NCBI RefSeq assembly: GCF_020532705.1
Contig: NZ_JAJAVD010000001.1
Coordinates: forward strand, 310,001 to 374,000
Reading direction: 5' to 3'
Origin: Methylobacillus caricis
GTDB lineage: Bacteria; Pseudomonadota; Gammaproteobacteria; Burkholderiales; Methylophilaceae
Length of the DNA stretch: 64,000 bases
The notes under the pieces were generated by a model, which searched no databases, had not been told where the DNA came from, and saw nothing but the letters and a program-made list of their open reading frames with translations. Positions 1 to 64,000 of this stretch are shown one piece after another (the first letter of the stretch is position 1; every line of letters begins with the position of its first letter). Both the position numbers and the translations under genes were made by a program.

Positions 1-473
1 GTGGGGTATCGGAACAATAACCCTGATCATACGCATAACCAATGCGAGTTTATCAGGCATTCCGATGGTGGGGTATCGGAACATCTATATATAATCCATA
101 ATTGGTAAAATTGAGTTTATCAGGCATTCCGATGGTGGGGTATCGGAACAGCCGGCGGCATGTTCGTTGCCGAGGATGAGAGTTTATCAGGCATTCCGAT
201 GGTGGGGTATCGGAACATGAAGTCACGGGCAAATGCGATGGCGCCTGAGTTTATCAGGCATTCCGATGGTGGGGTATCGGAACGCAGGAAACCACTTCTA
301 TTTCTGGTTTTGTGAGTTTATCAGGCATTCCGATGGTGGGGTATCGGAACAATATCAAGAACGTGACCCGCGATGATCAAGAGTTTATCGGGCATTCCGA
401 GGGTGGGGTATCGGAACAATATCAAGAACGTGACCCGCGATGATCAAGAGTTTATCGGGCATTCCGAGGGTGG
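1..473 (+). CRISPR. CRISPR array, leader-distal end (partial)
   Basis: Direct repeats of 37 bp begin GAGTTTATCAGGCATTCC and end GGTATCGGAAC. They lie at 46-82, 113-149, 180-216, 247-283, 314-350 and 381-417; the 3' part of another is at 1-15 and a truncated copy at 448-473. All seven spacers are exactly 30 bp (period 67). Each repeat contains an inverted repeat TTCCGAT/ATCGGAA around an 8-nt loop. The last two repeats share two substitutions (A to G at repeat position 11, T to G at 21) and the final one breaks off after GGGTGG. Decay at the right end suggests the leader and any cas genes lie left of the window. No cas gene is visible here, so the subtype is not assigned. The 246 bp between the array and cysA hold no gene I can see. 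Confidence 0.96.
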
Positions 474-719
474 CTAATGACTGAGTAAAGTGGCTTTATG
501 GTTTGAGGGGATTCTCTTTTAATAGATTTTTTAGCGTTATCTGTATTTCTAAATCATTGCTACCGAAAATATACTCAATCATTTGATTAATAATCAAATA
601 GTGAAAGGGTCTCGCAGTAGCTTTCAGGCACCAGCCAATCACAAAAAAGCCATCACCTAATGTTGATTACGTAGATGCCTCCCTGTTGTCAGCTCGGCCG
701 TGATATAGATTTGTATTAT

Positions 720-1799
720 TCAGCTAGGCGTTGTAGTTCCAGTTTCCAAGAAAACTTGAACTCTGCGCGGCTTCAGGTAAACGTGTGCACCTTGATTGAG
801 CGCAAGCTCGCGGAAGCGTTCTCGCGAAATTTCAGCCTCTATCGTATCGCTTTCATTGACTGGCTGAAGCTCAAGCCTGACTGATGGGCCTGCTGCGTGG
901 ATGTAGCTCACTATGGCTTGTAGAGTTTGCTCGCCATTGGGCTCTGTAAACACTTCAATATCGTGCGGACGGACATAAGCCAGCGCATTGCTGTTTTGTA
1001 TGGAATGATGTTGATTCAGGCTGAGTGAAATGTCGCCGATATGCGCCTGGCCTTCATTGACGCGACTATTGAATTGGTTCACGTTGCCAAGGAATTTATA
1101 GACAAACGGTGAAGCCGGATTATCGTAAACTTCCTGAGGTGAGCCTATTTGTTCTATACGGCCATGGTTCATGACGACTATGCGGTCAGCCACTTCCAGG
1201 GCTTCTTCCTGGTCATGGGTCACAAACACGCTGGTGATATGCAGTTCGTCATGCAGGCGGCGCAACCAACGGCGCAGATCCTTTCGCACCTTGGCATCCA
1301 GAGCGCCGAATGGCTCATCCAGCAGTAATACCTTGGGTTCTACTGCCAATGCACGTGCCAGTGCAATACGCTGCCGCTGACCACCTGATAGTTGAGGAGG
1401 GTAGCGGTCTGCCAGCCAGTCCAGTTGCACGAGCTCCAGGAGCTGATGCACACGCCTGTGGATTTCGGCTTCCGTGGGGCGCGTTTTCTTTGGGCGCACG
1501 CGTAGGCCGAAGGCGACATTCTCGAATACCGTCATATGACGAAACAGCGCATAGTGCTGGAATACAAATCCTACCTGGCGTTCCCGCACGTCGCGATCAG
1601 TCGCTTCCTCTCCATGGAAGTGTATGCTTCCATGGTCAGGTGACTCTAGGCCCGCAATGATGCGTAACAGGGTGGTCTTGCCGCATCCCGATGGACCGAG
1701 CAGGGCCACAAGCTCGCCGTTTGGTACGTCCAGATTGACGTTGTCGAGGGCGGTAAAATTGCCGAATTCCTTCTTGATGTTGCGGATCTCTATGCTCAT
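720..1799 (-). CDS. cysA: Sulfate/thiosulfate ABC transporter ATP-binding protein CysA
   Basis: ATPase subunit (359 aa) that powers sulfate/thiosulfate import through CysT-CysW at the inner membrane. Walker A GPSGCGKT is at about residues 35-42, the signature LSGGQ at 137-141, Walker B VLLLDEP at 157-163 and the switch His at 195 (FVTHDQEEA). The C-terminal 120 residues form the regulatory TOBE-like extension usual in CysA. It is the last gene of a minus-strand run sbp - EAL - cysT - cysW - cysA, 41 bp after cysW. The length matches the family and no key residue is missing. I see no clear rho-independent terminator between its stop and the CRISPR array. Confidence 0.96.
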
Positions 1800-1840
1800 G
1801 GGGCTATCCTTGTGCCAGGTATTCTTTAAAGTGAGTCTTG

Positions 1841-2734
1841 TTATTCGTCTACGGGTTTTGCAGCAATGACACTATGGGCGCTTTGCCACTCAATATAGGA
1901 TTTCAGTGCCAGTGTGACGAGTGCCAGGAAAGCCAGTAACGAAGCAACAGCAAATGCGGCAGCGTAGTTGTATTCGTTGTAGAGGATTTCCACATGAAGC
2001 GGCATGGTATTGGTCATGCCACGGATGTGTCCGGAAACCACCGAAACTGCGCCGAACTCACCCATGGCGCGCGCATTGGTAAGAATGACGCCGTAGAGAA
2101 GTCCCCACTTGATGTTAGGCAGCGTGATATGCCAGAGAATCTGCCAACCAGAAGCTCCTAGTACCAACCCGGCCTCTTCCTCTTCCTTGCCCTGTGCCTG
2201 CATTAAAGGAATGAGTTCACGGGCAATAAACGGGAACGTGACAAAAATGGTGGCCAGTACAATACCGGGGATGGCAAATATCACCTTGAGGTCATGATCA
2301 ATCAACCATTCGCCGAACCAGCCCTGCAACCCGAAAATCAGCACATAGATCAGGCCTGCGATCACCGGGGAAACAGCAAACGGCAGATCAATCAGGGTGA
2401 TCAATATGCTTTTGCCCTTGAATTCAAACTTGGCAATGGCCCATGCGGCGGCCACCCCGAATACCAGATTGAGTGGAAGGGAGATGGCTGCTGCGATCAG
2501 TGTCAGCTTGATGGCGGATAATGCATCCGGTTCTACCAGGGCGGCAATATAGGTTTCAAAACCTTTGCGTAGCGCTTCTGTAAACACCGCGGCCAATGGG
2601 ATAAACAGGAACAGGCTGAGGAACAGGAGCGCGATGATGATCAGGCTCCAGCGGACCCAGGCAGGTTCTGATGTGGCGCGGCTGCGTGCCACCTTGGCAT
2701 TGTAATGAGCGAGTTGGGAAACGGTTGTTGACAT
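1841..2734 (-). CDS. cysW: Sulfate ABC transporter permease CysW
   Basis: Integral membrane subunit (297 aa from the chosen start) of the sulfate importer, pairing with CysT. About six hydrophobic segments are visible. The EAA-loop sequence [15 protein letters not shown], which docks on CysA, lies in the C-terminal half. An in-frame extension reaches 2851, but the ATG at 2734 ([12 protein letters not shown]) has an AGGA ribosome binding site 8 nt upstream and falls just after the cysT stop, 10 bp away, so I use it. The extension would add Cys-rich sequence read from inside cysT and is rejected. Confidence 0.95.
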
Positions 2735-2744
2735 TGTTATATTC

Positions 2745-3581
2745 CTATCTCGATGCACTGTTGCGGCGGCTGCTCCACCATTGCAGGCCATTAATGGCGA
2801 ACAACAGCAGGAATGAGATGACCAACATGACCACGGCAACTGCCGTAGCACCGGTATAGTCGTATTGCTCCAGCTTGGTGATGATGATCAGCGGCGTGAT
2901 TTCAGAGACCATGGGCATGTTGCCCGCAATGAAGATGACCGAGCCATATTCTCCGACGGCGCGAGCAAATGCCAGTGCAAAGCCTGTGAGCAACGCCGGC
3001 CATAAGGCGGGGAGGATAACCCTCCTGAATGTCTGCCAGCGGTTTGCGCCCAGGCTGGCAGCAGCTTCTTCAGTTTCAGCTTCCAGGTCTTCCAAGACTG
3101 GCTGCACGGTGCGGACGACGAAAGGTAGCCCGATGAAGGTGAGCGCTACGACAACGCCCAGGGGCGTGAATGCTACCTTGATGCCATGCGGTTCCAGGAT
3201 GCTGCCCAGCCAGCCGTTGGTGGCATACACTGCTGTCAGTGCAATGCCGGCGACGGCGGTAGGCAATGCAAATGGCAAGTCAACCAATGCATCTACCAGT
3301 TTCTTGCCGGGAAAGGTATAGCGAGTAAGTACCCATGCAGTGAGCAAGCCAAAGATGGCATTGATGATGGCCGCGAACAATGAAGCACCAAACGTGAGCT
3401 TGTAGGAAGCAACCACGCGCGGAGTGGTGACAGTGTGCCAGAACTCTGCAAAGGTCAGCTCAGTGGTTTTGAAAAAAGCAGCGGATAATGGAATCAGCAC
3501 GATCAGGCTGAGATAGAGCAGGGTGTAACCCAGGGATAGATTGAATCCTGGTAATACGTTCTTCTGTTTATGTTTTGCCAT
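2745..3581 (-). CDS. cysT: Sulfate ABC transporter permease CysT
   Basis: First permease subunit (278 aa) of the sulfate importer, with about six membrane spans and an EAA loop [16 protein letters not shown]. CysT and CysW form the transmembrane heterodimer that receives sulfate from Sbp. The ATG at 3581 (MAKHKQKN) is preferred over an in-frame TTG at 3590, which sits only 4 nt from the nearest purine-rich stretch. It is separated from the upstream EAL-domain gene by 148 bp holding an AT-rich inverted repeat, so cysTWA may also have its own promoter. Confidence 0.94.
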
Positions 3582-3649
3582 GTTGTTCAATCAATCCAGT
3601 ATATGCAGCGAGCACGCTCAGCGGGTGCCAATGTAACAGACGGCCTGTC

Positions 3650-3675
3650 TTATAAAAAATAATAAGTTTTTATAA
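3650..3675 (-). promoter_or_regulatory. AT-rich inverted repeat upstream of cysTWA, candidate CysB-type operator
   Basis: TTATAAAAA (3650-3658) and TTTTTATAA (3667-3675) form a 9-bp perfect inverted repeat with an 8-bp centre, about 70 bp upstream of cysT. AT-rich half-sites of this kind are typical of CysB-family LysR regulators of sulfur genes. No regulator is encoded nearby, so the assignment is inference. Confidence 0.4.
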
Positions 3676-3729
3676 TGATATAGCCACCTGTTATTTCATT
3701 GGCGGTTTTTGGCTGTTGGCAGATGCAGT

Positions 3730-4656
3730 TTAGGCGACGGCGCGTTTTCTCAGCTGCAATGTTGGCTTGATGGCATCAGTGGGTTGCAACTCTCTGGCAG
3801 TGACTGGCCGGCCCAGGAAATAGCCCTGCAGCAAGGTGCTGCCAGAGGCGATTGCAATATCCAGGCCCGCCTGAGACTCTATGCCAGTAATCACTGGTTG
3901 AGCCCCAATGTCCCGTGCCAGCTGGATCAGGCTAGGCAGAATCTTGCGTAACCTTGGATTGCGCTCGGCTTCCTTGATCAAGCCGGTGTCGAACTTGACG
4001 AACTCAGGTGACAATTTCCACAAGCGTTCAAGATGTGAATGCTTGTTACCGAAGTTGTCAATTGCAATGCGGTAGCCGCGTTCCCGGTAGTTTTCTATGG
4101 CTTCAGCAAGCTGGTTTTCATGTTCCACAAAACTTTCCTGGAGTTCGATTACCACTCTATCGGTTGGCACCGAGTTGGAGTGCAATATGCGTTCAAACAC
4201 CTTGCCGTGGGCATTGACACTGATGAGTAGGTTGGGATGTACGTTGAGGAACAGCAGGCCGTTCTCGGCATAAATCTGGCGGAAGTTCAGTACATGCAGG
4301 GTGCGGGCAACGCGATCAAACTTCACCAGCTTCCCTACTTGATCAGCAAAGCTGAATGCGAACTCAGGGCTAATCGACTGCAAGCCTCCAAGTGAAGGGC
4401 GTAAAAATGCTTCGTGCCCGTGGAGATCACCTGCCTCACTGTCGTAAATAGGCTGGAAAGCGCTATTCAGCTGTATGCCAAGAAAGGTACTGTTGAATTC
4501 ACCAGACTGCTGTTCTTCCAGTCCGTATTCATCCAGATCCAGATAAAGCGATTCCCTTAACTGAGTTTTCAGTTGCTCTATATGGGTGGAGGAAATCTTG
4601 GGTTCTTGTGGTGAGTTTTGCTTGGCATGTATTTTAGGCATGGCGTTTCCCCACAT
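3730..4656 (-). CDS. Degenerate EAL-domain protein in the sulfate transport operon
   Basis: A 308-aa protein: about 60 polar N-terminal residues with no signal peptide, then one EAL domain (about 62-295) of the c-di-GMP phosphodiesterase family. Motifs visible: E82 in HEAFLRP (the EAL site), N138 in FLNVHP, E171 in VIELQES, D200 in AIDNFG, K221 in FVKFD, E260 in TGIES and Q277 in LQGYFLGRP. The second Asp of the usual DDFG is Asn (N201), so metal binding is probably impaired; it may sense c-di-GMP rather than cleave it. Its ATG overlaps the sbp stop (TAATG), implying translational coupling. An alternative ATG at 4641 follows GGGG. No GGDEF or other sensor domain is present. Confidence 0.85.
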   Translation of the reverse strand: MWGNAMPKIHAKQNSPQEPKISSTHIEQLKTQLRESLYLDLDEYGLEEQQSGEFNSTFLGIQLNSAFQPIYDSEAGDLHGHEAFLRPSLGGLQSISPEFAFSFADQVGKLVKFDRVARTLHVLNFRQIYAENGLLFLNVHPNLLISVNAHGKVFERILHSNSVPTDRVVIELQESFVEHENQLAEAIENYRERGYRIAIDNFGNKHSHLERLWKLSPEFVKFDTGLIKEAERNPRLRKILPSLIQLARDIGAQPVITGIESQAGLDIAIASGSTLLQGYFLGRPVTARELQPTDAIKPTLQLRKRAVA

Positions 4657-5645
4657 TACTTGTTCGAGTAGATCTGATCAAATACCCCACCATCGGCAAA
4701 ATGCGTTTTCTGCGCCTTTTGCCAGCCGCCAAACACTTCATCCACAGTAAACAGCTCCAAGGGTTTGAAGTCAGCCTTATGATTGGTCAGCACGGCTGTT
4801 GAGCGTGGACGCAGATAATGCTGTGCGGCAATCTCTTGGCCTTCTTCGGAGTAATGAAATTCAAGATAGGCTTGTGCCACTTGGCGGGTCTTGCGTTTGT
4901 CGACGACCTTGTCCACCAGGGAAATCGGGTTTTCGGCCAGGATGCTGGTGGAAGGGTAGACCACATCAAATTGATCATTGCCCAGTTCCTTCTTGATCAG
5001 GAAAACCTCATTTTCAAAGGTAAGCAGCACGTCCCCGATCCCACGCTGAACAAACGTGGTGGTGGCGCCTCGACCACCGGTATCCAATACCGGTACGTTC
5101 TTGAACAAACGCGTCACAAAGTCACGGGCCTTGGCCTCGTCGCCACCCTTTTTGAGTACGGCTCCCCATGCTGCCAGATAACTGTACCGCCCATTGCCTG
5201 AAGTCTTGGGATTTGGTACCACGACATTAATGCCGGGTTTGACCAAGTCTGCCCAGTCCTTGATTTGCTTGGGGTTGCCTTTGCGTACTAGAAAGACGGT
5301 CGTGGATGTCGTAGGCGCGCTTTCATTGGGCAGGCGCTTTTGCCAGTCGGCAGGAATCAGTTTGCCGCGTTCGGCGAGAATATCAATATCATTGCTTTGG
5401 TTCATGGAGATGATATCGGCCTGCAAGCCATCGACTACTGCACGAGCCTGTTTGCTAGAGCCGCCGTGAGATTGGTTAATGGTGACGGATTCACCTGTTT
5501 TTTGTTTCCAGTATTTGGCAAATGCCGGATTGAAGTCCTTGTAAAACTCGCGTGTAACATCATAGGAAACGTTAAGCAGGGAGCTGTCTGCATGAACTAG
5601 CGATGAAGCCGCCAGCAGACTGATGGCCAATATTCTTTTTAACAT
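4656..5645 (-). CDS. sbp: Periplasmic sulfate-binding protein, divergent paralogue (sbp1)
   Basis: Solute-binding protein (329 aa) of the Sbp/CysP family. The signal peptide MLKRILAISLLAASSLVHA supports a start at 5645 rather than the in-frame codon at 5696. It shares most of its fold sequence with the second copy at 10699-11709, including [15 protein letters not shown] and [11 protein letters not shown]. However, segments that line the anion pocket differ: SMNQSNDIDIL here against [11 protein letters not shown] there, and SGNGRYSYL against SGGARWNYL. The ligand may therefore be sulfate with altered affinity or another oxyanion. It is first in the run leading to EAL-cysTWA. Its 3' end contains a 15-bp match to the CRISPR repeat (4682-4696). 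Confidence 0.93.
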   Translation of the reverse strand: MLKRILAISLLAASSLVHADSSLLNVSYDVTREFYKDFNPAFAKYWKQKTGESVTINQSHGGSSKQARAVVDGLQADIISMNQSNDIDILAERGKLIPADWQKRLPNESAPTTSTTVFLVRKGNPKQIKDWADLVKPGINVVVPNPKTSGNGRYSYLAAWGAVLKKGGDEAKARDFVTRLFKNVPVLDTGGRGATTTFVQRGIGDVLLTFENEVFLIKKELGNDQFDVVYPSTSILAENPISLVDKVVDKRKTRQVAQAYLEFHYSEEGQEIAAQHYLRPRSTAVLTNHKADFKPLELFTVDEVFGGWQKAQKTHFADGGVFDQIYSNK

Positions 5646-5846
5646 GGGGGTCTCAATGGTGATGGATATAACAGAACTTTCATGCACTATATGCAATTTA
5701 AAAAATAATGTAAAAGAATATAGTTGAATATAAGTGGTTGTTTCTGTTATTTAGGTGCGTAGCTCTATATATTTTTATATTATATGTATATAATTAATGA
5801 GAATATGTGATAATCTTTCATTATTGATAGGCTTGCTGCAGCGTTC
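5646..5846. promoter_or_regulatory. Divergent control region between sbp1 and the cysE leader
   Basis: A very AT-rich stretch (about 5697-5830). On the minus strand TATTCTTTTA lies at about 5711-5720, upstream of sbp1; the plus strand reads TAAAAGAATATAG there. The AGAATA/TATTCT hexamer recurs upstream of the DUF2292-sbp2 operon and the porin gene, suggesting shared sulfur-responsive control. Promoters for both directions must lie here, but I cannot place start sites reliably. Confidence 0.4.
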
Positions 5847-5957
5847 ATGAAAAAAATCCAAGTATTATTAGCAGTTAGCAGTCCGATGGTCTTGTTACTT
5901 CACAAAAAGCCAAGCCCTTTGCATGATAATGACTGTTTATTTATTGTTAGTGTTTAG
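5847..5957 (+). CDS. Possible 36-aa leader peptide or small protein upstream of cysE
   Basis: ATG at 5847 opens a 36-codon frame reading MKKIQVLLAVSSPMVLLLHK at its start and ending DNDCLFIVSV, with a hydrophobic first half and one Cys. No convincing Shine-Dalgarno sequence precedes it. The stop is 16 bp before a strong intrinsic terminator at 5974-6011, itself just ahead of cysE. It could be a leader peptide for attenuation, a small separately terminated gene, or a chance frame. I recognise no family. Confidence 0.3.
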   Translation: MKKIQVLLAVSSPMVLLLHKKPSPLHDNDCLFIVSV

Positions 5958-5973
5958 CTGACCGGAAAACCGG

Positions 5974-6011
5974 AAGCCAGTTTGCCTAGTAGAGGCTTGC
6001 TGGCTTTTTTT
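5974..6011 (+). terminator. Intrinsic terminator / possible attenuator in the cysE leader
   Basis: AAGCCAG (5974-5980) pairs with CTGGCTT (6000-6006). An inner stem GCCT/AGGC (5984-5987 and 5993-5996) supports it, and six or more T follow. A second small hairpin CCGG-AAAA-CCGG (5962-5973) lies immediately upstream. The structure ends about 30 bp before the cysE ATG, with no annotated gene ahead except the 36-aa frame. It may therefore act as a conditional terminator for cysE and the encapsulin genes. Confidence 0.7.
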
Positions 6012-6041
6012 GTTTTACGCCCCCATCCTGGATGCAAGTGT

Positions 6042-6998
6042 ATGAGTCAAGATACTAAGAAAGATCAGCCATTGTTTTCTGACGAGCTGGGAATCAGCCA
6101 GATTGTCAGCGATCTACGTGCGGTACGGCAGGCATCTCTTGAGCACAGGAACCGCCTGAATAGGCCTCCCAAGCTGCCGGCCCGGAAAGTCCTGGCTGAA
6201 GTGGTGGATGGGCTAGGTGCGGCCCTGTTTCCTAATCGCCTTGGTTTGCCAGATTTGCGCGAAGAAGGGTTGGACTATTTTGTTGGACACACACTGGATG
6301 TGGCCTTGCGTGAGCTGGTAACGCAGGTTGCCCTGGAGTTGAATTTTTCCGCAGAAATTGCAACGACGTTTGAGGAATCACGTGAGCAGGCGATAGTGTT
6401 GGTGCGAGATTTTGCCAGCCGTCTGCCCGCAGTCCGGAAGCTGCTGGATACTGATATCCGGGCTGCATATGAGGGTGATCCTGCCGCCAGGAGTGTGGAT
6501 GAAGTGCTGGTGTGCTATCCGGGCATTAACGCCATTATTCATTACCGGATTGCCCATGTGCTACATCAACTGGGTATGCCGCTGATTGCACGCATGATTA
6601 CCGAAATTGCACACTCCTCGACAGGTATTGATATACATCCGGGGGCGCAGATTGCCGAAGGATTTTTCATTGATCATGGTACCGGTGTTGTCATCGGAGA
6701 AACCAGCATTATTGGCCGGCATGTGCGTCTTTACCAGGCAGTGACACTGGGAGCCAAACGTTTTCCAGTCGATGCTGATGGTGCACTGGTCAAGGGGAAT
6801 GAGCGTCATCCGATTGTTGAGGATGATGTCGTCATTTATGCGGGAGCGACTATTCTCGGACGCATCACGATAGGCAGGGGTTCAGTGATCGGCGGTAATG
6901 TTTGGCTTACCTACAGTATTCCACCCAATAGCAATATTACGCAGGCTCAGATGAAGGAGGCTTTGCCATCAGGCCGTCATCCCGATGCTGCAACCTGA
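6042..6998 (+). CDS. cysE: Serine O-acetyltransferase
   Basis: Transfers acetyl from acetyl-CoA to L-serine to give O-acetylserine, the carbon acceptor for sulfide in cysteine synthesis (cytoplasm). The protein is 318 aa. An alpha-helical N-terminal half is followed by a left-handed beta-helix of hexapeptide repeats (about residues 190-300) containing IDHGTGVVIGET and VIYAGATILG, which carry the active-site His and CoA contacts. The long version (about 310 aa rather than about 270) is common in this branch of the family. ATG at 6042 (MSQDTKKDQ) is chosen over an upstream TTG frame that would run through the terminator hairpin. It lies 72 bp ahead of the encapsulin gene, matching the family 2A encapsulin operon type. 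Confidence 0.93.
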   Translation: MSQDTKKDQPLFSDELGISQIVSDLRAVRQASLEHRNRLNRPPKLPARKVLAEVVDGLGAALFPNRLGLPDLREEGLDYFVGHTLDVALRELVTQVALELNFSAEIATTFEESREQAIVLVRDFASRLPAVRKLLDTDIRAAYEGDPAARSVDEVLVCYPGINAIIHYRIAHVLHQLGMPLIARMITEIAHSSTGIDIHPGAQIAEGFFIDHGTGVVIGETSIIGRHVRLYQAVTLGAKRFPVDADGALVKGNERHPIVEDDVVIYAGATILGRITIGRGSVIGGNVWLTYSIPPNSNITQAQMKEALPSGRHPDAAT

Positions 6999-7070
6999 GT
7001 ATTAACTAAACCGGCGGTTTTTTATATGCCGCCTCTTTGAAACTGGTAATTAATTAAAGGAGAGAGCTTC

Positions 7071-7988
7071 ATGTCAGATATTCATCAGGCCCATACTGCA
7101 TTAGGGGATGTTGCAGCCCGCACGCTGGCCAATGCCACCAAAACGGTCCCCATGCTGGGTGCTATCACCCCGCGTTGGCTGGTACACCTGCTGCAATGGG
7201 TGCCGGTAGAGGCCGGTATCTACCGAGTCAACAAGGTGAAAGACAACCACAATGTAGAGGTAGATTGCTCCAACAAGGATGAGCGCGAGTTGCCAGCGAC
7301 CTTTGTCGATTATGAAGAGTGGGGGCGGGAATATGTACTGAATGCGGTAAATACCGTGGTGGATGTGCATACCCGTATTTCCGATCTTTACAGCAGCCCG
7401 CATAACCAGATTCGTGAACAGCTGCGCTTGACCATTGAAACTGTGAAAGAGCGCCAAGAAAGTGAGCTGATCAATAACAAGGAGTATGGCCTGCTACACA
7501 ATGTGGCGGCTGGCCAGAAGGTCAAGTCACGTACAGGCTCGCCTACTCCAGATGATTTTGATGAGCTGATTTCCCGGGTCTGGAAAGAGCCAGCTTTCTT
7601 CCTTGCCCATCCTCAAGCGATTGCCGCATTTGGTCGTGAATGTACACGTCGTGGCGTACCACCGCCGACTGTCAGCATGTTCGGGTCCCAATTCATTACC
7701 TGGCGCGGCATCCCACTGGTTCCGTGCGACAAGCTGCGCGTGACCAAGGGCAAGACCAATATCCTGTTGCTGCGCACCGGTGAGAGCCGCCAGGGCGTAG
7801 TTGGGCTGTATCAGCCCAACCTGCCAGGCCAGCAGAGCATGGGGCTTTCTGTGCGTTTCATGGGTATCAACCATAAGGCGATTGCTTCCTACCTGGTTTC
7901 ACTTTATTGCTCGCTGGCGGTATTGACCGAAGATGCGATTGCCGTGCTGGAGAATGTAGACGTAGGCAACTACTATGACTACAAGTAA
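7071..7988 (+). CDS. srpI: Family 2A encapsulin shell protein (SrpI-type)
   Basis: HK97-fold shell protein of 305 aa that self-assembles into a protein nanocompartment. Recognition rests on overall sequence character: the N-terminal ATRTLANATKT-like segment, ITPRWLVHLLQWVPVEAGIYRVN, PTVSMFGSQFITWRGIPLVPCDKL and the C-terminal end DVGNYYDYK. The immediately following cysteine desulfurase, the diagnostic cargo of family 2A, supports it. It lacks the cyclic-nucleotide-binding insertion of family 2B. Older annotations call such proteins major membrane protein I or SrpI (sulfur-regulated plasmid-encoded). The ribosome binding site AAAGGAG is strong, as expected for a protein needed in many copies. 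The stop overlaps the cargo gene by 14 bp. Confidence 0.9.
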   Translation: MSDIHQAHTALGDVAARTLANATKTVPMLGAITPRWLVHLLQWVPVEAGIYRVNKVKDNHNVEVDCSNKDERELPATFVDYEEWGREYVLNAVNTVVDVHTRISDLYSSPHNQIREQLRLTIETVKERQESELINNKEYGLLHNVAAGQKVKSRTGSPTPDDFDELISRVWKEPAFFLAHPQAIAAFGRECTRRGVPPPTVSMFGSQFITWRGIPLVPCDKLRVTKGKTNILLLRTGESRQGVVGLYQPNLPGQQSMGLSVRFMGINHKAIASYLVSLYCSLAVLTEDAIAVLENVDVGNYYDYK

Positions 7989-9888
7989 CTTCAACGATTT
8001 GTCCTCCTTCGAGCCTGAGGCCATATTGGCTTCCTTGCCGGGCGAGCATCCGAGAATGGCTGCTGGTTTGGCTGTGGGGCGCGAGGCACAGGCAGGTGGT
8101 CATCTGGATATAGATGAGCTGACCCGGATTGCCAATGAACTATATGCAGAAGGTTTTCCGCATGCGCAGGGCCTGCCGTCGACTGCGTCATTGACCGATT
8201 CGGCAGCCCCCTATGCGGCTGGTAGTCCAACCATAGGTGCGCCAGTACCGGCTGCTCCAGCAGCTGTTTCTGCTGTGCCGGCAGGATTGCCAGCGGCTAC
8301 CAATGTGGTTCCCGGTGCGGAAACAGTGCCAGTCAGTTCCCCGGGTTTGGGCGTGTCTCCATCCAGCTTGCCACCTGAGTTCAGCCAGGAGCGTGTTGAG
8401 GCGGTTGGGCCCGTCCCTGGAGCATCCACAGTCCCATTGGACGGCAACATCCTGGGTGTACTGGATATCAGTGGTTTGCTGGGTGGGATGGATATCCCTT
8501 ATCAAGTTGACCTGCAAAGTTTCCTGGTATCTCCATCCAGTGCGGGTGGCGGAGCTGATAAGTCTGCTACCAGCGTTGCTGGCAGCAGGTCTTCGCAATA
8601 CTACTTCCTGGGTGACCGTCCAGGCGTGCCGCAGTCTTCAGCTTCCACTCATCCGCCGTTTGATGCCAACCTGGTACGCAAGGATTTTCCTATCCTGCGT
8701 GAACTGGTCAATGGCAGGCCTCTGATCTGGCTGGACAATGCCGCTACCACGCAAAAGCCACAGGTGGTCATAGACCGTCTGGCCTATTTCTATCAACACG
8801 AGAACTCCAATATCCATCGTGCAGCGCATGAGCTGGCCGCGCGTGCCACTGATGCCTATGAAGGTGCACGTGAAACTGTTCGTCGTTTCATCAATGCGCC
8901 ATCGGCTGAGAACATCGTGTTTGTGCGCGGTACCACTGAAGCGATCAATCTGATTGCCAAGACCTGGGGCAAGAAGCATCTGGGCGAGGGTGATGAAGTG
9001 ATTGTCACCAATCTGGAGCATCATGCCAATATCGTGCCGTGGCAGCAGTTATGCCAGGAAACAGGCGCCAAGCTTAAAGTGGTGCCGGTGGATGACAGTG
9101 GTCAGGTATTGCTGGACGAATACCAAAAGCTGCTGACGTCTCGTACCAAGCTGGTGTCCTTCACCCAGGTGTCCAATGCCCTGGGCACTGTCACTCCTGC
9201 ACAGCAAATGATACAGATGGCCCATAGTATTGGCGCCAAGGTGTTGCTGGATGGTGCTCAGTCTGTGTCCCATATGCGTACTGATGTCCAGTTGCTGGAT
9301 TGCGATTTCTTCGTGTTTTCTGGTCACAAGGTGTTTGGTCCCACTGGCATAGGGGCGCTGTACGGCAAGCCAGAGGTGCTCAATGACATGCCGGTCTGGC
9401 AAGGTGGTGGCAACATGATCCAGGATGTTACCTTTGAAAAGACGGTTTATCATGGAGCACCAGCCAAGTTCGAAGCTGGTACCGGCAATATTGCCGATGC
9501 CGTGGGTATGGGAGCTGCGCTGGAGTATGTGGAGCGTTTGGGGATAGACAATATTGCCCGTTACGAGCATGAACTGCTGGTCTATGCAACAGCTGCATTG
9601 AACAAGGTGCCAGGATTGCGTTTGATTGGCACTGCCAAGGAAAAAGCCAGCGTGTTGTCGTTTAACCTGCATGGGTACAAGAGCGAGGAGGTGGGCGCTG
9701 CCTTGAATCAGGAAGGGATTGCCGTACGTTCTGGCCATCATTGTGCACAGCCGATTCTGCGCCGGTTCGGTGTGGAAACAACGGTCAGGCCATCGCTGGC
9801 GTTCTACAACACTTATGCTGAAATCGATGTGTTGCAGAATACCTTGCTCAAGCTTGCCTCTGCTAAAGGCGTGAGTGGTTTGCAGTAA
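7975..9888 (+). CDS. Encapsulated cysteine desulfurase (SufS-like) with disordered targeting domain
   Basis: PLP enzyme of 637 aa that removes sulfur from L-cysteine to give alanine and a persulfide. Residues about 232-630 are a complete SufS-type domain: LDNAATTQKP at 253, H349-H350 in NLEHHANIVPW, PLP-binding K452 in SGHKVFGPTG and catalytic C590 in RSGHHCAQP. The first 230 residues are Ala/Pro/Ser/Gly-rich and probably disordered. Two more ordered segments stand out, around residues 43-62 (HLDIDELTRIANELY) and 155-187 (GVLDISGLLGG, VDLQSFLV). In family 2A systems such an N-terminus loads the enzyme into the shell. It overlaps the shell gene by 14 bp, so expression is coupled. Confidence 0.94.
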   Translation: MTTSNFNDLSSFEPEAILASLPGEHPRMAAGLAVGREAQAGGHLDIDELTRIANELYAEGFPHAQGLPSTASLTDSAAPYAAGSPTIGAPVPAAPAAVSAVPAGLPAATNVVPGAETVPVSSPGLGVSPSSLPPEFSQERVEAVGPVPGASTVPLDGNILGVLDISGLLGGMDIPYQVDLQSFLVSPSSAGGGADKSATSVAGSRSSQYYFLGDRPGVPQSSASTHPPFDANLVRKDFPILRELVNGRPLIWLDNAATTQKPQVVIDRLAYFYQHENSNIHRAAHELAARATDAYEGARETVRRFINAPSAENIVFVRGTTEAINLIAKTWGKKHLGEGDEVIVTNLEHHANIVPWQQLCQETGAKLKVVPVDDSGQVLLDEYQKLLTSRTKLVSFTQVSNALGTVTPAQQMIQMAHSIGAKVLLDGAQSVSHMRTDVQLLDCDFFVFSGHKVFGPTGIGALYGKPEVLNDMPVWQGGGNMIQDVTFEKTVYHGAPAKFEAGTGNIADAVGMGAALEYVERLGIDNIARYEHELLVYATAALNKVPGLRLIGTAKEKASVLSFNLHGYKSEEVGAALNQEGIAVRSGHHCAQPILRRFGVETTVRPSLAFYNTYAEIDVLQNTLLKLASAKGVSGLQ

Positions 9889-9923
9889 TACCGACTTAAG
9901 CAGCTCAACGCCTAAAAGAAAAG

Positions 9924-9947
9924 GCCGGGATGTATCCCGGCTTTTTT
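9924..9947. terminator. Bidirectional intrinsic terminator between desulfurase and molbindin genes
   Basis: GCCGGGA (9924-9930), loop TGTA, TCCCGGC (9935-9941), then six T. On the minus strand CCTTTTCTTTT follows the stem, so it can end both convergent transcripts. Confidence 0.9.
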
Positions 9948-9998
9948 ATTAGTCATTTCATGTGTTTGGCTAACAACCGTGCTGCCAAGTGGATTACC

Positions 9999-10214
9999 TT
10001 AGACTTTGGCGATGGAGACTTCAGTGGCCTTGATCAGGGCCAATACCTCGGTACCAACTTGCAGGTTAAGTTCATTGATCGAACGTGTGGTGATCACCGA
10101 AGTGACAATACCTACAGGCGTTTCAACATCAACTTCGGAGACGACCGGGCCGACGACAATTTCCTTGATTCTGCCGCGGAACTGATTGCGAACGTTGATT
10201 GCGTGTATTGCCAT
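9999..10214 (-). CDS. Molbindin-type TOBE-domain protein
   Basis: A 71-aa single Mop/TOBE domain (NQFRGRIKEIVVGPVVSEVD, then SVITTRSINELNLQVG). Such small cytoplasmic proteins oligomerise and bind molybdate or tungstate, and sometimes sulfate. Ribosome binding site AAAGGAG is 8 nt upstream. Last gene of a minus-strand run DUF2292 - sbp2 - DUF2325 - molbindin, which suggests a role in sorting or buffering oxyanions entering with sulfate. The ligand cannot be read from the sequence. Confidence 0.87.
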   Translation of the reverse strand: MAIHAINVRNQFRGRIKEIVVGPVVSEVDVETPVGIVTSVITTRSINELNLQVGTEVLALIKATEVSIAKV

Positions 10215-10286
10215 GATGACTCTCCTTTTGCGTACTATCTATATGCCGGATGCTGAATAAAACCAGGTTTATGCTTGTAACTCTTC

Positions 10287-10625
10287 CTAATGCAGGGAAA
10301 AACTCGAGTGATCTTCTCTACATTCAGTCTCGACAACGTAATCTGGATCCAGTTTCTGTAATCTTGTACGCAATGCCGCCGGGCCATTGGGGGTATATAC
10401 GATCTTGACTCCACGCTTGGCCGCATTCTGCTTGATCTTATGAGTAAACGTGTGGCTGATCCAGTCCGTGATCAAGATAATCAGGTCGGTGTCTTGAGGG
10501 ATGACTTTCTTGCCATCGCCCACTTTGCGACCTGACCAGTGATTGATATGTGTGATACCAAAATTGGACAGCTCCTGTTTGATGCCGTCAATCTGGTCGC
10601 CACCTACAATTAATGCAGTACTCAT
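10287..10625 (-). CDS. DUF2325 family protein
   Basis: A 112-aa cytoplasmic protein with the DUF2325 pattern: an N-terminal VGGDQIDGIKQEL strand-turn-helix, GRKVGDGKKVIP, and DLIILITDWISHTFTHKIKQ. Function is unknown; members often sit beside metal, oxyanion or sulfur genes. Strong AAAGGAGACT ribosome binding site. It lies between sbp2 (73 bp upstream) and the molbindin gene (72 bp downstream), all on one strand. Confidence 0.83.
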   Translation of the reverse strand: MSTALIVGGDQIDGIKQELSNFGITHINHWSGRKVGDGKKVIPQDTDLIILITDWISHTFTHKIKQNAAKRGVKIVYTPNGPAALRTRLQKLDPDYVVETECREDHSSFSLH

Positions 10626-10698
10626 TGTATGAGTCTCCTTTATTTGTCGGCGGCGCCAGATTTTGCCCGGCGCTGCCCGTTAATTGGAAGTTGAAATG

Positions 10699-11709
10699 CT
10701 ATTGCTGATAAACCTGGTCGAAAGTGCCGCCATCAGAGAAGTGGGTTTTCTGGGCTTTCTGCCAGCCGCCGAAAGCACCATCTATTGTTACCAGGGACAG
10801 TTTGGGGAAACTCTTTTCATACTTCTTGGCGACTGATGCCAGGCGCGGGCGATAGTAGTTCTTCGCGGCAATTTCCTGGCCTTCTTCGCTATACAGGTGT
10901 TCCAGATAGGCTTCTGCTACCTTGCGGGTGCCACGTTTATCTGCCACCTTGTCAACTACGGATACTGATGGCTCGGCCAGGATGGAAAGCGAAGGGGCAA
11001 CAATTTCAAACTTGTCTGGACCCAGCTCTTTTTGAGCCAGGAAGGCTTCGTTTTCCCATGCCAGCAATACATCACCGATGCCGCGTTCTACAAAGGTGGT
11101 GGTGGATCCCCGAGCGCCAGAATCCAGTACTGGGACGTTTTTGAGGATTTTGCCAATAAACTCGCGGGTCTTTGCCTCGTCATTATTGAACTTCTTTTGA
11201 CCATAAGCCCAGGCGGCCAGGTAATTCCAGCGTGCGCCGCCAGAAGTTTTCGGGTTGGGAGTAATGACTCCGACGCCAGGCTTGGCCAAGTCATCCCAGT
11301 CCTTGATCTGCTTGGGGTTGCCCTTGCGAACCAGGAAAACGATAGTAGATGTATAAGGAGAGCTGTTATCCGGCAGGCGTTTGATCCAGTCCTTGTTGAT
11401 CAGTTTGCCTTTTTCATAAAGCGCATCCACATCGTAAGCCAGTGCCAGGGTGACCACATCTGCCTGCAGCCCATCTATCACAGAGCGTGCCTGTTTGCCC
11501 GAGCCGCCGTGCGAGGCCTTGATGGTGACTTTGTCACCAGTCTTGGCCTGCCAGTATTTGGAAAAAGCGGTGTTGTATTCTTGATAGAGTTCGCGCGTGG
11601 GATCGTAAGAGACATTTAACAGGGTGATATCGGCTGCTGCTGCCCCGATAGGGCTCGTCAGTGCTGCAATTGCGATCAAGCCGGAAAGACCTGGGAAAAA
11701 CGTTTTCAT
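10699..11709 (-). CDS. sbp: Periplasmic sulfate-binding protein (sbp2, canonical pocket)
   Basis: Solute-binding protein of 336 aa with a cleavable signal peptide (first 24-26 residues, ending IGAAAA). It keeps the standard Sbp pocket sequences [23 protein letters not shown] and [12 protein letters not shown]. No permease genes accompany it, so it most likely delivers sulfate to CysTWA encoded 7 kb away. Ribosome binding site AAAGGA. Located 41 bp after the DUF2292 gene and probably co-transcribed with it and with DUF2325 and molbindin. Confidence 0.95.
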
Positions 11710-11750
11710 GCAAATTCCTTTTGTATGGGTGTGCTAATGAATGCTACTGT

Positions 11751-11948
11751 TTATGCGGCAACCGTATTGTTGGCTGCCTTTTGTTTTTGAATGTCATTGT
11801 TGAAGCGTACTTTTTCCCTGCGCTCAATTTGGGTAACTCGGCCATCGTGCACGGTGATTTCGATGGAGCCGAATCGCAGGAGATCAATTGAGCGTATGAT
11901 TTCTTGCAGTACTTCATTGCTTGCTCTGGATTGAGTTTCTTGCGACAT
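11751..11948 (-). CDS. DUF2292 (YezD-type) small protein
   Basis: A 65-aa protein with the DUF2292 core: VLQEIIRSIDLLRFGSIEIT and HDGRVTQIERREKVRF. The family is small, cytoplasmic and repeatedly found at the head of sulfate or sulfonate uptake operons; its biochemical role is not known. Here it is the first gene of the sbp2 operon and follows an AT-rich promoter region holding an AGAATA/TATTCT inverted repeat. Confidence 0.86.
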   Translation of the reverse strand: MSQETQSRASNEVLQEIIRSIDLLRFGSIEITVHDGRVTQIERREKVRFNNDIQKQKAANNTVAA

Positions 11949-12029
11949 GTTCAGGCCTATTAATTAAATGCGATGCTGTTACTCTAGCAACATCTTTAAA
12001 TAGTTAAAAATAATTTGTTTTTATATTTT

Positions 12030-12046
12030 TATTCTATAAAAGAATA
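12030..12046 (-). promoter_or_regulatory. Candidate sulfur-regulon operator upstream of the DUF2292-sbp2 operon
   Basis: TATTCT (12030-12035), ATAAA, AGAATA (12041-12046): a perfect 6-bp inverted repeat in an AT-rich stretch about 90 bp upstream of the DUF2292 start. The same hexamer occurs upstream of sbp1 and the porin gene. A CysB-family activator is the likely reader, by inference. Confidence 0.4.
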
Positions 12047-12067
12047 AAGAATGCAGGTATAGGCAAT

Positions 12068-12100
12068 AAAAAAACCGGGATTCAATAATGAGTCCCGGTT
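12068..12100 (-). terminator. Intrinsic terminator of the porin gene
   Basis: On the minus strand ACCGGGA (12099-12093) pairs with TCCCGGT (12080-12074) and is followed by a run of T (12074-12068). It lies 38 bp after the porin stop and separates it from the sbp2 operon. Confidence 0.85.
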
Positions 12101-12137
12101 AAATTTAAGAGATATAGAATGTGGCTTGCGAGGTAGG

Positions 12138-13709
12138 TTAGAAAGCGCTGACAGTCAGCTCTACGTAAAAGAAGTTGGATGTGTCTTTGCGGTCTCCAGT
12201 GTTGTTTTTCACAAAGTCACCACCTTTGAAGTATGCATAACCCACATTGGCAGCTACTTGCTTGTGCAATGGAAAACGCACGCGGATATCCCATTCCTCA
12301 CCAAGATCTCTGTCCTTATTGCCATTAGTGTTGACCAGGTTGTTACCTGCACCCCAGCGGTCGGTGGCGCTATCCAGTTTGTACCAGCTATAGCCGGTAT
12401 CAACATTGACGCCAGTAAACGGACTGAACTCGGCACGAATCTTGGTTGCATTGATGTTTTCCATCTGGATGTAATCATTGCTTGACCATGGGCGCGCAAA
12501 GCCGAAAAGACGGTCAAAGCGTTCATTGGTGCCTGTGCTGGAGCTTTTGTCACCGCTTGCAACACCGTAGTTTGCACTGAATCGTGGTTTCCAGGCATGG
12601 TCAGCTGTATATCCGATCTCAGTGATATAGGAGTAAGCTCTATAGTCACGCTTGGCAGTGGGAGTCCTGTCTTCTTCACCCCATTGGCGATAGTAACTGA
12701 CATCATAGTCAAACCCGGTTTTGCCAACTACCCCATAACCACGCAGGCCTGCGGTATGAATTTCACGGTCTCTGAAGTCATTAACATTGGTGACTCTGGC
12801 ACCGGATGCGTTGTATTTCACCTCGTCGCCATCTTGCTTAAGATAGAAGTAAGATGGGGAAAGCGTAATGACATCCGACCATTTGCGCCAATCAAAGATT
12901 GCACCGTAGAACCATTGCGCCTTATCACGCTGATTCAATTGTTCTGGAAAGCGCACAATGGGTTGCAGGGCGAATAAATCCAATTCCCAGTCATTCTTGT
13001 GTTGGCCAAAGGTGGCACGAACGCCTTGGAAGGTATTGGTTGTATTGCGCCACTCATTACGGGCAATCAAACGCCTATCTAGTTGCTCAAATGCCATGCG
13101 GCCGGCTTTGATGCTGACAGGGCGATCGTTATCGAGATCATCCTTGCCCAGCGCGTCCTTGAAGAACAACTCTGCATAGGCCTGGATAGGTTCAGCCAGG
13201 TCGACATCGCGGTTATCACGTGCAAAAGCACTGTGGTTACGGCGTGCATCTTCGGCTTCAAAGGTGAAACGTAACGGGTCGAACTTGTTGCGTACGGCGA
13301 CATAGATACGCGAACGTAGCAGGAACGGCTCATCTGTCACATTGATGCCACGGCGGAAATCATTTTCGCGGTTTTCATAACGGAAGCGATAGTCAGCCCC
13401 CACATCCAGCCAGTCAATATCGGTATATTCTTTCAGCCAGGTCTGATTGATTGGCTTGGTGAATTTTGGGGGTTCCGATTCACGTGTGGTGCCGTAGGCA
13501 CGTGGAGCAACGTAATAGCCTCTCTCGGCCTTCTTGGCTTTTGCCGCTTCAGCAGCCAGTTCAGCTTTGCGTGCCTTGATACGTTCTTGTTGATCCGCTT
13601 CTTCGGCGCTCAGTGTTGTGGCTACTGCATCTTCAGCATAAGCAAGACTGCTGGATAGTGCGATGCCGCCGGCAATCAACAACTGAATGATTCCTGATTT
13701 GTTGAACAA
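12138..13709 (-). CDS. Alginate-export-family outer-membrane porin
   Basis: A 523-aa outer-membrane protein with signal peptide (MFNKSGIIQLLIAGGIALSS, cleavage after AYA). A charged, coiled-coil-like stretch (AEEADQQERIKARKAE and following) precedes a large beta-barrel domain rich in alternating aromatic residues that ends in Phe. The barrel resembles the alginate export/AlgE-like family. The start is TTG at 13709, backed by GGGAG 8 nt upstream and by the intact signal peptide. Its position beside two sulfate-binding-protein operons and an AT-rich upstream region with TATTCT suggests uptake of a sulfur compound such as a sulfonate or sulfate ester rather than alginate. That substrate is inference. 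Confidence 0.85.
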   Translation of the reverse strand: MFNKSGIIQLLIAGGIALSSSLAYAEDAVATTLSAEEADQQERIKARKAELAAEAAKAKKAERGYYVAPRAYGTTRESEPPKFTKPINQTWLKEYTDIDWLDVGADYRFRYENRENDFRRGINVTDEPFLLRSRIYVAVRNKFDPLRFTFEAEDARRNHSAFARDNRDVDLAEPIQAYAELFFKDALGKDDLDNDRPVSIKAGRMAFEQLDRRLIARNEWRNTTNTFQGVRATFGQHKNDWELDLFALQPIVRFPEQLNQRDKAQWFYGAIFDWRKWSDVITLSPSYFYLKQDGDEVKYNASGARVTNVNDFRDREIHTAGLRGYGVVGKTGFDYDVSYYRQWGEEDRTPTAKRDYRAYSYITEIGYTADHAWKPRFSANYGVASGDKSSSTGTNERFDRLFGFARPWSSNDYIQMENINATKIRAEFSPFTGVNVDTGYSWYKLDSATDRWGAGNNLVNTNGNKDRDLGEEWDIRVRFPLHKQVAANVGYAYFKGGDFVKNNTGDRKDTSNFFYVELTVSAF

Positions 13710-14061
13710 AATAAATTCTCCCTGGTTTTGTTATGGCGCTTCCGGATGACCGGTAAGACTGCCTTTGTCTGATTAACTGCTATAGATGACCGCTGGTGCT
13801 GACAGTAGGTATTCAGTGAATGGTGTATACACTGCTGCCATGGCATTTTCCGTACAGCATATACAACGGATGAGATATTAGATTCTGTAATGCGGGAATT
13901 AAAGGCGATAAAAAATGTGTCGATGCTTGCATGCCAAGTGTCCGCTAGATATTGCAAAAAGAATGACGGCACTTTAACAATGAATTTTAATAATTAAAAA
14001 TATTTATTCTTTATATCTATATTAGGTGTTGGAATATAAACATTTTACTGTTTCTTTTTGT
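13710..14061. promoter_or_regulatory. Intergenic region, probable porin promoter
   Basis: 352 bp without a gene. The part nearest the adenosyltransferase stop (13975-14050) is strongly AT-rich and contains TATTCT (14005-14010) and GGAATATAAA (14031-14040). This resembles the upstream regions of both sbp genes. The remainder shows no coding or RNA feature I recognise. Confidence 0.3.
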
Positions 14062-14607
14062 TCATTTCTGATGATTCCACAACACGTCGTTGCGCCCGGC
14101 AGCCAAGTTCAGACTGCGTGATACAACAAAGAGCAGATCAGATAGTCGGTTGATGTAAGGCAAGGCGGCCGGTCCAATATTCTGTTCACGGTTCAGGGCT
14201 GTCAATATGCGTTCTGCGCGTCGACATACTGTGCGGCCCAGATGGCAATAAGCTGCGGCCCGTGTGCCTCCGGGCAGGATAAATTCTTTCAATGGCGCCA
14301 GGTCGGCATTCAATGCATCCAGCAACCGCTCCAGTTCTTCTATTCTAATAGCCTGTAGCATGTTGTGGCCCGGGATGGAAAGCTCCCCGCCAAGATCGAA
14401 CAGGTCATGTTGTATTAGCGTCAGCATATTGCTGATATGGAGAGGTAGGGGCTCTGTCAACAGTATTCCCAGCACGGCATTAAGCTCATCTACGGTACCC
14501 ATGGCCTCCACGCGCAGGCTGTCTTTTTCCACGCGGCTGCCATCGCCAAGGCCGGTGGTGCCATCATCACCTGTTCTTGTGTAAATTTTGCTTAGACGGT
14601 TGCCCAT
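14062..14607 (-). CDS. Cob(I)yrinic acid a,c-diamide / cobalamin adenosyltransferase, PduO type
   Basis: ATP:corrinoid adenosyltransferase of 181 aa, which attaches the adenosyl group in making adenosylcobalamin. The N-terminal ATP loop YTRTGDDGTTGLGDG and the C-terminal helix RRAERILTALNREQ followed by YINRLSDLLFVVSRSLN are diagnostic of the PduO family. The start at 14607 (MGNRLSK) follows AGGA by 8 nt; the longer frame to 14715 would run into the murI start region. Divergent from murI. Confidence 0.92.
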   Translation of the reverse strand: MGNRLSKIYTRTGDDGTTGLGDGSRVEKDSLRVEAMGTVDELNAVLGILLTEPLPLHISNMLTLIQHDLFDLGGELSIPGHNMLQAIRIEELERLLDALNADLAPLKEFILPGGTRAAAYCHLGRTVCRRAERILTALNREQNIGPAALPYINRLSDLLFVVSRSLNLAAGRNDVLWNHQK

Positions 14608-14709
14608 ATGATGTTTCCTGACTGTATGGATATATTGTAGCTGAAGCGGATAGTGGCACGGCATGAGCGCATCGGCTAAACTTCCCCAGCTTTCAAAATC
14701 ATTCAGGCC

Positions 14710-15543
14710 ATGCATTCCGTGAGCACATCAAATTCAGCAATAGGTATCTTTGACTCCGGTGTGGGCGGTATTTCCGTATTGCGACATATCTGCAGCGCCC
14801 TGCCTGCGGAAAACCTGGTCTATTATGCTGACTCTCATTTTGCGCCATATGGTACCAAGTCGCCTGAGACGATTGCTGAGCGCAGTTTTTATATTGCGGA
14901 TTTCCTGATCAGACATCATGGAATCAAAACCCTGGTAGTGGCATGTAATACAGCCACTGCCGCCGCAGTGGAATTGCTGCGGCAACGCTATCACATTCCT
15001 ATTGTCGGGATGGAGCCTGCAGTCAAACCAGCGGCACAGGCAACAAAAACCGGGGTGGTTGGCGTGCTGGCAACCAGCGGTACGTTGAAAAGTGCGCAGT
15101 TTGCTGCTTTGCTGGAAAGCTACGGGCAGCATATCCAGGTCATTACTCAGGCTGGACATGGGTTGGTTGAGTGCGTGGAGCGTGGGGAACTGAGCGGTGA
15201 ATCAGTACATGGCTTGCTCAAACAGTATCTGGATCCGTTGTTGATTCAAGGCGTTGATACAATAGTATTGGGATGCACGCATTACCCGTTTCTGTCCTCA
15301 GCTATCCGGGAGATTGTGGGCAACGACATTGCGCTTATTGAAACCGGTGCAGCCGTGGCGAGGCAATTGAAAAAGCGGTTGGGTGAGCATGGGTTATTGA
15401 GTCGGCGTGATGCTGATGGAGATATTACTTTTTATAGTAATGAGGCTGATGCTCTCAAGGCAGAGCGTGTAATTGCATCTTTGTGGACAGAACCTGGCTG
15501 CAAGTGGAAGTTCTTTGCACAGGAGGTTTCAGGAAATGTCTGA
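14710..15543 (+). CDS. murI: Glutamate racemase
   Basis: Interconverts L- and D-glutamate for peptidoglycan (277 aa, cytoplasm). The two catalytic Cys are in VVACNTATAAA and VLGCTHYPFL, and IGIFDSGVGGISVLR marks the N-terminus. A GTG at 14719 is a possible alternative start. It ends just before a long palindromic terminator shared with the convergent zinc-finger gene. Confidence 0.95.
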   Translation: MHSVSTSNSAIGIFDSGVGGISVLRHICSALPAENLVYYADSHFAPYGTKSPETIAERSFYIADFLIRHHGIKTLVVACNTATAAAVELLRQRYHIPIVGMEPAVKPAAQATKTGVVGVLATSGTLKSAQFAALLESYGQHIQVITQAGHGLVECVERGELSGESVHGLLKQYLDPLLIQGVDTIVLGCTHYPFLSSAIREIVGNDIALIETGAAVARQLKKRLGEHGLLSRRDADGDITFYSNEADALKAERVIASLWTEPGCKWKFFAQEVSGNV

Positions 15544-15569
15544 AGGATGCTTTTCGAATATTGAGAGCA

Positions 15570-15603
15570 AATAATAAAGCGGAACAAGTTCCGCTTTATT
15601 ATT
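15570..15603. terminator. Bidirectional terminator between murI and the zinc-finger gene
   Basis: A 16-bp perfect stem (15570-15585 with 15588-15603; core GCGGAAC AA GTTCCGC) around a 2-nt centre, with A-runs and T-runs in the flanks of the stem so that it works on both strands. Confidence 0.85.
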
Positions 15604-15620
15604 TTGAGCTGCATGGCATT

Positions 15621-15809
15621 TTAGTGAGAATGAATGACTTCCCCAGCTTTCAGCCGATACTTGGTTCCACAGTAAGGGCAACTGATCTGTCCTGTTTCCC
15701 CAATATCCAGGAAGACGCGCGGATGGGAGCTCCATAATGCCACTTCCTTTGTCGGACAGTGCAGTGGCAGGTCTTTTGCAGTTACTTCTATTTCGCGGGT
15801 ATCAGACAT
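15621..15809 (-). CDS. Zinc-finger domain protein (zf-CHCC, NDUFS6-like)
   Basis: A 62-aa protein with the CHCC zinc-ligand set: C18 in LHCPTKEV, H29 in SSHPRV, then C44 and C47 in ISCPYCGTKY. Related to the mitochondrial complex I accessory protein NDUFS6; the bacterial role is unclear. It follows ilvE by 28 bp on the same strand, an arrangement common in betaproteobacteria. Confidence 0.9.
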   Translation of the reverse strand: MSDTREIEVTAKDLPLHCPTKEVALWSSHPRVFLDIGETGQISCPYCGTKYRLKAGEVIHSH

Positions 15810-15837
15810 TTGTCCAGTCTTCCTGATGGGGGGTGGG

Positions 15838-16758
15838 TTAAACCAGGGTCAGCCAGTCCTGATGTTTGGCGGACTTGCCTTTGACTACATCAAAGTACAG
15901 GGTTTGAAGTTTTTCAGTGATGGGGCCGCGTTTGCCATTGCCAATTGCGCGGTTATCCAGTTCGCGAATCGGTGTGACTTCAGCGGCAGTTCCCGTGAAA
16001 AATGCCTCATCAGCAGAGTAGACTTCATCGCGGGTAATACGCTTTTCAATTACCTGCAGGCCAATTTCTTCCGCTAACTGCACAATGGTATCGCGGGTGA
16101 TCCCTTCAAGCGCACTGGTGAGGTCTGGCGTGTAGAGCTTGCCATTACGCACGATGAATATGTTTTCGCCGGAACCTTCAGCGACAAACCCGTCAACATC
16201 CAATAGCAATGCTTCGTCGTAACCGTCATGGGCGGCTTCTTGATGGGCCAGAATGGAGTTCATGTAGTTGCCGTTGGCCTTTGCCTTGCACATCGTAATA
16301 TTGACGTGATGGCGTGCGAAGGAGGAAGTCTTGACGCGGATACCATTCTGGATAGCAGCATCGCCCATGTATGCGCCCCAGGTCCAGGCAGCCACAATCA
16401 CGTGGGTGGATAGGGTTTTTGCAGAAATACCCATCGCCTCTGCGCCGTAGAATGCCATCGGGCGCATGTAGGCAGATTCAAGATTGTTCTCGCGTACAGC
16501 AGCCTTTTGCGCTTCAATGAGGGTGGCTTTGTCAAAAGGCATTTTCATGCCCAGAATATGGGCAGAGCGGAACAAACGGTCCGTATGCTCCTTGAGGCGG
16601 AAAATGGCCGTGCCCTTGTCAGTCTTGTAAGCGCGTACGCCTTCAAATACACCCATACCATAGTGTAGCGTGTGGGTGAGAACATGGGTGGTTGCTTCGC
16701 GCCAAGGTACCATTTTCCCATCATACCAAATCAGACCATCGCGGTCGGCCATCGACAT
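15838..16758 (-). CDS. ilvE: Branched-chain amino acid aminotransferase
   Basis: PLP fold-type IV transaminase (306 aa) for the last step of leucine, isoleucine and valine synthesis. GLIWYDGKMVPW and LHYGMGVFEGVRAY start the protein. The PLP lysine lies in CKAKANGNYMNS, and EGSGENIFIV with GITRDTIVQLA form the cofactor phosphate site. Full length for the family. Confidence 0.95.
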   Translation of the reverse strand: MSMADRDGLIWYDGKMVPWREATTHVLTHTLHYGMGVFEGVRAYKTDKGTAIFRLKEHTDRLFRSAHILGMKMPFDKATLIEAQKAAVRENNLESAYMRPMAFYGAEAMGISAKTLSTHVIVAAWTWGAYMGDAAIQNGIRVKTSSFARHHVNITMCKAKANGNYMNSILAHQEAAHDGYDEALLLDVDGFVAEGSGENIFIVRNGKLYTPDLTSALEGITRDTIVQLAEEIGLQVIEKRITRDEVYSADEAFFTGTAAEVTPIRELDNRAIGNGKRGPITEKLQTLYFDVVKGKSAKHQDWLTLV

Positions 16759-16963
16759 CTTGTTTCTCCATACCTATGCAAGCTAAAGGTCTAATTGTAA
16801 ACGCAAGGCCTTGTACTTGGATAGCAGGACAGGCAAATATAGGAAGCAAGATCGATAAATTTTTTCTTTAGTAATGTTGGCTGGATAGCAGCATTCTATT
16901 GCTGAAGTTTATCGGAAGACAGGTTTAGTACGCATGCTAATAGTTGACTGCCGTAGTAGGACA

Positions 16964-17026
16964 TTAACCACTTTTAAATTATGGTTAATAGGGGTAGAAT
17001 TAAATCCATAAAGTTTTTGTGGTTAA
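16964..17026 (+). promoter_or_regulatory. Repeated TTAACCA/TGGTTAA elements upstream of ompW
   Basis: TTAACCA (16964-16970) and TGGTTAA (16982-16988) form a perfect inverted repeat with an 11-bp centre; a second TGGTTAA lies at 17020-17026, ending 16 bp before the ompW start. The arrangement suggests an operator covering the promoter. I see no FNR-type TTGAT-N4-ATCAA site. The binding protein is unknown. Confidence 0.4.
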
Positions 17027-17042
17027 TTGTCGAGGTGAGAGT

Positions 17043-17705
17043 ATGATGAAAATTAAAAGTACGGCGTTGTTGATTTGTGGCCTGATGTCATCAGGGTTGG
17101 TGATGGCCGAGGCAGGAGATTGGGTGGTGCGTGCCCGGGCGGTGAATGTCAGTCCTAACGAAGATAGCAAGCTGGGTGACTATACCAATAGCTTGCTTGG
17201 TGCGGGCGCGGGATCCAAGCTTGAGGTGAGCGACAAGGTGATTCCTGAGCTCGATATTTCCTATTATGTCACCAAGAATATAGCCTTGGAGCTGGTGCTG
17301 GCACTAGGTACCCGTCATAACGTTGGCATCAAGGGCGCCAATGGTGTGGCGAGCGAAGACCTGGGATCAGTCAATTTGTTGCCTCCCACACTGACTGCCC
17401 AGTGGCATTTCCGCCCCGACCAGGCTTTTGACCCGTATGTAGGGGCAGGTGTCAATTACACCCGCTTCATGGATAACGGTCTGCATTCTGACCAGTTGAA
17501 TCAGGATATCCGTGTTGAACGTAATAGCTGGGGCCCTGCATTGCAGGCCGGATTTGACTACAACCTGCCTGATGGCTGGTTGATCAATGCGGATATCAAA
17601 TATCTCTGGATTGATACTGATATCAAGCTCAAGAACGGTCCCAAGATTGATAGCCTGGATATCAATCCATGGGTGGTTGGTTTTGGTTTTGGTAAGCGTT
17701 TCTAA
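17043..17705 (+). CDS. ompW: OmpW family outer-membrane protein
   Basis: Small eight-stranded beta-barrel (220 aa) of the OmpW family, thought to pass small hydrophobic molecules. Signal peptide MMKIKSTALLICGLMSSGLV ending VMAEA; GDWVVRARAVNVSP and LPPTLTAQWHFRPDQAFDPYVGAG-type sequence are typical (given here in part), and the chain ends in KRF. The start at 17043 follows GAGGTGAG by a few bases. No terminator separates it from the Sco gene. Confidence 0.93.
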   Translation: MMKIKSTALLICGLMSSGLVMAEAGDWVVRARAVNVSPNEDSKLGDYTNSLLGAGAGSKLEVSDKVIPELDISYYVTKNIALELVLALGTRHNVGIKGANGVASEDLGSVNLLPPTLTAQWHFRPDQAFDPYVGAGVNYTRFMDNGLHSDQLNQDIRVERNSWGPALQAGFDYNLPDGWLINADIKYLWIDTDIKLKNGPKIDSLDINPWVVGFGFGKRF

Positions 17706-17798
17706 AATGTAGTTTATTTGTAACAAGCCTCAGGGTTTGGCTAAGTTGCTCAGGTGGCTGATAATGGCTGCCTGGGCGATTTGGCAAAGAGGTTTAGC

Positions 17799-18374
17799 GT
17801 GCGTAGATGGATGGTTGTTTTTCTGTCCTTGTTGGTGTTTGGCTGTGGGCAGGGCCGGCAGGAGGTGCAGTTATATGGGGCTGATGTCACAGGGGCCGAT
17901 ATATCTGGTGCATTTGAGTTGACGGACCACACTGGCAAGGTGCGGCATCTGGAAGACTTTCGGGGTAGGCTGGTGGCGGTGTTTTTTGGGTATACCCATT
18001 GTCCCGATGTATGCCCCACCACCATGTTGGCGATGGCCGATGCCATGAAGTTGCTGGGGGATAAGGCCGGCCAGGTGCAGGTGTTGTTTGTGACAGTGGA
18101 TCCTGAGCGGGATACGCAGCATGTGCTGGCGCAGTATGTACCTTCGTTTTATCCAAGTTTTATCGGATTGTACGGAACGGAGGCCCAGCTTAAAAGTGCA
18201 GCCAGCCAGTATCGGGTGGTGTATGTAAAACAGGTTTCTGAAGATGGTGGTGCATACACGGTGGATCATAGTGCGGGTGTGTATCTGTTTGACCGGAATG
18301 GGAAAATCAGAGCATATCTGAAACATGATCAATCGCCCGAGCAACTGGCGCATGATATTACCCAATTTTTTTAG
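17799..18374 (+). CDS. SCO1/SenC-type copper chaperone lipoprotein
   Basis: Membrane-anchored thioredoxin-fold protein (191 aa) that helps assemble the copper centre of respiratory oxidases. Copper ligands: the CxxxC in HCPDVCPTT and the distal His in [10 protein letters not shown] lipobox LVFGC follows a short hydrophobic signal. The GTG at 17799 is chosen because AGAGG precedes it and the signal sequence begins there; the ATG frame at 17754 adds residues without signal character. It lies 80 bp ahead of ccoN, fitting a role in cbb3 copper loading. Confidence 0.9.
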
Positions 18375-18454
18375 GGTTTTTCTTGTCCAAGGGATTGGAT
18401 ACGGAATATAATTTTGGGATTTTTCCAGTATGGATTTTGTGTGAGGAGACAGTA

Positions 18455-19912
18455 ATGGCAACGGCAAGCGTGACTACTGCTGGTGTTGGTACTAGTGAGC
18501 AATATAATTACGATATTGTCCGCAAGTTCGCCATCATGACGTTGGTCTGGGGTGCGATTGGTATGTTCGTGGGCGTTTATATCGCCTCGGAGCTTGCCTT
18601 CCCATTCCTGAATTTTGATAGTGCGTACATTACTTTCGGTCGTTTGCGCCCAGTACATACTAGTGGTGTGATTTTTGGTTTTGGTGGCAGCGCGTTGTTT
18701 GCTACCTCTTATTACGTGGTGCAGCGTACCTGTCAAGCCCGCCTGTTCGGCGGTGAGCGGCTTGCCAACTTCACGTTCTGGGGCTGGCAGGCGGCAGTAG
18801 CGCTATCTGCGCTGGGCTACATGTTCGGCTATACCCAGGCCCGTGAGTATGCTGAAATGGTATGGCCTGTAGACTTGCTGATCCTTGTGGTATGGGTAAG
18901 CTATCTGGCAATCTACGTTGGCACTCTGATGAAGCGTAAGCAACCGCACATTTATGTGGCCAACTGGTTCTATCTTGCCTTTATCCTGGCCACTGCGCTG
19001 CTTCACATTTTCAACAACCTGCAAGTGCCGGTAAAGCTGTTCTCGCTTGAGTCCTACAGCTTGTTCTCCGGTACCCAGGATGCGATGACGCAGTGGTGGT
19101 ATGGCCATAATGCGGTTGGTTTCTTCCTGACCGCTGCTTTCCTTGGGATGATGTACTACTTTGTTCCCAAGCAAGCCGGCCGTCCGGTCTACTCCTATCG
19201 CCTGTCCATCCTGCACTTCTGGGCAATCATCTTCCTTTACATGTGGGCTGGTGCGCATCACTTGCACTGGACTGCGTTGCCAGACTGGACAGGTACACTG
19301 GCGGCCACTTTCTCCATCATGCTCTTGCTGCCTTCCTGGGGCGGCATGATCAACGGCATCATGACCCTGTCAGGCGCCTGGGACAAGTTGCGTACTGATC
19401 CTGTTATCCGCTTCCTTATCGTGGCGCTTTCCTTCTATGGTATGTCAACCTTTGAAGGGCCCATGATGTCGCTGAAGGATGTGAATGCACTGTCGCACTA
19501 TACTGACTGGACTGTAGGTCACGTACATTCGGGCGCATTGGGCTGGGTTGCCATGATTACCTTTGGCAGCATGTATCACATGGTGCCACGTATCTGGAAT
19601 ACTCAAATGTATAGCTTGCGCCTGATCAATGTGCATTTCTGGCTTGCTACAATTGGCGTGCTGCTATATATCGTTGCGATGTGGATTTCCGGCATTATGC
19701 AGGGTTTGATGTGGCGTGCTTTCGATGACTTCGGTAACTTGCAGTACTCTTTTGTCGAGTCTGTTGCTGTAGCACATCCGTTTTATGTCATGCGTGCACT
19801 GGGCGGGGCGTTTTTCCTGACCGGCATGATCATCATGTGCTACAACATGTATAGGACCATCCGTCAGGGCAGCACAGAGGCTCATGCTGGCCTGAACGTG
19901 GCTACGGCCTGA
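18455..19912 (+). CDS. ccoN: cbb3-type cytochrome c oxidase subunit I
   Basis: Catalytic heme-copper subunit (485 aa) with 12 predicted membrane spans, reducing O2 to water at low oxygen. Heme and copper ligands are visible in [38 protein letters not shown] and [14 protein letters not shown]. The start at 18455 ([10 protein letters not shown]) has GAGGAG upstream. First gene of ccoNOQP. Confidence 0.97.
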
Positions 19913-19953
19913 TAGGCGCTTGATTGTAAAGAGACAAGGTACTGGAGTTATTC

Positions 19954-20688
19954 ATGAAGCATGACAAAATTGAGCGCAACCTCGGCATCCTGCTGGTATT
20001 CACAATGCTGGCAATCAGTGCCGGGGGCATGGTCGAGATCATCCCGCTGTTCTTCATCAAGGAAACGATTGAGAAGGTGGAAGGCGTCCGCCCTTATACA
20101 CCTCTGGAGCAGCGCGGCCGTGATATCTATACCCGTGAGGGCTGCTATCTATGCCATTCACAAATGATCCGCCCGTTCCGCGATGAAGCATTGCGTTACG
20201 GCCATTACTCATTGGCTGCGGAGTCTAAGTACGACCATCCGTTCCAGTGGGGTTCCAAGCGTACAGGCCCGGATCTGGCGCGCGTCGGCGGCAAGTATTC
20301 GAACGACTGGCATACCCAGCATTTGATTGCCCCACGCTCACTGGTGCCGCAATCTGTCATGCCTAATTATCCATGGCTGGCCAAAACCAATCTGGACTAC
20401 TCCGATATTGAGCTACGCCTGAAGGCGTTACGTACGACGGGTGTTCCATATTCAAACAGCCAGGCTGAATATGAGCGCAATGTGAAGGATTTCGGTGAAG
20501 ATGTGGCCAAGACGCTGCATATTCCTGATGCGGAGAAGAACCTGGTGGCACAGGCCAAGCTGGGCAACTACGATACCGATCCAAGCAATATTACCGAGCT
20601 GGATGCGTTGGTTGCCTACTTGCAAGTGCTGGGCACCATGGTTGATTTCAAGAAATATGATGACGATTATTTCGTCAAATTCCGTTAA
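19954..20688 (+). CDS. ccoO: cbb3-type cytochrome c oxidase subunit II (monoheme cytochrome c)
   Basis: Membrane-anchored monoheme cytochrome c (244 aa) passing electrons from CcoP to CcoN. N-terminal anchor LGILLVFTMLAISAGGMVEI, heme site EGCYLCHSQMIRPF, and a distal axial Met in SVMPNYPWL. Starts 41 bp after ccoN. Confidence 0.97.
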   Translation: MKHDKIERNLGILLVFTMLAISAGGMVEIIPLFFIKETIEKVEGVRPYTPLEQRGRDIYTREGCYLCHSQMIRPFRDEALRYGHYSLAAESKYDHPFQWGSKRTGPDLARVGGKYSNDWHTQHLIAPRSLVPQSVMPNYPWLAKTNLDYSDIELRLKALRTTGVPYSNSQAEYERNVKDFGEDVAKTLHIPDAEKNLVAQAKLGNYDTDPSNITELDALVAYLQVLGTMVDFKKYDDDYFVKFR

Positions 20689-20699
20689 GAGGTTACACC

Positions 20700-20867
20700 A
20701 TGGAATGGTTGCTCTGGTTTACTCGATTTGAAAATACCAAGCCTTTGTCTTTGGCGATTTTCTTCATCGTTTTCTGCGGCATTCTGTTCTATGTCTTCGG
20801 AAGCAAGAAGCGTGGCGAGAGACTGGAAAGTCATAAAAACATCCCGCTACAAGACGACGAAATTTAG
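20700..20867 (+). CDS. ccoQ: cbb3-type oxidase subunit CcoQ
   Basis: A 55-aa protein beginning MEWLLWFTRFENTKPLS, with one membrane helix (about residues 17-33, LAIFFIVFCGILFYVF) and a charged tail ending QDDEI. It stabilises the oxidase complex. It begins 11 bp after ccoO and ends 15 bp before ccoP, with AGAGG upstream. Size, topology and position identify it. Confidence 0.92.
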   Translation: MEWLLWFTRFENTKPLSLAIFFIVFCGILFYVFGSKKRGERLESHKNIPLQDDEI

Positions 20868-20882
20868 TTAGGAAGAAGCATC

Positions 20883-21827
20883 ATGAGTCAGGATAAGGCT
20901 GCGACTACAACAACACCAAAGACCACAGGGCATAACTGGGATGGTATTGAGGAATACACCAACCCGCTTCCCACCTGGTGGATCTGGGGGTTTTACATTA
21001 CGTTTATCTTTACTGTCGTTTATTGGTTGTTCTATCCGGCGTGGCCAATTGGTGATAAGTTCACCAAGGGTATTCCCGGCTTGCATACCATTACCTATAA
21101 AGCCACTACGGTTGATGGCAAGGAAGTGGAGAAAACCACTCACTGGAATATGCGTTCCAAGTTCATGCACGAAATGAACGAGATGGAAGGTGTCCAAAAG
21201 CAATGGTTTGATAAAGTGGCTGCCATGTCCTTTGCCGATGTTTCCAAGGATGCCGAGCTGATGCAGTTTGTTAACTCTGCGGGCAAGACCCTTTTCTCGG
21301 ATAATTGCGCGCCATGTCACCAGGCAGGCGGTCAGGGCAAGATTGCTTTCTCGCCCAACCTGACCGACGATCACTGGCAGTTTGGCGGTACCTATGATGA
21401 AATCCAGCAAACCATCAATCATGGCCGCAAGGGTTTTATGCCTGCCTTCAAGGAAGTGCTGAATGAACAGCAGATTACTCAACTTGCCAACTATGTACTC
21501 AGCCTGTCTGGCGAGCCGCATGACGCTGCGTTTGCCACTGCCGGTGCACAGTTGTTCAAGAGCGAGGATGCTGGTTGCTATTATTGCCATGGCGAAAATG
21601 CCAAGGGCAATACGCAGATGGGTTCTGCCAACCTGACAGACAAAATCTGGTTGTGGGCGGATGTTCCTGGCAAGGCAACACAGGAAAGCAAACTTGCAGA
21701 GGTGAAGAAGGTCATTAGTGGCGGTCTTGACCGGGGCGTGATGCCAGCTTGGGGTGGTCGTCTCAAGCCAGAACAAATCAAGTTATTGACTGTCTACGTA
21801 CATGACAGTCTGGGCGGCGGAAAGTAA
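20883..21827 (+). CDS. ccoP: cbb3-type cytochrome c oxidase subunit III (diheme cytochrome c)
   Basis: A 314-aa diheme cytochrome c that accepts electrons for the oxidase. One N-terminal membrane helix (WWIWGFYITFIFTVVYW), then two heme sites CAPCH and CYYCH, each followed by an axial Met (GFMPAF, GVMPAW). Ribosome binding site AGGAAG. Last gene of ccoNOQP before a hairpin terminator. Confidence 0.97.
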   Translation: MSQDKAATTTTPKTTGHNWDGIEEYTNPLPTWWIWGFYITFIFTVVYWLFYPAWPIGDKFTKGIPGLHTITYKATTVDGKEVEKTTHWNMRSKFMHEMNEMEGVQKQWFDKVAAMSFADVSKDAELMQFVNSAGKTLFSDNCAPCHQAGGQGKIAFSPNLTDDHWQFGGTYDEIQQTINHGRKGFMPAFKEVLNEQQITQLANYVLSLSGEPHDAAFATAGAQLFKSEDAGCYYCHGENAKGNTQMGSANLTDKIWLWADVPGKATQESKLAEVKKVISGGLDRGVMPAWGGRLKPEQIKLLTVYVHDSLGGGK

Positions 21828-21845
21828 TACGAGTATGCTGAACGG

Positions 21846-21875
21846 TAAAGGCTCACGTTGTCGCGTGGGCCTTTA
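21846..21875 (+). terminator. Hairpin terminator after ccoP
   Basis: TAAAGGCTCACG (21846-21857) pairs with CGTGGGCCTTTA (21864-21875), with one G-T pair, around a 6-nt loop. The following T-tract is short, so some read-through into ccoG is likely. Confidence 0.65.
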
Positions 21876-21925
21876 TTACTTTTGCCCTAACCGCTACATT
21901 GAACAAGGGTAGTGATTCGAGATTT

Positions 21926-23365
21926 ATGGAAGCAACCAGTCCAGCAAGTCCTGTAAAAAAACCATCCCCGCTACTCAATCGGCAAATCCCGATTGTTACC
22001 CGTTCGGTTAAAGGAAAATTCCGTACATTCAAGACGGCCGTCATGGTGATTGCCTATTCGGTGTACTTCCTGCTGCCCTGGATGCCGTGGGAGCGCAGCA
22101 ATGCTGCAAGTCAAGCTTTGATGTTTGATCTTGAGTCACGCCGTTTTTTTATTTTCAATCTGGTGGTCTACCCCCAGGATATCTTCTGGCTTGCAATGCT
22201 GTTGTTTATTGCCGCGGCCTTGTTGTTTTTCACTACAGGCCTGATCGGGCGCGCCTGGTGCGGCTATTTCTGCTTCCAGACCTTATGGACAGATCTCTTT
22301 ATCATGATCGAGCGCTTGATACAGGGCGAGCGCCCAGCCCGGCTGCGGCTGATAAAACAGCCTTGGAATGCAGAAAAAATCCTTAAATTGGGTGGCTCGC
22401 ATTTTTTGATGATTCTGGTGTCATTCTGGACGGGCGTCACGTTCGCCGCTTATTTCACATATGCTCCCGACTTTGTTCACAATCTCTTTACCGGGCATGC
22501 AGCTGAGGCTGGTTATATCACCGTAGTGGTGTTGACCATTACCACCTATGTCGCCGCTGGTTTGTCCAGGGAGCACATTTGTACACTTGCCTGTCCTTAC
22601 GCACGCTTCCAGGGCGTGATGTATGAGCCGGACACGTTGGCGGTGGCTTATGATGTTCGTCGCGGGGAAGGCACAGCTGGCCGTATTGCCCCAGGCAAAG
22701 GCTTGCGTACCCGTGAAGAGCGCCAGGCTCAGGGCCATGGCGACTGCATAGATTGCGGTTTCTGTGTGCAGGTTTGTCCCACCGGGATTGATATCCGTGA
22801 CGGTCTGCAATACCAGTGCATTTCCTGCGGTTTGTGTATTGATGCCTGCAATAACATCATGGATTCCGTAGGTTCTCCGCGCGGGCTGATCCGCTATGAT
22901 TCCGAGCAGAACATCGCCAGTCCGGTGCCTCATAAGCCCAGGCTTGAATGGAAGCGTCCCAAGGTCCTGGGGTATGCAGCCTCGCTGGTGATAGCCTCAA
23001 TCATCCTGTTCTATAACATTGGTACCCGTAGTGATACCGAGGCCAATGTGCAGCAAGTTCGCCAGCCCCTGTTTGTCATGTTGTCCGATGGCAGCGTACG
23101 TAACCGCTACCAGGTCAATATCATCAATAAAACCGAACATGAGCAGCGTTATTACCTCAAAGTACAGGGTATTCCTGCGGAATCGCTGGATTTGGGGAAT
23201 ATTCCCGAGATCCGTGTCCGGGCAGGCAAGACGCTCAGCCTGAATGCCAAGGTGGATCTCACTAGTGAGCAAGCCAAGATGACCAAGCAGTTTTCATTCG
23301 TCGTCACTCCTACGATTGCAGAGGCTGAGCCTGTTGTGGTCAAAACCAACTTCCACAGCCATTAA
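21926..23365 (+). CDS. ccoG: Cytochrome c oxidase accessory protein CcoG (RdxA/FixG)
   Basis: A 479-aa membrane iron-sulfur protein implicated in copper reduction during cbb3 assembly. About five membrane spans. Cys motifs include WCGYFCFQTLW, CTLACPYARFQG and two 4Fe-4S ferredoxin motifs (CIDCGFCVQVCPTG, CISCGLCIDACNN). A C-terminal immunoglobulin-like periplasmic domain follows the last span. Start taken at the ATG at 21926 (MEATSPASP); an upstream in-frame TTG at 21899 has no better signal. Confidence 0.95.
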   Translation: MEATSPASPVKKPSPLLNRQIPIVTRSVKGKFRTFKTAVMVIAYSVYFLLPWMPWERSNAASQALMFDLESRRFFIFNLVVYPQDIFWLAMLLFIAAALLFFTTGLIGRAWCGYFCFQTLWTDLFIMIERLIQGERPARLRLIKQPWNAEKILKLGGSHFLMILVSFWTGVTFAAYFTYAPDFVHNLFTGHAAEAGYITVVVLTITTYVAAGLSREHICTLACPYARFQGVMYEPDTLAVAYDVRRGEGTAGRIAPGKGLRTREERQAQGHGDCIDCGFCVQVCPTGIDIRDGLQYQCISCGLCIDACNNIMDSVGSPRGLIRYDSEQNIASPVPHKPRLEWKRPKVLGYAASLVIASIILFYNIGTRSDTEANVQQVRQPLFVMLSDGSVRNRYQVNIINKTEHEQRYYLKVQGIPAESLDLGNIPEIRVRAGKTLSLNAKVDLTSEQAKMTKQFSFVVTPTIAEAEPVVVKTNFHSH

Positions 23366-23369
23366 TGAC

Positions 23370-24167
23370 ATGTTGAGCTCCATCCCACTACTAACCATTG
23401 CAGAAACCTTATTTGGTGGCTTGTTGTTTGCCATTGCCTTGTTTTTCATCGTCCGCCGCCTCGGGCTGTCCAATTTCTGGGCAGCGGTACTGAGTGGAGC
23501 ACTGCCGTTTGTTTGCTATATTGTTTATAGCACCCAGCATTGGGCAGGCGGAGACGTGATGGCAATCCATTTCGCGGTTTATCTTGCGAACGCCGGGTTG
23601 TTGGGAGTGTTTGGCGGCATGCAGCAGAAAAAGCAATCCATGCACTGGGCGCCCAAGTTGATAATAGGCTTTTTCATTTTCCTGGTGGTTTCCAACGCAG
23701 CGCTGTTGTCCATTGCCGGCAGGGGTCTGCCACAAAACTTGGCATCTGTATTCCTGCCTACTCCTGAAAACCAACGGGTACACACCGGATTTCCCGGTGT
23801 CATGCCACATGACCGTAACAAGAGCTACCAACCGCATCTGCAACAACTAGAACAGCAGCAGGAGCTGGGATGGCATTTAAGCCTGCAAGGGTTGGATGAG
23901 CTAAGGCCGGATCGTGGACAACGGGTTGGCGCAGTCTTGCAAGACAATGACGGCAAGGCTGTCACTGGTGCGGATGTGCAGCTGAATTTCTGGCGCATGG
24001 CCAACAGCCGTGATGACAAAATCTACGATGCCATTGAACAAGGCGGAGGTGAGTACATTAGTGAGGTAACTTTACCTGATTCTGGCCGCTGGGTCGTGGA
24101 GGTTTTAGTTAAGCAAGGCGATAAACGCTATCGAAAACAACAGTCGCTGTTTATAGGCGCTGAATAA
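23370..24167 (+). CDS. ccoH: FixH/CcoH family protein with an extra membrane domain
   Basis: A 265-aa protein starting 5 bp after ccoG. The C-terminal 120 residues (from about DELRPDRGQRVGAVL to the end) resemble the FixH beta-domain that helps cbb3 biogenesis. Usual CcoH proteins have one membrane helix and about 170 aa. This one has four hydrophobic helices in the first 125 residues (around AETLFGGLLFAIALFFIV, NFWAAVLSGALPFVCYIVY, VMAIHFAVYLANAGLLGVF and LIIGFFIFLVVSNAALLS). The assignment rests on position between ccoG and ccoI plus the C-terminal domain. Confidence 0.78.
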   Translation: MLSSIPLLTIAETLFGGLLFAIALFFIVRRLGLSNFWAAVLSGALPFVCYIVYSTQHWAGGDVMAIHFAVYLANAGLLGVFGGMQQKKQSMHWAPKLIIGFFIFLVVSNAALLSIAGRGLPQNLASVFLPTPENQRVHTGFPGVMPHDRNKSYQPHLQQLEQQQELGWHLSLQGLDELRPDRGQRVGAVLQDNDGKAVTGADVQLNFWRMANSRDDKIYDAIEQGGGEYISEVTLPDSGRWVVEVLVKQGDKRYRKQQSLFIGAE

Positions 24168-24174
24168 GGCCGCG

Positions 24175-26601
24175 ATGACGGCCACTGGTTCTCCTGTTTG
24201 TTATCACTGTGGCTTGCCGGTTCCGGCAGCGGGTGATTTTCATGTCAGCATACTTGGACACCGTCGCCAGATGTGTTGCCATGGTTGCCAGGCGGTAGCC
24301 GAATCCATCGTGCTTAACGAGCTGGAAGACTATTACCAGCACCGTACTGAATTACCTAAGACCGCGGAAGAGCTGGTGCCGGATGAACTACGCCAATTGG
24401 CGCTGTACGATCATCCCGAAGTGCAAAAAAGTTTTGTCAGCAGCGAACAGGGCAACCTGCGTGAAGCCTCACTGATCCTGGAAGGCATTACCTGTGCTGC
24501 CTGCATTTGGCTCAATGAACGCCACTTGCAGCAACTTGCCGGCGTTCGGACAGTGATCATCAATTATTCATCTCACAGGGCGCGCGTCAGCTGGGATGAT
24601 GCTCAGATCAAGTTGAGCCAGATACTGGCTGAAATTCGCAAGCTGGGCTATCACGCCCATCCATTCAGTGCACAACAGCAGGAGGCCGTGCGCGAACAGC
24701 AGCGGCGCCTCGATTTTCGTCGCCTTGCGGTTGCCGGGCTATCGGCAGCCCAGGTCATGATGGTGGCAGTGGCATTTTATGCAGGGCCGGCCCAGGGACT
24801 GGAACCGGCTACGGAGCAATTGCTGCGCTGGTTCAGTCTTGTGATGACCTTGCCTGCCATGGTTTATTCTGCCTGGCCTTTTTACCAAGCAGCCTGGCGC
24901 GGTCTCGTTAATCTGCGTATAGGCATGGATGTACCGATTGTCCTCGGATTATTGACGGGCTTTATCGGCAGCGTCTGGGTCACTGTGCAGGGTGAGGGCA
25001 TTGTATATTTTGATACCTTGACCATGTTGATCTTTTTCCTGCTTGCCACGCGCTATCTTGAGCGGAATGCACGTGAAAAGTCGATAGAGGCAGCAGAAAA
25101 CCTGCATAAGCTAATCCCGCTGATGGCCACCCGGCTCAATGCGGATCAGCAACCCCAGCTAGTGACCTTGCTTGAAATCAATATGGGAGACCATCTATTT
25201 GTCAAACCGGGGGAAACCATCGCGGCTGATGGCCTGGTCATTGATGGCGAAAGCAGTGCGGATGAGTCGCTGCTCACTGGCGAAAGCCGGCCCGTTGCAA
25301 AGATTGCAGGCAGCCATGTCTATGCTGGCAGCATTAATTACGAGAGTCCGCTGGTGATCAAGGTATCAGGTGTAGGAGAGCAAACCGTGATTGCCGGAAT
25401 CGCGCGTCTGTTGGATAGGGCACAGGCTGAAAAACCCAGGCTTGCGAGGGTTGCTGATCACGTGGCAGTGTACTTTACCTCTGTGTTGTTGGTTGCCGTG
25501 GCCGTCATTGGGCTTGCCTGGTGGGTAATTGCCCCTGAGCGCTGCTTTGAAATTATCTTGGCTGTGTTGGTGGTCAGCTGTCCATGTGCATTATCTCTCG
25601 CAGCGCCGGCCGCTTTTGCGGCGGCGGGCTCCCATTTGGTCAGGCGTGGCGTGCTGCTTACGCGAGGCCATGCGCTGGAAAGCCTGGCACGGGTTACCCG
25701 AGTAGTCCTTGATAAGACCGGTACGTTGACCGTTGGACATCCGGTCATTACTCAAACAGTGGTTTCCGCTGGATTATCCATTGAACAAGCCCTGTTGATA
25801 GCAGCCAGCCTGGAACAGGCTTCAGAGCACCCATTGGCCAGAAGTTTTACTACAGCGCTGTCGGGGCAAACATTGTTGGCCGTAAGTGCTGTGGTGAATA
25901 CCCCGGGGAAGGGCATTAGTGGTGAGGTTGATGGGACGCGTTATTTCATTGGTAGTGCCAACCTTAATCCGACGGTAGCGGGCTATGCACAGTGTCAAAT
26001 GCCAGGCGAATTGTCCGCAGGGGGAACTATGGTGTGGTTAAGTGATGCGCACCAGGTGCTGGCTGCTTTCATGCTGACGGATGCAGCGCGTCCCGGTATC
26101 CCGGAGTTGGTGAGCAACCTGGCAGCACGCAATATCCAGGTGACTATCCTGAGTGGGGACACCATGCCTGCAGTGCAGAGTTTTGCTGAAGGGGCGGGCA
26201 TTCATGACTGGCAGGCTGGACTTTCACCTGATGGAAAACTGCAGGCTCTGCGTCAAATGCAGCAACAGGGAGACATCGTCGTCATGGTGGGTGATGGCAT
26301 TAATGATGCGCCAGTGCTGGCAGGAGCCCAGGTTTCGATTGCCATGGGCAACGGCACTCAAATGGCCAGGGCTTCTGGCGACATTGTGCTTTTGAATGAG
26401 AATCTGCTGGAAATCGACCATGCCATTCACACCAGCCGTTTTACTGTCAGCGTAATCCGGCAGAATTTTGCCTGGGCCCTGGTATATAACGCGGTTGCGC
26501 TGCCATTTGCGGCCATCGGATTGATCGCGCCATGGATGGCAGCAATTGGTATGTCTATCAGCTCCTTGATCGTTGTCGTCAATGCGCTACGCCTGCGTTA
26601 A
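24175..26601 (+). CDS. ccoI: Copper-exporting P1B-type ATPase CcoI (FixI)
   Basis: An 808-aa heavy-metal ATPase that supplies copper to the cbb3 oxidase. Zinc-ribbon-like N-terminus (CYHCGLPVP, CCHGCQAV), a metal-binding domain with GITCAACIW, eight membrane spans, the CPC motif in VVSCPCALSL, phosphorylation site DKTGTLTVGHP, and the hinge GDGINDAPVLAG. Starts 7 bp after the FixH gene. No ccoS gene follows; the 169 bp to the next gene contain no plausible frame for one. Confidence 0.95.
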   Translation: MTATGSPVCYHCGLPVPAAGDFHVSILGHRRQMCCHGCQAVAESIVLNELEDYYQHRTELPKTAEELVPDELRQLALYDHPEVQKSFVSSEQGNLREASLILEGITCAACIWLNERHLQQLAGVRTVIINYSSHRARVSWDDAQIKLSQILAEIRKLGYHAHPFSAQQQEAVREQQRRLDFRRLAVAGLSAAQVMMVAVAFYAGPAQGLEPATEQLLRWFSLVMTLPAMVYSAWPFYQAAWRGLVNLRIGMDVPIVLGLLTGFIGSVWVTVQGEGIVYFDTLTMLIFFLLATRYLERNAREKSIEAAENLHKLIPLMATRLNADQQPQLVTLLEINMGDHLFVKPGETIAADGLVIDGESSADESLLTGESRPVAKIAGSHVYAGSINYESPLVIKVSGVGEQTVIAGIARLLDRAQAEKPRLARVADHVAVYFTSVLLVAVAVIGLAWWVIAPERCFEIILAVLVVSCPCALSLAAPAAFAAAGSHLVRRGVLLTRGHALESLARVTRVVLDKTGTLTVGHPVITQTVVSAGLSIEQALLIAASLEQASEHPLARSFTTALSGQTLLAVSAVVNTPGKGISGEVDGTRYFIGSANLNPTVAGYAQCQMPGELSAGGTMVWLSDAHQVLAAFMLTDAARPGIPELVSNLAARNIQVTILSGDTMPAVQSFAEGAGIHDWQAGLSPDGKLQALRQMQQQGDIVVMVGDGINDAPVLAGAQVSIAMGNGTQMARASGDIVLLNENLLEIDHAIHTSRFTVSVIRQNFAWALVYNAVALPFAAIGLIAPWMAAIGMSISSLIVVVNALRLR

Positions 26602-26770
26602 TCCCCCCTAATTTCGCTTCCCCATCCAGCATTGGATAAAGAATGATTATTGTTGGTGTTATTGTTTATAAAATCATTTTAAATCAATAATTTAACTTAA
26701 AATTTTTGTATGCATCCTGCGGCTTTTTCGGTATCATCCATTCAATCGAAAAATACTCCGTGGAGGCGCT

Positions 26771-27256
26771 ATGAAAGGCGATAAAAAAATCATTGAAACC
26801 TTGAACGAACTGTTGGCAGGAGAGCTCACTGCTGTCGACCAGTACTTGATTCATGGTGAAATGTATGCAGATTTTGGCCTTAACCAGCTTGCACAGAAAA
26901 GCCTGCATGAGTCTGAGCACGAGCGTCAACATGCACGATCCATTATCCAGCGCATCCTGTTTCTGGAAGGCAAGCCCAACCTGGAAAAGCGTAACTCCCT
27001 GACAGTAGGCAAGACCGTTCCTGAGATGCTGAAGGCTGACCTCGCCCTTGAATATCAGGTGGTGGGAGATTTGAAAGCTGCGATGGCGCAATGCGAAAAG
27101 GCAAGTGATTACGTAACGCGTGACATGTTGCTGGTACAGCTTGATGATACCGAGATGGATCATGCCTACTGGCTTGAGCAACAACTGCGTCTGATTGGCA
27201 TGATCGGGCTTGAAAACTACCTGCAGAGTCAGATGAAGTCTGACGCGGCTGTTTGA
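26771..27256 (+). CDS. bfr: Bacterioferritin subunit with ferroxidase site
   Basis: A 161-aa four-helix-bundle iron-storage subunit. The diiron ligands are all present: E18, Y25, E51, H54, E94 and the E128/H131 pair. The heme-binding Met52 of standard bacterioferritin is Arg here ([10 protein letters not shown]). It therefore oxidises Fe(II) but should not bind heme alone. Strong GGAGG upstream. Forms a pair with the next gene, 13 bp downstream. Confidence 0.94.
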
Positions 27257-27269
27257 GAAGGGAAGCAAA

Positions 27270-27749
27270 ATGAAGGGTGATAAAAAGGTTATTGAGATCT
27301 TGAATAAAGTACTCAAGAATGAACTGACTTCGATTAATCAATATTTCCTGCATGCGCGCATGTTCCGTAACTGGGGCTTGGAAAGGCTGAACGACTACCA
27401 GTACAAGCAATCAATCCGTGTGATGAAAGAGGCTGATGAGCTGATAGAGCGCATCTTGTTTCTGGATGGATTGCCTAACCTGCAAAACCTCGGCAAGCTG
27501 CTGATCGGGGAAAACGTGGTGGAGTGTCTGCAAGGTGACCTGAAGTACGAAAGGGAAATTCATCGTCCCTTGCTGGTGGAGGCGATTGCCCTCTGTGAAG
27601 AGCTACAGGATTATGTCAGCCGTGACTTGCTGGAAGAGTTGCTGGAAAAAAGTGAAGGTGCGATCGACTGGCTTGAAACACAGCACAGCTTGATTGCTGA
27701 TGTTACATTGCCTAACTATCTGCAAGCCCATATGGAAGCTGCGGACTAA
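27270..27749 (+). CDS. bfr: Bacterioferritin subunit with heme ligand, no ferroxidase site
   Basis: A 159-aa partner subunit. Met52 (heme ligand, in [11 protein letters not shown]) is kept, while E51 is Val, H54 is Glu and the last Glu/His pair is lost ([10 protein letters not shown]). The two genes thus divide the functions of one bacterioferritin and presumably co-assemble into a mixed 24-mer, as described for alpha/beta bacterioferritins in other proteobacteria. Followed by a strong terminator. Confidence 0.94.
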
Positions 27750-27784
27750 TGAACTGTACTCATTAGCCTAAATACCCATGACAG

Positions 27785-27815
27785 AAAAAGCCGCAGCAAG
27801 TCTGCGGCTTTTTTA
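27785..27815 (+). terminator. Intrinsic terminator of the bfr pair
   Basis: AGCCGCAG (27789-27796), loop CAAGT, CTGCGGCT (27802-27809), then a T-run to about 27814, with a matching A-run before the stem. Confidence 0.9.
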
Positions 27816-27838
27816 TTGCGTCCAAATGCAAATGCTTC

Positions 27839-27879
27839 TTGACAAGTGCTTGAGTTAAAAACGATAATAGTTATCGTTT
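27839..27879 (+). promoter_or_regulatory. bfd promoter with overlapping Fur box
   Basis: TTGACA (27839-27844), an 18-bp spacer, and GATAAT (27863-27868) make a near-consensus sigma-70 promoter. A perfect palindrome AAACGATAA-TAG-TTATCGTTT (27859-27879) covers the -10. Its GATAAT-like halves match the Fur-box style, so iron-replete repression of bfd is expected. Confidence 0.75.
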
Positions 27880-27934
27880 GTTTTGTAGCTTGATTATTTC
27901 TTAACTTGATAAAGAAAGTATCTGGTCGGTTTAT

Positions 27935-28135
27935 ATGTACGTCTGTGTTTGTCGCGCAGTGACTGATGGTCAAATATTTCAAGCAGCGCGTGCCGGGGCC
28001 AGCAGCCTCAAAGATTTAAGGCGGGAGCTGGGCGTTGCGTCAGAATGTGGCCAATGCGCCAGTTGTGCCAAGCAATGCTTGCGTGAAGTCCATCAGGGCG
28101 ACGCTACTGCTGCCATGCCAATCAGTTTCGCCTGA
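27935..28135 (+). CDS. bfd: Bacterioferritin-associated ferredoxin Bfd
   Basis: A 66-aa [2Fe-2S] protein with ligands CVC (YVCVCRAVTD) and CxxC (ECGQCASCAK). Bfd docks on bacterioferritin and passes electrons to its heme to release stored iron. It has its own promoter with a Fur box, fitting induction in iron shortage, separate from the terminated bfr pair. Confidence 0.94.
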   Translation: MYVCVCRAVTDGQIFQAARAGASSLKDLRRELGVASECGQCASCAKQCLREVHQGDATAAMPISFA

Positions 28136-28160
28136 GTCCTCCATTTTCCACAAGTTTTAT

Positions 28161-28186
28161 GAATGACCATGTTGTCACGGTCATTC
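28161..28186. terminator. Hairpin between convergent bfd and hmp
   Basis: GAATGACC (28161-28168) pairs with GGTCATTC (28179-28186) around a 10-nt loop. There is no T-run, so it is a weak or factor-assisted terminator at best. Confidence 0.4.
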
Positions 28187-28202
28187 ACATGTCAAACAGC
28201 AC

Positions 28203-29408
28203 TTATAGCAAGTGATCAAGCAAGTCGGGGCCAAACACTTCCCTGTGGATGCGTTCGGCGGGAACGCCTGCTTCCATCAGGCTCTTGCGTTGTGCCTGCA
28301 TAAAACCGATCGGGCCGCACATATAAATCTCTGCGTTTTTCAAATGCCTGGGCCATAGGGCGCCTGCATCCATATATCCATTATGCACTCCGCCAAGGCC
28401 GGGAGCGGTTCCGTCCATACTTTCATAGAAAAAAGCGGTTTCCAGGTTTGGCATGTTCAGCTTTGCCATTTGTATATCCTGGCCATGCGTCTGCCAGGCA
28501 GGGCTACGTGTTGCATGTGCAAAATATACGGGACGCTCTGGAGCTCGGTCCTTCAATGTGTTGAGCATGGATAGAATGGGCGTGATGCCGACTCCTGCTG
28601 ATAAGAGGGCTACCGGCGTCGAGTCCTGGATTGTATGCAGTCTAAAGTCGCCGAAAGCTGGCGTGACCCGCAATGTCTCACCTACCTCTACCTCATCATG
28701 TAGCCAGTTTGATACCTGGCCATGTGGCTTGTCGTTTTCCTGTTCACGTTTGACCGAGATTCTCCACCATGGGGCTTCCGTGGAGTCAGACAGGCTGTAT
28801 TGCCGTAATTGCCGTCCACGTCCTTGGTCAAATTGCATTTCCACGCTGATATATTGTCCAGGATTGAATGGTCCTGGGCTTTTGCCATCTGCTTGCAAAT
28901 AGAAAGAAATGATGTGGTCTGTCTCTTGTACCTTGCGTATTACCTCCAAAGAGATCAATTCTCCTGGGGTGGTCGGGGTGGCTTGATATAGGGATTTTTC
29001 TTCTTCGATCAACATATTGGCCAATAGCCAATAGGCTTCTCCCCAGGCGGCAATCAATTCTTCACTGGCAGCATCACCTAACACTTGCTTGATGGCGCCA
29101 AGCAAGTGCTCGCCCACGATTGGATAGTGCTCGGGTTTGAGCCCCACGGCGGCGTGTTTGTGCACAATGCGCTTGACCACCGGCGCGAGCGCAGAAGGGT
29201 TATCAATATTGGCCGCATAGGCAAACACAGCTGCGGCCAATGATTGCTGTTGAATCCCATTAGCCTGGTTTCCCATATTGAACAGGTTTTTCAATTCTGG
29301 ATGGGCATTCAGCATGTTCTGGTAAAACACGCGGGTAATGTCAATCCCATGCTCGCGCAATACAGGAACGCTGGCATCGATATAAGGGCGGGCAGTCGCG
29401 GATAGCAT
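28203..29408 (-). CDS. hmp: Flavohemoprotein / nitric oxide dioxygenase
   Basis: A 401-aa enzyme converting NO to nitrate with O2 and NADH. The globin domain is about residues 1-140, with proximal His in VVKRIVHKHAAVGL. Then come FAD (RQYSLSD) and NAD (LLSAGVGITPILSML, YMCGPIGFM) domains, ending EVFGPDLL. The start at 29408 (MLSATARPYID) follows AAGGAGCC closely; the longer frame to 29555 is rejected. Its neighbour nsrR encodes the usual NO-responsive repressor of hmp. Confidence 0.95.
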   Translation of the reverse strand: MLSATARPYIDASVPVLREHGIDITRVFYQNMLNAHPELKNLFNMGNQANGIQQQSLAAAVFAYAANIDNPSALAPVVKRIVHKHAAVGLKPEHYPIVGEHLLGAIKQVLGDAASEELIAAWGEAYWLLANMLIEEEKSLYQATPTTPGELISLEVIRKVQETDHIISFYLQADGKSPGPFNPGQYISVEMQFDQGRGRQLRQYSLSDSTEAPWWRISVKREQENDKPHGQVSNWLHDEVEVGETLRVTPAFGDFRLHTIQDSTPVALLSAGVGITPILSMLNTLKDRAPERPVYFAHATRSPAWQTHGQDIQMAKLNMPNLETAFFYESMDGTAPGLGGVHNGYMDAGALWPRHLKNAEIYMCGPIGFMQAQRKSLMEAGVPAERIHREVFGPDLLDHLL

Positions 29409-29514
29409 ATAGGCTCCTTTTGTTGTATATAAAATGAAACAATTAATCCAAAAAATATCGCAATTGCTTGCGAATCGTTCAAAACCAATGGCTGACAAAT
29501 GAACGCCGGAATAT

Positions 29515-29964
29515 TTAATGTAATCCCGCCAGATGGGTATGTTGTAAGTGCACAATCACGTTAGCCGTGCGATTACGGATAACATCACTGAGGGTGTAGG
29601 AGTCCATGTAATGATAAAAAGCATTCAGGCCCTGGTCCAGCGCACTTTTCAGTCCACATTGCCCGCTTAACGGACAAGGCGGTTCCTGGCAGTTTACCAG
29701 CGATTCACTGCCCTCCAGCACGCGGATGACATGACCAAGCTTAAGTGACAATGAGTCAATTCCCAGGCGCAGTCCACCATTGGGGCCGCGTGTGGTTTGT
29801 ATCCATCCGGTCTTGTTGAGGAAAGTCACTACCTTGATCAGGTGATTGCGCGGGATGTTGAATTGCGTGGCAATTTCGCTGATGGTAATCGGCTTGCTGC
29901 GATCATTCTGCGAGACATACATGAGGACACGTAGCCCCAGATCTGTGAATTTGGTTAATTGCAT
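29515..29964 (-). CDS. nsrR: NO-sensing Rrf2-family repressor NsrR
   Basis: A 149-aa regulator with an N-terminal winged helix (TKFTDLGLRVLMYVS, FNIPRNHLIKVV) and the three [4Fe-4S]-ligand Cys in NCQEPPCPLSGQCGL. NO destroys the cluster and relieves repression. It is encoded 106 bp upstream of hmp on the same strand, so the two may share an operon or hmp may have its own promoter. Confidence 0.92.
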   Translation of the reverse strand: MQLTKFTDLGLRVLMYVSQNDRSKPITISEIATQFNIPRNHLIKVVTFLNKTGWIQTTRGPNGGLRLGIDSLSLKLGHVIRVLEGSESLVNCQEPPCPLSGQCGLKSALDQGLNAFYHYMDSYTLSDVIRNRTANVIVHLQHTHLAGLH

Positions 29965-29978
29965 GTGGTAATCATACT

Positions 29979-30003
29979 ATTGTTGCATTTAAATTTAAAC
30001 AAT
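29979..30003 (-). promoter_or_regulatory. Candidate NsrR-type palindrome upstream of nsrR
   Basis: ATTGTT (29979-29984) and AACAAT (29998-30003) flank GCATTTAAATTTA, whose GCATTT-AAAT core resembles the NsrR consensus. It lies 15-40 bp upstream of the nsrR start, fitting autoregulation. The match is loose. Confidence 0.3.
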
Positions 30004-30032
30004 AAATTAATTGGTTGTGATATAGGCTATGG

Positions 30033-30746
30033 TCAGCCCATGCAGTAAAGCTGTTGGGAGCAGGTTTTCAATGCCAGTTCGGCTTGTCGGTAATCAGGAT
30101 AGATTTTAGCGACGGTGGACCAGAAGCGGGCAGAGTGATTCATTTCGCGCAAGTGGGCCAGTTCGTGCGCAGTCACATAATTGATGATGGCAGGGGAGGC
30201 CTGGATCAAACGCCAATTGAGGCGTATTTCCCGCCTGGAGTTGCAACTGCCCCAGCGGGTTTTGGCATTGGACAAAAACAAGGGCGGCAATGGTTCACCC
30301 AGTTTCGCGGCCAGAATTTGCAGGCGTTTGGTAAAGTCTGCCAGCGCTTCTTTCTGGTACCAGTGCAGAACCTTGCGTGCAATTGCGGCTTCGTCACTAG
30401 TATCAATGGCGGCAACGGTCAGTATGCCCGCCTCATACCGAGGGCGGCTGTTGCGTGTGGATGGGATCACTTCCAGTGTGACTGGCTGGCCCAATAGCAA
30501 TAGCTGGGCACCATCGCGCCAATGCAGTGCAGGGACTGCAATTTCCTGCCGCGCTTGCAGCTTGCTGCTGATCCACCTGGCCTTGCTCAATAGCAACTGT
30601 TCAAGCTGGTGCTGGGCCAGCCGTTGTGGCGCATGCACCACCAGGCCGCTGGCAGTGATTTTCATGCCTATGGTGCGTCGCTGCCTGCGTTCCAGCTGGT
30701 AGGGAATATGCTCGCCATTGGGAAGGGCGAGGGTGTGGCTGCTCAT
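30033..30746 (-). CDS. YgjP-like M48/WLM-type metallopeptidase domain protein
   Basis: A 237-aa cytoplasmic protein (DUF45 family) with a zinc site HELAHLREMNHS in the C-terminal third and the family motif TRWGSCNSRREIRLNW. The substrate is unknown. It overlaps the acyltransferase gene by 4 bp at its start, so it belongs to the gly-gmhB-plsC operon. Confidence 0.9.
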   Translation of the reverse strand: MSSHTLALPNGEHIPYQLERRQRRTIGMKITASGLVVHAPQRLAQHQLEQLLLSKARWISSKLQARQEIAVPALHWRDGAQLLLLGQPVTLEVIPSTRNSRPRYEAGILTVAAIDTSDEAAIARKVLHWYQKEALADFTKRLQILAAKLGEPLPPLFLSNAKTRWGSCNSRREIRLNWRLIQASPAIINYVTAHELAHLREMNHSARFWSTVAKIYPDYRQAELALKTCSQQLYCMG

Positions 30747-31456
30747 CTGGCGTTCAGCTGCAACATTTCTTGCTCTATCCAGTGTTCTACCATCTGGTTA
30801 AGCTGGTCAGGCTTGAGGCCTGTGGTGTCTATGGGCTTGCCTATGCTCAAGGTAATGGTGCCCGGGTATTTGAGAAAGGAGTTCTTAGGCCAGTACTCGC
30901 CTGCATTGTGGGCAACCGGTACCACTGTGCTTTTGGTGTGGGTGGCTAACCAGGCACCACCAATATGGTACTTGCCACGGGTGCCTGGCGCCATGCGTGT
31001 GCCTTCCGGGAAAATGACGACAAAGAAGCGCTGCTTGAGACGTTCCTTGCCTTTGCTGACCAACTGCTTGAGCGCTTCACGGCCTGCGGCACGGTTGATG
31101 GCAATGGGCGATGTCAGTGCTAGGCCCCAGCCAAAGAAGGGAATCCAGAGCAGCTCGCGCTTGAGCACCCATACCTGCGGTGGAAATATCTGCTGCAAAG
31201 CCAGGGTTTCCCAGGCAGATTGATGCTTGGCCAGGATGATGCTGGGATGGTCGGGAATATTCTCGCGTCCTATCACGCGGTAACGCAGTTTGCAGGTGAT
31301 ACGCAGCCACCACAGCATGCTATGGGCCCAGCCGCTGATAATGATATAGCGTGTACGTCGCGGCAGCGGAAAGGTCAGTAGCGTTGCTGTGGTAAAAACA
31401 GGGGTAAATAACAGCATGCCCAAGGTATAGATAAGGGAGCGCAGGTAGATCATCAT
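30743..31456 (-). CDS. plsC: 1-acyl-sn-glycerol-3-phosphate acyltransferase
   Basis: A 237-aa membrane enzyme making phosphatidic acid from lysophosphatidic acid. The acyltransferase motif I is KHQSAWE (His plus Glu in place of the common Asp, seen in this subgroup), motif III is FPEGTRMAPG, and one N-terminal membrane helix is present. It lies 5 bp after gmhB, a standard neighbour in betaproteobacteria. Confidence 0.92.
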   Translation of the reverse strand: MMIYLRSLIYTLGMLLFTPVFTTATLLTFPLPRRTRYIIISGWAHSMLWWLRITCKLRYRVIGRENIPDHPSIILAKHQSAWETLALQQIFPPQVWVLKRELLWIPFFGWGLALTSPIAINRAAGREALKQLVSKGKERLKQRFFVVIFPEGTRMAPGTRGKYHIGGAWLATHTKSTVVPVAHNAGEYWPKNSFLKYPGTITLSIGKPIDTTGLKPDQLNQMVEHWIEQEMLQLNAR

Positions 31457-31461
31457 CGGCT

Positions 31462-32013
31462 TCAGGGGAGTTCTGTGATAATGCGTTGTGCGGCTTCGGC
31501 CAAGTCAGCGCATACCCAGGTGTTGTCAGGCAGGCCGCCTGCTGCCAGGGTTTTCTCGCCCTTGCCAGTGAGTACCAATATGGGTTGTGCGCCAAAGGCA
31601 GCGCTTGCCTGCAAGTCGCGCAGGGAGTCACCGACGCTGGGAACGCCTTTGAGGTCTATGCCAAAGCGTTTGCTGATTTCTTCTATCATGCCTGGCTTGG
31701 GCTTGCGGCAACTGCAATTGGAGTCAGCAGCATGTGGGCAGTAGAACAGCGCATCGATGCGGCCGCCAAATTGTGCCAGGGCTTTGTGCATCTTGTCATG
31801 GATGGCATTGAGGGTAGCCATGTCAAACAGGCCGCGGCCTATGCCGGACTGGTTGGTGGCCAGCGCCACCCGGAAGCCGCTCTGGTTCAGCATGGCAATG
31901 GCTTCCAGGCTGCCTGGTATCGGCTTCCATTCATCTGGGGATTTGATGAATTGGGCGCTGTCGTAATTGATGACACCATCGCGGTCCAGGATGACAAGCT
32001 TCATGGGTTTCAT
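31462..32013 (-). CDS. gmhB: D-glycero-beta-D-manno-heptose 1,7-bisphosphate 7-phosphatase
   Basis: A HAD-family phosphatase (183 aa) in LPS heptose synthesis. Catalytic Asp pair in LVILDRDGVIN, the motif LATNQSGIGRG, a zinc-binding loop with CPHAADSNCSCRKPKPGM, and Mg-binding VGDSLRDLQA. Its ATG overlaps the glyS stop. A second in-frame ATG is at 32004. Confidence 0.94.
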   Translation of the reverse strand: MKPMKLVILDRDGVINYDSAQFIKSPDEWKPIPGSLEAIAMLNQSGFRVALATNQSGIGRGLFDMATLNAIHDKMHKALAQFGGRIDALFYCPHAADSNCSCRKPKPGMIEEISKRFGIDLKGVPSVGDSLRDLQASAAFGAQPILVLTGKGEKTLAAGGLPDNTWVCADLAEAAQRIITELP

Positions 32014-34118
32014 GCCGCCAGCCTGGACAGGTCGGCGACCTGGTTCATGGCCTGATGCAATGTGGCCAGCAGACCCAGGCGGTTGGCCTTAAGTGCGGGG
32101 TCATCGGCATTGACCATGACATTGTCGAAGAAGGCATCCACCGGTGTTCTGAGTGCGGCCAAGGTTTGCAGGGACTTGGCATAGTCCCCGGCTTCAAAAG
32201 CGGCATCAGCAGCTGGTTTGACGTTTGCCAGCACTTGGGCCAAGGCCTGCTCAGCTTCTTCTTGCAGCAGTGTATTGTCTATGTTGGCACTGACTGAGCT
32301 TTCCGCTTTTTTCAATATGTTGCCTACACGTTTGTTTGCGGCTGCCAGGCTTTCTGCTTCTGGCAATGATGCAAAAGCGCGTACGGCTTCCAGGCGCTTG
32401 GGAATCTCTGCCAGCAGTTGTGGCTTCAATGCGAGTACGGCATCCACTTCCTGAGCGCTATAACCATTGTCGCGCAAGTTGCCAGCCAAGCGGTCGAAGA
32501 TGAATTCGTTCAGTGCAAGCAATACCGCTTGTTGGTCAAATGTATGCTGGAAGGCGGAAAAGGCGAGTTGCAGCAATTGATCCAAAGGGATTGCAATGCC
32601 GGATTCAGTCAGTAGGCGCAGGATGCCGATCGCATGGCGGCGCAGGGCAAATGGGTCTTTTTCGCCAGTAGGTTTCTCGCCTATGCTGAACAGGCCAACC
32701 AGGGTTTCCAGTTTGTCGGCGAGCGCAATCACTGCTCCCACCTGGTTGCGCGGCAGTTCGTCTCCAGCAAAGCGAGGCTTGTAATGATCTTCAATAGCGT
32801 AGGCAATATCATTGTCCAGGCCTTCGTGCTGGGCGTAATAGCGTCCCATGATGCCTTGCAGTTCCGGGAACTCGCCTACCATATCGGTCACGAGATCAGC
32901 CTTGGAAAGGCGGGCAGCCTGGCTGGCTTGTTGTGCCAGTGCTTGGTTGCCAATGGCCTCTGCAATCAATCGGGCAATGGTGCTCACGCGCGTGACGCGC
33001 TCGCCCTGAGAGCCCAGCCTGTTGTGGTATACCACTTTGTCCAGGCCTGCAATCCGGGACTCAAGGGTTTTCTTGCGGTCTTGTTCAAAGAAGAACTTGG
33101 CATCGGCCAGGCGTGGGCGCACCACGCGCTCATTGCCGCCTATCACTGCGCTGGCATCCACAGGGCTGATGTTCGACACAATGAGGAATTTATTGGTGAG
33201 CTTGCCATCGGCATCCAGCAGCGGGAAATACTTCTGGTTGGCCTTCATGGTCAGGATCAGGCATTCCTGCGGTACTGCCAGAAATTCATCCTCGAACTGG
33301 CCAAGCAGCACGTTGGGGCGCTCTACCAGTGCAGTCACTTCATCCAGCAATGCTGGGTCTTCAATCGGCTTCAGGTTTTGCTTGCCTGCGGCCAGCCCAA
33401 GCTGGCGGGAAATTTCAGCTCTGCGGGCAGCAAAGCCAGCAATCACGGCACCATCTTCTTGCAGTTGTTCAGCATAGCTGTCTGCGTCGCGCAGCACGAT
33501 AGGGCTGACCTTGGCTTCAAAGCGATGTCCCTGCGTTTGGTTGCCTGCGGTAAGGCCCAGGGCGGAGATATGGATGATGTCACTGCCATGCAATGCAACC
33601 AGGCCATGCGCCGGGCGCACGAAATTGACACTGCTCCAGCCATCCTGTAACTGATAAGTCATGACCTTGGGGATAGGGAGCTTGGCAATGGCATCATCCA
33701 GTGCTTTTTGCAGGCCTTCGGTCAGCGTGGCGCCAGCCACGGTCTGGTCCAGGAACAGGACATCCGTCTTGCCGTCATTTTCATGCTTGAGTTGCGGGAC
33801 TGCGCTGGCATCGGTACCCAGTGCGCTTAGCTTTTTCAATAATGCCGGAGTGGCGTTGCCAGAGGCATCCAGGCCCACGCTGGCAGGCATCAGCTTTTGC
33901 GCGACCTGCTTGTCTGCAGCCTTGGCGGCGATGTCATTGATATGGGCGGCAAGACGGCGGGGCGAGGCATAGGCGGTGACGGTGGAGCCAGCGGCGGCCA
34001 GGCCCTGGGCTTTCAGGCTGTCCAGCAGGGCCGAGGAAAAGGCCTCTCCCAGTTTGTTCAGTGCCTTGGGGGGCAACTCTTCAACGAAAAGTTCTACCAA
34101 TAGGTTCTTGCTGCTCAT
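32010..34118 (-). CDS. glyS: Glycyl-tRNA synthetase beta subunit
   Basis: A 702-aa subunit of the bacterial alpha2-beta2 enzyme that charges tRNA-Gly. The N-terminus [15 protein letters not shown], the core [15 protein letters not shown] and the LGSQGERV region are typical, and the C-terminal anticodon-binding region ([17 protein letters not shown]) is complete. The start overlaps glyQ by 4 bp, ensuring balanced translation. Confidence 0.97.
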
Positions 34119-35053
34119 GCTGCTGCCTTCTTTGCCAATTCTGCCAATATTTCATCTGCCCATGCTCTAGGCGCCATGGGGAACCCTAATCTTGCCCGGC
34201 TATCCAGGTAGCTTGCGGCTACGGCGCGGGCCAGGTTGCGGATGCGGCCGATATAGGCTGCACGCTCGGTGACCGAAATAGCGCCACGTGCGTCCAGCAG
34301 GTTGAAGGTGTGTGCGGCCTTCAATACTTGCTCATAAGCGGGCAGGGCCAGTTTGTGTTCCATTAGTTCCTGGGCTTTTTTCTCGTGCGCGTTGAAGGCG
34401 ACAAACAGGAAGTCGGCATCACTATGTTCAAAATTGTAGGTGGATTGCTCGACTTCATTCTGGTGGAACACGTCGCCATACTTCAGGTCAGCCGCGCCAT
34501 TGATGCCTTTGGAATACACAAGGTCATAGACGTTTTCTACGCCTTGCAGGTACATGGCCAAGCGCTCCAGGCCATAGGTAATCTCTCCGGTGATCGGCTT
34601 GCAGTTGATGCCGCCCACTTGCTGGAAATACGTGAACTGCGTGACTTCCATGCCGTTGAGCCAGACTTCCCATCCCAGGCCCCAGGCTCCCAATGTCGGG
34701 TTTTCCCAGTCATCCTCGACAAAGCGGATGTCGTTTTTCTTCAGGTCAAAGCCTAGTGCCTCCAGGGAGCCCAGATAGAGTTCCAGGATATCGTCAGGGG
34801 CTGGCTTGAGCACCACCTGGAACTGGTAGTAATGTTGCAGGCGGTTGGGATTTTCACCATAGCGGCCGTCCTTTGGGCGGCGGCTAGGCTGCACATAGGC
34901 AGCTTTCCACGGCTCTGGCCCCAGGGCGCGCAGGAAAGTGGCAGTGTGCGAGGTGCCTGCTCCCACTTCCATGTCGTAAGGTTGCAGCAGGGCGCAACCC
35001 TGTTTATCCCAGTATTGCTGCAAGGTCAGAATGATCTGTTGAAAAGTCAGCAT
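34115..35053 (-). CDS. glyQ: Glycyl-tRNA synthetase alpha subunit
   Basis: Catalytic class II subunit (312 aa) that binds glycine and [20 protein letters not shown] opens the protein; motif 2 includes [19 protein letters not shown], and motif 3 lies in [15 protein letters not shown]. It lies 137 bp downstream of lnt and heads the operon glyQ-glyS-gmhB-plsC-ygjP. Confidence 0.97.
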
Positions 35054-35190
35054 GGCGGTCAGTGTATGGTTATAGTTCTATGGTTGTTTAAATCAAAAAT
35101 CTCGCACGGCAATCGCATCATCTGCGGCGCTGCCATGAAAGTGCAGTATGCACATCCCTGATATTCATGAGACGTCAAAAGGGCTTGATT

Positions 35191-36669
35191 TTACTTCTTT
35201 TTACGCACCCACAAAAGGCCAAGTGCACTAAACAGGAAACCAAGCATTGGCCAGTTGCCCCAGCGTACATAAGGTGTCATGCCCACATAGCCCCGGGCGG
35301 TGCCTTCAAGCGTGGTAGCGGTGAAATGTTGCGCATGGGCCAGCAACTGGCCATCGGTATCGATAATGGCGGTGGCACCGGTGTTGGTGGAGCGCAGCAT
35401 CATGCGGGCAGTTTCCAGTGAGCGTGCCTGGGCAATCTGCAGGTGCTGATAGGCTGCCAGAGATTCACCATACCAGGCGTCATTGCTGGTGTTGACCAGC
35501 AGGGTGGCTTCCGGAAGCTGATGGATGATTTCCTCGCCAAACACATCTTCGTAACAAATATTGATAGCCACCTGCTGCCCGGCAATATGCATGGGCTTTT
35601 GCTGAAAACCGCCACGGGCCAGGTCGGTCAGCGGGATATTGAGCCAGTTTTCATAAATCCAGCCAAATGCCCGCTTGAGCGGGATGAACTCGCCAAATGG
35701 CACCAGATGGGTTTTGCGATAAGCCTGCTCAGGAGACTGTCCCATGCTCAGCATGCTGTTGTAATAAGCGTTATCCTGGTGTTCCACGGTGCCAATCAGG
35801 ATGTCACCGCCATTGTCCCTGGCATGGTCGGCCAGTTGCTGCAGGTAGTCCTGCGGGATTTGGCTGGAAAGCAATGGGAAGGCTGTTTCGGGCAGGATGA
35901 TGAGCTGGGCCCGGCTTTGTAGCGCCATATCCAGGTATTGTTGCAAGGTCTGGCGCAGGGTATTGTTCTCCCATTTCAGGTCTTGCGTGATATTGCCCTG
36001 CAACAATGCCACAGTGACAGGTTCCCCTGTGGGCGTGCTCCAGGTGTTGAGCTTGAGTAGGCCACCTGCCAGCCACAGGGTGAGCAAAAGCAGGGCTGAT
36101 CGACGCAGGGATGGGAGGTTGCGTCGCTGGTACAGTGCCCAGGCCAGGATGCTGGCGCTGATGGTGACGGCAAGCGAAACACCGTGTATGCCCAAGACAG
36201 GCGCAAACCCTGCCAGCGGACTGCCGGGAATTTGTGAGTAGCCGCCCAGCAGCCAGGGGAAGCCGGTAAATATCCAGCTGCGCACCCATTCCAGCAGTAC
36301 CCAAATCAAGGGCATGGCGAGATATTGCGAGCCCAACTTGCGAGCCAGCCAGCCAGTAGCTGCTGGGAACAGGGCCATGAATGCGCTGAGACAGAAGGTG
36401 GCGAAAATGGCCATTGCCGCAGGCATTCCGCCAAAGTCATGCAGGCTGATGTAAATCCAGTAAATGCCAAAGCTGAACAGTCCCAGGCCAAAACTGAACC
36501 CCAGCCACCATGCGTTATTTGCGGAATGGGACCGGTGCCAGAGGTAGAACAGCCCAGCCAGGCTAATGATGGTGGCAGGGTAAAAGTAAAATGGCGCAAA
36601 GCCTGATACCGACAATGCACCCAGCAACAGTGCGATGAAATGTGGCAGGCGGGGGCGGGAAAATTTCAA
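35191..36669 (-). CDS. lnt: Apolipoprotein N-acyltransferase
   Basis: An inner-membrane enzyme (492 aa) adding the third acyl chain to lipoproteins. About six N-terminal membrane helices are followed by a periplasmic nitrilase-like domain with catalytic Glu in ILPETAFPL, Lys in YRKTHLVPFGEF and Cys in NICYEDVFG, then a last helix and the tail VRKKK. It is normally next to corC; here mscL and a secreted protein gene intervene. Confidence 0.96.
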   Translation of the reverse strand: MKFSRPRLPHFIALLLGALSVSGFAPFYFYPATIISLAGLFYLWHRSHSANNAWWLGFSFGLGLFSFGIYWIYISLHDFGGMPAAMAIFATFCLSAFMALFPAATGWLARKLGSQYLAMPLIWVLLEWVRSWIFTGFPWLLGGYSQIPGSPLAGFAPVLGIHGVSLAVTISASILAWALYQRRNLPSLRRSALLLLTLWLAGGLLKLNTWSTPTGEPVTVALLQGNITQDLKWENNTLRQTLQQYLDMALQSRAQLIILPETAFPLLSSQIPQDYLQQLADHARDNGGDILIGTVEHQDNAYYNSMLSMGQSPEQAYRKTHLVPFGEFIPLKRAFGWIYENWLNIPLTDLARGGFQQKPMHIAGQQVAINICYEDVFGEEIIHQLPEATLLVNTSNDAWYGESLAAYQHLQIAQARSLETARMMLRSTNTGATAIIDTDGQLLAHAQHFTATTLEGTARGYVGMTPYVRWGNWPMLGFLFSALGLLWVRKKK

Positions 36670-36796
36670 GACGGTCCTTAAAGCTTGGTATAGACTGGAG
36701 TTTGTTATTTATTGCATTATAGCGGCTTAGACAGGCATGGAGCATTCGGCTTCCGTATCTATCCTGGTATCAACATGTTTTTGGCGAGGAGAAATT

Positions 36797-37216
36797 ATGT
36801 TTAAAGAGTTCAAGGCGTTTGCCATGCGAGGGAACGTGGTCGATATGGCCGTGGGTATCATTATAGGTGCTGCATTCGGTGCTATCGTCAAGTCACTGGT
36901 GGATGATGTGATCATGCCGCCCATAGGCTTGTTGCTTGGCAATGTGGATTTCAGCAACTTGTTTGTTGTCCTCAGGGATGGCGCTGAAATCGCACCACCT
37001 TATGCCTCGGTTGCGGCTGCGCATGCAGCAGGAGCTGTGACACTGAATTACGGCTTGTTTATCAATGCAGTGGTCAGTTTCACGATTGTGGCATTTGCCG
37101 TGTTCTTGCTGATCCGTACGATCAACAAGCTGAAGACTGAAGAGCCAGCCGAGCCAGCCGCTACACCTGAAGATATCCTGTTGTTGCGCGATATCCGTGA
37201 TTCATTGAAGAAATAG
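36797..37216 (+). CDS. mscL: Large-conductance mechanosensitive channel
   Basis: A 139-aa channel that opens on membrane tension in hypo-osmotic shock. [20 protein letters not shown] is the family N-terminus; two membrane helices flank a periplasmic loop, and the C-terminal helix ends [11 protein letters not shown]. The start at 36797 follows GAGGAG. It lies on the strand opposite to the flanking corC and lnt genes. Confidence 0.97.
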
Positions 37217-37253
37217 TTCAAGCCCATGGTGGGCCAGTTGGAAGGGCCATCAT

Positions 37254-37284
37254 AAAAAAAGCGATGCTATGCATCGCTTTTTTA
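37254..37284. terminator. Bidirectional terminator between mscL and a secreted protein gene
   Basis: GCGATG (37261-37266), loop CTATG, CATCGC (37272-37277), flanked by seven A on the left and seven T on the right, so it works for both convergent genes. Confidence 0.88.
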
Positions 37285-37299
37285 TTGCATTTTTTGACT

Positions 37300-37710
37300 T
37301 CACAGGCCTGGAACGACTTCCTGGCGTGTTGTTGAACCGTCATCCCCGTCGTGGTTCATGAACACCACCAACACGACCCGGTCCCCGACAAAGTCCAGTT
37401 CGGTAGTTTGGTAGTAAGTGCCGTCCAGGCCGGTATTGATGTAATGGTATTGCCAGACGGAAGCCATTAACTCGTCGGTTCCTGCACGGTGATAATCTTT
37501 TTTGCGCGCAGGTTCGCCAAACTGGGCAATGATGGCATCCTTGTCAAACTGATGGATGTTCTCAATAAATGTGGTTTCATCAATCGGGATACCATCCGCG
37601 GATAGCGCTGGTGACGCTTCCGCTTGCTCAGCTTCTTCAGCAAGCGATTTGCCGGGGCTGAACACCAACCCAGGCAGAGCCAATAGCAGGGCAAGCCACA
37701 CGATTTTCAT
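37300..37710 (-). CDS. Small secreted protein of unknown function
   Basis: A 136-aa protein with a signal peptide (MKIVWLALLLALPGLVFS, likely cleaved after SLA) and an acidic mature part (EEAEQAEASP). A conserved-looking C-terminal half follows: FDKDAIIAQFGEPARKKDYH and SVWQYHYINT. The pattern of a helix followed by GEP and a strand-rich segment recalls SmpA/OmlA-like folds, but this is only a resemblance. ATG at 37710 with GGGAG upstream; a GTG one codon earlier is possible. Confidence 0.75.
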   Translation of the reverse strand: MKIVWLALLLALPGLVFSPGKSLAEEAEQAEASPALSADGIPIDETTFIENIHQFDKDAIIAQFGEPARKKDYHRAGTDELMASVWQYHYINTGLDGTYYQTTELDFVGDRVVLVVFMNHDGDDGSTTRQEVVPGL

Positions 37711-37785
37711 CACGAACTCCCATCAGGCAAGGTTATGCTGGTTGGATAAGGAATTATTCCCTAAAGTTCCTGACGCAACAAGCAA

Positions 37786-38652
37786 TTAGACGGAAGCCGT
37801 GTCATCATCCCCGCTGGGGACTGTCGGCTCTACCAGCAAAGAATGGACGCGGCGACTATCGGCACGCAGCACCGTTACATTGATATTGTCGAAACTGACT
37901 TCTTCCCCGCGTTTGGGCATATGTTGGAACTTGCTGACCACCAGGCCACCTATGGTGGAAAATTCCTCATCACTGAACTGTGTGCCGAGTATTTCATTGA
38001 AGTCGGCAATTTCGGTCAATGCCTTAACCCGGTAGCGACCCTGCGCATCCTGGATGATGTTGTCTTCGTTCTCATCCTCATCAAACTCATCCTCGATATC
38101 CCCGACGATCTGCTCCAGGACATCTTCAATAGTCACCATGCCTGCCACGCCGCCGTATTCATCTACCACAATGGCAATGTGGTTGCGATTGCTGCGGAAC
38201 TCCTTGAGCAGGACATTCAGACGCTTGGATTCCGGTATGAAAACTGCAGGACGCAGCATTTCGCGCGCATCAAAATCCTTGCCGGTGTAGTAGCGCAACA
38301 AGTCCTTAGCCAGCAATATCCCAATAACGTCATCCTTGTTTTCATCTATGACGGGAAAGCGCGAGTGGGCGGCTTCAATCACAAATGGGATGAATTTTTC
38401 GGGAGGGTCAGTGATATCGATCACATCCATTTGGGAACGCGGGATCATGATGTCGCGGACCTGCATTTCCGAAACTTGCAGCACGCCCTCTATCATTGCC
38501 AATGCATCTGCATCGAGCAAGCTGTTTTCGTAGGCAGTGTGGAGCTGTTCTATCAGCTGCTCGCGGTCTTCGGGTTCTCGGAGCAGAAAGTTGGTCAGGC
38601 GTTCAAGCCAGTGGGGTTTTTCGTTGGGACTTCGTTTGTCAGGTTCAGCCAT
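37786..38652 (-). CDS. corC: CorC/HlyC-type transporter-associated CBS-domain protein
   Basis: A 288-aa cytoplasmic protein with two CBS domains (MIPRSQMDVID; HIAIVVDEYGGVAGMVTIED) and a C-terminal CorC/HlyC domain (VKALTEIADFNEILGTQFSDE in part, then TIGGLVVSKFQHMPKRGE). Linked to magnesium and cobalt efflux and to membrane maintenance. It follows ybeY by 9 bp. Confidence 0.94.
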   Translation of the reverse strand: MAEPDKRSPNEKPHWLERLTNFLLREPEDREQLIEQLHTAYENSLLDADALAMIEGVLQVSEMQVRDIMIPRSQMDVIDITDPPEKFIPFVIEAAHSRFPVIDENKDDVIGILLAKDLLRYYTGKDFDAREMLRPAVFIPESKRLNVLLKEFRSNRNHIAIVVDEYGGVAGMVTIEDVLEQIVGDIEDEFDEDENEDNIIQDAQGRYRVKALTEIADFNEILGTQFSDEEFSTIGGLVVSKFQHMPKRGEEVSFDNINVTVLRADSRRVHSLLVEPTVPSGDDDTASV

Positions 38653-38661
38653 GATGGTTGA

Positions 38662-39111
38662 TTAAATGTCCGTTTTTTCTGATAAATAGGGGTCAGCATA
38701 ACCAAGCCTGGTAAGTATGCCGGATTCCAGCCACTCCATCAGCTCGGCTTGCGCCTCTTCTTCATGGTCATAACCGTGGAGGTGCAGTATGCCATGCACA
38801 GTCAGGTGCGCATAATGCGCCTCCAGTGTCTTGCCTTGTTCCCTTGCCTCTTTTGCCACTATCGGGGCACAGAGGATAATGTCGCCAATCAGCCAAGGCT
38901 CCTCGACCAGCGGAAACGTCAATACATTAGTAGCATAATCCTTGCCACGATAATCACGGTTCAGTATACGGCCTTCTTCCTCGTCTACAATACGCAGCGT
39001 GGCTTCGGTATCCACCCGTAGAGTATTGCGGGCCCATTTGCGGAATTGTGTTTCAGACGGCATTCCGCCAGCCTCGCAGGCATACTGGATGCTGAGCGCG
39101 AGCTTAGGCAT
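38662..39111 (-). CDS. ybeY: Endoribonuclease YbeY
   Basis: A 149-aa zinc metalloprotein needed for 16S rRNA 3'-end maturation and ribosome quality control. The zinc motif is HGILHLHGYDHEEE, with DYATNVLTFPL upstream. The start at 39111 sits 1 bp after the phoH stop (TAAAATG); the longer frame to 39189 would lie inside phoH. Confidence 0.95.
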   Translation of the reverse strand: MPKLALSIQYACEAGGMPSETQFRKWARNTLRVDTEATLRIVDEEEGRILNRDYRGKDYATNVLTFPLVEEPWLIGDIILCAPIVAKEAREQGKTLEAHYAHLTVHGILHLHGYDHEEEAQAELMEWLESGILTRLGYADPYLSEKTDI

Positions 39112-39112
39112 T

Positions 39113-40096
39113 TTATGCCTTGCCTGCATTATCGCCTGGTTGTGTGACAGGCTGTGCGTGCTTGTCACTATCGTACCGTTCGTAGGCATTGATTATTTTC
39201 TGCACCAATGGATGGCGTACCACGTCATCTGAAAGGAACTGGGTGAATGCAATGCCTCGCACATCCTTGAGCACTTTCTGCGCCTCTACCAGGCCGCTTT
39301 TCTGTCCACGTCCCAGATCAATCTGTGTCACATCGCCGGTAATCACTGCCTTGGTGCCAAACCCTATGCGGGTAAGGAACATCTTCATCTGTTCGGGCGT
39401 CGTGTTCTGCGCTTCATCCAGGATGATAAAGCTCTGGTTCAGGGTGCGGCCGCGCATATAGGCCAACGGGGCAACTTCAATGGCGCCGCGCTCAAACATC
39501 TTGTTCACCGTGTCATAGCCTGCCAGATCATAAAGGGCGTCATAAAGAGGGCGCAAATAGGGATCCACCTTCTGGGCAAGGTCACCAGGCAAAAAGCCCA
39601 GACGCTCGCCTGCTTCCACTGCTGGGCGCACCAGGACAATGCGTTTGACACGGTCACGGGTCATGGCGTCAATCGCGCTGGCTACGGCCAGGTAGGTTTT
39701 TCCGGTACCGGCGGGGCCGATACCAAAGGTAATGTCAAAGTCCTGGATTTGCTGCAAATAGCTGACTTGGCGCGGAGTGCGGCCATGCAGGTCCTGACGC
39801 CGTGTCATGAGCGTGGGCATGGCGGTGCTGACTTGCTCTGGCGCTAGGCGGTCAAGTTCTACCAGGCCAAGTTGTATCTCTTCCAGGCCGATCGGGTTTT
39901 TGGCACGCTCATAAAAGTTTTCCAGCAATTGTGCAGCCAGGCGCGTATTGGTTGGATCACCAGACAAGCGAAAATGGCCGCTGCGCCTGGAGATGGTGAT
40001 ATCCAATGCATCTTCGATCTGTTTCAGGTTTTCGTCCAGGGCACCGCATAGATTGGAGAGCCGCAAGTTATCTTCGGGTTGTAACGTGAGTTCCAC
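39113..40096 (-). CDS. phoH: PhoH family ATPase (YbeZ)
   Basis: A 327-aa P-loop ATPase that partners YbeY. The N-terminal KH-like part is followed by Walker A GPAGTGKTYLAVA, Walker B FIILDEAQN, and TRIGFGTKAVITGDVTQIDL. It lies 10 bp after miaB in the conserved miaB-phoH-ybeY-corC order. Confidence 0.95.
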   Translation of the reverse strand: MELTLQPEDNLRLSNLCGALDENLKQIEDALDITISRRSGHFRLSGDPTNTRLAAQLLENFYERAKNPIGLEEIQLGLVELDRLAPEQVSTAMPTLMTRRQDLHGRTPRQVSYLQQIQDFDITFGIGPAGTGKTYLAVASAIDAMTRDRVKRIVLVRPAVEAGERLGFLPGDLAQKVDPYLRPLYDALYDLAGYDTVNKMFERGAIEVAPLAYMRGRTLNQSFIILDEAQNTTPEQMKMFLTRIGFGTKAVITGDVTQIDLGRGQKSGLVEAQKVLKDVRGIAFTQFLSDDVVRHPLVQKIINAYERYDSDKHAQPVTQPGDNAGKA

Positions 40097-40106
40097 TCAA
40101 TATGTC

Positions 40107-41435
40107 CTATATTAATTCGCCACGCAGCGTATGCGGTGCTGCTTCGGTGATCCGCACATTGACAAACTGGTTGATCAGTCTGGCATCACCAGGGAAATTG
40201 ACGATGCGGTTGTTGTCCGTACGGCCTGCCAGCTCGCTTGCGCTTTTGGCTGACAGCGCTTCTACGAGCACGCGTTGTACGCTTCCTACCATGGATTCAC
40301 TGATGGCTTTGCCCTGGGTCTCATTCAATGCCTGCAGGCGGGCGAGCCTTGCCAGCTTTTCTTCCTGGCTGCAGTCATCTGGAAGATAGGAGGCGGGAGT
40401 GCCGGGGCGCGGGCTGTAGGTAAAGCTGAAGCTATAGTCAAAACCCACGTCTTGCATGAGTTTGATGGTGGCTTCAAACTCCTTCTCGGTTTCGCCGGGA
40501 AATCCAATAATAAAGTCGGACGTAATGCAGATGTCGGGCCGTGCCGCACGTAGCTTGCGAATCACGGACTTGTACTGCAGTGCCGTGTAGTTGCGCTTCA
40601 TTGCCATCAATATGCGGTCAGAACCTGCTTGCACGGGCAAATGCAGGTGCGACACCAGTTTGGGAATGCGCGCATAGCAGTCGATCAGCTCGGCTGTCAT
40701 CTCGTTGGGGTGCGAAGTGGTATAGCGTATGCGCTCTATTTCAGGAATCTCGGCCAGGTATTCAATCAGCAGTGCAAGGTCTGCATTCTCGCCTTCTGAA
40801 GTTTCGCTGCGATAGCCGTTAACATTCTGCCCCAGCAGGGTGATTTCCTTTACTCCTTGATCGGCCAGTTGAATAGCCTCGGTCAGGATATCGTCAAAGC
40901 GACGCGATACTTCATCACCCCGGGTGTATGGCACTACGCAGAAAGTGCAGTACTTGCTGCAGCCTTCCATGATGGACAGGAAAGCTGCGCCGCCTTCCAC
41001 ACGTGGAGGCGGCAGGTGATCAAATTTCTCGATTTCAGGGAAGCTGATATCTACCTGTGAGACTCCTGTGGTACGGCGGGATCGAATCATCTCCGGCAGG
41101 CGATGCAGGGTTTGCGGCCCGAACACCACATCAACGTAAGGCGCACGCGCTACGATGCTTTCACCTTCCTGGCTCGCTACGCAGCCACCCACACCTATCA
41201 CCAGGTTGGGATTTTTTTCCTTGAGCGGACCAAAACGGCCTAGGTGACTGAATACCTTTTCCTGCGCCTTTTCGCGCACGGAACAGGTGTTGAGCAGGAT
41301 GACGTCGGCTTCTTCCGGGTTTTCCGTGGTCAGCATGCCCTCTGTTGCATGCAACATATCTAGCATGCGGGACGAGTCGTACTCGTTCATCTGGCACCCA
41401 AAGGTCTTGATAAAGACTTTTTTCGGCGTATTCAT
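40107..41435 (-). CDS. miaB: tRNA-2-methylthio-N6-dimethylallyladenosine synthase
   Basis: A radical-SAM methylthiotransferase (442 aa) that modifies A37 in tRNAs. N-terminal cluster Cys in [21 protein letters not shown] and GGCVASQEG; radical-SAM [13 protein letters not shown]-terminal TRAM domain ([11 protein letters not shown]). First gene of its operon, divergent from cysG. Confidence 0.96.
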
Positions 41436-41570
41436 GTGGCAGGTTGAAATGTGCTTAATTGGAGCACTGGATGTGGGATGAGCGTTGCAGGGTGCAAAAT
41501 ATCTTAAAAAAACAGTAGGGTAAGTTCCTATTTTAGCTTAGCTGATGCGGAATGCCAATCGCAGAGTAAA

Positions 41571-42983
41571 ATGTCGCGCATGGAAACCTTCCCAATATTC
41601 ATGAAAATCCGCGATTGCCCATGCGTGGTAGTCGGCGGTGGTGATGTCGCCAGCCGTAAAGTCAGCCTGTTGCTCAAGGCTGGTGGGGATGTCACTGTCA
41701 TTGCCCCTATGCTGTATGCAAGCCTGGTTGAGTTGTTGAAAGCTGGAAATATCAAATATCTCAATACCGTATTTGAACCGTCCCAGCTTGATGAGGCCTG
41801 TGTCGTGATTGCCGCGACTGACGATGAAGACGTCAATCGGCAGGTATCCGAGGCAGCGAGAGCACGCAATATCCCGGTGAATGTGGTGGATGCTCCCGAG
41901 TTATGTACTTTCATCGTTCCTTCGATTGTTGACAGGTCACCCATCCTGGTGGCAGTTTCCAGTGGTGGTGCGGCGCCGGTATTGGCTCGCATGCTGAGAG
42001 CGCGGATCGAAACCATGATTCCTTCCAGTTATGGCAGGCTGGCGGCGCTGGCAGCGGATTTCCGCGATCAGGTGAAACGGCGTTTCAGCAATAGCCAGCA
42101 ACGGCGCATTTTCTGGGAGGATGTATTCCAGGGCCCGATCGGCGAGCAGGTATTGTCAGGCCGGGAGCCAGCGGCCCGTCTTGCATTGCAGCAGGTATTG
42201 AAAGATTCCGGCGATGCCCATCACGGAGAGGTGTATCTGGTAGGCGGCGGGCCAGGCGACCCGGATTTGCTGACTTTTCGTGCCTTGCGCCTGATGCAGC
42301 AGGCGGATGTGTGTGTTTACGACAAGCTGGTCAGCAAGGAGGTGATGGAGCTGGTGCGTCGTGATGCCGACCTGATTTATGTTGGCAAGGCCAGGGATCA
42401 GCATACCTTGCCGCAGGAGAAGATCAATGATCTGCTGGTGCGGCTGGCGCAGGAAGGCAAGCGTGTATTGCGCTTGAAGGGGGGCGACCCTTTCATTTTT
42501 GGCCGAGGGGGGGAGGAAATAGAAACCCTGATGGAACACGGGGTGCCGTTCCAGGTAGTGCCCGGGATTACTGCAGCCAATGGTGTTTCCAGTTATGCCG
42601 GGATTCCGTTGACGCACCGTGATTATGCGCAATCATGCCTGTTTACCACTGGGCATCTCAAGGATGGCAGCGTTGATCTGGATTGGCCTGCATTGGTCAG
42701 GTCTGGACAAACCGTGGTGATTTACATGGGGCTGATCGGCCTGCCGGAAATCTGCCGGCAATTGGTTGCTCATGGAGCGCCTGCCGATCGACCAATTGCG
42801 ATAGTTCAACAAGGCACCACACAGCGGCAGCGCGTGATTGCCGGCACCTTGGCCACCTTGGCCGAGAAGGTGCAGGTTGCCGCATTGAAGGCGCCATGCC
42901 TGATTATTGTCGGGGAAGTGGTGAGTTTGCGCGAAAAACTTGCTTGGTTTGAACCGTCACCTGGGGCTGGATCGGCAGAATAA
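41571..42983 (+). CDS. cysG: Siroheme synthase CysG (trifunctional)
   Basis: A 470-aa fusion. The N-terminal CysG-B part (about 1-210) is an NAD-dependent precorrin-2 dehydrogenase/ferrochelatase (VVVGGGDVASRKVSLLLKAG). The C-terminal CysG-A part is uroporphyrinogen III methyltransferase (VYLVGGGPGDPDLLTFRAL; RLKGGDPFIFGRGGEE; VVPGITAANGVSSYAGIPLT). It makes siroheme for sulfite and nitrite reductases, tying it to the sulfur genes in this window. Its last 80 bp overlap the 3' end of the convergent sensor kinase gene. Confidence 0.96.
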   Translation: MSRMETFPIFMKIRDCPCVVVGGGDVASRKVSLLLKAGGDVTVIAPMLYASLVELLKAGNIKYLNTVFEPSQLDEACVVIAATDDEDVNRQVSEAARARNIPVNVVDAPELCTFIVPSIVDRSPILVAVSSGGAAPVLARMLRARIETMIPSSYGRLAALAADFRDQVKRRFSNSQQRRIFWEDVFQGPIGEQVLSGREPAARLALQQVLKDSGDAHHGEVYLVGGGPGDPDLLTFRALRLMQQADVCVYDKLVSKEVMELVRRDADLIYVGKARDQHTLPQEKINDLLVRLAQEGKRVLRLKGGDPFIFGRGGEEIETLMEHGVPFQVVPGITAANGVSSYAGIPLTHRDYAQSCLFTTGHLKDGSVDLDWPALVRSGQTVVIYMGLIGLPEICRQLVAHGAPADRPIAIVQQGTTQRQRVIAGTLATLAEKVQVAALKAPCLIIVGEVVSLREKLAWFEPSPGAGSAE

Positions 42984-44268
42984 GCCTGGCTTCCAGGCCG
43001 CCCTGTGGACGGTTGAGCAGGGTCAGCTGGCCTTTATGCAATTTAGCAATGCGGTCGGAGATTGCCAAGCCAAGCCCACTGCCGCTCTTGTTGCCACGCG
43101 CAGTATCCAGCCGTTCAAAGGGGCGCAGCAGGCGTTCCATTTGCGAGGCTGGGATGCCTGGTCCATTGTCCAGTACGCTGAGGATGATGTTGCCGGCGGT
43201 AATGCGTGTAGTGAGCGTGACTTCCCCGCCTCCATAGGCAAATGCATTGTCCACCAGATTGCCGAGCAGTCGCTGCATCGCCAGTGGGCGCAAGGGAATG
43301 AGGTGGGTGGGCCCTAATGAGAGCGTGAGCTTTCGTCCTGCACGAATGTGGCGGTCGGCAATTGACGTCAATAAGGCATTGAGGTCCATCATCTGCGTGG
43401 GTTCGCCCTCAATGCCGCGTACAAAGTCCAGGAACTGGTGAATGATGCTGTCCATGTCGCCAATATCCTGAATCATGCCGGCCTTGAGGCTGGAGCAATG
43501 CTCATCAGGCAGCATTTCCACGGAAAGTCGCAGTCGTGCGAGAGGGGTGCGCAAGTCATGCGAAATCCCGGCTAGCAACAATGTTCTCTCGTTGTCCAGC
43601 CTGACCAGGGCTTCTGTCATTTCATTGAAGGTTCGGCTGACTTCGCGCAGCTCATGTGCGCCTTCTTCCGGCAGTGGAGGCGGATACTCACCGCTGCTAA
43701 GACGGCCTGCGGCCTTTACCAGCAACCTGAGAGGGTGGTGGATGTTGGAGGCGATCAGGTAGGCGCCCAATAATGACAGCATGATCACCAGCGCGCCCCA
43801 TCCCAGCCATTGCCAAGGGAAGGGGCGGTCTACTTGTATGCGTGGTATCACCACCCAGTAGTCATCCTGGCCCAGGCTGAAGCTTACCCAAAGGCCGGGA
43901 ATGCCAAAATGGTTCATGACCACCAGCGTATCCTTGCCCAGGCGTTCGCGGATTTTCTTGGCGATCAGGCGAATCAGCAGGTCATTCGGCAGAGGCTCGA
44001 TTTCTTCCAGCATATCGGCTGCATAGATGCGCACCCCTTCCCGGCCGGATAGTTCTGAAAGTAAAGCCAATCGCCGGTTCTCATGTGCAGCCAGCAACGA
44101 GGCGCGCGTGTAGTTCACTACGGTGATGGCCTGCAAAGCTGCAGACATGGCACGGGGTTCGCTCTCGAAATAATCGAATAGCTTGAGTGCTGCAAATTGT
44201 CCTGCGGCCAGCAGCAGGGCGATCAGCAGCATGACGCGTGCAAGCAGGGTGCGAGGTAGTAGGCTCAC
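42904..44268 (-). CDS. envZ: EnvZ-like sensor histidine kinase
   Basis: A 454-aa inner-membrane kinase. Two membrane helices flank a periplasmic domain of about 120 residues; then come HAMP, the H-box ISHDLRTPLARLRLS, the N-box NLVDNAFAYGG, DNGPGIP and GSGLGLAIS. It phosphorylates the OmpR encoded 12 bp upstream. The start is GTG at 44268 without a strong ribosome binding site. The C-terminus runs 80 bp into cysG on the other strand. Confidence 0.93.
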   Translation of the reverse strand: MSLLPRTLLARVMLLIALLLAAGQFAALKLFDYFESEPRAMSAALQAITVVNYTRASLLAAHENRRLALLSELSGREGVRIYAADMLEEIEPLPNDLLIRLIAKKIRERLGKDTLVVMNHFGIPGLWVSFSLGQDDYWVVIPRIQVDRPFPWQWLGWGALVIMLSLLGAYLIASNIHHPLRLLVKAAGRLSSGEYPPPLPEEGAHELREVSRTFNEMTEALVRLDNERTLLLAGISHDLRTPLARLRLSVEMLPDEHCSSLKAGMIQDIGDMDSIIHQFLDFVRGIEGEPTQMMDLNALLTSIADRHIRAGRKLTLSLGPTHLIPLRPLAMQRLLGNLVDNAFAYGGGEVTLTTRITAGNIILSVLDNGPGIPASQMERLLRPFERLDTARGNKSGSGLGLAISDRIAKLHKGQLTLLNRPQGGLEARLILPIQPQVTVQTKQVFRANSPLPRQ

Positions 44269-44280
44269 AATAAACGAGGG

Positions 44281-45009
44281 TCAGCTTTTCTGGGTTTCGC
44301 CATCGGGAACAAACACATAGCCAAACCCCCACATGGTTTGCAGATAGCGTGGATGGGCAGGATCGGGCTCGATAAGCCTGCGCAGGCGTGATACCTGTAC
44401 ATCAATGCTGCGGTCAAATACATCCAGTTCGCGGCCACGTGCTAGTTGCATCAGGCGGTCACGCGACAGCGGTTGGCGTGGGTGATCTACAAATACCTTG
44501 AGCAGGGCAAACTCACCACTGGTGATGGTCACGGATTCGCCGTTTTTTGTCAGGGAGCGGGTGGATGGATCAAACACAAACTCCCCAAAGCTAATATTGT
44601 CGGCTTCTGCTACCGGTGTTCCTGGCGGCAGGCGGCCATGTCGGCGCATGACGGCATTGATGCGGGCCAGCAGTTCCCGTGGATTGAATGGCTTGGGCAG
44701 ATAATCATCTGCACCCATTTCCAGGCCGATAATACGGTCAATTTCATCGCCGCGGGCTGTGAGCATAATCACCGGAATAGTGCTGCCATTGGCGCGCAAA
44801 CGGCGACAGATGGCCAGGCCATCTTCCCCGGGCAGCATCAGGTCCAATACCAGCAGGTCCACATGTTCGTGTGCCAGCGCCTGATCCATTTCGGTTGCGT
44901 CGGAGACAGTCTTCACGTTGAAGCCCTGTTCGCCCAGATAGCGTTGCAATAACTCGCGCATGCGCAAGTCATCGTCCACCATTAATATTTTCTTAGAGGG
45001 TATCTGCAT
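44281..45009 (-). CDS. ompR: OmpR-family response regulator
   Basis: A 242-aa regulator: receiver domain with VDDDLRMRELL, phospho-acceptor Asp in LLVLDLMLPGEDG and Lys in LPKPFNPRE, followed by a winged-helix DNA-binding domain (RLMQLARGRELDVFDRSIDV, VSRLRRLIE, GFGYVFV). The close match to OmpR, including ARGREL and DRSIDVQ, with envZ next to it, indicates osmotic or envelope control of porins. Confidence 0.94.
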   Translation of the reverse strand: MQIPSKKILMVDDDLRMRELLQRYLGEQGFNVKTVSDATEMDQALAHEHVDLLVLDLMLPGEDGLAICRRLRANGSTIPVIMLTARGDEIDRIIGLEMGADDYLPKPFNPRELLARINAVMRRHGRLPPGTPVAEADNISFGEFVFDPSTRSLTKNGESVTITSGEFALLKVFVDHPRQPLSRDRLMQLARGRELDVFDRSIDVQVSRLRRLIEPDPAHPRYLQTMWGFGYVFVPDGETQKS

Positions 45010-45373
45010 AGTAATATTTTCTGCGGAATGGAGGTCAATGAAAAGTGTTATTTATCGTTGTGTACTAATTTAACGTCCACGGACTATATGCTTGATTGGC
45101 ATGAAATCCATATATTCAAGAGCTATCAATATTGTTACAAAATTTTACAATGCGACGCTGATATGAAACATTCAGTTTACATCAATGGAGCATGATGTCG
45201 CCTCAATCAAGATCAAATCAAACCTTCTTGTGTTAGTCTGATCTATTATTTAAAGAGAGAATATTTTCTCCATAATGTGTACGGCAGCAGGTGTTTACCT
45301 GTTCTTGCTCGGATTGAAAGCTGTGAATTGAGGCGTATGAACCATATGATCTGGAAGTGTACGGTTTAGCTTT
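45010..45373. promoter_or_regulatory. Divergent control region ompR / EF-hand gene with OmpR-box-like repeats
   Basis: 364 bp without a gene. GTTACAAAATTTTACAA (45134-45150) and GAAACATTCAGTTTACATC (45165-45183) resemble tandem OmpR half-site pairs. They are spaced about three helical turns apart, 125-175 bp upstream of ompR. Autoregulation or control of the EF-hand gene is possible. The rest shows no RNA or protein feature I recognise. Confidence 0.35.
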
Positions 45374-45943
45374 ATGTTGATAGTGACTGATCTTATTGCT
45401 CATCAAAAGCATGTATTGCTTATTGCCCTGGCCTTGATGGGCTGCGCTGGATTGGCGATTGCTGCCGGTCCTCGTGACAAAACTGCCGAGTCATTGGCAG
45501 AAAGCGAATTGCAAGACATGCCTGGCCCCCAGATTCACCAGACGCTGGATGGCAGGATCAGCCTTGAAGACAGGTTGCGCTTGCGTCGTGATCTCGATGA
45601 ATACTCTCGAAGTGCTGATGCTGCTCACGTCCAGATAGAAGACCGTCGCCGGGTCATGCGTCAACGCATGTTGGAGCGATTTCAGGAAGCAGATCGTGAC
45701 AATAATGGCGTGATTTCGCGCGAAGAGGCCACCGAGCTTTTGCCGCAGGTGGCCCGTCATTTCATGCAGTTTGATCTCAATGGTGATGGAGTGATCACCA
45801 TGAGCGAACTGGAGACCGTACAAGCCCGTATCGTTGAACGGCAGCATATGGCGATTGAGAAAAAGGAAATACAGGATATTTCCGAGCAGGCAAAAACGAA
45901 ATCCAAAGAGGCCGCAGTAATACCAACCAAGCGGTCATTGTAA
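45374..45943 (+). CDS. Secreted EF-hand calcium-binding protein
   Basis: A 189-aa protein with an N-terminal hydrophobic segment (VLLIALALMGCAGLAIAAG; signal peptide or anchor) and two EF-hands, DRDNNGVISREE (about residues 111-122) and DLNGDGVITMSE (about 136-147), separated by 13 residues. Probably a periplasmic calcium-binding protein; the partner is unknown. The ribosome binding site is weak and the start is uncertain. Followed by a strong terminator. Confidence 0.82.
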   Translation: MLIVTDLIAHQKHVLLIALALMGCAGLAIAAGPRDKTAESLAESELQDMPGPQIHQTLDGRISLEDRLRLRRDLDEYSRSADAAHVQIEDRRRVMRQRMLERFQEADRDNNGVISREEATELLPQVARHFMQFDLNGDGVITMSELETVQARIVERQHMAIEKKEIQDISEQAKTKSKEAAVIPTKRSL

Positions 45944-45986
45944 TTAAGTTGTTATTCCAATAATAAACCTTCCTTGTGAAACCTGA

Positions 45987-46018
45987 AGCACTGCCTTGCC
46001 GGGACAGTGCTTTTTTTT
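45987..46018 (+). terminator. Intrinsic terminator of the EF-hand gene
   Basis: AGCACTG (45987-45993) pairs with CAGTGCT (46005-46011) and is followed by eight T. Confidence 0.9.
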
Positions 46019-46125
46019 GTCCGTTGGCCACGACGAACTTACTGTGCTTGATAGCTGGTAGAAGTATAGCGTGTTGATAATAATCATAAAAAATACATGG
46101 CCTGAATATTGCTGAGCTTAACTCT

Positions 46126-46149
46126 GCTCTGGTAGAGCCTCTTTTTTTT
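46126..46149 (+). terminator. Terminator-like hairpin in the osmB-like leader
   Basis: GCTCT (46126-46130), GGT, AGAGC (46134-46138), then CTC and eight T (46142-46149), ending directly before the AAGGAAA ribosome binding site of the OsmB-like gene. As another terminator lies at 46018, this one should act on a transcript starting between them: either a small RNA or an attenuated leader. Confidence 0.5.
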
Positions 46150-46164
46150 CACAAGGAAATTAAA

Positions 46165-46377
46165 ATGAATAAGACCATTGCTAGTGTATTGTTACTCATC
46201 ATGTTGAGTGGTTGTTCGGGCTTGTCCACCCGGCAGAAAAATGCTGCAACCGGTGCTGCTATTGGTGGAGTGGCCGGTGCCGTACTGACAGGCGGCAGCT
46301 CGTTCGGTACAGTAGGCGGTGCCGCGATTGGCGGGGTGATCGGCCATGGTGTGGATTCTGTTGGCAAGAAGAAATAA
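46165..46377 (+). CDS. OsmB-like glycine-zipper lipoprotein
   Basis: A 70-aa outer-membrane lipoprotein: signal MNKTIASVLLLIMLSGC with lipobox LSGC, then TRQKNAATGAAIGGVAGAVL and GTVGGAAIGGVIGHGVDS, glycine-zipper repeats as in OsmB. Such proteins are induced by osmotic and stationary stress. Ribosome binding site AAGGAAA. Confidence 0.88.
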   Translation: MNKTIASVLLLIMLSGCSGLSTRQKNAATGAAIGGVAGAVLTGGSSFGTVGGAAIGGVIGHGVDSVGKKK

Positions 46378-46553
46378 GCCTGTCGGGATTGATAGACAGT
46401 TTAATAGCCTGATCTGACAGCAGGTTTCATTCTTCTGATTGTTCTTGTCTCAATTCCGAGACGGGACAACCTCTTTATTGATGATGGCTAGAATTAAGGA
46501 TTGTTTAACGCCATCATGCATGGCGGATGTACATGCGGTAAGCTGTTGATACC

Positions 46554-47690
46554 ATGAGTGAGCACATTGAAATTGGTACAGGCATCGGGGAACTTAAGCC
46601 GGCAGAGTGGGATGCACTCGGAGATGGGTCACCTTTGCTCAGCCATGCCTTGCTTAGTGCTTTGGAATACACGGGATGTGTAGGTGGCGAAACTGGCTGG
46701 CAATCATGCCCTTTGCTGGTGAGAAGGGGAGGCGTCCTTGTGGGCGCCGTTCCGCTCTACGTAAAAAGCCACTCATATGGCGAATATGTATTTGACTGGT
46801 CTTGGGCTGATGCCTATGCCCAACATGGTCTTGAATATTATCCCAAGCTGGTGGCAGCCATTCCTTTTACGCCTATCACTGGTGCACGCCTGCTTTCTCC
46901 TGATCCGATAATTCGCCAGCAGATGGCGGATCAGATGGTAGGATATTTGTTCAGCCTCCAGTTTTCATCTGTACATGTCCTGTTTCCAGATGAGGCGTCG
47001 GCAGCGACTTTGCAGCAACAAGGATGGATCAGGCGTCCGGGTGTGCAGTTTCGCTGGGAAAATCAGGGTTTTGCAAGTTTTGACGAATTCCTGATGACGC
47101 TTGCGCATGACAAGCGCAAGAAAATCCGCCAGGAGCGAAAGAAAGTAACAGCGGCAGGCATCAGTTGTCGCCAGTTGATAGGCAGTGAGATCACTACTCG
47201 CGACTGGGATTTCTTTTATGCCTGCTACGTCAATACCTATCTGCAACATCGCTCAACGCCTTATCTCACAAGAGAATTTTTCCATGAACTTGGTCAGCGA
47301 TTGCCAGACCATGTGATGCTGGTGCTGGCTGAGGTGAATGGCAAACCGCTGGCTGGGGCATTGAATCTTTATGATGACGAATGCTTGTATGGCCGTTATT
47401 GGGGAGCATTGGCTTATGTGCCCAACCTGCATTTTGAGTTGTGCTATTACCAGGCACAGGAGTTCTGCATAGCGCGGGGCATACGTTATTTTGAAGGCGG
47501 CGCACAGGGTGAGCACAAGCTGGCACGCGGTTTCACGCCGCGGGAGACTTGTTCATTCCATCAACTGGCGCATCCGGATTTTGAGGCGGCAGTCAGGCGC
47601 TTTGTTATGCGTGAGGAACGCGGGATGGCTCAATATCATCAAGAGCTTGACGAGAGGGTTCCTTACAAGAAGCTGGAGATGGGCAAGTGA
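46554..47690 (+). CDS. FemAB/GNAT-like acyltransferase (DUF482 family)
   Basis: A 378-aa protein of the peptidogalycan-biosynthesis/DUF482 group with a GNAT-type fold. Family features: PLYVKSHSYGEYVFDWSWAD, HDKRKKIRQERKKV, and the C-terminal RYFEGGAQGEHKLARGF and YHQELDERVPYKK. The substrate is unknown. Convergent with the antiporter gene, 33 bp away. Confidence 0.87.
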   Translation: MSEHIEIGTGIGELKPAEWDALGDGSPLLSHALLSALEYTGCVGGETGWQSCPLLVRRGGVLVGAVPLYVKSHSYGEYVFDWSWADAYAQHGLEYYPKLVAAIPFTPITGARLLSPDPIIRQQMADQMVGYLFSLQFSSVHVLFPDEASAATLQQQGWIRRPGVQFRWENQGFASFDEFLMTLAHDKRKKIRQERKKVTAAGISCRQLIGSEITTRDWDFFYACYVNTYLQHRSTPYLTREFFHELGQRLPDHVMLVLAEVNGKPLAGALNLYDDECLYGRYWGALAYVPNLHFELCYYQAQEFCIARGIRYFEGGAQGEHKLARGFTPRETCSFHQLAHPDFEAAVRRFVMREERGMAQYHQELDERVPYKKLEMGK

Positions 47691-47723
47691 TTATTCTAGC
47701 GTGCGCCTGCGTGCGGAAGCTGA

Positions 47724-49391
47724 CTACCATTCCACACCAGCGCGTACCCAGTTGGCCATGCCTTTGGCAATTTCCCTTTCCCCCATGATGGTGTAGGAGG
47801 CACCGTGTTTCTCCAGGTGTTCGATCTGCGCATCCGAGTGCGCGCGAGCCACCACTTCAATCTGTGGGTTGATCCTGCGAGCATGTTCAATGATCTGGCC
47901 TGCTTCGAGCGCATCAGGGATGGCAACCAGCAGCCAGCGGGCAGAGCGGATATTGGCGGCTTCCATCATACCGGGCGCAGCGGCATTGCCGCATAACGCT
48001 GGTATGCCTTGTTCGCGCAAGGCTTGTACAACTTCCGGTTGATCTTCCAGCACGATAAATGGCTGGTCTTGCTGCTGCAAGGAGGCGCCTACCAGTTTGC
48101 CCACGCGGCCATATCCGATGAGGATGGCATGTGCATGCAAATAGGGATAGGAAATAGTGCGCGTGCCGCTTTCGCCTTTGAGGGGCCTTTTTTCCTCGCG
48201 GTTAAGCAGCCACGGTTTGAGTTTGTCCAGCCCCATGAAGAGCAAGGGATTAATGAGGATGGAAAGAATCGCACCGCTCAGGATGAGGTCGCGCCCGGTA
48301 TCAGACAACAAGCCAAGGGAAACCCCCAAGGCAGCCAGAATGAAGGAAAATTCGCCTATTTGTGCCAGGCTTGCCGAAATTGTCAGTGCAGTTCCAAGGG
48401 GATGGCGGAACGCGATGACGATTGCAAATGCTGCCAGTGATTTACCAATCACGATGATGAACAGAGTGGCCAATATCAGCCATGGCTCCCGCATAATGAT
48501 GGAGGGGTCGAACAACATGCCTACCGAGACGAAAAAAAGCACGGCAAACGCATCTCGCAATGGCAGTGATTCTTCAGCGGCCCTATGGCTCAGTTCCGAT
48601 TCGCTCAAAATCATGCCGGCGAAGAAAGCACCCAGTGCAAAGGACACGCCAAACAGGTAAGTCGACCCCAGGGCAAAGCCTAGGGCAATTGCCAGGACTG
48701 CCAGCCTGAATAGTTCCCGGGAGCCAGTGGCTGCTGTGCGTGCGAGCATCCATGGGATGATGCGCCTCCCTACAAGCAGCATGACAGCCACGAATGCAAT
48801 GACTTTTCCGATAGTGATTGCCAAGGTATGGATCAGCTCACTAGTGGTGACTGCATTGCCTTCCCCGCCAATCATGCTGCTGATGGCAGGTACCATGACC
48901 AATGCCAGCACCATGGCAATATCTTCCACAATCAACCAGCCGATGGCAATCTGGCCACGCTTGGTCTCCAGAATGCGTCGTTCCTGCAGCGCTGTGAGCA
49001 ATACCACAGTGCTGGCAGTAGAGAGCGCCAAGCCGAAAAGCAGCCCTTCGCCAAGGGGCCATCCTATGAACAGCGCTAATGACATGCCAAACAGAGTGGC
49101 AATGGCGATCTGGACAATGGCGCCTGGGATGGCAATGGATTTGACAGACAACAAATCCCTGAGGGAGAAATGCAGCCCGACCCCAAACATCAACAGGATG
49201 ACGCCAATTTCAGACAATTCATGGGCGAGGTCGGCATCTGCAACGAAACCGGGGGTAAACGGGCCGACGACAATTCCTGCGATCAGGTAGCCGATCAGTG
49301 GAGGCATGCGTAGACGATTCGCCAGCATGCCAAAGACAAACGCCAGCACAAGGCCTCCAACAATAGTGGCGATGAGGGGGGAGTGCTCCAT
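47724..49391 (-). CDS. ybaL: YbaL/KefB-type cation:proton antiporter
   Basis: A 555-aa CPA2 antiporter with about 12 membrane helices (LRMPPLIGYLIAGIVVGPF; FGVGLHFSLRDLL; LGAFFAGMILSESELSHRA) and a C-terminal TrkA-N nucleotide-binding domain (ILIGYGRVGKLVGASL). It probably exchanges K+ or Na+ for H+ under redox or pH control. The ATG at 49391 has no clear ribosome binding site. Confidence 0.93.
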   Translation of the reverse strand: MEHSPLIATIVGGLVLAFVFGMLANRLRMPPLIGYLIAGIVVGPFTPGFVADADLAHELSEIGVILLMFGVGLHFSLRDLLSVKSIAIPGAIVQIAIATLFGMSLALFIGWPLGEGLLFGLALSTASTVVLLTALQERRILETKRGQIAIGWLIVEDIAMVLALVMVPAISSMIGGEGNAVTTSELIHTLAITIGKVIAFVAVMLLVGRRIIPWMLARTAATGSRELFRLAVLAIALGFALGSTYLFGVSFALGAFFAGMILSESELSHRAAEESLPLRDAFAVLFFVSVGMLFDPSIIMREPWLILATLFIIVIGKSLAAFAIVIAFRHPLGTALTISASLAQIGEFSFILAALGVSLGLLSDTGRDLILSGAILSILINPLLFMGLDKLKPWLLNREEKRPLKGESGTRTISYPYLHAHAILIGYGRVGKLVGASLQQQDQPFIVLEDQPEVVQALREQGIPALCGNAAAPGMMEAANIRSARWLLVAIPDALEAGQIIEHARRINPQIEVVARAHSDAQIEHLEKHGASYTIMGEREIAKGMANWVRAGVEW

Positions 49392-49480
49392 CCGGGGGTA
49401 TGGCCTTTCACATATGGTTTAGACAGGCAACGCGCGTGGTGCCCAGCGAGGTCCCCAAAAATTACCTCAATATTATGTCA

Positions 49481-49514
49481 GCGTGCAACTATTAATATGA
49501 CAATTATTGCACGC
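49481..49514. repeat. Inverted repeat GCGTGCAA/TTGCACGC
   Basis: GCGTGCAA (49481-49488) and TTGCACGC (49507-49514), a perfect 8-bp inverted repeat with an 18-bp AT-rich centre, in the intergenic region upstream of ybaL and the following small gene. It could be an operator; no T-run argues against a terminator. Confidence 0.4.
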
Positions 49515-49648
49515 GATGGATGGGCAATCAGCGTTTTATATTATCTGCCATGTATCTGGCGTTCTCCTACAAACTTTTCAGCTAGTTACCTATATGGACA
49601 TCTTCAGCGCATGAGCTATGTTATCAGCACATAAAAAGAGGAATGCCC

Positions 49649-49843
49649 ATGGCGATTTTCACTATATCTGTATCTGAAAAAAATGCTGAAAATAAGGGAG
49701 CGCTATTGTGGAAAGAGTCCATTACAGCGGCAGACATTGAGGAAGCCTACAGGATCGGCAAGTCACAATTTGAGATGGAACGGCCTGATTGGAACACAGT
49801 GGATGTGGTCATCGAAGCGAGTTTTGCTTACGTGGAAAAGTAA
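49649..49843 (+). CDS. Small protein of unknown function
   Basis: A 64-aa soluble protein (MAIFTISVSEKNAENKG; ADIEEAYRIGKSQFEMERP). The ATG at 49649 is 7-8 nt after AGAGG, better than the ATG at 49643. No family recognised. It lies 46 bp ahead of another small gene on the same strand; both probably form one stress-related operon. Confidence 0.6.
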   Translation: MAIFTISVSEKNAENKGALLWKESITAADIEEAYRIGKSQFEMERPDWNTVDVVIEASFAYVEK

Positions 49844-49889
49844 GCCTGTGCTTGATCATGGTCGTCTTGGTTGGAAAAGGAGGGCAGTC

Positions 49890-50126
49890 ATGCAGTTGAT
49901 TGATAAATTGAAAACCCCATCGCCTGCACATCGGGTTTCACTGACAGGCAACGGATTTTCCATTATGCCTGTGGACGCAAGCAAGCATGCTTTTGAGGAA
50001 TTTCAAATAGTCGCCGAGGAAGCCATGAAATATGCCGAAGATGATTACAAAGTATCGGCTGTACATAAGAAGAATAGTGCGAGCTATACGCGGGTCTACT
50101 TTCACAAGACAAGCCATGTACATTAG
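49890..50126 (+). CDS. Small protein of unknown function
   Basis: A 78-aa soluble protein (MQLIDKLKTPSPAHRVSLTG; EEFQIVAEEAMKYAEDDYKV; YTRVYFHKTS). Excellent AAGGAGGG ribosome binding site 6 nt before the ATG at 49890. The frame extends further upstream but that part overlaps the previous gene. No family recognised. The stop codon lies in the loop of the terminator. Confidence 0.62.
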   Translation: MQLIDKLKTPSPAHRVSLTGNGFSIMPVDASKHAFEEFQIVAEEAMKYAEDDYKVSAVHKKNSASYTRVYFHKTSHVH

Positions 50127-50141
50127 CATGGCTTGTCTTGT
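50104..50141 (+). terminator. Long-stem terminator overlapping the stop codon
   Basis: A 15-bp perfect stem, 50104-50118 with 50127-50141 (core AAGCCATG/CATGGCTT), around an 8-nt loop that holds the TAG stop of the upstream small gene. No T-run beyond the stem. Confidence 0.6.
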
Positions 50142-50180
50142 ATCAGCATGGTGTTTTCCGCCTCCCGACCATTGAGTTGG

Positions 50181-50462
50181 TTAAGGTTTTGTGCGGTATT
50201 TGAGCAAAAACTCGTTTTCCATGAACTCGCAGGCTTCCGCCACATATTTTTTCTCAGTAGGAGACAATGGGGTATTGGCGTGATTTTTCCAGCACGATTT
50301 AATGGCTTCGCGGTCATTGGCTAGCTCTTTGGTATCAATTGCCTCGTGCTTGGTCGTGACAAAAAGATAGGTGAGCACCACCACGATGGGAGCCAGGAAA
50401 AGCCATAATTTGGCTTTGAGGCTTAAGCCATTACCAGAGTTTTGCTGAGTTGCGTTTGTCAT
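50181..50462 (-). CDS. Small single-pass membrane protein, unknown function
   Basis: A 93-aa protein with one membrane helix (LWLFLAPIVVVLTYLFV, about residues 19-36) and a charged periplasmic or cytoplasmic tail with two Cys (SCWKNH, EACEFM). GGGACAAC precedes the ATG. Divergent from sodC. No family recognised. Confidence 0.65.
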   Translation of the reverse strand: MTNATQQNSGNGLSLKAKLWLFLAPIVVVLTYLFVTTKHEAIDTKELANDREAIKSCWKNHANTPLSPTEKKYVAEACEFMENEFLLKYRTKP

Positions 50463-50630
50463 GTTGTCCCTTTTGTTTTTTTGTTGGTTGGAATGTGCTG
50501 TCGACTGTGGATATGGATTGAATTTTTACTGGATTGTTCATTCTTTTTCCATGATGTGCAATTCTTTTGATGTGGCTGGAAAAAGTATCATCGATACTGT
50601 GATTCTTAACCCTTACTTAAGGAGAAGTCT

Positions 50631-51143
50631 GTGAAATATATTGCGACTATTTTAATCTCGTTTTGGGCCTCAAGTGCTTTTGCAGACATTGTGGTGCCGA
50701 TCAATCTGGTAAGTGATCAGGGTGTAGGTGAGTCTGCGGGTACTATACGTATTGTAGAGAACCAATATGGCCTGGTTTTTACCGCATCACTGAAGGGGTT
50801 GGCACCTGGTCTGCACGGGTTCCACCTGCATCAGAATCCAAGTTGCGACGCCAAGGAAAAAGACGGTAAGAAAGAAGCAGCAGGCGCGGCAGGCGGGCAT
50901 TTCGATCCCGCAAATTCAGCGCAGCATGGCACGCCCTGGGGCAAAGGGCATTTAGGTGATTTGCCTCCCTTGTATGTGAATTCTGATGGCAGCGCATCGC
51001 AGCCTGTATTGGCTCCGCGCCTGAAGGTTAAGGATTTGACTGGGCACGCGCTGATAATACATGCCGGCGGTGATAATCATGCCGATCAGCCGGAAAAGCT
51101 TGGAGGTGGTGGAGCACGCGTTGCCTGCGGCGTGATTAAGTAA
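50631..51143 (+). CDS. sodC: Periplasmic Cu/Zn superoxide dismutase
   Basis: A 170-aa enzyme with a signal peptide (cleaved after AFA) that removes superoxide in the periplasm. Copper and zinc ligands in [32 protein letters not shown] and [10 protein letters not shown]; the disulfide Cys are in NPSCD and RVACGVIK. The start is GTG at 50631, 6 nt after AAGGAG. Confidence 0.96.
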
Positions 51144-51290
51144 GCAGATCTACTGTCAAGCCGGCAGTGTGGCCAGTGCCAGAAAAGGCATTCAAATTCG
51201 ATCCCTCAATGTGAGATTAGCCTGGATGACATATCCATGCTGATCGCGGCAATGCAGGCAAGTGCTGAAAGGCAGACCCAGTCTATCGTC

Positions 51291-52847
51291 ATGACTCCAG
51301 TCCATACCGTATTGCTGCGTTATCTCGCTATCCTACTGCTGGGGGTTCAGCTGGGGGCGTGTGCGTTGCCACAAGTCAAGGAGCGCACCCTTTCTTCTGC
51401 ACTGACGGCGGAAGAATCTTCCGCAACCACTCTGGGAAGGGTGCTGGAGCCGATCAAGCGGCCGCACAGCGGGAAATCCGGCATCATGCCGTTGGTGGAT
51501 GCGCACAGCGCATTTGCTGCCCGAATGTTGATGGCAAACTCCGCAGAGAAAACCCTGGATATCCAAAACTATATCTGGCGCAATGACAATACCGGTACCT
51601 TATTGCTGGAAGCGTTGCATAAGGCTGCCGACCGGGGGGTGAGGGTACGCCTGTTACTTGACGATAATGGCATCCCGGGCCTGGATGCCAGGTTGGCTGC
51701 CCTTGATAGCCATCCCATGATAGAAGTGCGTTTGTTCAATCCTTTTCCCTTTCGCCCAGCCAAGTTTCTTGGGTATCTGACTGATTTTTCCCGGGTAAAC
51801 CGGCGTATGCATAATAAATCCTTCACTGTCGATAACCAGGTCACGATCGTTGGGGGACGCAACATTGGAGATGAGTATTTTGGCGCCACTGATGGCGTGC
51901 TATTTGCCGATCTGGACCTGATGGCAATTGGTGACGTGGTCAGGGAAACCTCTAGTGATTTTGATCGTTACTGGGCGAGCGATTCAGCCTACCCAGCAAG
52001 TCAGATATTGCCGCAAAGGCCGGTTGAAGAGTTGAGGTTTCTTACTGAGGCTGCAAACGATGTGGAACAGGCAGTGACCAATGAGGGATACGTCAAGGCT
52101 TTGGGGGATAGCCAGTTTATCCGTGATTTCCTGGATGGAAGGCATGATTTTGACTGGGCCAAGGTGGAGATGATCAGCGACGACCCAAAAAAAGGCTTGG
52201 GATTGGCTGAAAACAAGGATTTTCTCATGTTTGATCTGCAGCGGATATTGCGCCAGCCACGCGCTTCTGTTGACCTTGTCTCACCTTATTTCGTGCCGAC
52301 TAAAACCGGCGCGGCTGGCTTCAGCCGCTTGTCGGCACAAGGCGTCAAGGTTCGTATCCTCACCAATGCCCTTGAATCCACCGACGTGGCTGCTGTACAT
52401 GCAGGTTATGCCAAACACCGAAAAGCGTTGCTGAAAGCCGGGATTGAGCTGTATGAAATGCGGCGCCAGGGAAATGCCAGCCAATGGGAGCAGCGTCTCG
52501 GCCCATTGGGTAGCTCCGGCTCGAGTTTACATGCCAAAACCTTTACTGTTGATAGTTCACGAGTGTTTGTGGGATCTTTCAACTTTGATCCAAGATCAGC
52601 ACGCTTGAACACTGAACTGGGTTTTATCGTAGAAAGCCCGGCTTTGGCTGAAAAAATCCAGAAGGCTTTTGAATCCAATGTGCCGGAGCTGGCATATGAA
52701 GTCAGGCTCAATGATGAGGGAGAGCTTTACTGGATAGAGCGCAAGGGAGAAGAGGAATTAATCTATTACACTGATCCTGGAACCAGTTTCCTGAAGCGGT
52801 TAGGGGTCAGCATCCTCTCCGTGTTTCCAATAGACTGGTTGCTATAG
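51291..52847 (+). CDS. Phospholipase D-family lipoprotein, cardiolipin-synthase-like (ClsC type)
   Basis: A 518-aa protein with a lipoprotein-like signal (VLLRYLAILLLGVQLGAC) and two HKD motifs: MHNKSFTVDNQVTIVGGRN (about residue 190) and LHAKTFTVDSSRVFVGSFNF (about 420). Members of this family join phospholipids to make cardiolipin or act as transphosphatidylases. The ATG at 51291 starts the signal; an upstream ATG at 51237 would add 18 polar residues and cannot be excluded. Confidence 0.88.
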   Translation: MTPVHTVLLRYLAILLLGVQLGACALPQVKERTLSSALTAEESSATTLGRVLEPIKRPHSGKSGIMPLVDAHSAFAARMLMANSAEKTLDIQNYIWRNDNTGTLLLEALHKAADRGVRVRLLLDDNGIPGLDARLAALDSHPMIEVRLFNPFPFRPAKFLGYLTDFSRVNRRMHNKSFTVDNQVTIVGGRNIGDEYFGATDGVLFADLDLMAIGDVVRETSSDFDRYWASDSAYPASQILPQRPVEELRFLTEAANDVEQAVTNEGYVKALGDSQFIRDFLDGRHDFDWAKVEMISDDPKKGLGLAENKDFLMFDLQRILRQPRASVDLVSPYFVPTKTGAAGFSRLSAQGVKVRILTNALESTDVAAVHAGYAKHRKALLKAGIELYEMRRQGNASQWEQRLGPLGSSGSSLHAKTFTVDSSRVFVGSFNFDPRSARLNTELGFIVESPALAEKIQKAFESNVPELAYEVRLNDEGELYWIERKGEEELIYYTDPGTSFLKRLGVSILSVFPIDWLL

Positions 52848-52939
52848 CAATCAGCGTATTGAGACGGCTTGCAGTCATCGTGCAATGACTCTTAAGTGTC
52901 ATCAGAACTTTCCTACGCACATTCATGCTTTTGACTGAC

Positions 52940-52963
52940 TAACGGGATTCGTTTGTCCCGTTA
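52940..52963. terminator. Hairpin between the phospholipase D-family and hemerythrin genes
   Basis: TAACGGGA (52940-52947) pairs with TCCCGTTA (52956-52963) around an 8-nt loop. No T-run, so it may be a terminator or an operator for the hemerythrin gene 36 bp downstream. Confidence 0.4.
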
Positions 52964-52999
52964 TATTGAGCAAGTTAAAGATGGACCAAGGGAGGGCAT

Positions 53000-53440
53000 A
53001 TGAATATTTTTGAAGCGTTAAGGGAAAGTCATGTTCGTCAAAGGGAAATTCTGGACCAACTGGTGAAAACCAGTGGAGATACGCCTGAGCGTGATGCGCT
53101 TTTCAAGCAAGTCAAGGCCGAGCTGGCAGCACACGAGCGCGCCGAAGAACGGCATTTTTATATTCCTATCATGACAGATGATAATGGTATCGAACCTTCT
53201 CGGCATGGCATTGCAGAGCATCATGAAATTGACGAAATCCTTGAGAAACTGGACGAGACCGAACCTTCATCGCCTGCCTGGCTGGCATATGCCAGAAACC
53301 TACAGGAGAAAGTCTTGCATCACTTAGAGGAAGAAGAGCACAAGTTTTTTCAGATGGCTGGCAAGATACTGTCGGACCAGCAGAAAGAAGCGCTTTCCAA
53401 GCCTTATTTAAAGGACTATCAGGAAGCCTTGCGGCAGTAG
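53000..53440 (+). CDS. Hemerythrin HHE-domain protein
   Basis: A 146-aa four-helix protein with diiron-ligand candidates in RESHVRQRE, AAHERAEERHFY, GIAEHHEIDEIL and KVLHHLEEEEHKFF. Bacterial HHE proteins bind O2 or handle oxidative and nitrosative stress. Ribosome binding site GGGAGG. Stands alone. Confidence 0.9.
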   Translation: MNIFEALRESHVRQREILDQLVKTSGDTPERDALFKQVKAELAAHERAEERHFYIPIMTDDNGIEPSRHGIAEHHEIDEILEKLDETEPSSPAWLAYARNLQEKVLHHLEEEEHKFFQMAGKILSDQQKEALSKPYLKDYQEALRQ

Positions 53441-54253
53441 TAGTGTGCTAAAGGTGGCAATAAATGCAAATAATCAGTTGGATTGCGCCTGATATCTCGA
53501 ATATCACAAAAAAATACGCTGCACCGGGAGAGGGTAGAAAGCATATTCCCTAAGGGGAGGAGCAAAACTACATCAGCCACCTTGTTAAGGCCGACCAGGC
53601 AAGTCCCATTCCTTTCAATCATGAGTAGCAATATTCATCTACTCTGCATTCACACATTCTCCTTGCAAAGACCACATTTCCATACTAGTCAGCCACTTAT
53701 GTCATTTCACATAGGCGCGCTCCATATCCCAGCGTACCCTAGCGTAAGAATTCACTACTAAAAGTGATCGAAGAACATCAAGGCTATATCGGATATCGGG
53801 GATTGCGGAAATTTTGAGAGTAATGCAATGTTTAATAGATTTGACTGGATTGCCCGCGTAATTATGACGGTTGCTCTCATCTGGATTGTATTTAATGCGG
53901 TTTTTTATTGGGTGAGATAAGCGTTTGAAGAAGTATCAAACATCGCTGAAACAGCGTGATGAAGTGCCGGTAAGTGTCTGAAAATATAGTAAGATTTATC
54001 CTACAGGCAGCAGGAGGCTATCTCTATCCGTATGATTTTGAAAGCCAATTTCGGGAAGCGCCTTGAAAGGATTTTCGTGGCCGGTTTTTCCCGCTTGAAA
54101 GCCCGGGCAAGGCTTGGGTAAGATGTCTCCATTGACCAGCATTGAGGGCGCTATCAAGTAAACTCAACGCACATTTCCCGGACAAAATGATGCAATGCTG
54201 GTCAGTTCCTCCCCCCGAGGTTGTTCAATTACATTTGAATGATCAGAGCGGGA
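53441..54253. other. Long gene-poor intergenic region
   Basis: About 810 bp with only one credible tiny frame (53828-53920). Open frames at 53483-53761 and 54142-54336 lack ribosome binding sites and protein-like composition. I see small hairpins such as CGCTG-AAA-CAGCG near 53945, but no tRNA, riboswitch or mobile-element end that I recognise. Confidence 0.5.
53828..53920 (+). CDS. 30-aa single-helix membrane protein
   Basis: MFNRFDWIARVIMTVALIWI begins a 30-residue protein ending FNAVFYWVR: one hydrophobic helix with a positively charged start. GAGAG lies 6-7 nt before the ATG. The W-I-V-F-N segment matches W-L-L-Y-N in the 26-aa frame at 59010-59090, suggesting a family of tiny membrane proteins. 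Function unknown. Confidence 0.55.
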   Translation: MFNRFDWIARVIMTVALIWIVFNAVFYWVR

Positions 54254-54733
54254 TCATAATCCTAGCGCGGTCAGCCCCGGATGATCATCAGGGCGCCTTC
54301 CCAGAGGCCAATGGAATTTGCGATCTTCTGGCATGATAGGCAGGTCATTGATAGAGGCATGCCTGTATTGCATCAGGCCTGTCTCAGTGAATTCCCAGTT
54401 TTCATTTCCATAAGACCTATACCAATTGCCGGAATCATCATGCCATTCATAAGCAAATCGAACCGCAATACGGTTTCCATCAAATGCCCATAACTCTTTG
54501 ATCAACCGGTATTCGAGCTCTCGCTTCCATTTGCGGTCGAGGAAATCGACGATTTGCTTGCGGCCTGTGACGAACTCAGCCCTGTTGCGCCATTGACTAT
54601 CGCTTGTATAGGCCAATGACACCCGTTCTGGGTTACGGCTATTCCAGCCGTCTTCTGCCATTCGCACTTTTTGTATAGCGGTTTCCCTGGTGAAAGGCGG
54701 GAAGGGTGGTTTAGCTTCATCAACGGATGTCAT
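54254..54733 (-). CDS. DUF1348 / SnoaL-like (NTF2 fold) protein
   Basis: A 159-aa cytoplasmic protein with the DUF1348 pattern: [52 protein letters not shown], then [20 protein letters not shown]. Such cone-shaped folds often bind small molecules; the role is unknown. AGGAG 6-7 nt before the ATG. Confidence 0.9.
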
Positions 54734-54982
54734 GACGTTCTCCTGATTGGAAGGGGGGGCTTATTTGGGCTAATTCATAGCGTAATTTAATCACATAACT
54801 TGCCAAATGTTCGACAACTGCATCTACCGTTCCTGGGCTGCCCCTATCTGCTATGACATCAGAAAATGGAACCTCTGCATAAAGAAAGTCCGACACGAAT
54901 TTAAGTATTGGCTGATAAGGGAAATAACAACTTGCACGTTAGCATGAAACTTTCAGTTCACTTGATGAAACAGGAGACTACC

Positions 54983-55873
54983 ATGACCTTAGAATATGAG
55001 ACCAAGGATGACCACCGTGAAATGGATCAGCCCGCGCAGGTGCAGGATCGGCAACCTGGGGTGGAGTCGGATATGGAGCCACGTCCTCAATACATAGACC
55101 CGGAATACCGCGGTAGTGGGAAGCTGGAAGGCAAGGCGGCATTGATTACTGGAGGGGATAGCGGTATTGGTCGTGCCGTGGCGGTGCATTTTGCGGTAGA
55201 GGGTGCAAATGTAGTCATCAATTATTTGAGTGACCACGAACGTGGTGATGCTGAGAAAACGTTAGACCTTATCAAGGAGCAGGGGGTTAAAGGAATTGCT
55301 ATCCAAGGAGATGTTGGGCAGGAAAATTTTTGCAAGGAACTAGTGCAAAGTACAGTCAAAGAGTTTGGCCAACTGGATATCGTCGTCAACAATGCAGCAC
55401 AGCAGCATCCGCAACGTGGTATAGAAGATATTGACCAGGAGCAGTTGGAACTCACTTTCCGTACCAATATATTTTCAATGTTTTATATCGTCAAGGCAGC
55501 AATGCCTTTCCTGAAAAAGGGTGCGCATATTATCAACACCGCGTCTGTCACTGCTTACAAGGGCAACCCTGTATTGGTGGATTATTCTGCAACCAAGGGC
55601 GCGATCGTTTCATTTACGCGTTCATTGGCGGTAGAGTTGAGTGAGCGGAAAATTTATGTGAACGCGGTTGCACCAGGCCCGATATGGACCCCTCTGATTC
55701 CTGCGAGTTTTCCTGCAGATAAGGTGGGGGAATTCGGCAAGGAAACTTTGCTTAAACGTCCAGGCCAGCCGAGCGAGGTAGCGCCTGCTTATGTGTTCCT
55801 CGCTTCCAATGACTCCTCGTACATGACCGGACAAGTCATACACCCGAATGGAGGCACCGTGGTGAATGGGTAA
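54983..55873 (+). CDS. NAD(P)-dependent short-chain dehydrogenase (YghA/YhdF-like)
   Basis: A 296-aa SDR with a polar N-terminal extension of about 45 residues (MEPRPQYIDPEYRGSGKLEG) typical of the stress-associated YghA/YhdF group. Cofactor motif LITGGDSGIGRAVA, NNAAQQHPQ, catalytic Ser in NTASVTAYKG and YSATKGAIVSF. The start at 54983 follows CAGGAG; the longer TTG frame at 54908 is rejected. Confidence 0.93.
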   Translation: MTLEYETKDDHREMDQPAQVQDRQPGVESDMEPRPQYIDPEYRGSGKLEGKAALITGGDSGIGRAVAVHFAVEGANVVINYLSDHERGDAEKTLDLIKEQGVKGIAIQGDVGQENFCKELVQSTVKEFGQLDIVVNNAAQQHPQRGIEDIDQEQLELTFRTNIFSMFYIVKAAMPFLKKGAHIINTASVTAYKGNPVLVDYSATKGAIVSFTRSLAVELSERKIYVNAVAPGPIWTPLIPASFPADKVGEFGKETLLKRPGQPSEVAPAYVFLASNDSSYMTGQVIHPNGGTVVNG

Positions 55874-56009
55874 ACCCCATGCAAGCTGCCTATCACAGGC
55901 TTGCCTGAATTTACCGCTGCCCGAGGCCGCTTTCGGCGTAAAACTTCCATCGGAAGCATAGAATGGGATATTTCATCATGCCAATTGGGGCACATTATCG
56001 AGGAAAGAT

Positions 56010-56264
56010 ATGGACTACTTGAGTTTGCTGCAGTGGCCTGCCATGATTGTGACCATCGCTGCCGCCTGGCTGGTCGGGTCGTCTTCCCGATACAAGCGCA
56101 ATTGGGGGTTCTGGGTTTTCATTTGCAGCAATGTGCTCTGGGTGGTTTGGGGATGGTATGCCGAGGCGTATGCCTTGATCGTCCTTCAGTTTGGCTTGGC
56201 CATCATGAATGTCCGTGGATTACATAAAAGCGAGCCTGCGCTCCCCATGCAGGAAAATGCATGA
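56010..56264 (+). CDS. Small three-helix inner-membrane protein
   Basis: An 84-aa protein with about three hydrophobic helices (WPAMIVTIAAAWLVG, FWVFICSNVLWVVWGWYA, YALIVLQFGLAIMNVRGL) and a short polar tail. GAGG precedes the ATG. It resembles small membrane proteins of unknown role with a PnuC- or SWEET-like half-repeat appearance, but I do not assign a family. Confidence 0.7.
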   Translation: MDYLSLLQWPAMIVTIAAAWLVGSSSRYKRNWGFWVFICSNVLWVVWGWYAEAYALIVLQFGLAIMNVRGLHKSEPALPMQENA

Positions 56265-56293
56265 GCGCGATCATGATAGGACGCCAGGCTGGC

Positions 56294-57742
56294 TTAGTTT
56301 AGTAACTCTGCTTTAAAAATGCGTGTCGCAACCAGCCCTATAGGGTAATGGTGCATGGCAGGGGATATCCATGCTCCCAATAGCCGCATTAATACGTCTT
56401 TGTCGGTAATGGTTTCAAGCTGCTGGTTGAAAAGGCGCTGTTCATCGGTTTGCGGGGCATTGTCGGATTTTACCAATTGAATGATATTCGAGGATGGATC
56501 GGTTTTCTCGGTATTCTGATACTTGTCTTTACGGCGCTTTTGTACCCGCCAAGACTCACCCAGCCGATCACGTTTTGGCAATTGTTCTAGAATATCTCCC
56601 GCTGTCCAGTCATAAAGCACCTGTTTTTCATAGGGGGTGAATACTCCGAACATCTGGCCTTGATGGCCATCAATGAGTTTCCAAAACCTTGAGCTTTGCG
56701 GATCACGATGGCGGTTAATCCACCCATGATCCTGTAGCGCCTGCAGCAAAACCGGTATTTGATCGCCATTGGATAACCATTCTTGCAAACTCAGTCCGCC
56801 GATCCGGCAATGATGATGGTGCATGAACTGGCCAACAGTCGCTTTCTCCCGGAATATCTGCAGTACCTCTTTTTCCAGATCAAAGGACTTTATGATCTCA
56901 ACTGATCCCAGTCCGCTGTTGCTGAGTTTGGCTCCATTGCACAACCGCCTGATGAAATCCTGGCGGTCGTTGAATTGTGGAATGATATCGCGTACTGCAT
57001 TGACCGCTTTAATAGCGTGCCCGGATAGCGCGTTGTCGATGGTGATGTGTAAGGTGAAGTAATAAGGGTCGATATTGAGCTCGTTCAGCTCAGCTGCGGT
57101 AATCAGCAAATGAAGCGGCAATTGTTCGTAAGCAAGGTTGAAGCCTATGACTTCTGGTAGAAATTGGTCGGCATGAGCGGCTAGCGCCAGCTGAATTGCT
57201 CCCTGGGTAAAATAACGGTCGTCCAGGGTTTTCCATTGTTCGCATCCATAGGAGTGAATCAATTTGCGATAAATGGCGACATGATTTTTTTCCTCATGCC
57301 CATCACCCAGTTCCTCAAGATATATATCCAGCAATGCACTGAAGCCAGGGTCATTCCAGCGTTTGACCAGGCCGTAAAGCCATGCCCCGTCGACCATTTT
57401 TGTGGGAGCTACCGATTTGATGAAGTTCAATGCGTGTGCCTTGCTGCTGAAATAGCGGCGGGGTGCCCCATTCTTGCGTGATTGCAGGTATTTTTGATAT
57501 TCCCTGCCAGCATCTTGGCTGCTTTGCACTATCCAGTCCTCCAGCTGTTCTATGTCAGCGGGGATGGGGGAGGCGTCTTCGGTACAATTCTCAAGCTGCT
57601 GCTGCAGGAACGCAAGTCCGCTGGCCCGGCTGCTGTCCGCGCCAGAATCGCGCAGCAGGCTGAAATACAGCTCTCGCGGCGATATCCCTGTCTTTACCGT
57701 ATCCTGCAACGGGGAAGGGGCAGATTGGCTCAATATATGCAT
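56294..57742 (-). CDS. Heme-oxygenase-fold iron-containing redox enzyme
   Basis: A 482-aa protein of the Haem_oxygenas_2 / iron-containing redox enzyme type. Candidate metal ligands: LEELGDGHEEKNHVAIYRK (about residue 142) and YFTLHITIDNALSGHAIKAV (about residue 228), the E/D-G-x-x-x-x-x-H and H-x3-D patterns of this fold. The C-terminal half (from about 300) is a separate helical region with MHHHHCRIGGLSLQEWL. Family members oxidise varied small molecules (fatty acids, amino acids). No biosynthetic partners are adjacent except possibly the divergent methyltransferase. AGGAACAA precedes the ATG. Confidence 0.78.
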   Translation of the reverse strand: MHILSQSAPSPLQDTVKTGISPRELYFSLLRDSGADSSRASGLAFLQQQLENCTEDASPIPADIEQLEDWIVQSSQDAGREYQKYLQSRKNGAPRRYFSSKAHALNFIKSVAPTKMVDGAWLYGLVKRWNDPGFSALLDIYLEELGDGHEEKNHVAIYRKLIHSYGCEQWKTLDDRYFTQGAIQLALAAHADQFLPEVIGFNLAYEQLPLHLLITAAELNELNIDPYYFTLHITIDNALSGHAIKAVNAVRDIIPQFNDRQDFIRRLCNGAKLSNSGLGSVEIIKSFDLEKEVLQIFREKATVGQFMHHHHCRIGGLSLQEWLSNGDQIPVLLQALQDHGWINRHRDPQSSRFWKLIDGHQGQMFGVFTPYEKQVLYDWTAGDILEQLPKRDRLGESWRVQKRRKDKYQNTEKTDPSSNIIQLVKSDNAPQTDEQRLFNQQLETITDKDVLMRLLGAWISPAMHHYPIGLVATRIFKAELLN

Positions 57743-57917
57743 TTGTTCCTGTCATCCAAGAAGAATTTGATTCCTTTATTTTCATTTCATCTCTCCATGC
57801 CAGTTATCAGGAAGAGGATTAATCTGCTGTAAGACTGGGACGACAGGCAAGCCGCGCTTATTCTGTTAGGCTGGAAATAAGCAAATTTGGAAGCCTGGTT
57901 TTCCAGGACATCATCCT

Positions 57918-58874
57918 ATGACCGTAAAGACAATATCGAGCGAAAAGATCTCTGCCTTGTCCGCTATCCTTGAATTGCTGCAGCGGCATGAATATGAGTT
58001 CATCACCATCTCTCCCGCTAGCCATGAATTAGTGAATCGCCGCCCAGGAAATGAGCTGGGCAGGGACCTGGCAGGAATTTTTGGATGGAACCGGCCTTTT
58101 AAGCCTGAAGTGGCGGGAAAAGAGCTGTTCGCCTTGCTGGAGCAAGCCGAGGCCCTGGATTTTGATGGAAATGCATGGCGCAGCCGGCTCCGGGTCTCCA
58201 GCATGGCTGGGCAACTGTTCTTGCATTCAGCATTTCCCACCACTGAGGCAGACGCTATATTTTTTGGTCCGGATACCTACCGGTTCTCCCGTGTAATCGA
58301 GCAATATCTTGCCCTCTACCAACCTGAGGTGCGGTGTGCCGTGGATATAGGATGTGGCAGTGGCGCCGGTGCTATCCTCCTGGCCCAGAACCTGCCCCAG
58401 GCCCAGGTATACGGTGTGGATATTAACGACAAGGCCTTGGCGTTTGCCCACGCAAATGGCGTGGCCAGCGGATTTTCCAATCTTCATTGGAAAAACAGCA
58501 ACCTTCTGCGTGAACTACAGGGTGAATTTGATTTGATTGTTGCCAATCCTCCTTACCTCGTGGATGCCTCGGAACGTGCCTACCGCCATGGTGGCGGCTT
58601 GTTGGGGGCCGGGATATCTTTACAGATTGTGGAGGCTGCAATGAATCGGCTCGCTCCCCAAGGGACTTTATTGCTGTATACGGGGATTGCCGTGGTGAAC
58701 GGGGAAGACCTTTTCTTGCGGGAGGTGCAATCCATGTTGGGCGGAAGCACGATGCAATATCAATATCGGGAAATAGATCCGGATATTTTTGGGGAAGAAC
58801 TCCGTAATCCTGCTTACGCTAGCGTAGATAGACTGGCTGCAGTGGAATTGATTGTAAATAAGCCGGCACGTTAG
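57918..58874 (+). CDS. Class I SAM-dependent methyltransferase
   Basis: A 318-aa protein: an N-terminal domain of about 130 residues, then a Rossmann methyltransferase with VDIGCGSGAGAILLA (about 141), VYGVDIND and the NPPY motif (LIVANPPYLVD). NPPY is typical of enzymes that methylate amide or amino nitrogen, such as HemK/PrmC, RsmC and N6-adenine enzymes. The N-terminus is not that of PrmC, so the substrate is open. Divergent from the heme-oxygenase-fold gene. Confidence 0.82.
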   Translation: MTVKTISSEKISALSAILELLQRHEYEFITISPASHELVNRRPGNELGRDLAGIFGWNRPFKPEVAGKELFALLEQAEALDFDGNAWRSRLRVSSMAGQLFLHSAFPTTEADAIFFGPDTYRFSRVIEQYLALYQPEVRCAVDIGCGSGAGAILLAQNLPQAQVYGVDINDKALAFAHANGVASGFSNLHWKNSNLLRELQGEFDLIVANPPYLVDASERAYRHGGGLLGAGISLQIVEAAMNRLAPQGTLLLYTGIAVVNGEDLFLREVQSMLGGSTMQYQYREIDPDIFGEELRNPAYASVDRLAAVELIVNKPAR

Positions 58875-59009
58875 GGTTGCCAAGGCGCCCTTTTGAGCAT
58901 GCCAGAGCTACGGGCAACACTTCCGAGAAAATGGCCCGGAAGCTGCGTCTGCATACTTTTGAAACGACGGAGAGCCGTTATGTGCAAACGGCTTTGTACA
59001 TGGGCTCTA

Positions 59010-59090
59010 TCAAAGTAAGGCGAAATTATAAAGCAGCCAAACGCCGGCAATGGCAACCATAGAGACTTCGACCACGCTGAATTTAAACAT
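59010..59090 (-). CDS. 26-aa single-helix membrane protein
   Basis: MFKFSVVEVSMVAIAGVWLL opens a 26-residue frame ending YNFALL, almost entirely one hydrophobic helix. AGGAGTG sits 4-7 nt before the ATG, which is strong support for translation. It shares the W-[IL]-[VL]-[FY]-N motif and MF start with the 30-aa frame at 53828-53920. Function unknown. Confidence 0.6.
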   Translation of the reverse strand: MFKFSVVEVSMVAIAGVWLLYNFALL

Positions 59091-59113
59091 CCTACACTCC
59101 TGGGATTGTCGGT

Positions 59114-59569
59114 CTACCTGATGTTTTCCTTGATAACGAACCCCTCAGGAGCAGGAGCCACTTTGGATTCAGGGCTTTCGCCTTCATTATTTTCATCAAT
59201 GATTTCGGGCTGCACGTCTGGCTCATCAGGCTCGGTAGGCTGGTAGGGCTGTTCTGGATCTGGCTTGATAGGCTTGTTGTGCTCTGTCTCATGAGGCAGG
59301 GTATTCGCCTTCAACGCCTGTGTGGCCTCTTCGCCATGGCCTTCCTCCTCAGCGTGTTTCAGCTTGTTTCCAGGGATGGCATGGGAGGACGGAACATTCT
59401 GGCCGCCACTGACATTGCGGTTCTGAAGGTGGATGTCGGGATTATCCTCAACAATGCCGTCCAGTGCCTGATCCAAACCCTTGCCCTTTTCAGGATCCTG
59501 CAAAGTCTGGCGATAAATACCATAATCAGGCTCTTGGCCCCGGTGCTTGTCATCAATATGGGAGCTCAT
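59114..59569 (-). CDS. Acidic, probably disordered stress-type protein
   Basis: A 151-aa hydrophilic protein without Cys, low in hydrophobic residues and rich in Glu, Pro, Asp and Asn (LKHAEEEGHGEEATQALKA; KPDPEQPYQPTEPDEPDVQP). Probably disordered, like small stress-induced proteins. AAGGAATA precedes the ATG. No family recognised. Located between tiny membrane protein and trehalose genes. Confidence 0.7.
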   Translation of the reverse strand: MSSHIDDKHRGQEPDYGIYRQTLQDPEKGKGLDQALDGIVEDNPDIHLQNRNVSGGQNVPSSHAIPGNKLKHAEEEGHGEEATQALKANTLPHETEHNKPIKPDPEQPYQPTEPDEPDVQPEIIDENNEGESPESKVAPAPEGFVIKENIR

Positions 59570-59671
59570 GGTGATATTCCTTAAAATTTGATCCGAGCTT
59601 CATAGTAGGCACAGGCCATGGCCACCGGCATCAGATAAATACTGATTGCATTGTAAGAATCTCTTTGCAAG

Positions 59672-62521
59672 TCATGAGGAACGCCCCTTGTTTTTTACAG
59701 CACGGATATCCACTGAGATCGCGGCTAACGGCAGGCTGGAAAAGAGCTCATTCACTTTGATCAGTCCTGCATAAATGTGGCGCGGCTGGCCAGAGACTAT
59801 GTCCAGCGCTTCCGCATTGAGTTCGGCAGGCAGGTGAATGACAGTGTCTTTCCACGCCTCCAGGTTCAGGGCCAGCCTTTGCCTTCCTTCCATATAAAGA
59901 GCAGCAAGCCTTGGCACCACGACGATAATTGCCTGAAAATGAAAGCTGCGCATAAATGCCAGCACGTGGGCAGCACGCGGCCCTGTGACTTTCAGCACGA
60001 TATAGTCCCCTCGGCTGAATAGGTCTGGCTGTTCTTTCCGATGCTGCAATAGATTGCGGATGAGGTGCTGCTTGATTGCTCCGTTTTGCCAGAGTGCCAC
60101 TTTGTCCGGAAGTGCCGCGTTGGATTCCAGCAATTGCTCCCTGTGTGAGTAGTCCACGGGGCGGCGGTTGTCAGGATCTACCAGGCTGAAATCCCAAAGC
60201 TCGGTTCCCTGGTAAAGATCGGGAATGCCGGGAGTCGTCAGGCGCAACAGGGTTTGAGCCAGGCTGTTGGTTGCCCCGGTGGCGGATATTTCCTGTACAA
60301 AGGCGTATGCGGACTGCAGGAACAACATGCTTTGTTCCGGGTCCAGGATATTGAATAGCAAGCTGCTGCAGGCGTTTTCATATTCCTCATTCACTTGCAT
60401 CCAGCCAGATAAGCGCTTTGCCTCGCGAACGCTCTTTATCATCCATTGATTGAGACGGTCGGCATACGCCTTGAGGCCTTCAGCATCGTCAATATGCAAC
60501 TCGTAAGGCCAAGCGCCGATCAGCATTTGATAGAGCATGATCTCATGCTGGGAGCGGGGGGCATTGTAGCTGACGGTCAAGTTTTCTTCCGGGCATATGT
60601 CCTGGTGGAAGCGCGCGTTCATGGTGAGCCATTCCTGCACCATTGTTTCCCAGCGCTGGGGCATCTGGCTCAGGGCGGCAATCCGCATCCGGGTGTCCTC
60701 GCCGCGCTTGTGGTCATGGGTGGCCGTGCTAAGCATGGTGTTTGGGTAAAGCTTGCGGCGCTTGATGCAGGTTTGATGAAAGTCTTGCGGTGCAAGGGAG
60801 AAGTGATCCGGGTCGCTTCCCACTTCATTGCGTGAAAGCAGGCGTCCAAAACGATAGAAGGCAGTATCCTCCATGGATTTTGCGCATAACGGCGGTATCA
60901 GCTGCTGGAAGCGCGTGATGGCGCGCTGTGACAGGTCTGAGAGCTGGCTTTCGGGATCAGCAATCACCAGCTCCGCGCTTAGCCAGCCAAGCACGATATC
61001 CACCAATGGCTTGTCAACCTGGCCCAGGGTGCGCCGGGCGTTGGTGGCGGTGGCCTGGAAGATGGCATGGTCGATCTGGTCTGGACCGGTTGTGCCAACA
61101 TAACTTCGATAGACAGGAAAGTGGACAAGGATTTCTGCCAGTACGCGCTTGATGGCGGCGAGGGAGTAATCCCGGGTGCGCAGCTCGGCCCGGGCAATAC
61201 GGTGTATTGCGGCAGCCGTGGCATTGAATTCGCCCACCAGGTTTTCGGAAAGCAATTGATAGCGGGCACTGCGGACATGGTGTGCAAAGTCGTACCGGTC
61301 GCCAGTGGTTTTCTGCCAGAAGGCAGTGAGCGGCACGGCACCGCGTGGATCATGCAGGACGGCGCTCACCTGATCCATGAACTCGTAGCCCGTGGTGCCG
61401 TCCAAAAGCCAATCCTTGCGCAGCCATTCGCCTGGGCCGAGAATTTTCTCGGCAATGATGTAGGGGCTTTGCTGCAGGTGTTTGGGCCTGTGCTTGCATA
61501 GCTGCTTCAATCTTGCCCGCAGTTTGGTGCAATACTCCCGAGGGTGGGCCAGTCCATCGATATGGTCCAGCCGTACCCCGTCCACCAGGCCCTGGCGGTA
61601 AAGACTGAATAGCAATGAGTGGGTTGCCTCAAATACCTCATCCAGTTCAACCCGGATGCCGGCCAGCTCGCTTACCTCAAAGAACCGGCGCCAATTGATC
61701 TCGTCTGCCGCGTTGCGCCACCATGTGAGACGGTAGTGCTGACGGTCCAGCAACAGGTGGAGCTTCATGCGGCTTGCACTATCAGCGCGATTGTAATGGG
61801 AGAGGGCCGATTCAAGAGCAGCTTTGCCCGCGGCGCTGCTGGCAATCTCCTGCAGGGCTTGCCGGGCTGGCATCACTGTTTTTTTCAACCGCTGGAAGGG
61901 CAATTGGTCATCCAGTTTATCCAGAGCATCTATTACCGGTTGAAGCAGCTTGCTGTTTGCCTGATGCAGGACGGCAGGATAGTCTGGCAGCGCAATCGGG
62001 AACAGGTTGTCGTAATAAGCGACTGCGATCTGGCCTGTGGCTTGGTTATAGGTAAGTTTTAGCTCCCCCTTGTCCAGTACTTCCCCATAAGGTTCTCCCA
62101 GGAAGGGAGCCAAAATCTTGTTATGCAGGGCTGGGTCCGTGGAGTGCCAGTCTATGTCGAACCAGAAGGCGTAAGGGCTATTCTGTCCCCATTCAAAAAC
62201 ATGTTGCCACCAAGGGTTTTCCGCGCCGCCAACCCCCATATGGTTGGGCACGATGTCCACGATCAGGCCCATGCCGGCGGCACGCAATCCATCGACCAGG
62301 CGCCTTAAGCCCTGTTCCCCCCCCAGTTCCGCGCTGACTTGGGTGGGGTCAACAATATCGTAGCCATGGGTTGAGCTGCTGCGCGCGGCCAGTATGGGCG
62401 AGGCGTAGACATGGCTGATGCCCAGGCTGGCGAAGTAGGGAATGCGTTCCAGGGCATGGTCAAAGGTAAAGCCCTGATGAAACTGCAGGCGTACGGTGGC
62501 GGTAATGTCCGATCTAGGCAT
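59672..62521 (-). CDS. treY: Malto-oligosyltrehalose synthase
   Basis: A GH13 enzyme (949 aa) converting the reducing end of maltodextrins into a trehalosyl unit. TATVRLQFHQGFTFDHA, HVYASPILAARSSSTHGYDIVD, VDIVPNHMGVGG, VRLDHIDGLAHP and MLSTATHDHKRGEDTR are characteristic. The start at 62521 (MPRSDITA) overlaps the treZ stop by 8 bp. With TreZ it makes trehalose, an osmo- and desiccation protectant. Confidence 0.96.
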   Translation of the reverse strand: MPRSDITATVRLQFHQGFTFDHALERIPYFASLGISHVYASPILAARSSSTHGYDIVDPTQVSAELGGEQGLRRLVDGLRAAGMGLIVDIVPNHMGVGGAENPWWQHVFEWGQNSPYAFWFDIDWHSTDPALHNKILAPFLGEPYGEVLDKGELKLTYNQATGQIAVAYYDNLFPIALPDYPAVLHQANSKLLQPVIDALDKLDDQLPFQRLKKTVMPARQALQEIASSAAGKAALESALSHYNRADSASRMKLHLLLDRQHYRLTWWRNAADEINWRRFFEVSELAGIRVELDEVFEATHSLLFSLYRQGLVDGVRLDHIDGLAHPREYCTKLRARLKQLCKHRPKHLQQSPYIIAEKILGPGEWLRKDWLLDGTTGYEFMDQVSAVLHDPRGAVPLTAFWQKTTGDRYDFAHHVRSARYQLLSENLVGEFNATAAAIHRIARAELRTRDYSLAAIKRVLAEILVHFPVYRSYVGTTGPDQIDHAIFQATATNARRTLGQVDKPLVDIVLGWLSAELVIADPESQLSDLSQRAITRFQQLIPPLCAKSMEDTAFYRFGRLLSRNEVGSDPDHFSLAPQDFHQTCIKRRKLYPNTMLSTATHDHKRGEDTRMRIAALSQMPQRWETMVQEWLTMNARFHQDICPEENLTVSYNAPRSQHEIMLYQMLIGAWPYELHIDDAEGLKAYADRLNQWMIKSVREAKRLSGWMQVNEEYENACSSLLFNILDPEQSMLFLQSAYAFVQEISATGATNSLAQTLLRLTTPGIPDLYQGTELWDFSLVDPDNRRPVDYSHREQLLESNAALPDKVALWQNGAIKQHLIRNLLQHRKEQPDLFSRGDYIVLKVTGPRAAHVLAFMRSFHFQAIIVVVPRLAALYMEGRQRLALNLEAWKDTVIHLPAELNAEALDIVSGQPRHIYAGLIKVNELFSSLPLAAISVDIRAVKNKGRSS

Positions 62522-64000
62522 GGTCGACCAGTGGAAGTGGGGATTCAAGGCAAGCCATGACGCTGTAAGCAGGCATTTGCCCTGCAATCAGGGCGGCCTG
62601 GGCGTTTCCGTGATCCAGCAATACCTGGGCAGGGCCTGACACCAGGTCATCAAGCTGTTTGCTGGCAGCTTCCGGGCCGAGGTTAGCCACCAGGGTGAGA
62701 ACAGAGCCGTTACCCAATTGCCATTGGGCATAAACTGCATAAGGCCCAAAGGCGGCATAGCGCAGGGCGCGGCATAGCAGCAGGTGGGGCAGGAGGTGAA
62801 GGTGGCGTAGTTGCAATAAATGGCTGATCCACTCGCGCCAGGCAGTTTGTTCCACCGTTTGATGGTCATGGGGAATGGAGCGGTTAAAGCTGGATTCGGC
62901 ATTCGGGTCGGGGATGCTGTCTGCCAATAGCGGATCCTGAAACTGTGCGAAAGTGGAGAACTCGGCCCTCCGGCCTTCGCGTATAGCCTTGGCCAGTGCC
63001 GGATCCGCATGGCTGGTGAAGTAAATGAAAGGCTCGGTAGCGCCGTATTCCTCGCCCATGAACATCAGCGGCACATGCGGGCTCAGCAGCAGTAAAGCGC
63101 TTGCCACCTTGAGTGCATGTTCTGGGGCCAGGGTGGTCAGTCGCTCCCCAAATGGACGGTTGCCGATCTGGTCATGGTTCTGCAGGAACATGACAAAACT
63201 GGACGCCACGAGCCCGCTGCTGGGCTCACCTCGCGGAGTGTGGTTGCGATGGGCCGAGGTTTCTCCTTGGTAGACAAACCCTTCTCCCAGGCAACGGGCG
63301 AGTTTGTCTATGGTATTTTCTGCGTAATCGGAGTAGTAACCCTCGGTTTCCCCGGTAAGCAACACGTGCAATACATGGTGGCTATCATCGTTCCATTGGG
63401 CGTCATAACCGTTTTGCAGAAGCGTCACTGAGTTGTTGTCATTTTCCGCGACCAGGTGAACGAGGCGCTTGTCCTGGAACTCCTCGCGTATCCTTGCGGC
63501 AATGTTCAGCAGAAAGTCCTGATCCCAGATGGCATGGCAGGCGTCGAAGCGTAAACCGTCGAATTGGAATTCCTGCAGCCAGTAGAGCGCGTTCTCGCTG
63601 TAAAACTCTATGACCTCCGGATGGGAAAAGTTGATGGCATCGCCCCATGGCGTCTGGTGTTCATGGCAGAAAAACTGGGGGGCATAATGATGCAAGTAAT
63701 TGCCGTCTGGGCCGAAGTGGTTATATACCACGTCCAGGAGAACGCTTATCCCCAGGGTATGGGCATCGTCCACCAGGGCTTTCAAATCATCAGGCGAACC
63801 ATAGGAGAATTGAGGTGCAAACTGCAGCACGCCGTCATAACCCCAGTTACGGCCACCGGGAAAACTGGCAAGCGGCATCAGTTCTATGGCAGTAAAGCCC
63901 ATGGCGGCCAATTGCGGCAATCTCGCACGCACCCCTTGATATCCTCCCAGGGCGCCCACATGGGCTTCATACAAAATGGTTTCATGCCATGGCCGGCCTT
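62514..64000 (-). CDS. treZ: Malto-oligosyltrehalose trehalohydrolase (5' end outside window)
   Basis: A GH13 enzyme that releases trehalose from the TreY product; about 495 residues are visible. The frame is still open at 64000 (reading RPWHETILYEAHVGALGG), so the N-terminal CBM48-like part lies beyond the window. Seen: FTAIELMPLASFPGGRNWGY, LLDVVYNHFGPDGNYL, catalytic Asp in GLRFDACHAIWD, Glu in VHLVAENDNN (as LVAEND) and FLQNHDQIGNRPFGER. An internal ATG at 63974 is not the true start. Confidence 0.95.
   Translation of the reverse strand, partial: GRPWHETILYEAHVGALGGYQGVRARLPQLAAMGFTAIELMPLASFPGGRNWGYDGVLQFAPQFSYGSPDDLKALVDDAHTLGISVLLDVVYNHFGPDGNYLHHYAPQFFCHEHQTPWGDAINFSHPEVIEFYSENALYWLQEFQFDGLRFDACHAIWDQDFLLNIAARIREEFQDKRLVHLVAENDNNSVTLLQNGYDAQWNDDSHHVLHVLLTGETEGYYSDYAENTIDKLARCLGEGFVYQGETSAHRNHTPRGEPSSGLVASSFVMFLQNHDQIGNRPFGERLTTLAPEHALKVASALLLLSPHVPLMFMGEEYGATEPFIYFTSHADPALAKAIREGRRAEFSTFAQFQDPLLADSIPDPNAESSFNRSIPHDHQTVEQTAWREWISHLLQLRHLHLLPHLLLCRALRYAAFGPYAVYAQWQLGNGSVLTLVANLGPEAASKQLDDLVSGPAQVLLDHGNAQAALIAGQMPAYSVMACLESPLPLVDHA

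Follow-up and report, generated by a model that had tools for sequence, protein, structure and literature searches.

A DtpC-family heme-oxygenase-like protein of Methylobacillus caricis with a frequent methyltransferase partner, a putative shifted metal ligand and a C-terminal part of no recognised fold

DtpC of Acinetobacter baumannii is a desiccation-survival protein of the heme-oxygenase-like dimetal oxidase superfamily (HDO; PF14518) (PMC13232832). Either dtpC or the catalase gene katE alone is reported to be enough to hold H2O2 low in A. baumannii, and protection is not restored when any one of the DtpC residues E143, H153 and H232 is replaced by Ala (PMC13232832). Mutants in dtpC survive drying better when iron is chelated; the authors leave iron binding open and state that no other HDO had been tied to desiccation or oxidative stress (PMC13232832). 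The words 'substrate', 'methyltransferase' and 'C-terminal' are absent from the main text of that paper. The HDOs characterised so far are reported to use mostly fatty or amino acids; HrmI oxidises lysine and SznF oxidises methylarginine (PMC13108848), and RohS converts 2-aminoimidazole, itself derived from arginine, to a nitroimidazole (PMC10724926). In streptozotocin biosynthesis, SznF works with SznE, an arginine-guanidino methyltransferase (PMC11705231). SznF requires E215, H225, E281, H311, D315 and H318, and Ala replacement at E215/H225 and H311/D315 abolishes its activity (PMC11705231). Metal content varies in the superfamily: FlcD, in which the last two ligands are Val and Arg, is described as mononuclear, about 9% of HDO groups show no clear motif and are perhaps metal-free, and the spacing of the last three ligands is reported to be variable (PMC11363339).

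We analysed a 64,000-nucleotide stretch of the M. caricis genome (2.97 Mb), referred to here as the window, in which a first-pass annotation had placed a gene for a heme-oxygenase-fold iron enzyme divergent from a methyltransferase (MT) gene. The ORF at 56294-57742 is real and is read from the minus strand; 14 stops interrupt the plus strand over that interval. It encodes a long-form HDO of 482 aa. In a Pfam profile search, PF14518 covered residues 106-262 (E 1.5e-26; 93.7 bits against a cut-off of 28.9); no NCBIfam model matched the protein at E<=1. We divide it into an N-terminal helical part (residues 12-61; 57560-57709, minus strand), bounded by structural alignment ranges, an HDO core (residues 62-290; 56873-57559, minus strand), delimited with an AlphaFold2 model and VIA-align 2, and a C-terminal region (residues 291-482 plus the stop; 56294-56872, minus strand).

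Identity between the window protein and DtpC was 38% by tblastn, 39% over 435 columns of a multiple alignment and 42% over 414 residues of a pairwise local alignment, and the homology is near full-length, including the C-terminal region. All seven conserved acid/His positions are shared, among them the shifted His242 described below, and E143, H153 and H232 of DtpC align with E144, H154 and H232 of the window protein. (When DtpC is numbered from the tenth codon of the ORF at locus L168, these three residues fall at their published positions.) A tree was built from 46 long HDOs together with four paralogues and three outgroups; in it, DtpC and the proteins from Acinetobacter plasmids were placed beside all the other long HDOs and apart from the outgroups, on a stem that carries no support value. 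The full-length homology, the equivalent essential residues and the tree together lead us to assign the window protein, on sequence evidence, to the DtpC family, and we infer that it has a role in desiccation.

The A. baumannii loci were found by tblastn of plasmid records (PLSDB), in which three chromosome-size A. baumannii records matched; two of these were examined. It should be noted that NZ_CP064203.1, NZ_CP077849.1 and NZ_CP104448.1, of 3.7-4.1 Mb, are labelled as plasmids in PLSDB and are evidently A. baumannii chromosomes. In both examined records a long catalase gene begins 54 bp after the HDO ORF, an arrangement of dtpC and katE as in the published locus (PMC13232832). The window gene differs in being divergent to the MT gene. 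No MT match was present in the examined flanks of A. baumannii dtpC, and no catalase was recognised beside the window HDO gene. Catalase matches were present at 11 of the 122 examined loci, including three from Methylophilaceae (L070, L075 and L090).

Read from gene names, the surroundings of the window gene look like a stress island for drying, osmotic and oxidative stress. An SDR gene at 54908-55873 (plus strand) encodes a homologue (53%) of the SDR found beside dtpC-katE in A. baumannii. Genes for a Cu/Zn SOD, a PLD-family protein and a hemerythrin lie at 50631-53440 (plus strand) and belong to the presumed island; a DUF1348 protein, recognised with Pfam, is encoded in the same stretch as the SOD, hemerythrin and SDR. 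On the other side, two alpha-amylase-family genes at 59672-63974 (minus strand) are read as TreY and TreZ, and beyond them, outside the window, are TreS-like, GlgE, PLD and endonuclease/phosphatase-family genes. Between the MT and these trehalose-type genes, at 59114-59569 (minus strand), lies a gene for a very hydrophilic protein of 151 aa (mean hydropathy -1.28; no Pfam match), which could be a drying-protection protein.

Similar settings were seen elsewhere. Eleven Acinetobacter plasmids have an HDO match, and the three that were examined (L170, L172 and L173) carry HDO, catalase and OtsA/OtsB genes, one of them with a Zn-alcohol dehydrogenase in addition; a Zn-alcohol dehydrogenase match, at 26-31% identity in some cases, was present at 44 of the 122 examined loci. 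The plasmid islands also include genes for DUF421, acyl-CoA dehydrogenase, PIG-L deacetylase and glycosyltransferase proteins, as well as a SAM methyltransferase that is NodS-like in L170.

A single-sequence scan of the genome contigs found nothing. Neither phmmer nor a profile search against the PDB returned an HDO; these were recovered by fold comparison alone. The AlphaFold2 model, built from 35 sequences, had a mean pLDDT of 89.3 and a pTM of 0.89. With VIA-align 2 its nearest structures were RohS (Z 19.7; 265 residues aligned, 3.7 A), HrmI (18.3), SznF (17.6) and FlcD (14.1), followed by CADD (12.9), BesC (12.3), UndA (11.1) and AetD (9.7), a Z under about 13 being weak evidence for helical bundles. 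Foldseek gave the same order for its best matches (RohS 2.2e-3, HrmI 4.1e-3, SznF 2.5e-2), none of its matches to the whole model reaching E 0.001. The heme-oxygenase-like fold that had been proposed from the letters of the sequence is thus borne out by PF14518 and by the model. The match begins at residue 8-14 for RohS, HrmI, SznF and FlcD and at residue 61-62 for CADD, BesC and UndA, so that the N-terminal helices are common to the first four alignments and are not part of the other three. RohS and HrmI, the closest structural matches, are both N-oxygenases; their identity to the window protein is 11-14%, and the match stops at about residue 302, which leaves the C-terminal region without a counterpart in the aligned ranges. 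SznF resembles the window protein in fold, in the N-terminal helical part, in the E-x9-H and H-x3-D patterns and in acting together with a methyltransferase (PMC11705231). It differs in its C-terminal cupin, the window protein having there a helical region with two very short strands, and it was not matched at E<=10 in a sequence profile search.

The association of HDO and MT was examined in 300 genomes of the order and 299 of the phylum, two samples that share genomes and within which relatives are not independent. MT was counted at E<=1e-30, and three weak HDO matches (G051, G568 and G454; E 1e-18 to 1e-19, in frames of 736-758 aa) were left out; their inclusion gives long-HDO tallies of 11/300 and 15/299. 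In the order sample 10 genomes had a strong long HDO, nine had MT and seven had both, so MT was present in 7/10 HDO genomes vs 2/290 others. The corresponding numbers for the phylum were 12, 13 and 10, with MT in 10/12 HDO genomes vs 3/287 others. Fisher p values for order and phylum were 1.0e-10 and 1.4e-14 per genome, and 3.8e-5 and 1.4e-7 per genus. The co-occurrence on which the first-pass annotation had staked its pairing of the two genes is therefore found. It is not universal: three of 18 genomes with a strong long HDO had no MT at E<=1e-30. Of the 20 MT genomes in both samples, 15 had a long HDO, four had another PF14518 protein and one (G474) had no PF14518 protein.

When gene order was considered, MT was divergent to HDO in all five of the six Methylobacillus genomes that have HDO, and also in two other HDO-bearing genera of the family. 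Among the named loci, which are the best 80 of at least 578, are rich in Stutzerimonas and Massilia and represent some genomes twice (e.g. L015 and L067), MT adjoins HDO in 56, in tandem at 45, divergently at nine and convergently at two. In three genomes of one genus, one of them Massilia phyllostachyos, MT is located elsewhere in the genome, apart from HDO. A further 254 genomes, from which G663 (a contig-edge fragment) and the weak matches G454 and G771 were left out, yielded two new full-length HDOs (G632 and G684), each with MT in tandem.

Thirteen MT loci without a long HDO were also examined, Massilia L165 and L166 not being counted. At eight of them (L160, L161, L164, L174, L175, L176, L178 and L179), which include loci from Legionella, Komagataeibacter and Sphingobium, a short HDO was encoded within about 1.6 kb of MT; at the other five (L162, L163, L177, L180 and L181) the MT flanks contained neither type of HDO. 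The short PF14518 proteins share with the window protein an MT partner of the same family and the E-x9-H and H-x3-D patterns. They differ in their length of 294-345 residues, in lacking the C-terminal region, in their identity to the window protein (14-20% where aligned) and in having the canonical His at Asp+3 in six of seven aligned sequences, the seventh being broken off. The strongest hint of a common pathway is the pairing of one MT family with HDOs of two very different types. The MT loci without HDO and the long HDOs without MT indicate that the tie is not strict. On balance we think it likely that HDO and MT act in one pathway, and the conserved partner offers a concrete handle on the function of the DtpC family. 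Paper titles among the matches listed contained no link of HDO to a methyltransferase, to cyanophycin or to RpoS.

Our best reading is that HDO and MT would be a stress-linked pair that methylates and oxygenates a small, perhaps arginine-derived molecule, for which we infer both the substrate and the chemistry. HDO would be a metal-dependent, O2-activating enzyme of the DtpC family, encoded among genes for drying, osmotic and oxidative stress. MT would most likely methylate a planar nitrogen, of guanidine or amide type, in a small nitrogenous compound, and HDO would N-oxygenate this compound or its product, much as SznE and SznF act on arginine. In cells that are dried or in stationary phase, damage by peroxide and iron might be limited by the product, or through the consumption of O2 and reducing power. 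Taken whole, a DtpC-family O2-activating HDO in a pathway with MT among stress genes is a tentative proposal, to which we give slightly less than an even chance. N-oxygenation by HDO, taken by itself, is possible and we lean mildly against it; if it is true, rare natural-product chemistry would be part of ordinary bacterial stress physiology. A wider version, drawn by analogy with streptozotocin biosynthesis and in our view unlikely, would have a two-enzyme pathway across several classes of Pseudomonadota, encoded among desiccation and stationary-phase genes, in which N-methylation and then N-oxygenation of an arginine-type metabolite yield a general stress protectant. Its product might chelate metal, release NO or be an N-hydroxy or nitroso compound. 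One MT family would have recruited two very different HDOs, of which one would use the shifted third His and have the C-terminal region without a recognised fold.

The stress-gene setting would also suit a simpler role, in which HDO is a direct antioxidant of drying cells, using up O2 or H2O2 or binding free iron, and its neighbour MT has only regulation in common with it. The reported sufficiency of either dtpC or katE in keeping H2O2 low and the benefit of chelation to dtpC mutants (PMC13232832) agree with such a role, as do the three of 18 genomes with a long HDO and no MT. These genomes, together with the absence of MT by dtpC, suggest that HDO can work free of MT or with another source of substrate. 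However, the two genes remain neighbours whether arranged in tandem, divergently or convergently, MT also pairs with the second, very different HDO type, and the characterised HDOs are reported to act mostly on fatty or amino acids (PMC13108848). We therefore regard a purely antioxidant HDO as somewhat unlikely, and continue with the pathway reading.

The divergent NPPY methyltransferase noted at first pass was confirmed as a class I SAM methyltransferase gene at 57918-58874 (plus strand), 175 bp from the HDO gene. Its product of 318 aa matches Pfam MTS (7.3e-16) and has the NPPY motif at residues 210-213 (58545-58556, plus strand); no Pfam match at E<=1 was obtained for the first ~120 residues. 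Its best curated relatives are the NCBIfam PrmC and HemK models, and among solved structures HemK is the nearest to it in sequence (3.9e-16). The MT shares with the HemK/PrmC N5-glutamine methyltransferases a SAM domain with NPPY, but it scores far under the curated cut-offs (PrmC 6.6e-22, 78.2 bits against 199.1; HemK 66.3 bits against 115.5), and its N-terminal part is the one without a Pfam match. These relatives raise the alternative that MT, as a HemK-like enzyme, methylates protein or RNA, and that what it shares with HDO is stress regulation and not a pathway. Conservation of the divergent intergenic region in Methylobacillus would fit shared regulation. Against it stand the low scores, the unmatched N-terminal part and the presence of MT at E<=1e-30 in 9/300 and 13/299 genomes, so few as to be unlike a housekeeping release-factor methyltransferase; we consider a HemK-like role quite unlikely, and a small-molecule MT remains our preferred reading.

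The strongly conserved stretch of the intergenic region, about 43 bp at 57803-57845, was defined from five aligned Methylobacillus genomes. Its pattern, with at most one mismatch, had three matches in the genome vs four for a reversed control, and a regulon is not claimed from it. The core of the element, with no mismatch, occurs at two genome sites, one of them 57803-57845 itself.

The residues that may bind metal were compared in an alignment of 109 long relatives, which contains 101 distinct sequences when the last 400 residues are compared. D118, E144, H154, E206, H232, D236 and H242 are invariant throughout (109/109), so the acid/His pattern to which the first-pass annotation had drawn attention is not due to chance. 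Two metal ions, most likely iron, would be bound by E144, H154, E206, H232, D236 and H242, and possibly by D118 as a seventh residue. The pair E144-x9-H154 (57281-57313, minus strand) corresponds to E143 and H153 of DtpC and, by spacing, to E215 and H225 of SznF; the E-10-H and H-4-D spacings match those of SznF E215/H225 and H311/D315. The candidate ligand E206 (57125-57127, minus strand) corresponds by order to SznF E281, and D118 (57389-57391, minus strand) is a candidate whose spacing matches SznF E189, which we take to be its counterpart. The third-helix motif H232-x3-D236-x5-H242 (57017-57049, minus strand) departs from the E-H-E-H-(D/E)-H pattern of the superfamily at its last position. 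The first five residues are present in 109/109, but the usual sixth ligand, a His at Asp+3, is missing and an invariant His is found at Asp+6 instead. At position 239, where the usual His would lie, the residues are D 42, G 25, A 19, L 7, S 7, H 5, Q 2 and M 2. In the model, helix 227-235 stops before D236 and the next helix starts from 243, making it plausible that H242 is carried on a loop. Three distant relatives, 703-745 aa long, share the arrangement H-x3-D-x5-H, whereas two short HDOs checked in parallel had H-x3-D-x2-H. The three distant HDOs (L023, L064 and L065) each have a carbamoyltransferase-like gene nearby, its identity read from the gene start.

With His at position 239 in just five of 109 sequences, HDO might not be a dimetal protein and might instead bind one iron, like FlcD, or none, as suggested by the mononuclear state of FlcD and by the HDO groups without a clear motif (PMC11363339). 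The FlcD motif E-H-E-H-V-R is, however, not that of the long HDOs, in which the Val position is the invariant D236. The His at Asp+6 is invariant and extends to the distant relatives, and the FlcD authors themselves report variable spacing of the last three ligands (PMC11363339). A further contrast is provided by a Methylobacillus paralogue with genuine ligand loss, described next. We accordingly find a mononuclear or metal-free HDO very unlikely and a dimetal site very probable; the shifted His widens the metal-ligand motifs that should be counted in HDO surveys.

The paralogue is located at G000:C1:422601-423899 (L024 7374-8966) and is also found in L020, L021, L022 and L017. E144 and H242 are gone in all four aligned copies and H154 in three of the four. 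Most copies adjoin ychF, as read from the gene start, and in M. glycogenes (L017) the gene is split over two frames. The lost ligands and the disrupted copy suggest, from sequence, that the paralogue is probably a pseudoenzyme retained in the genus.

The first-pass annotation had set the last ~190 residues, with a segment HHHHC, apart from the core. They do lie outside PF14518, are modelled as mostly helical and are conserved, with H308, H464 and T473 present in 109/109 aligned long relatives; the weight given to HHHHC (residues 308-312; 56807-56821, minus strand) did not hold up, three of its five positions not being conserved. In the alignment H308 is found in 109/109 and C312 in 104/109, and the commonest letters are H-S-D-Y-C. 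A separate metal site at HHHHC was dropped, conservation being limited to H308 and C312. Modelled in isolation, the region had a pLDDT of 84 and a pTM of 0.56 and gave no confident PDB match: Foldseek returned nothing below E 4.6, and VIA-align Z was at most 3.9 over about 50 residues. A winged helix was suggested by weak MarR matches (E 0.053, 0.3; 0.57) and was rejected, without support from the fold searches of the isolated model. The C-terminal region is thus without a recognised fold among the listed matches, and may nonetheless have a known one.

Leads to the substrate came from loci in which MT or HDO is linked to arginine-related genes. At the one Legionella sainthelensi locus examined, MT is fused to a dimethylargininase/arginine-dihydrolase-type domain, all of whose matches are under curated cut-offs, and the fusion is followed by a short HDO. 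In one Sphingobium the genes for cphA, isoaspartyl peptidase, cyanophycinase, MT and HDO are consecutive, and a single Pseudoduganella locus shows the order HDO-MT-isoaspartyl peptidase-cyanophycinase-cphA. At three Sphingobium loci, MT is near a glutamate or dicarboxylate symporter, which could indicate acidic amino acids instead of arginine. An arginine-type substrate is, in our estimate, doubtful.

The examined flanks of the long HDO contained a cphA match at 23 of 109 loci with a long-HDO match (L064 being of the distant type, and L063 and L131 coming from one genome), including every one of the 15 named Massilia loci and both from Duganella. A role for HDO and MT as accessory enzymes of cyanophycin, with the polymer or its beta-Asp-Arg dipeptide as substrate, is nevertheless most improbable in spite of these loci and of the two five-gene clusters, given that the source genome has no cphA match, that cphA was unmatched in the examined Stutzerimonas, Pseudomonas and Methylophilaceae loci and that the overall association is weak (3/12 vs 16/287 genomes, p 0.03). 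Cyanophycin as the core function was rejected on the same absence from the source genome and from the examined loci outside the Massilia group with its relatives, Sphingobium and L164. CphA-like synthetases adjoin HDO in L051, L063, L121 and other Massilia loci, and G091 has a separate, less similar cphA elsewhere in its genome. The HDO-adjacent Massilia synthetases may perhaps make something besides ordinary cyanophycin.
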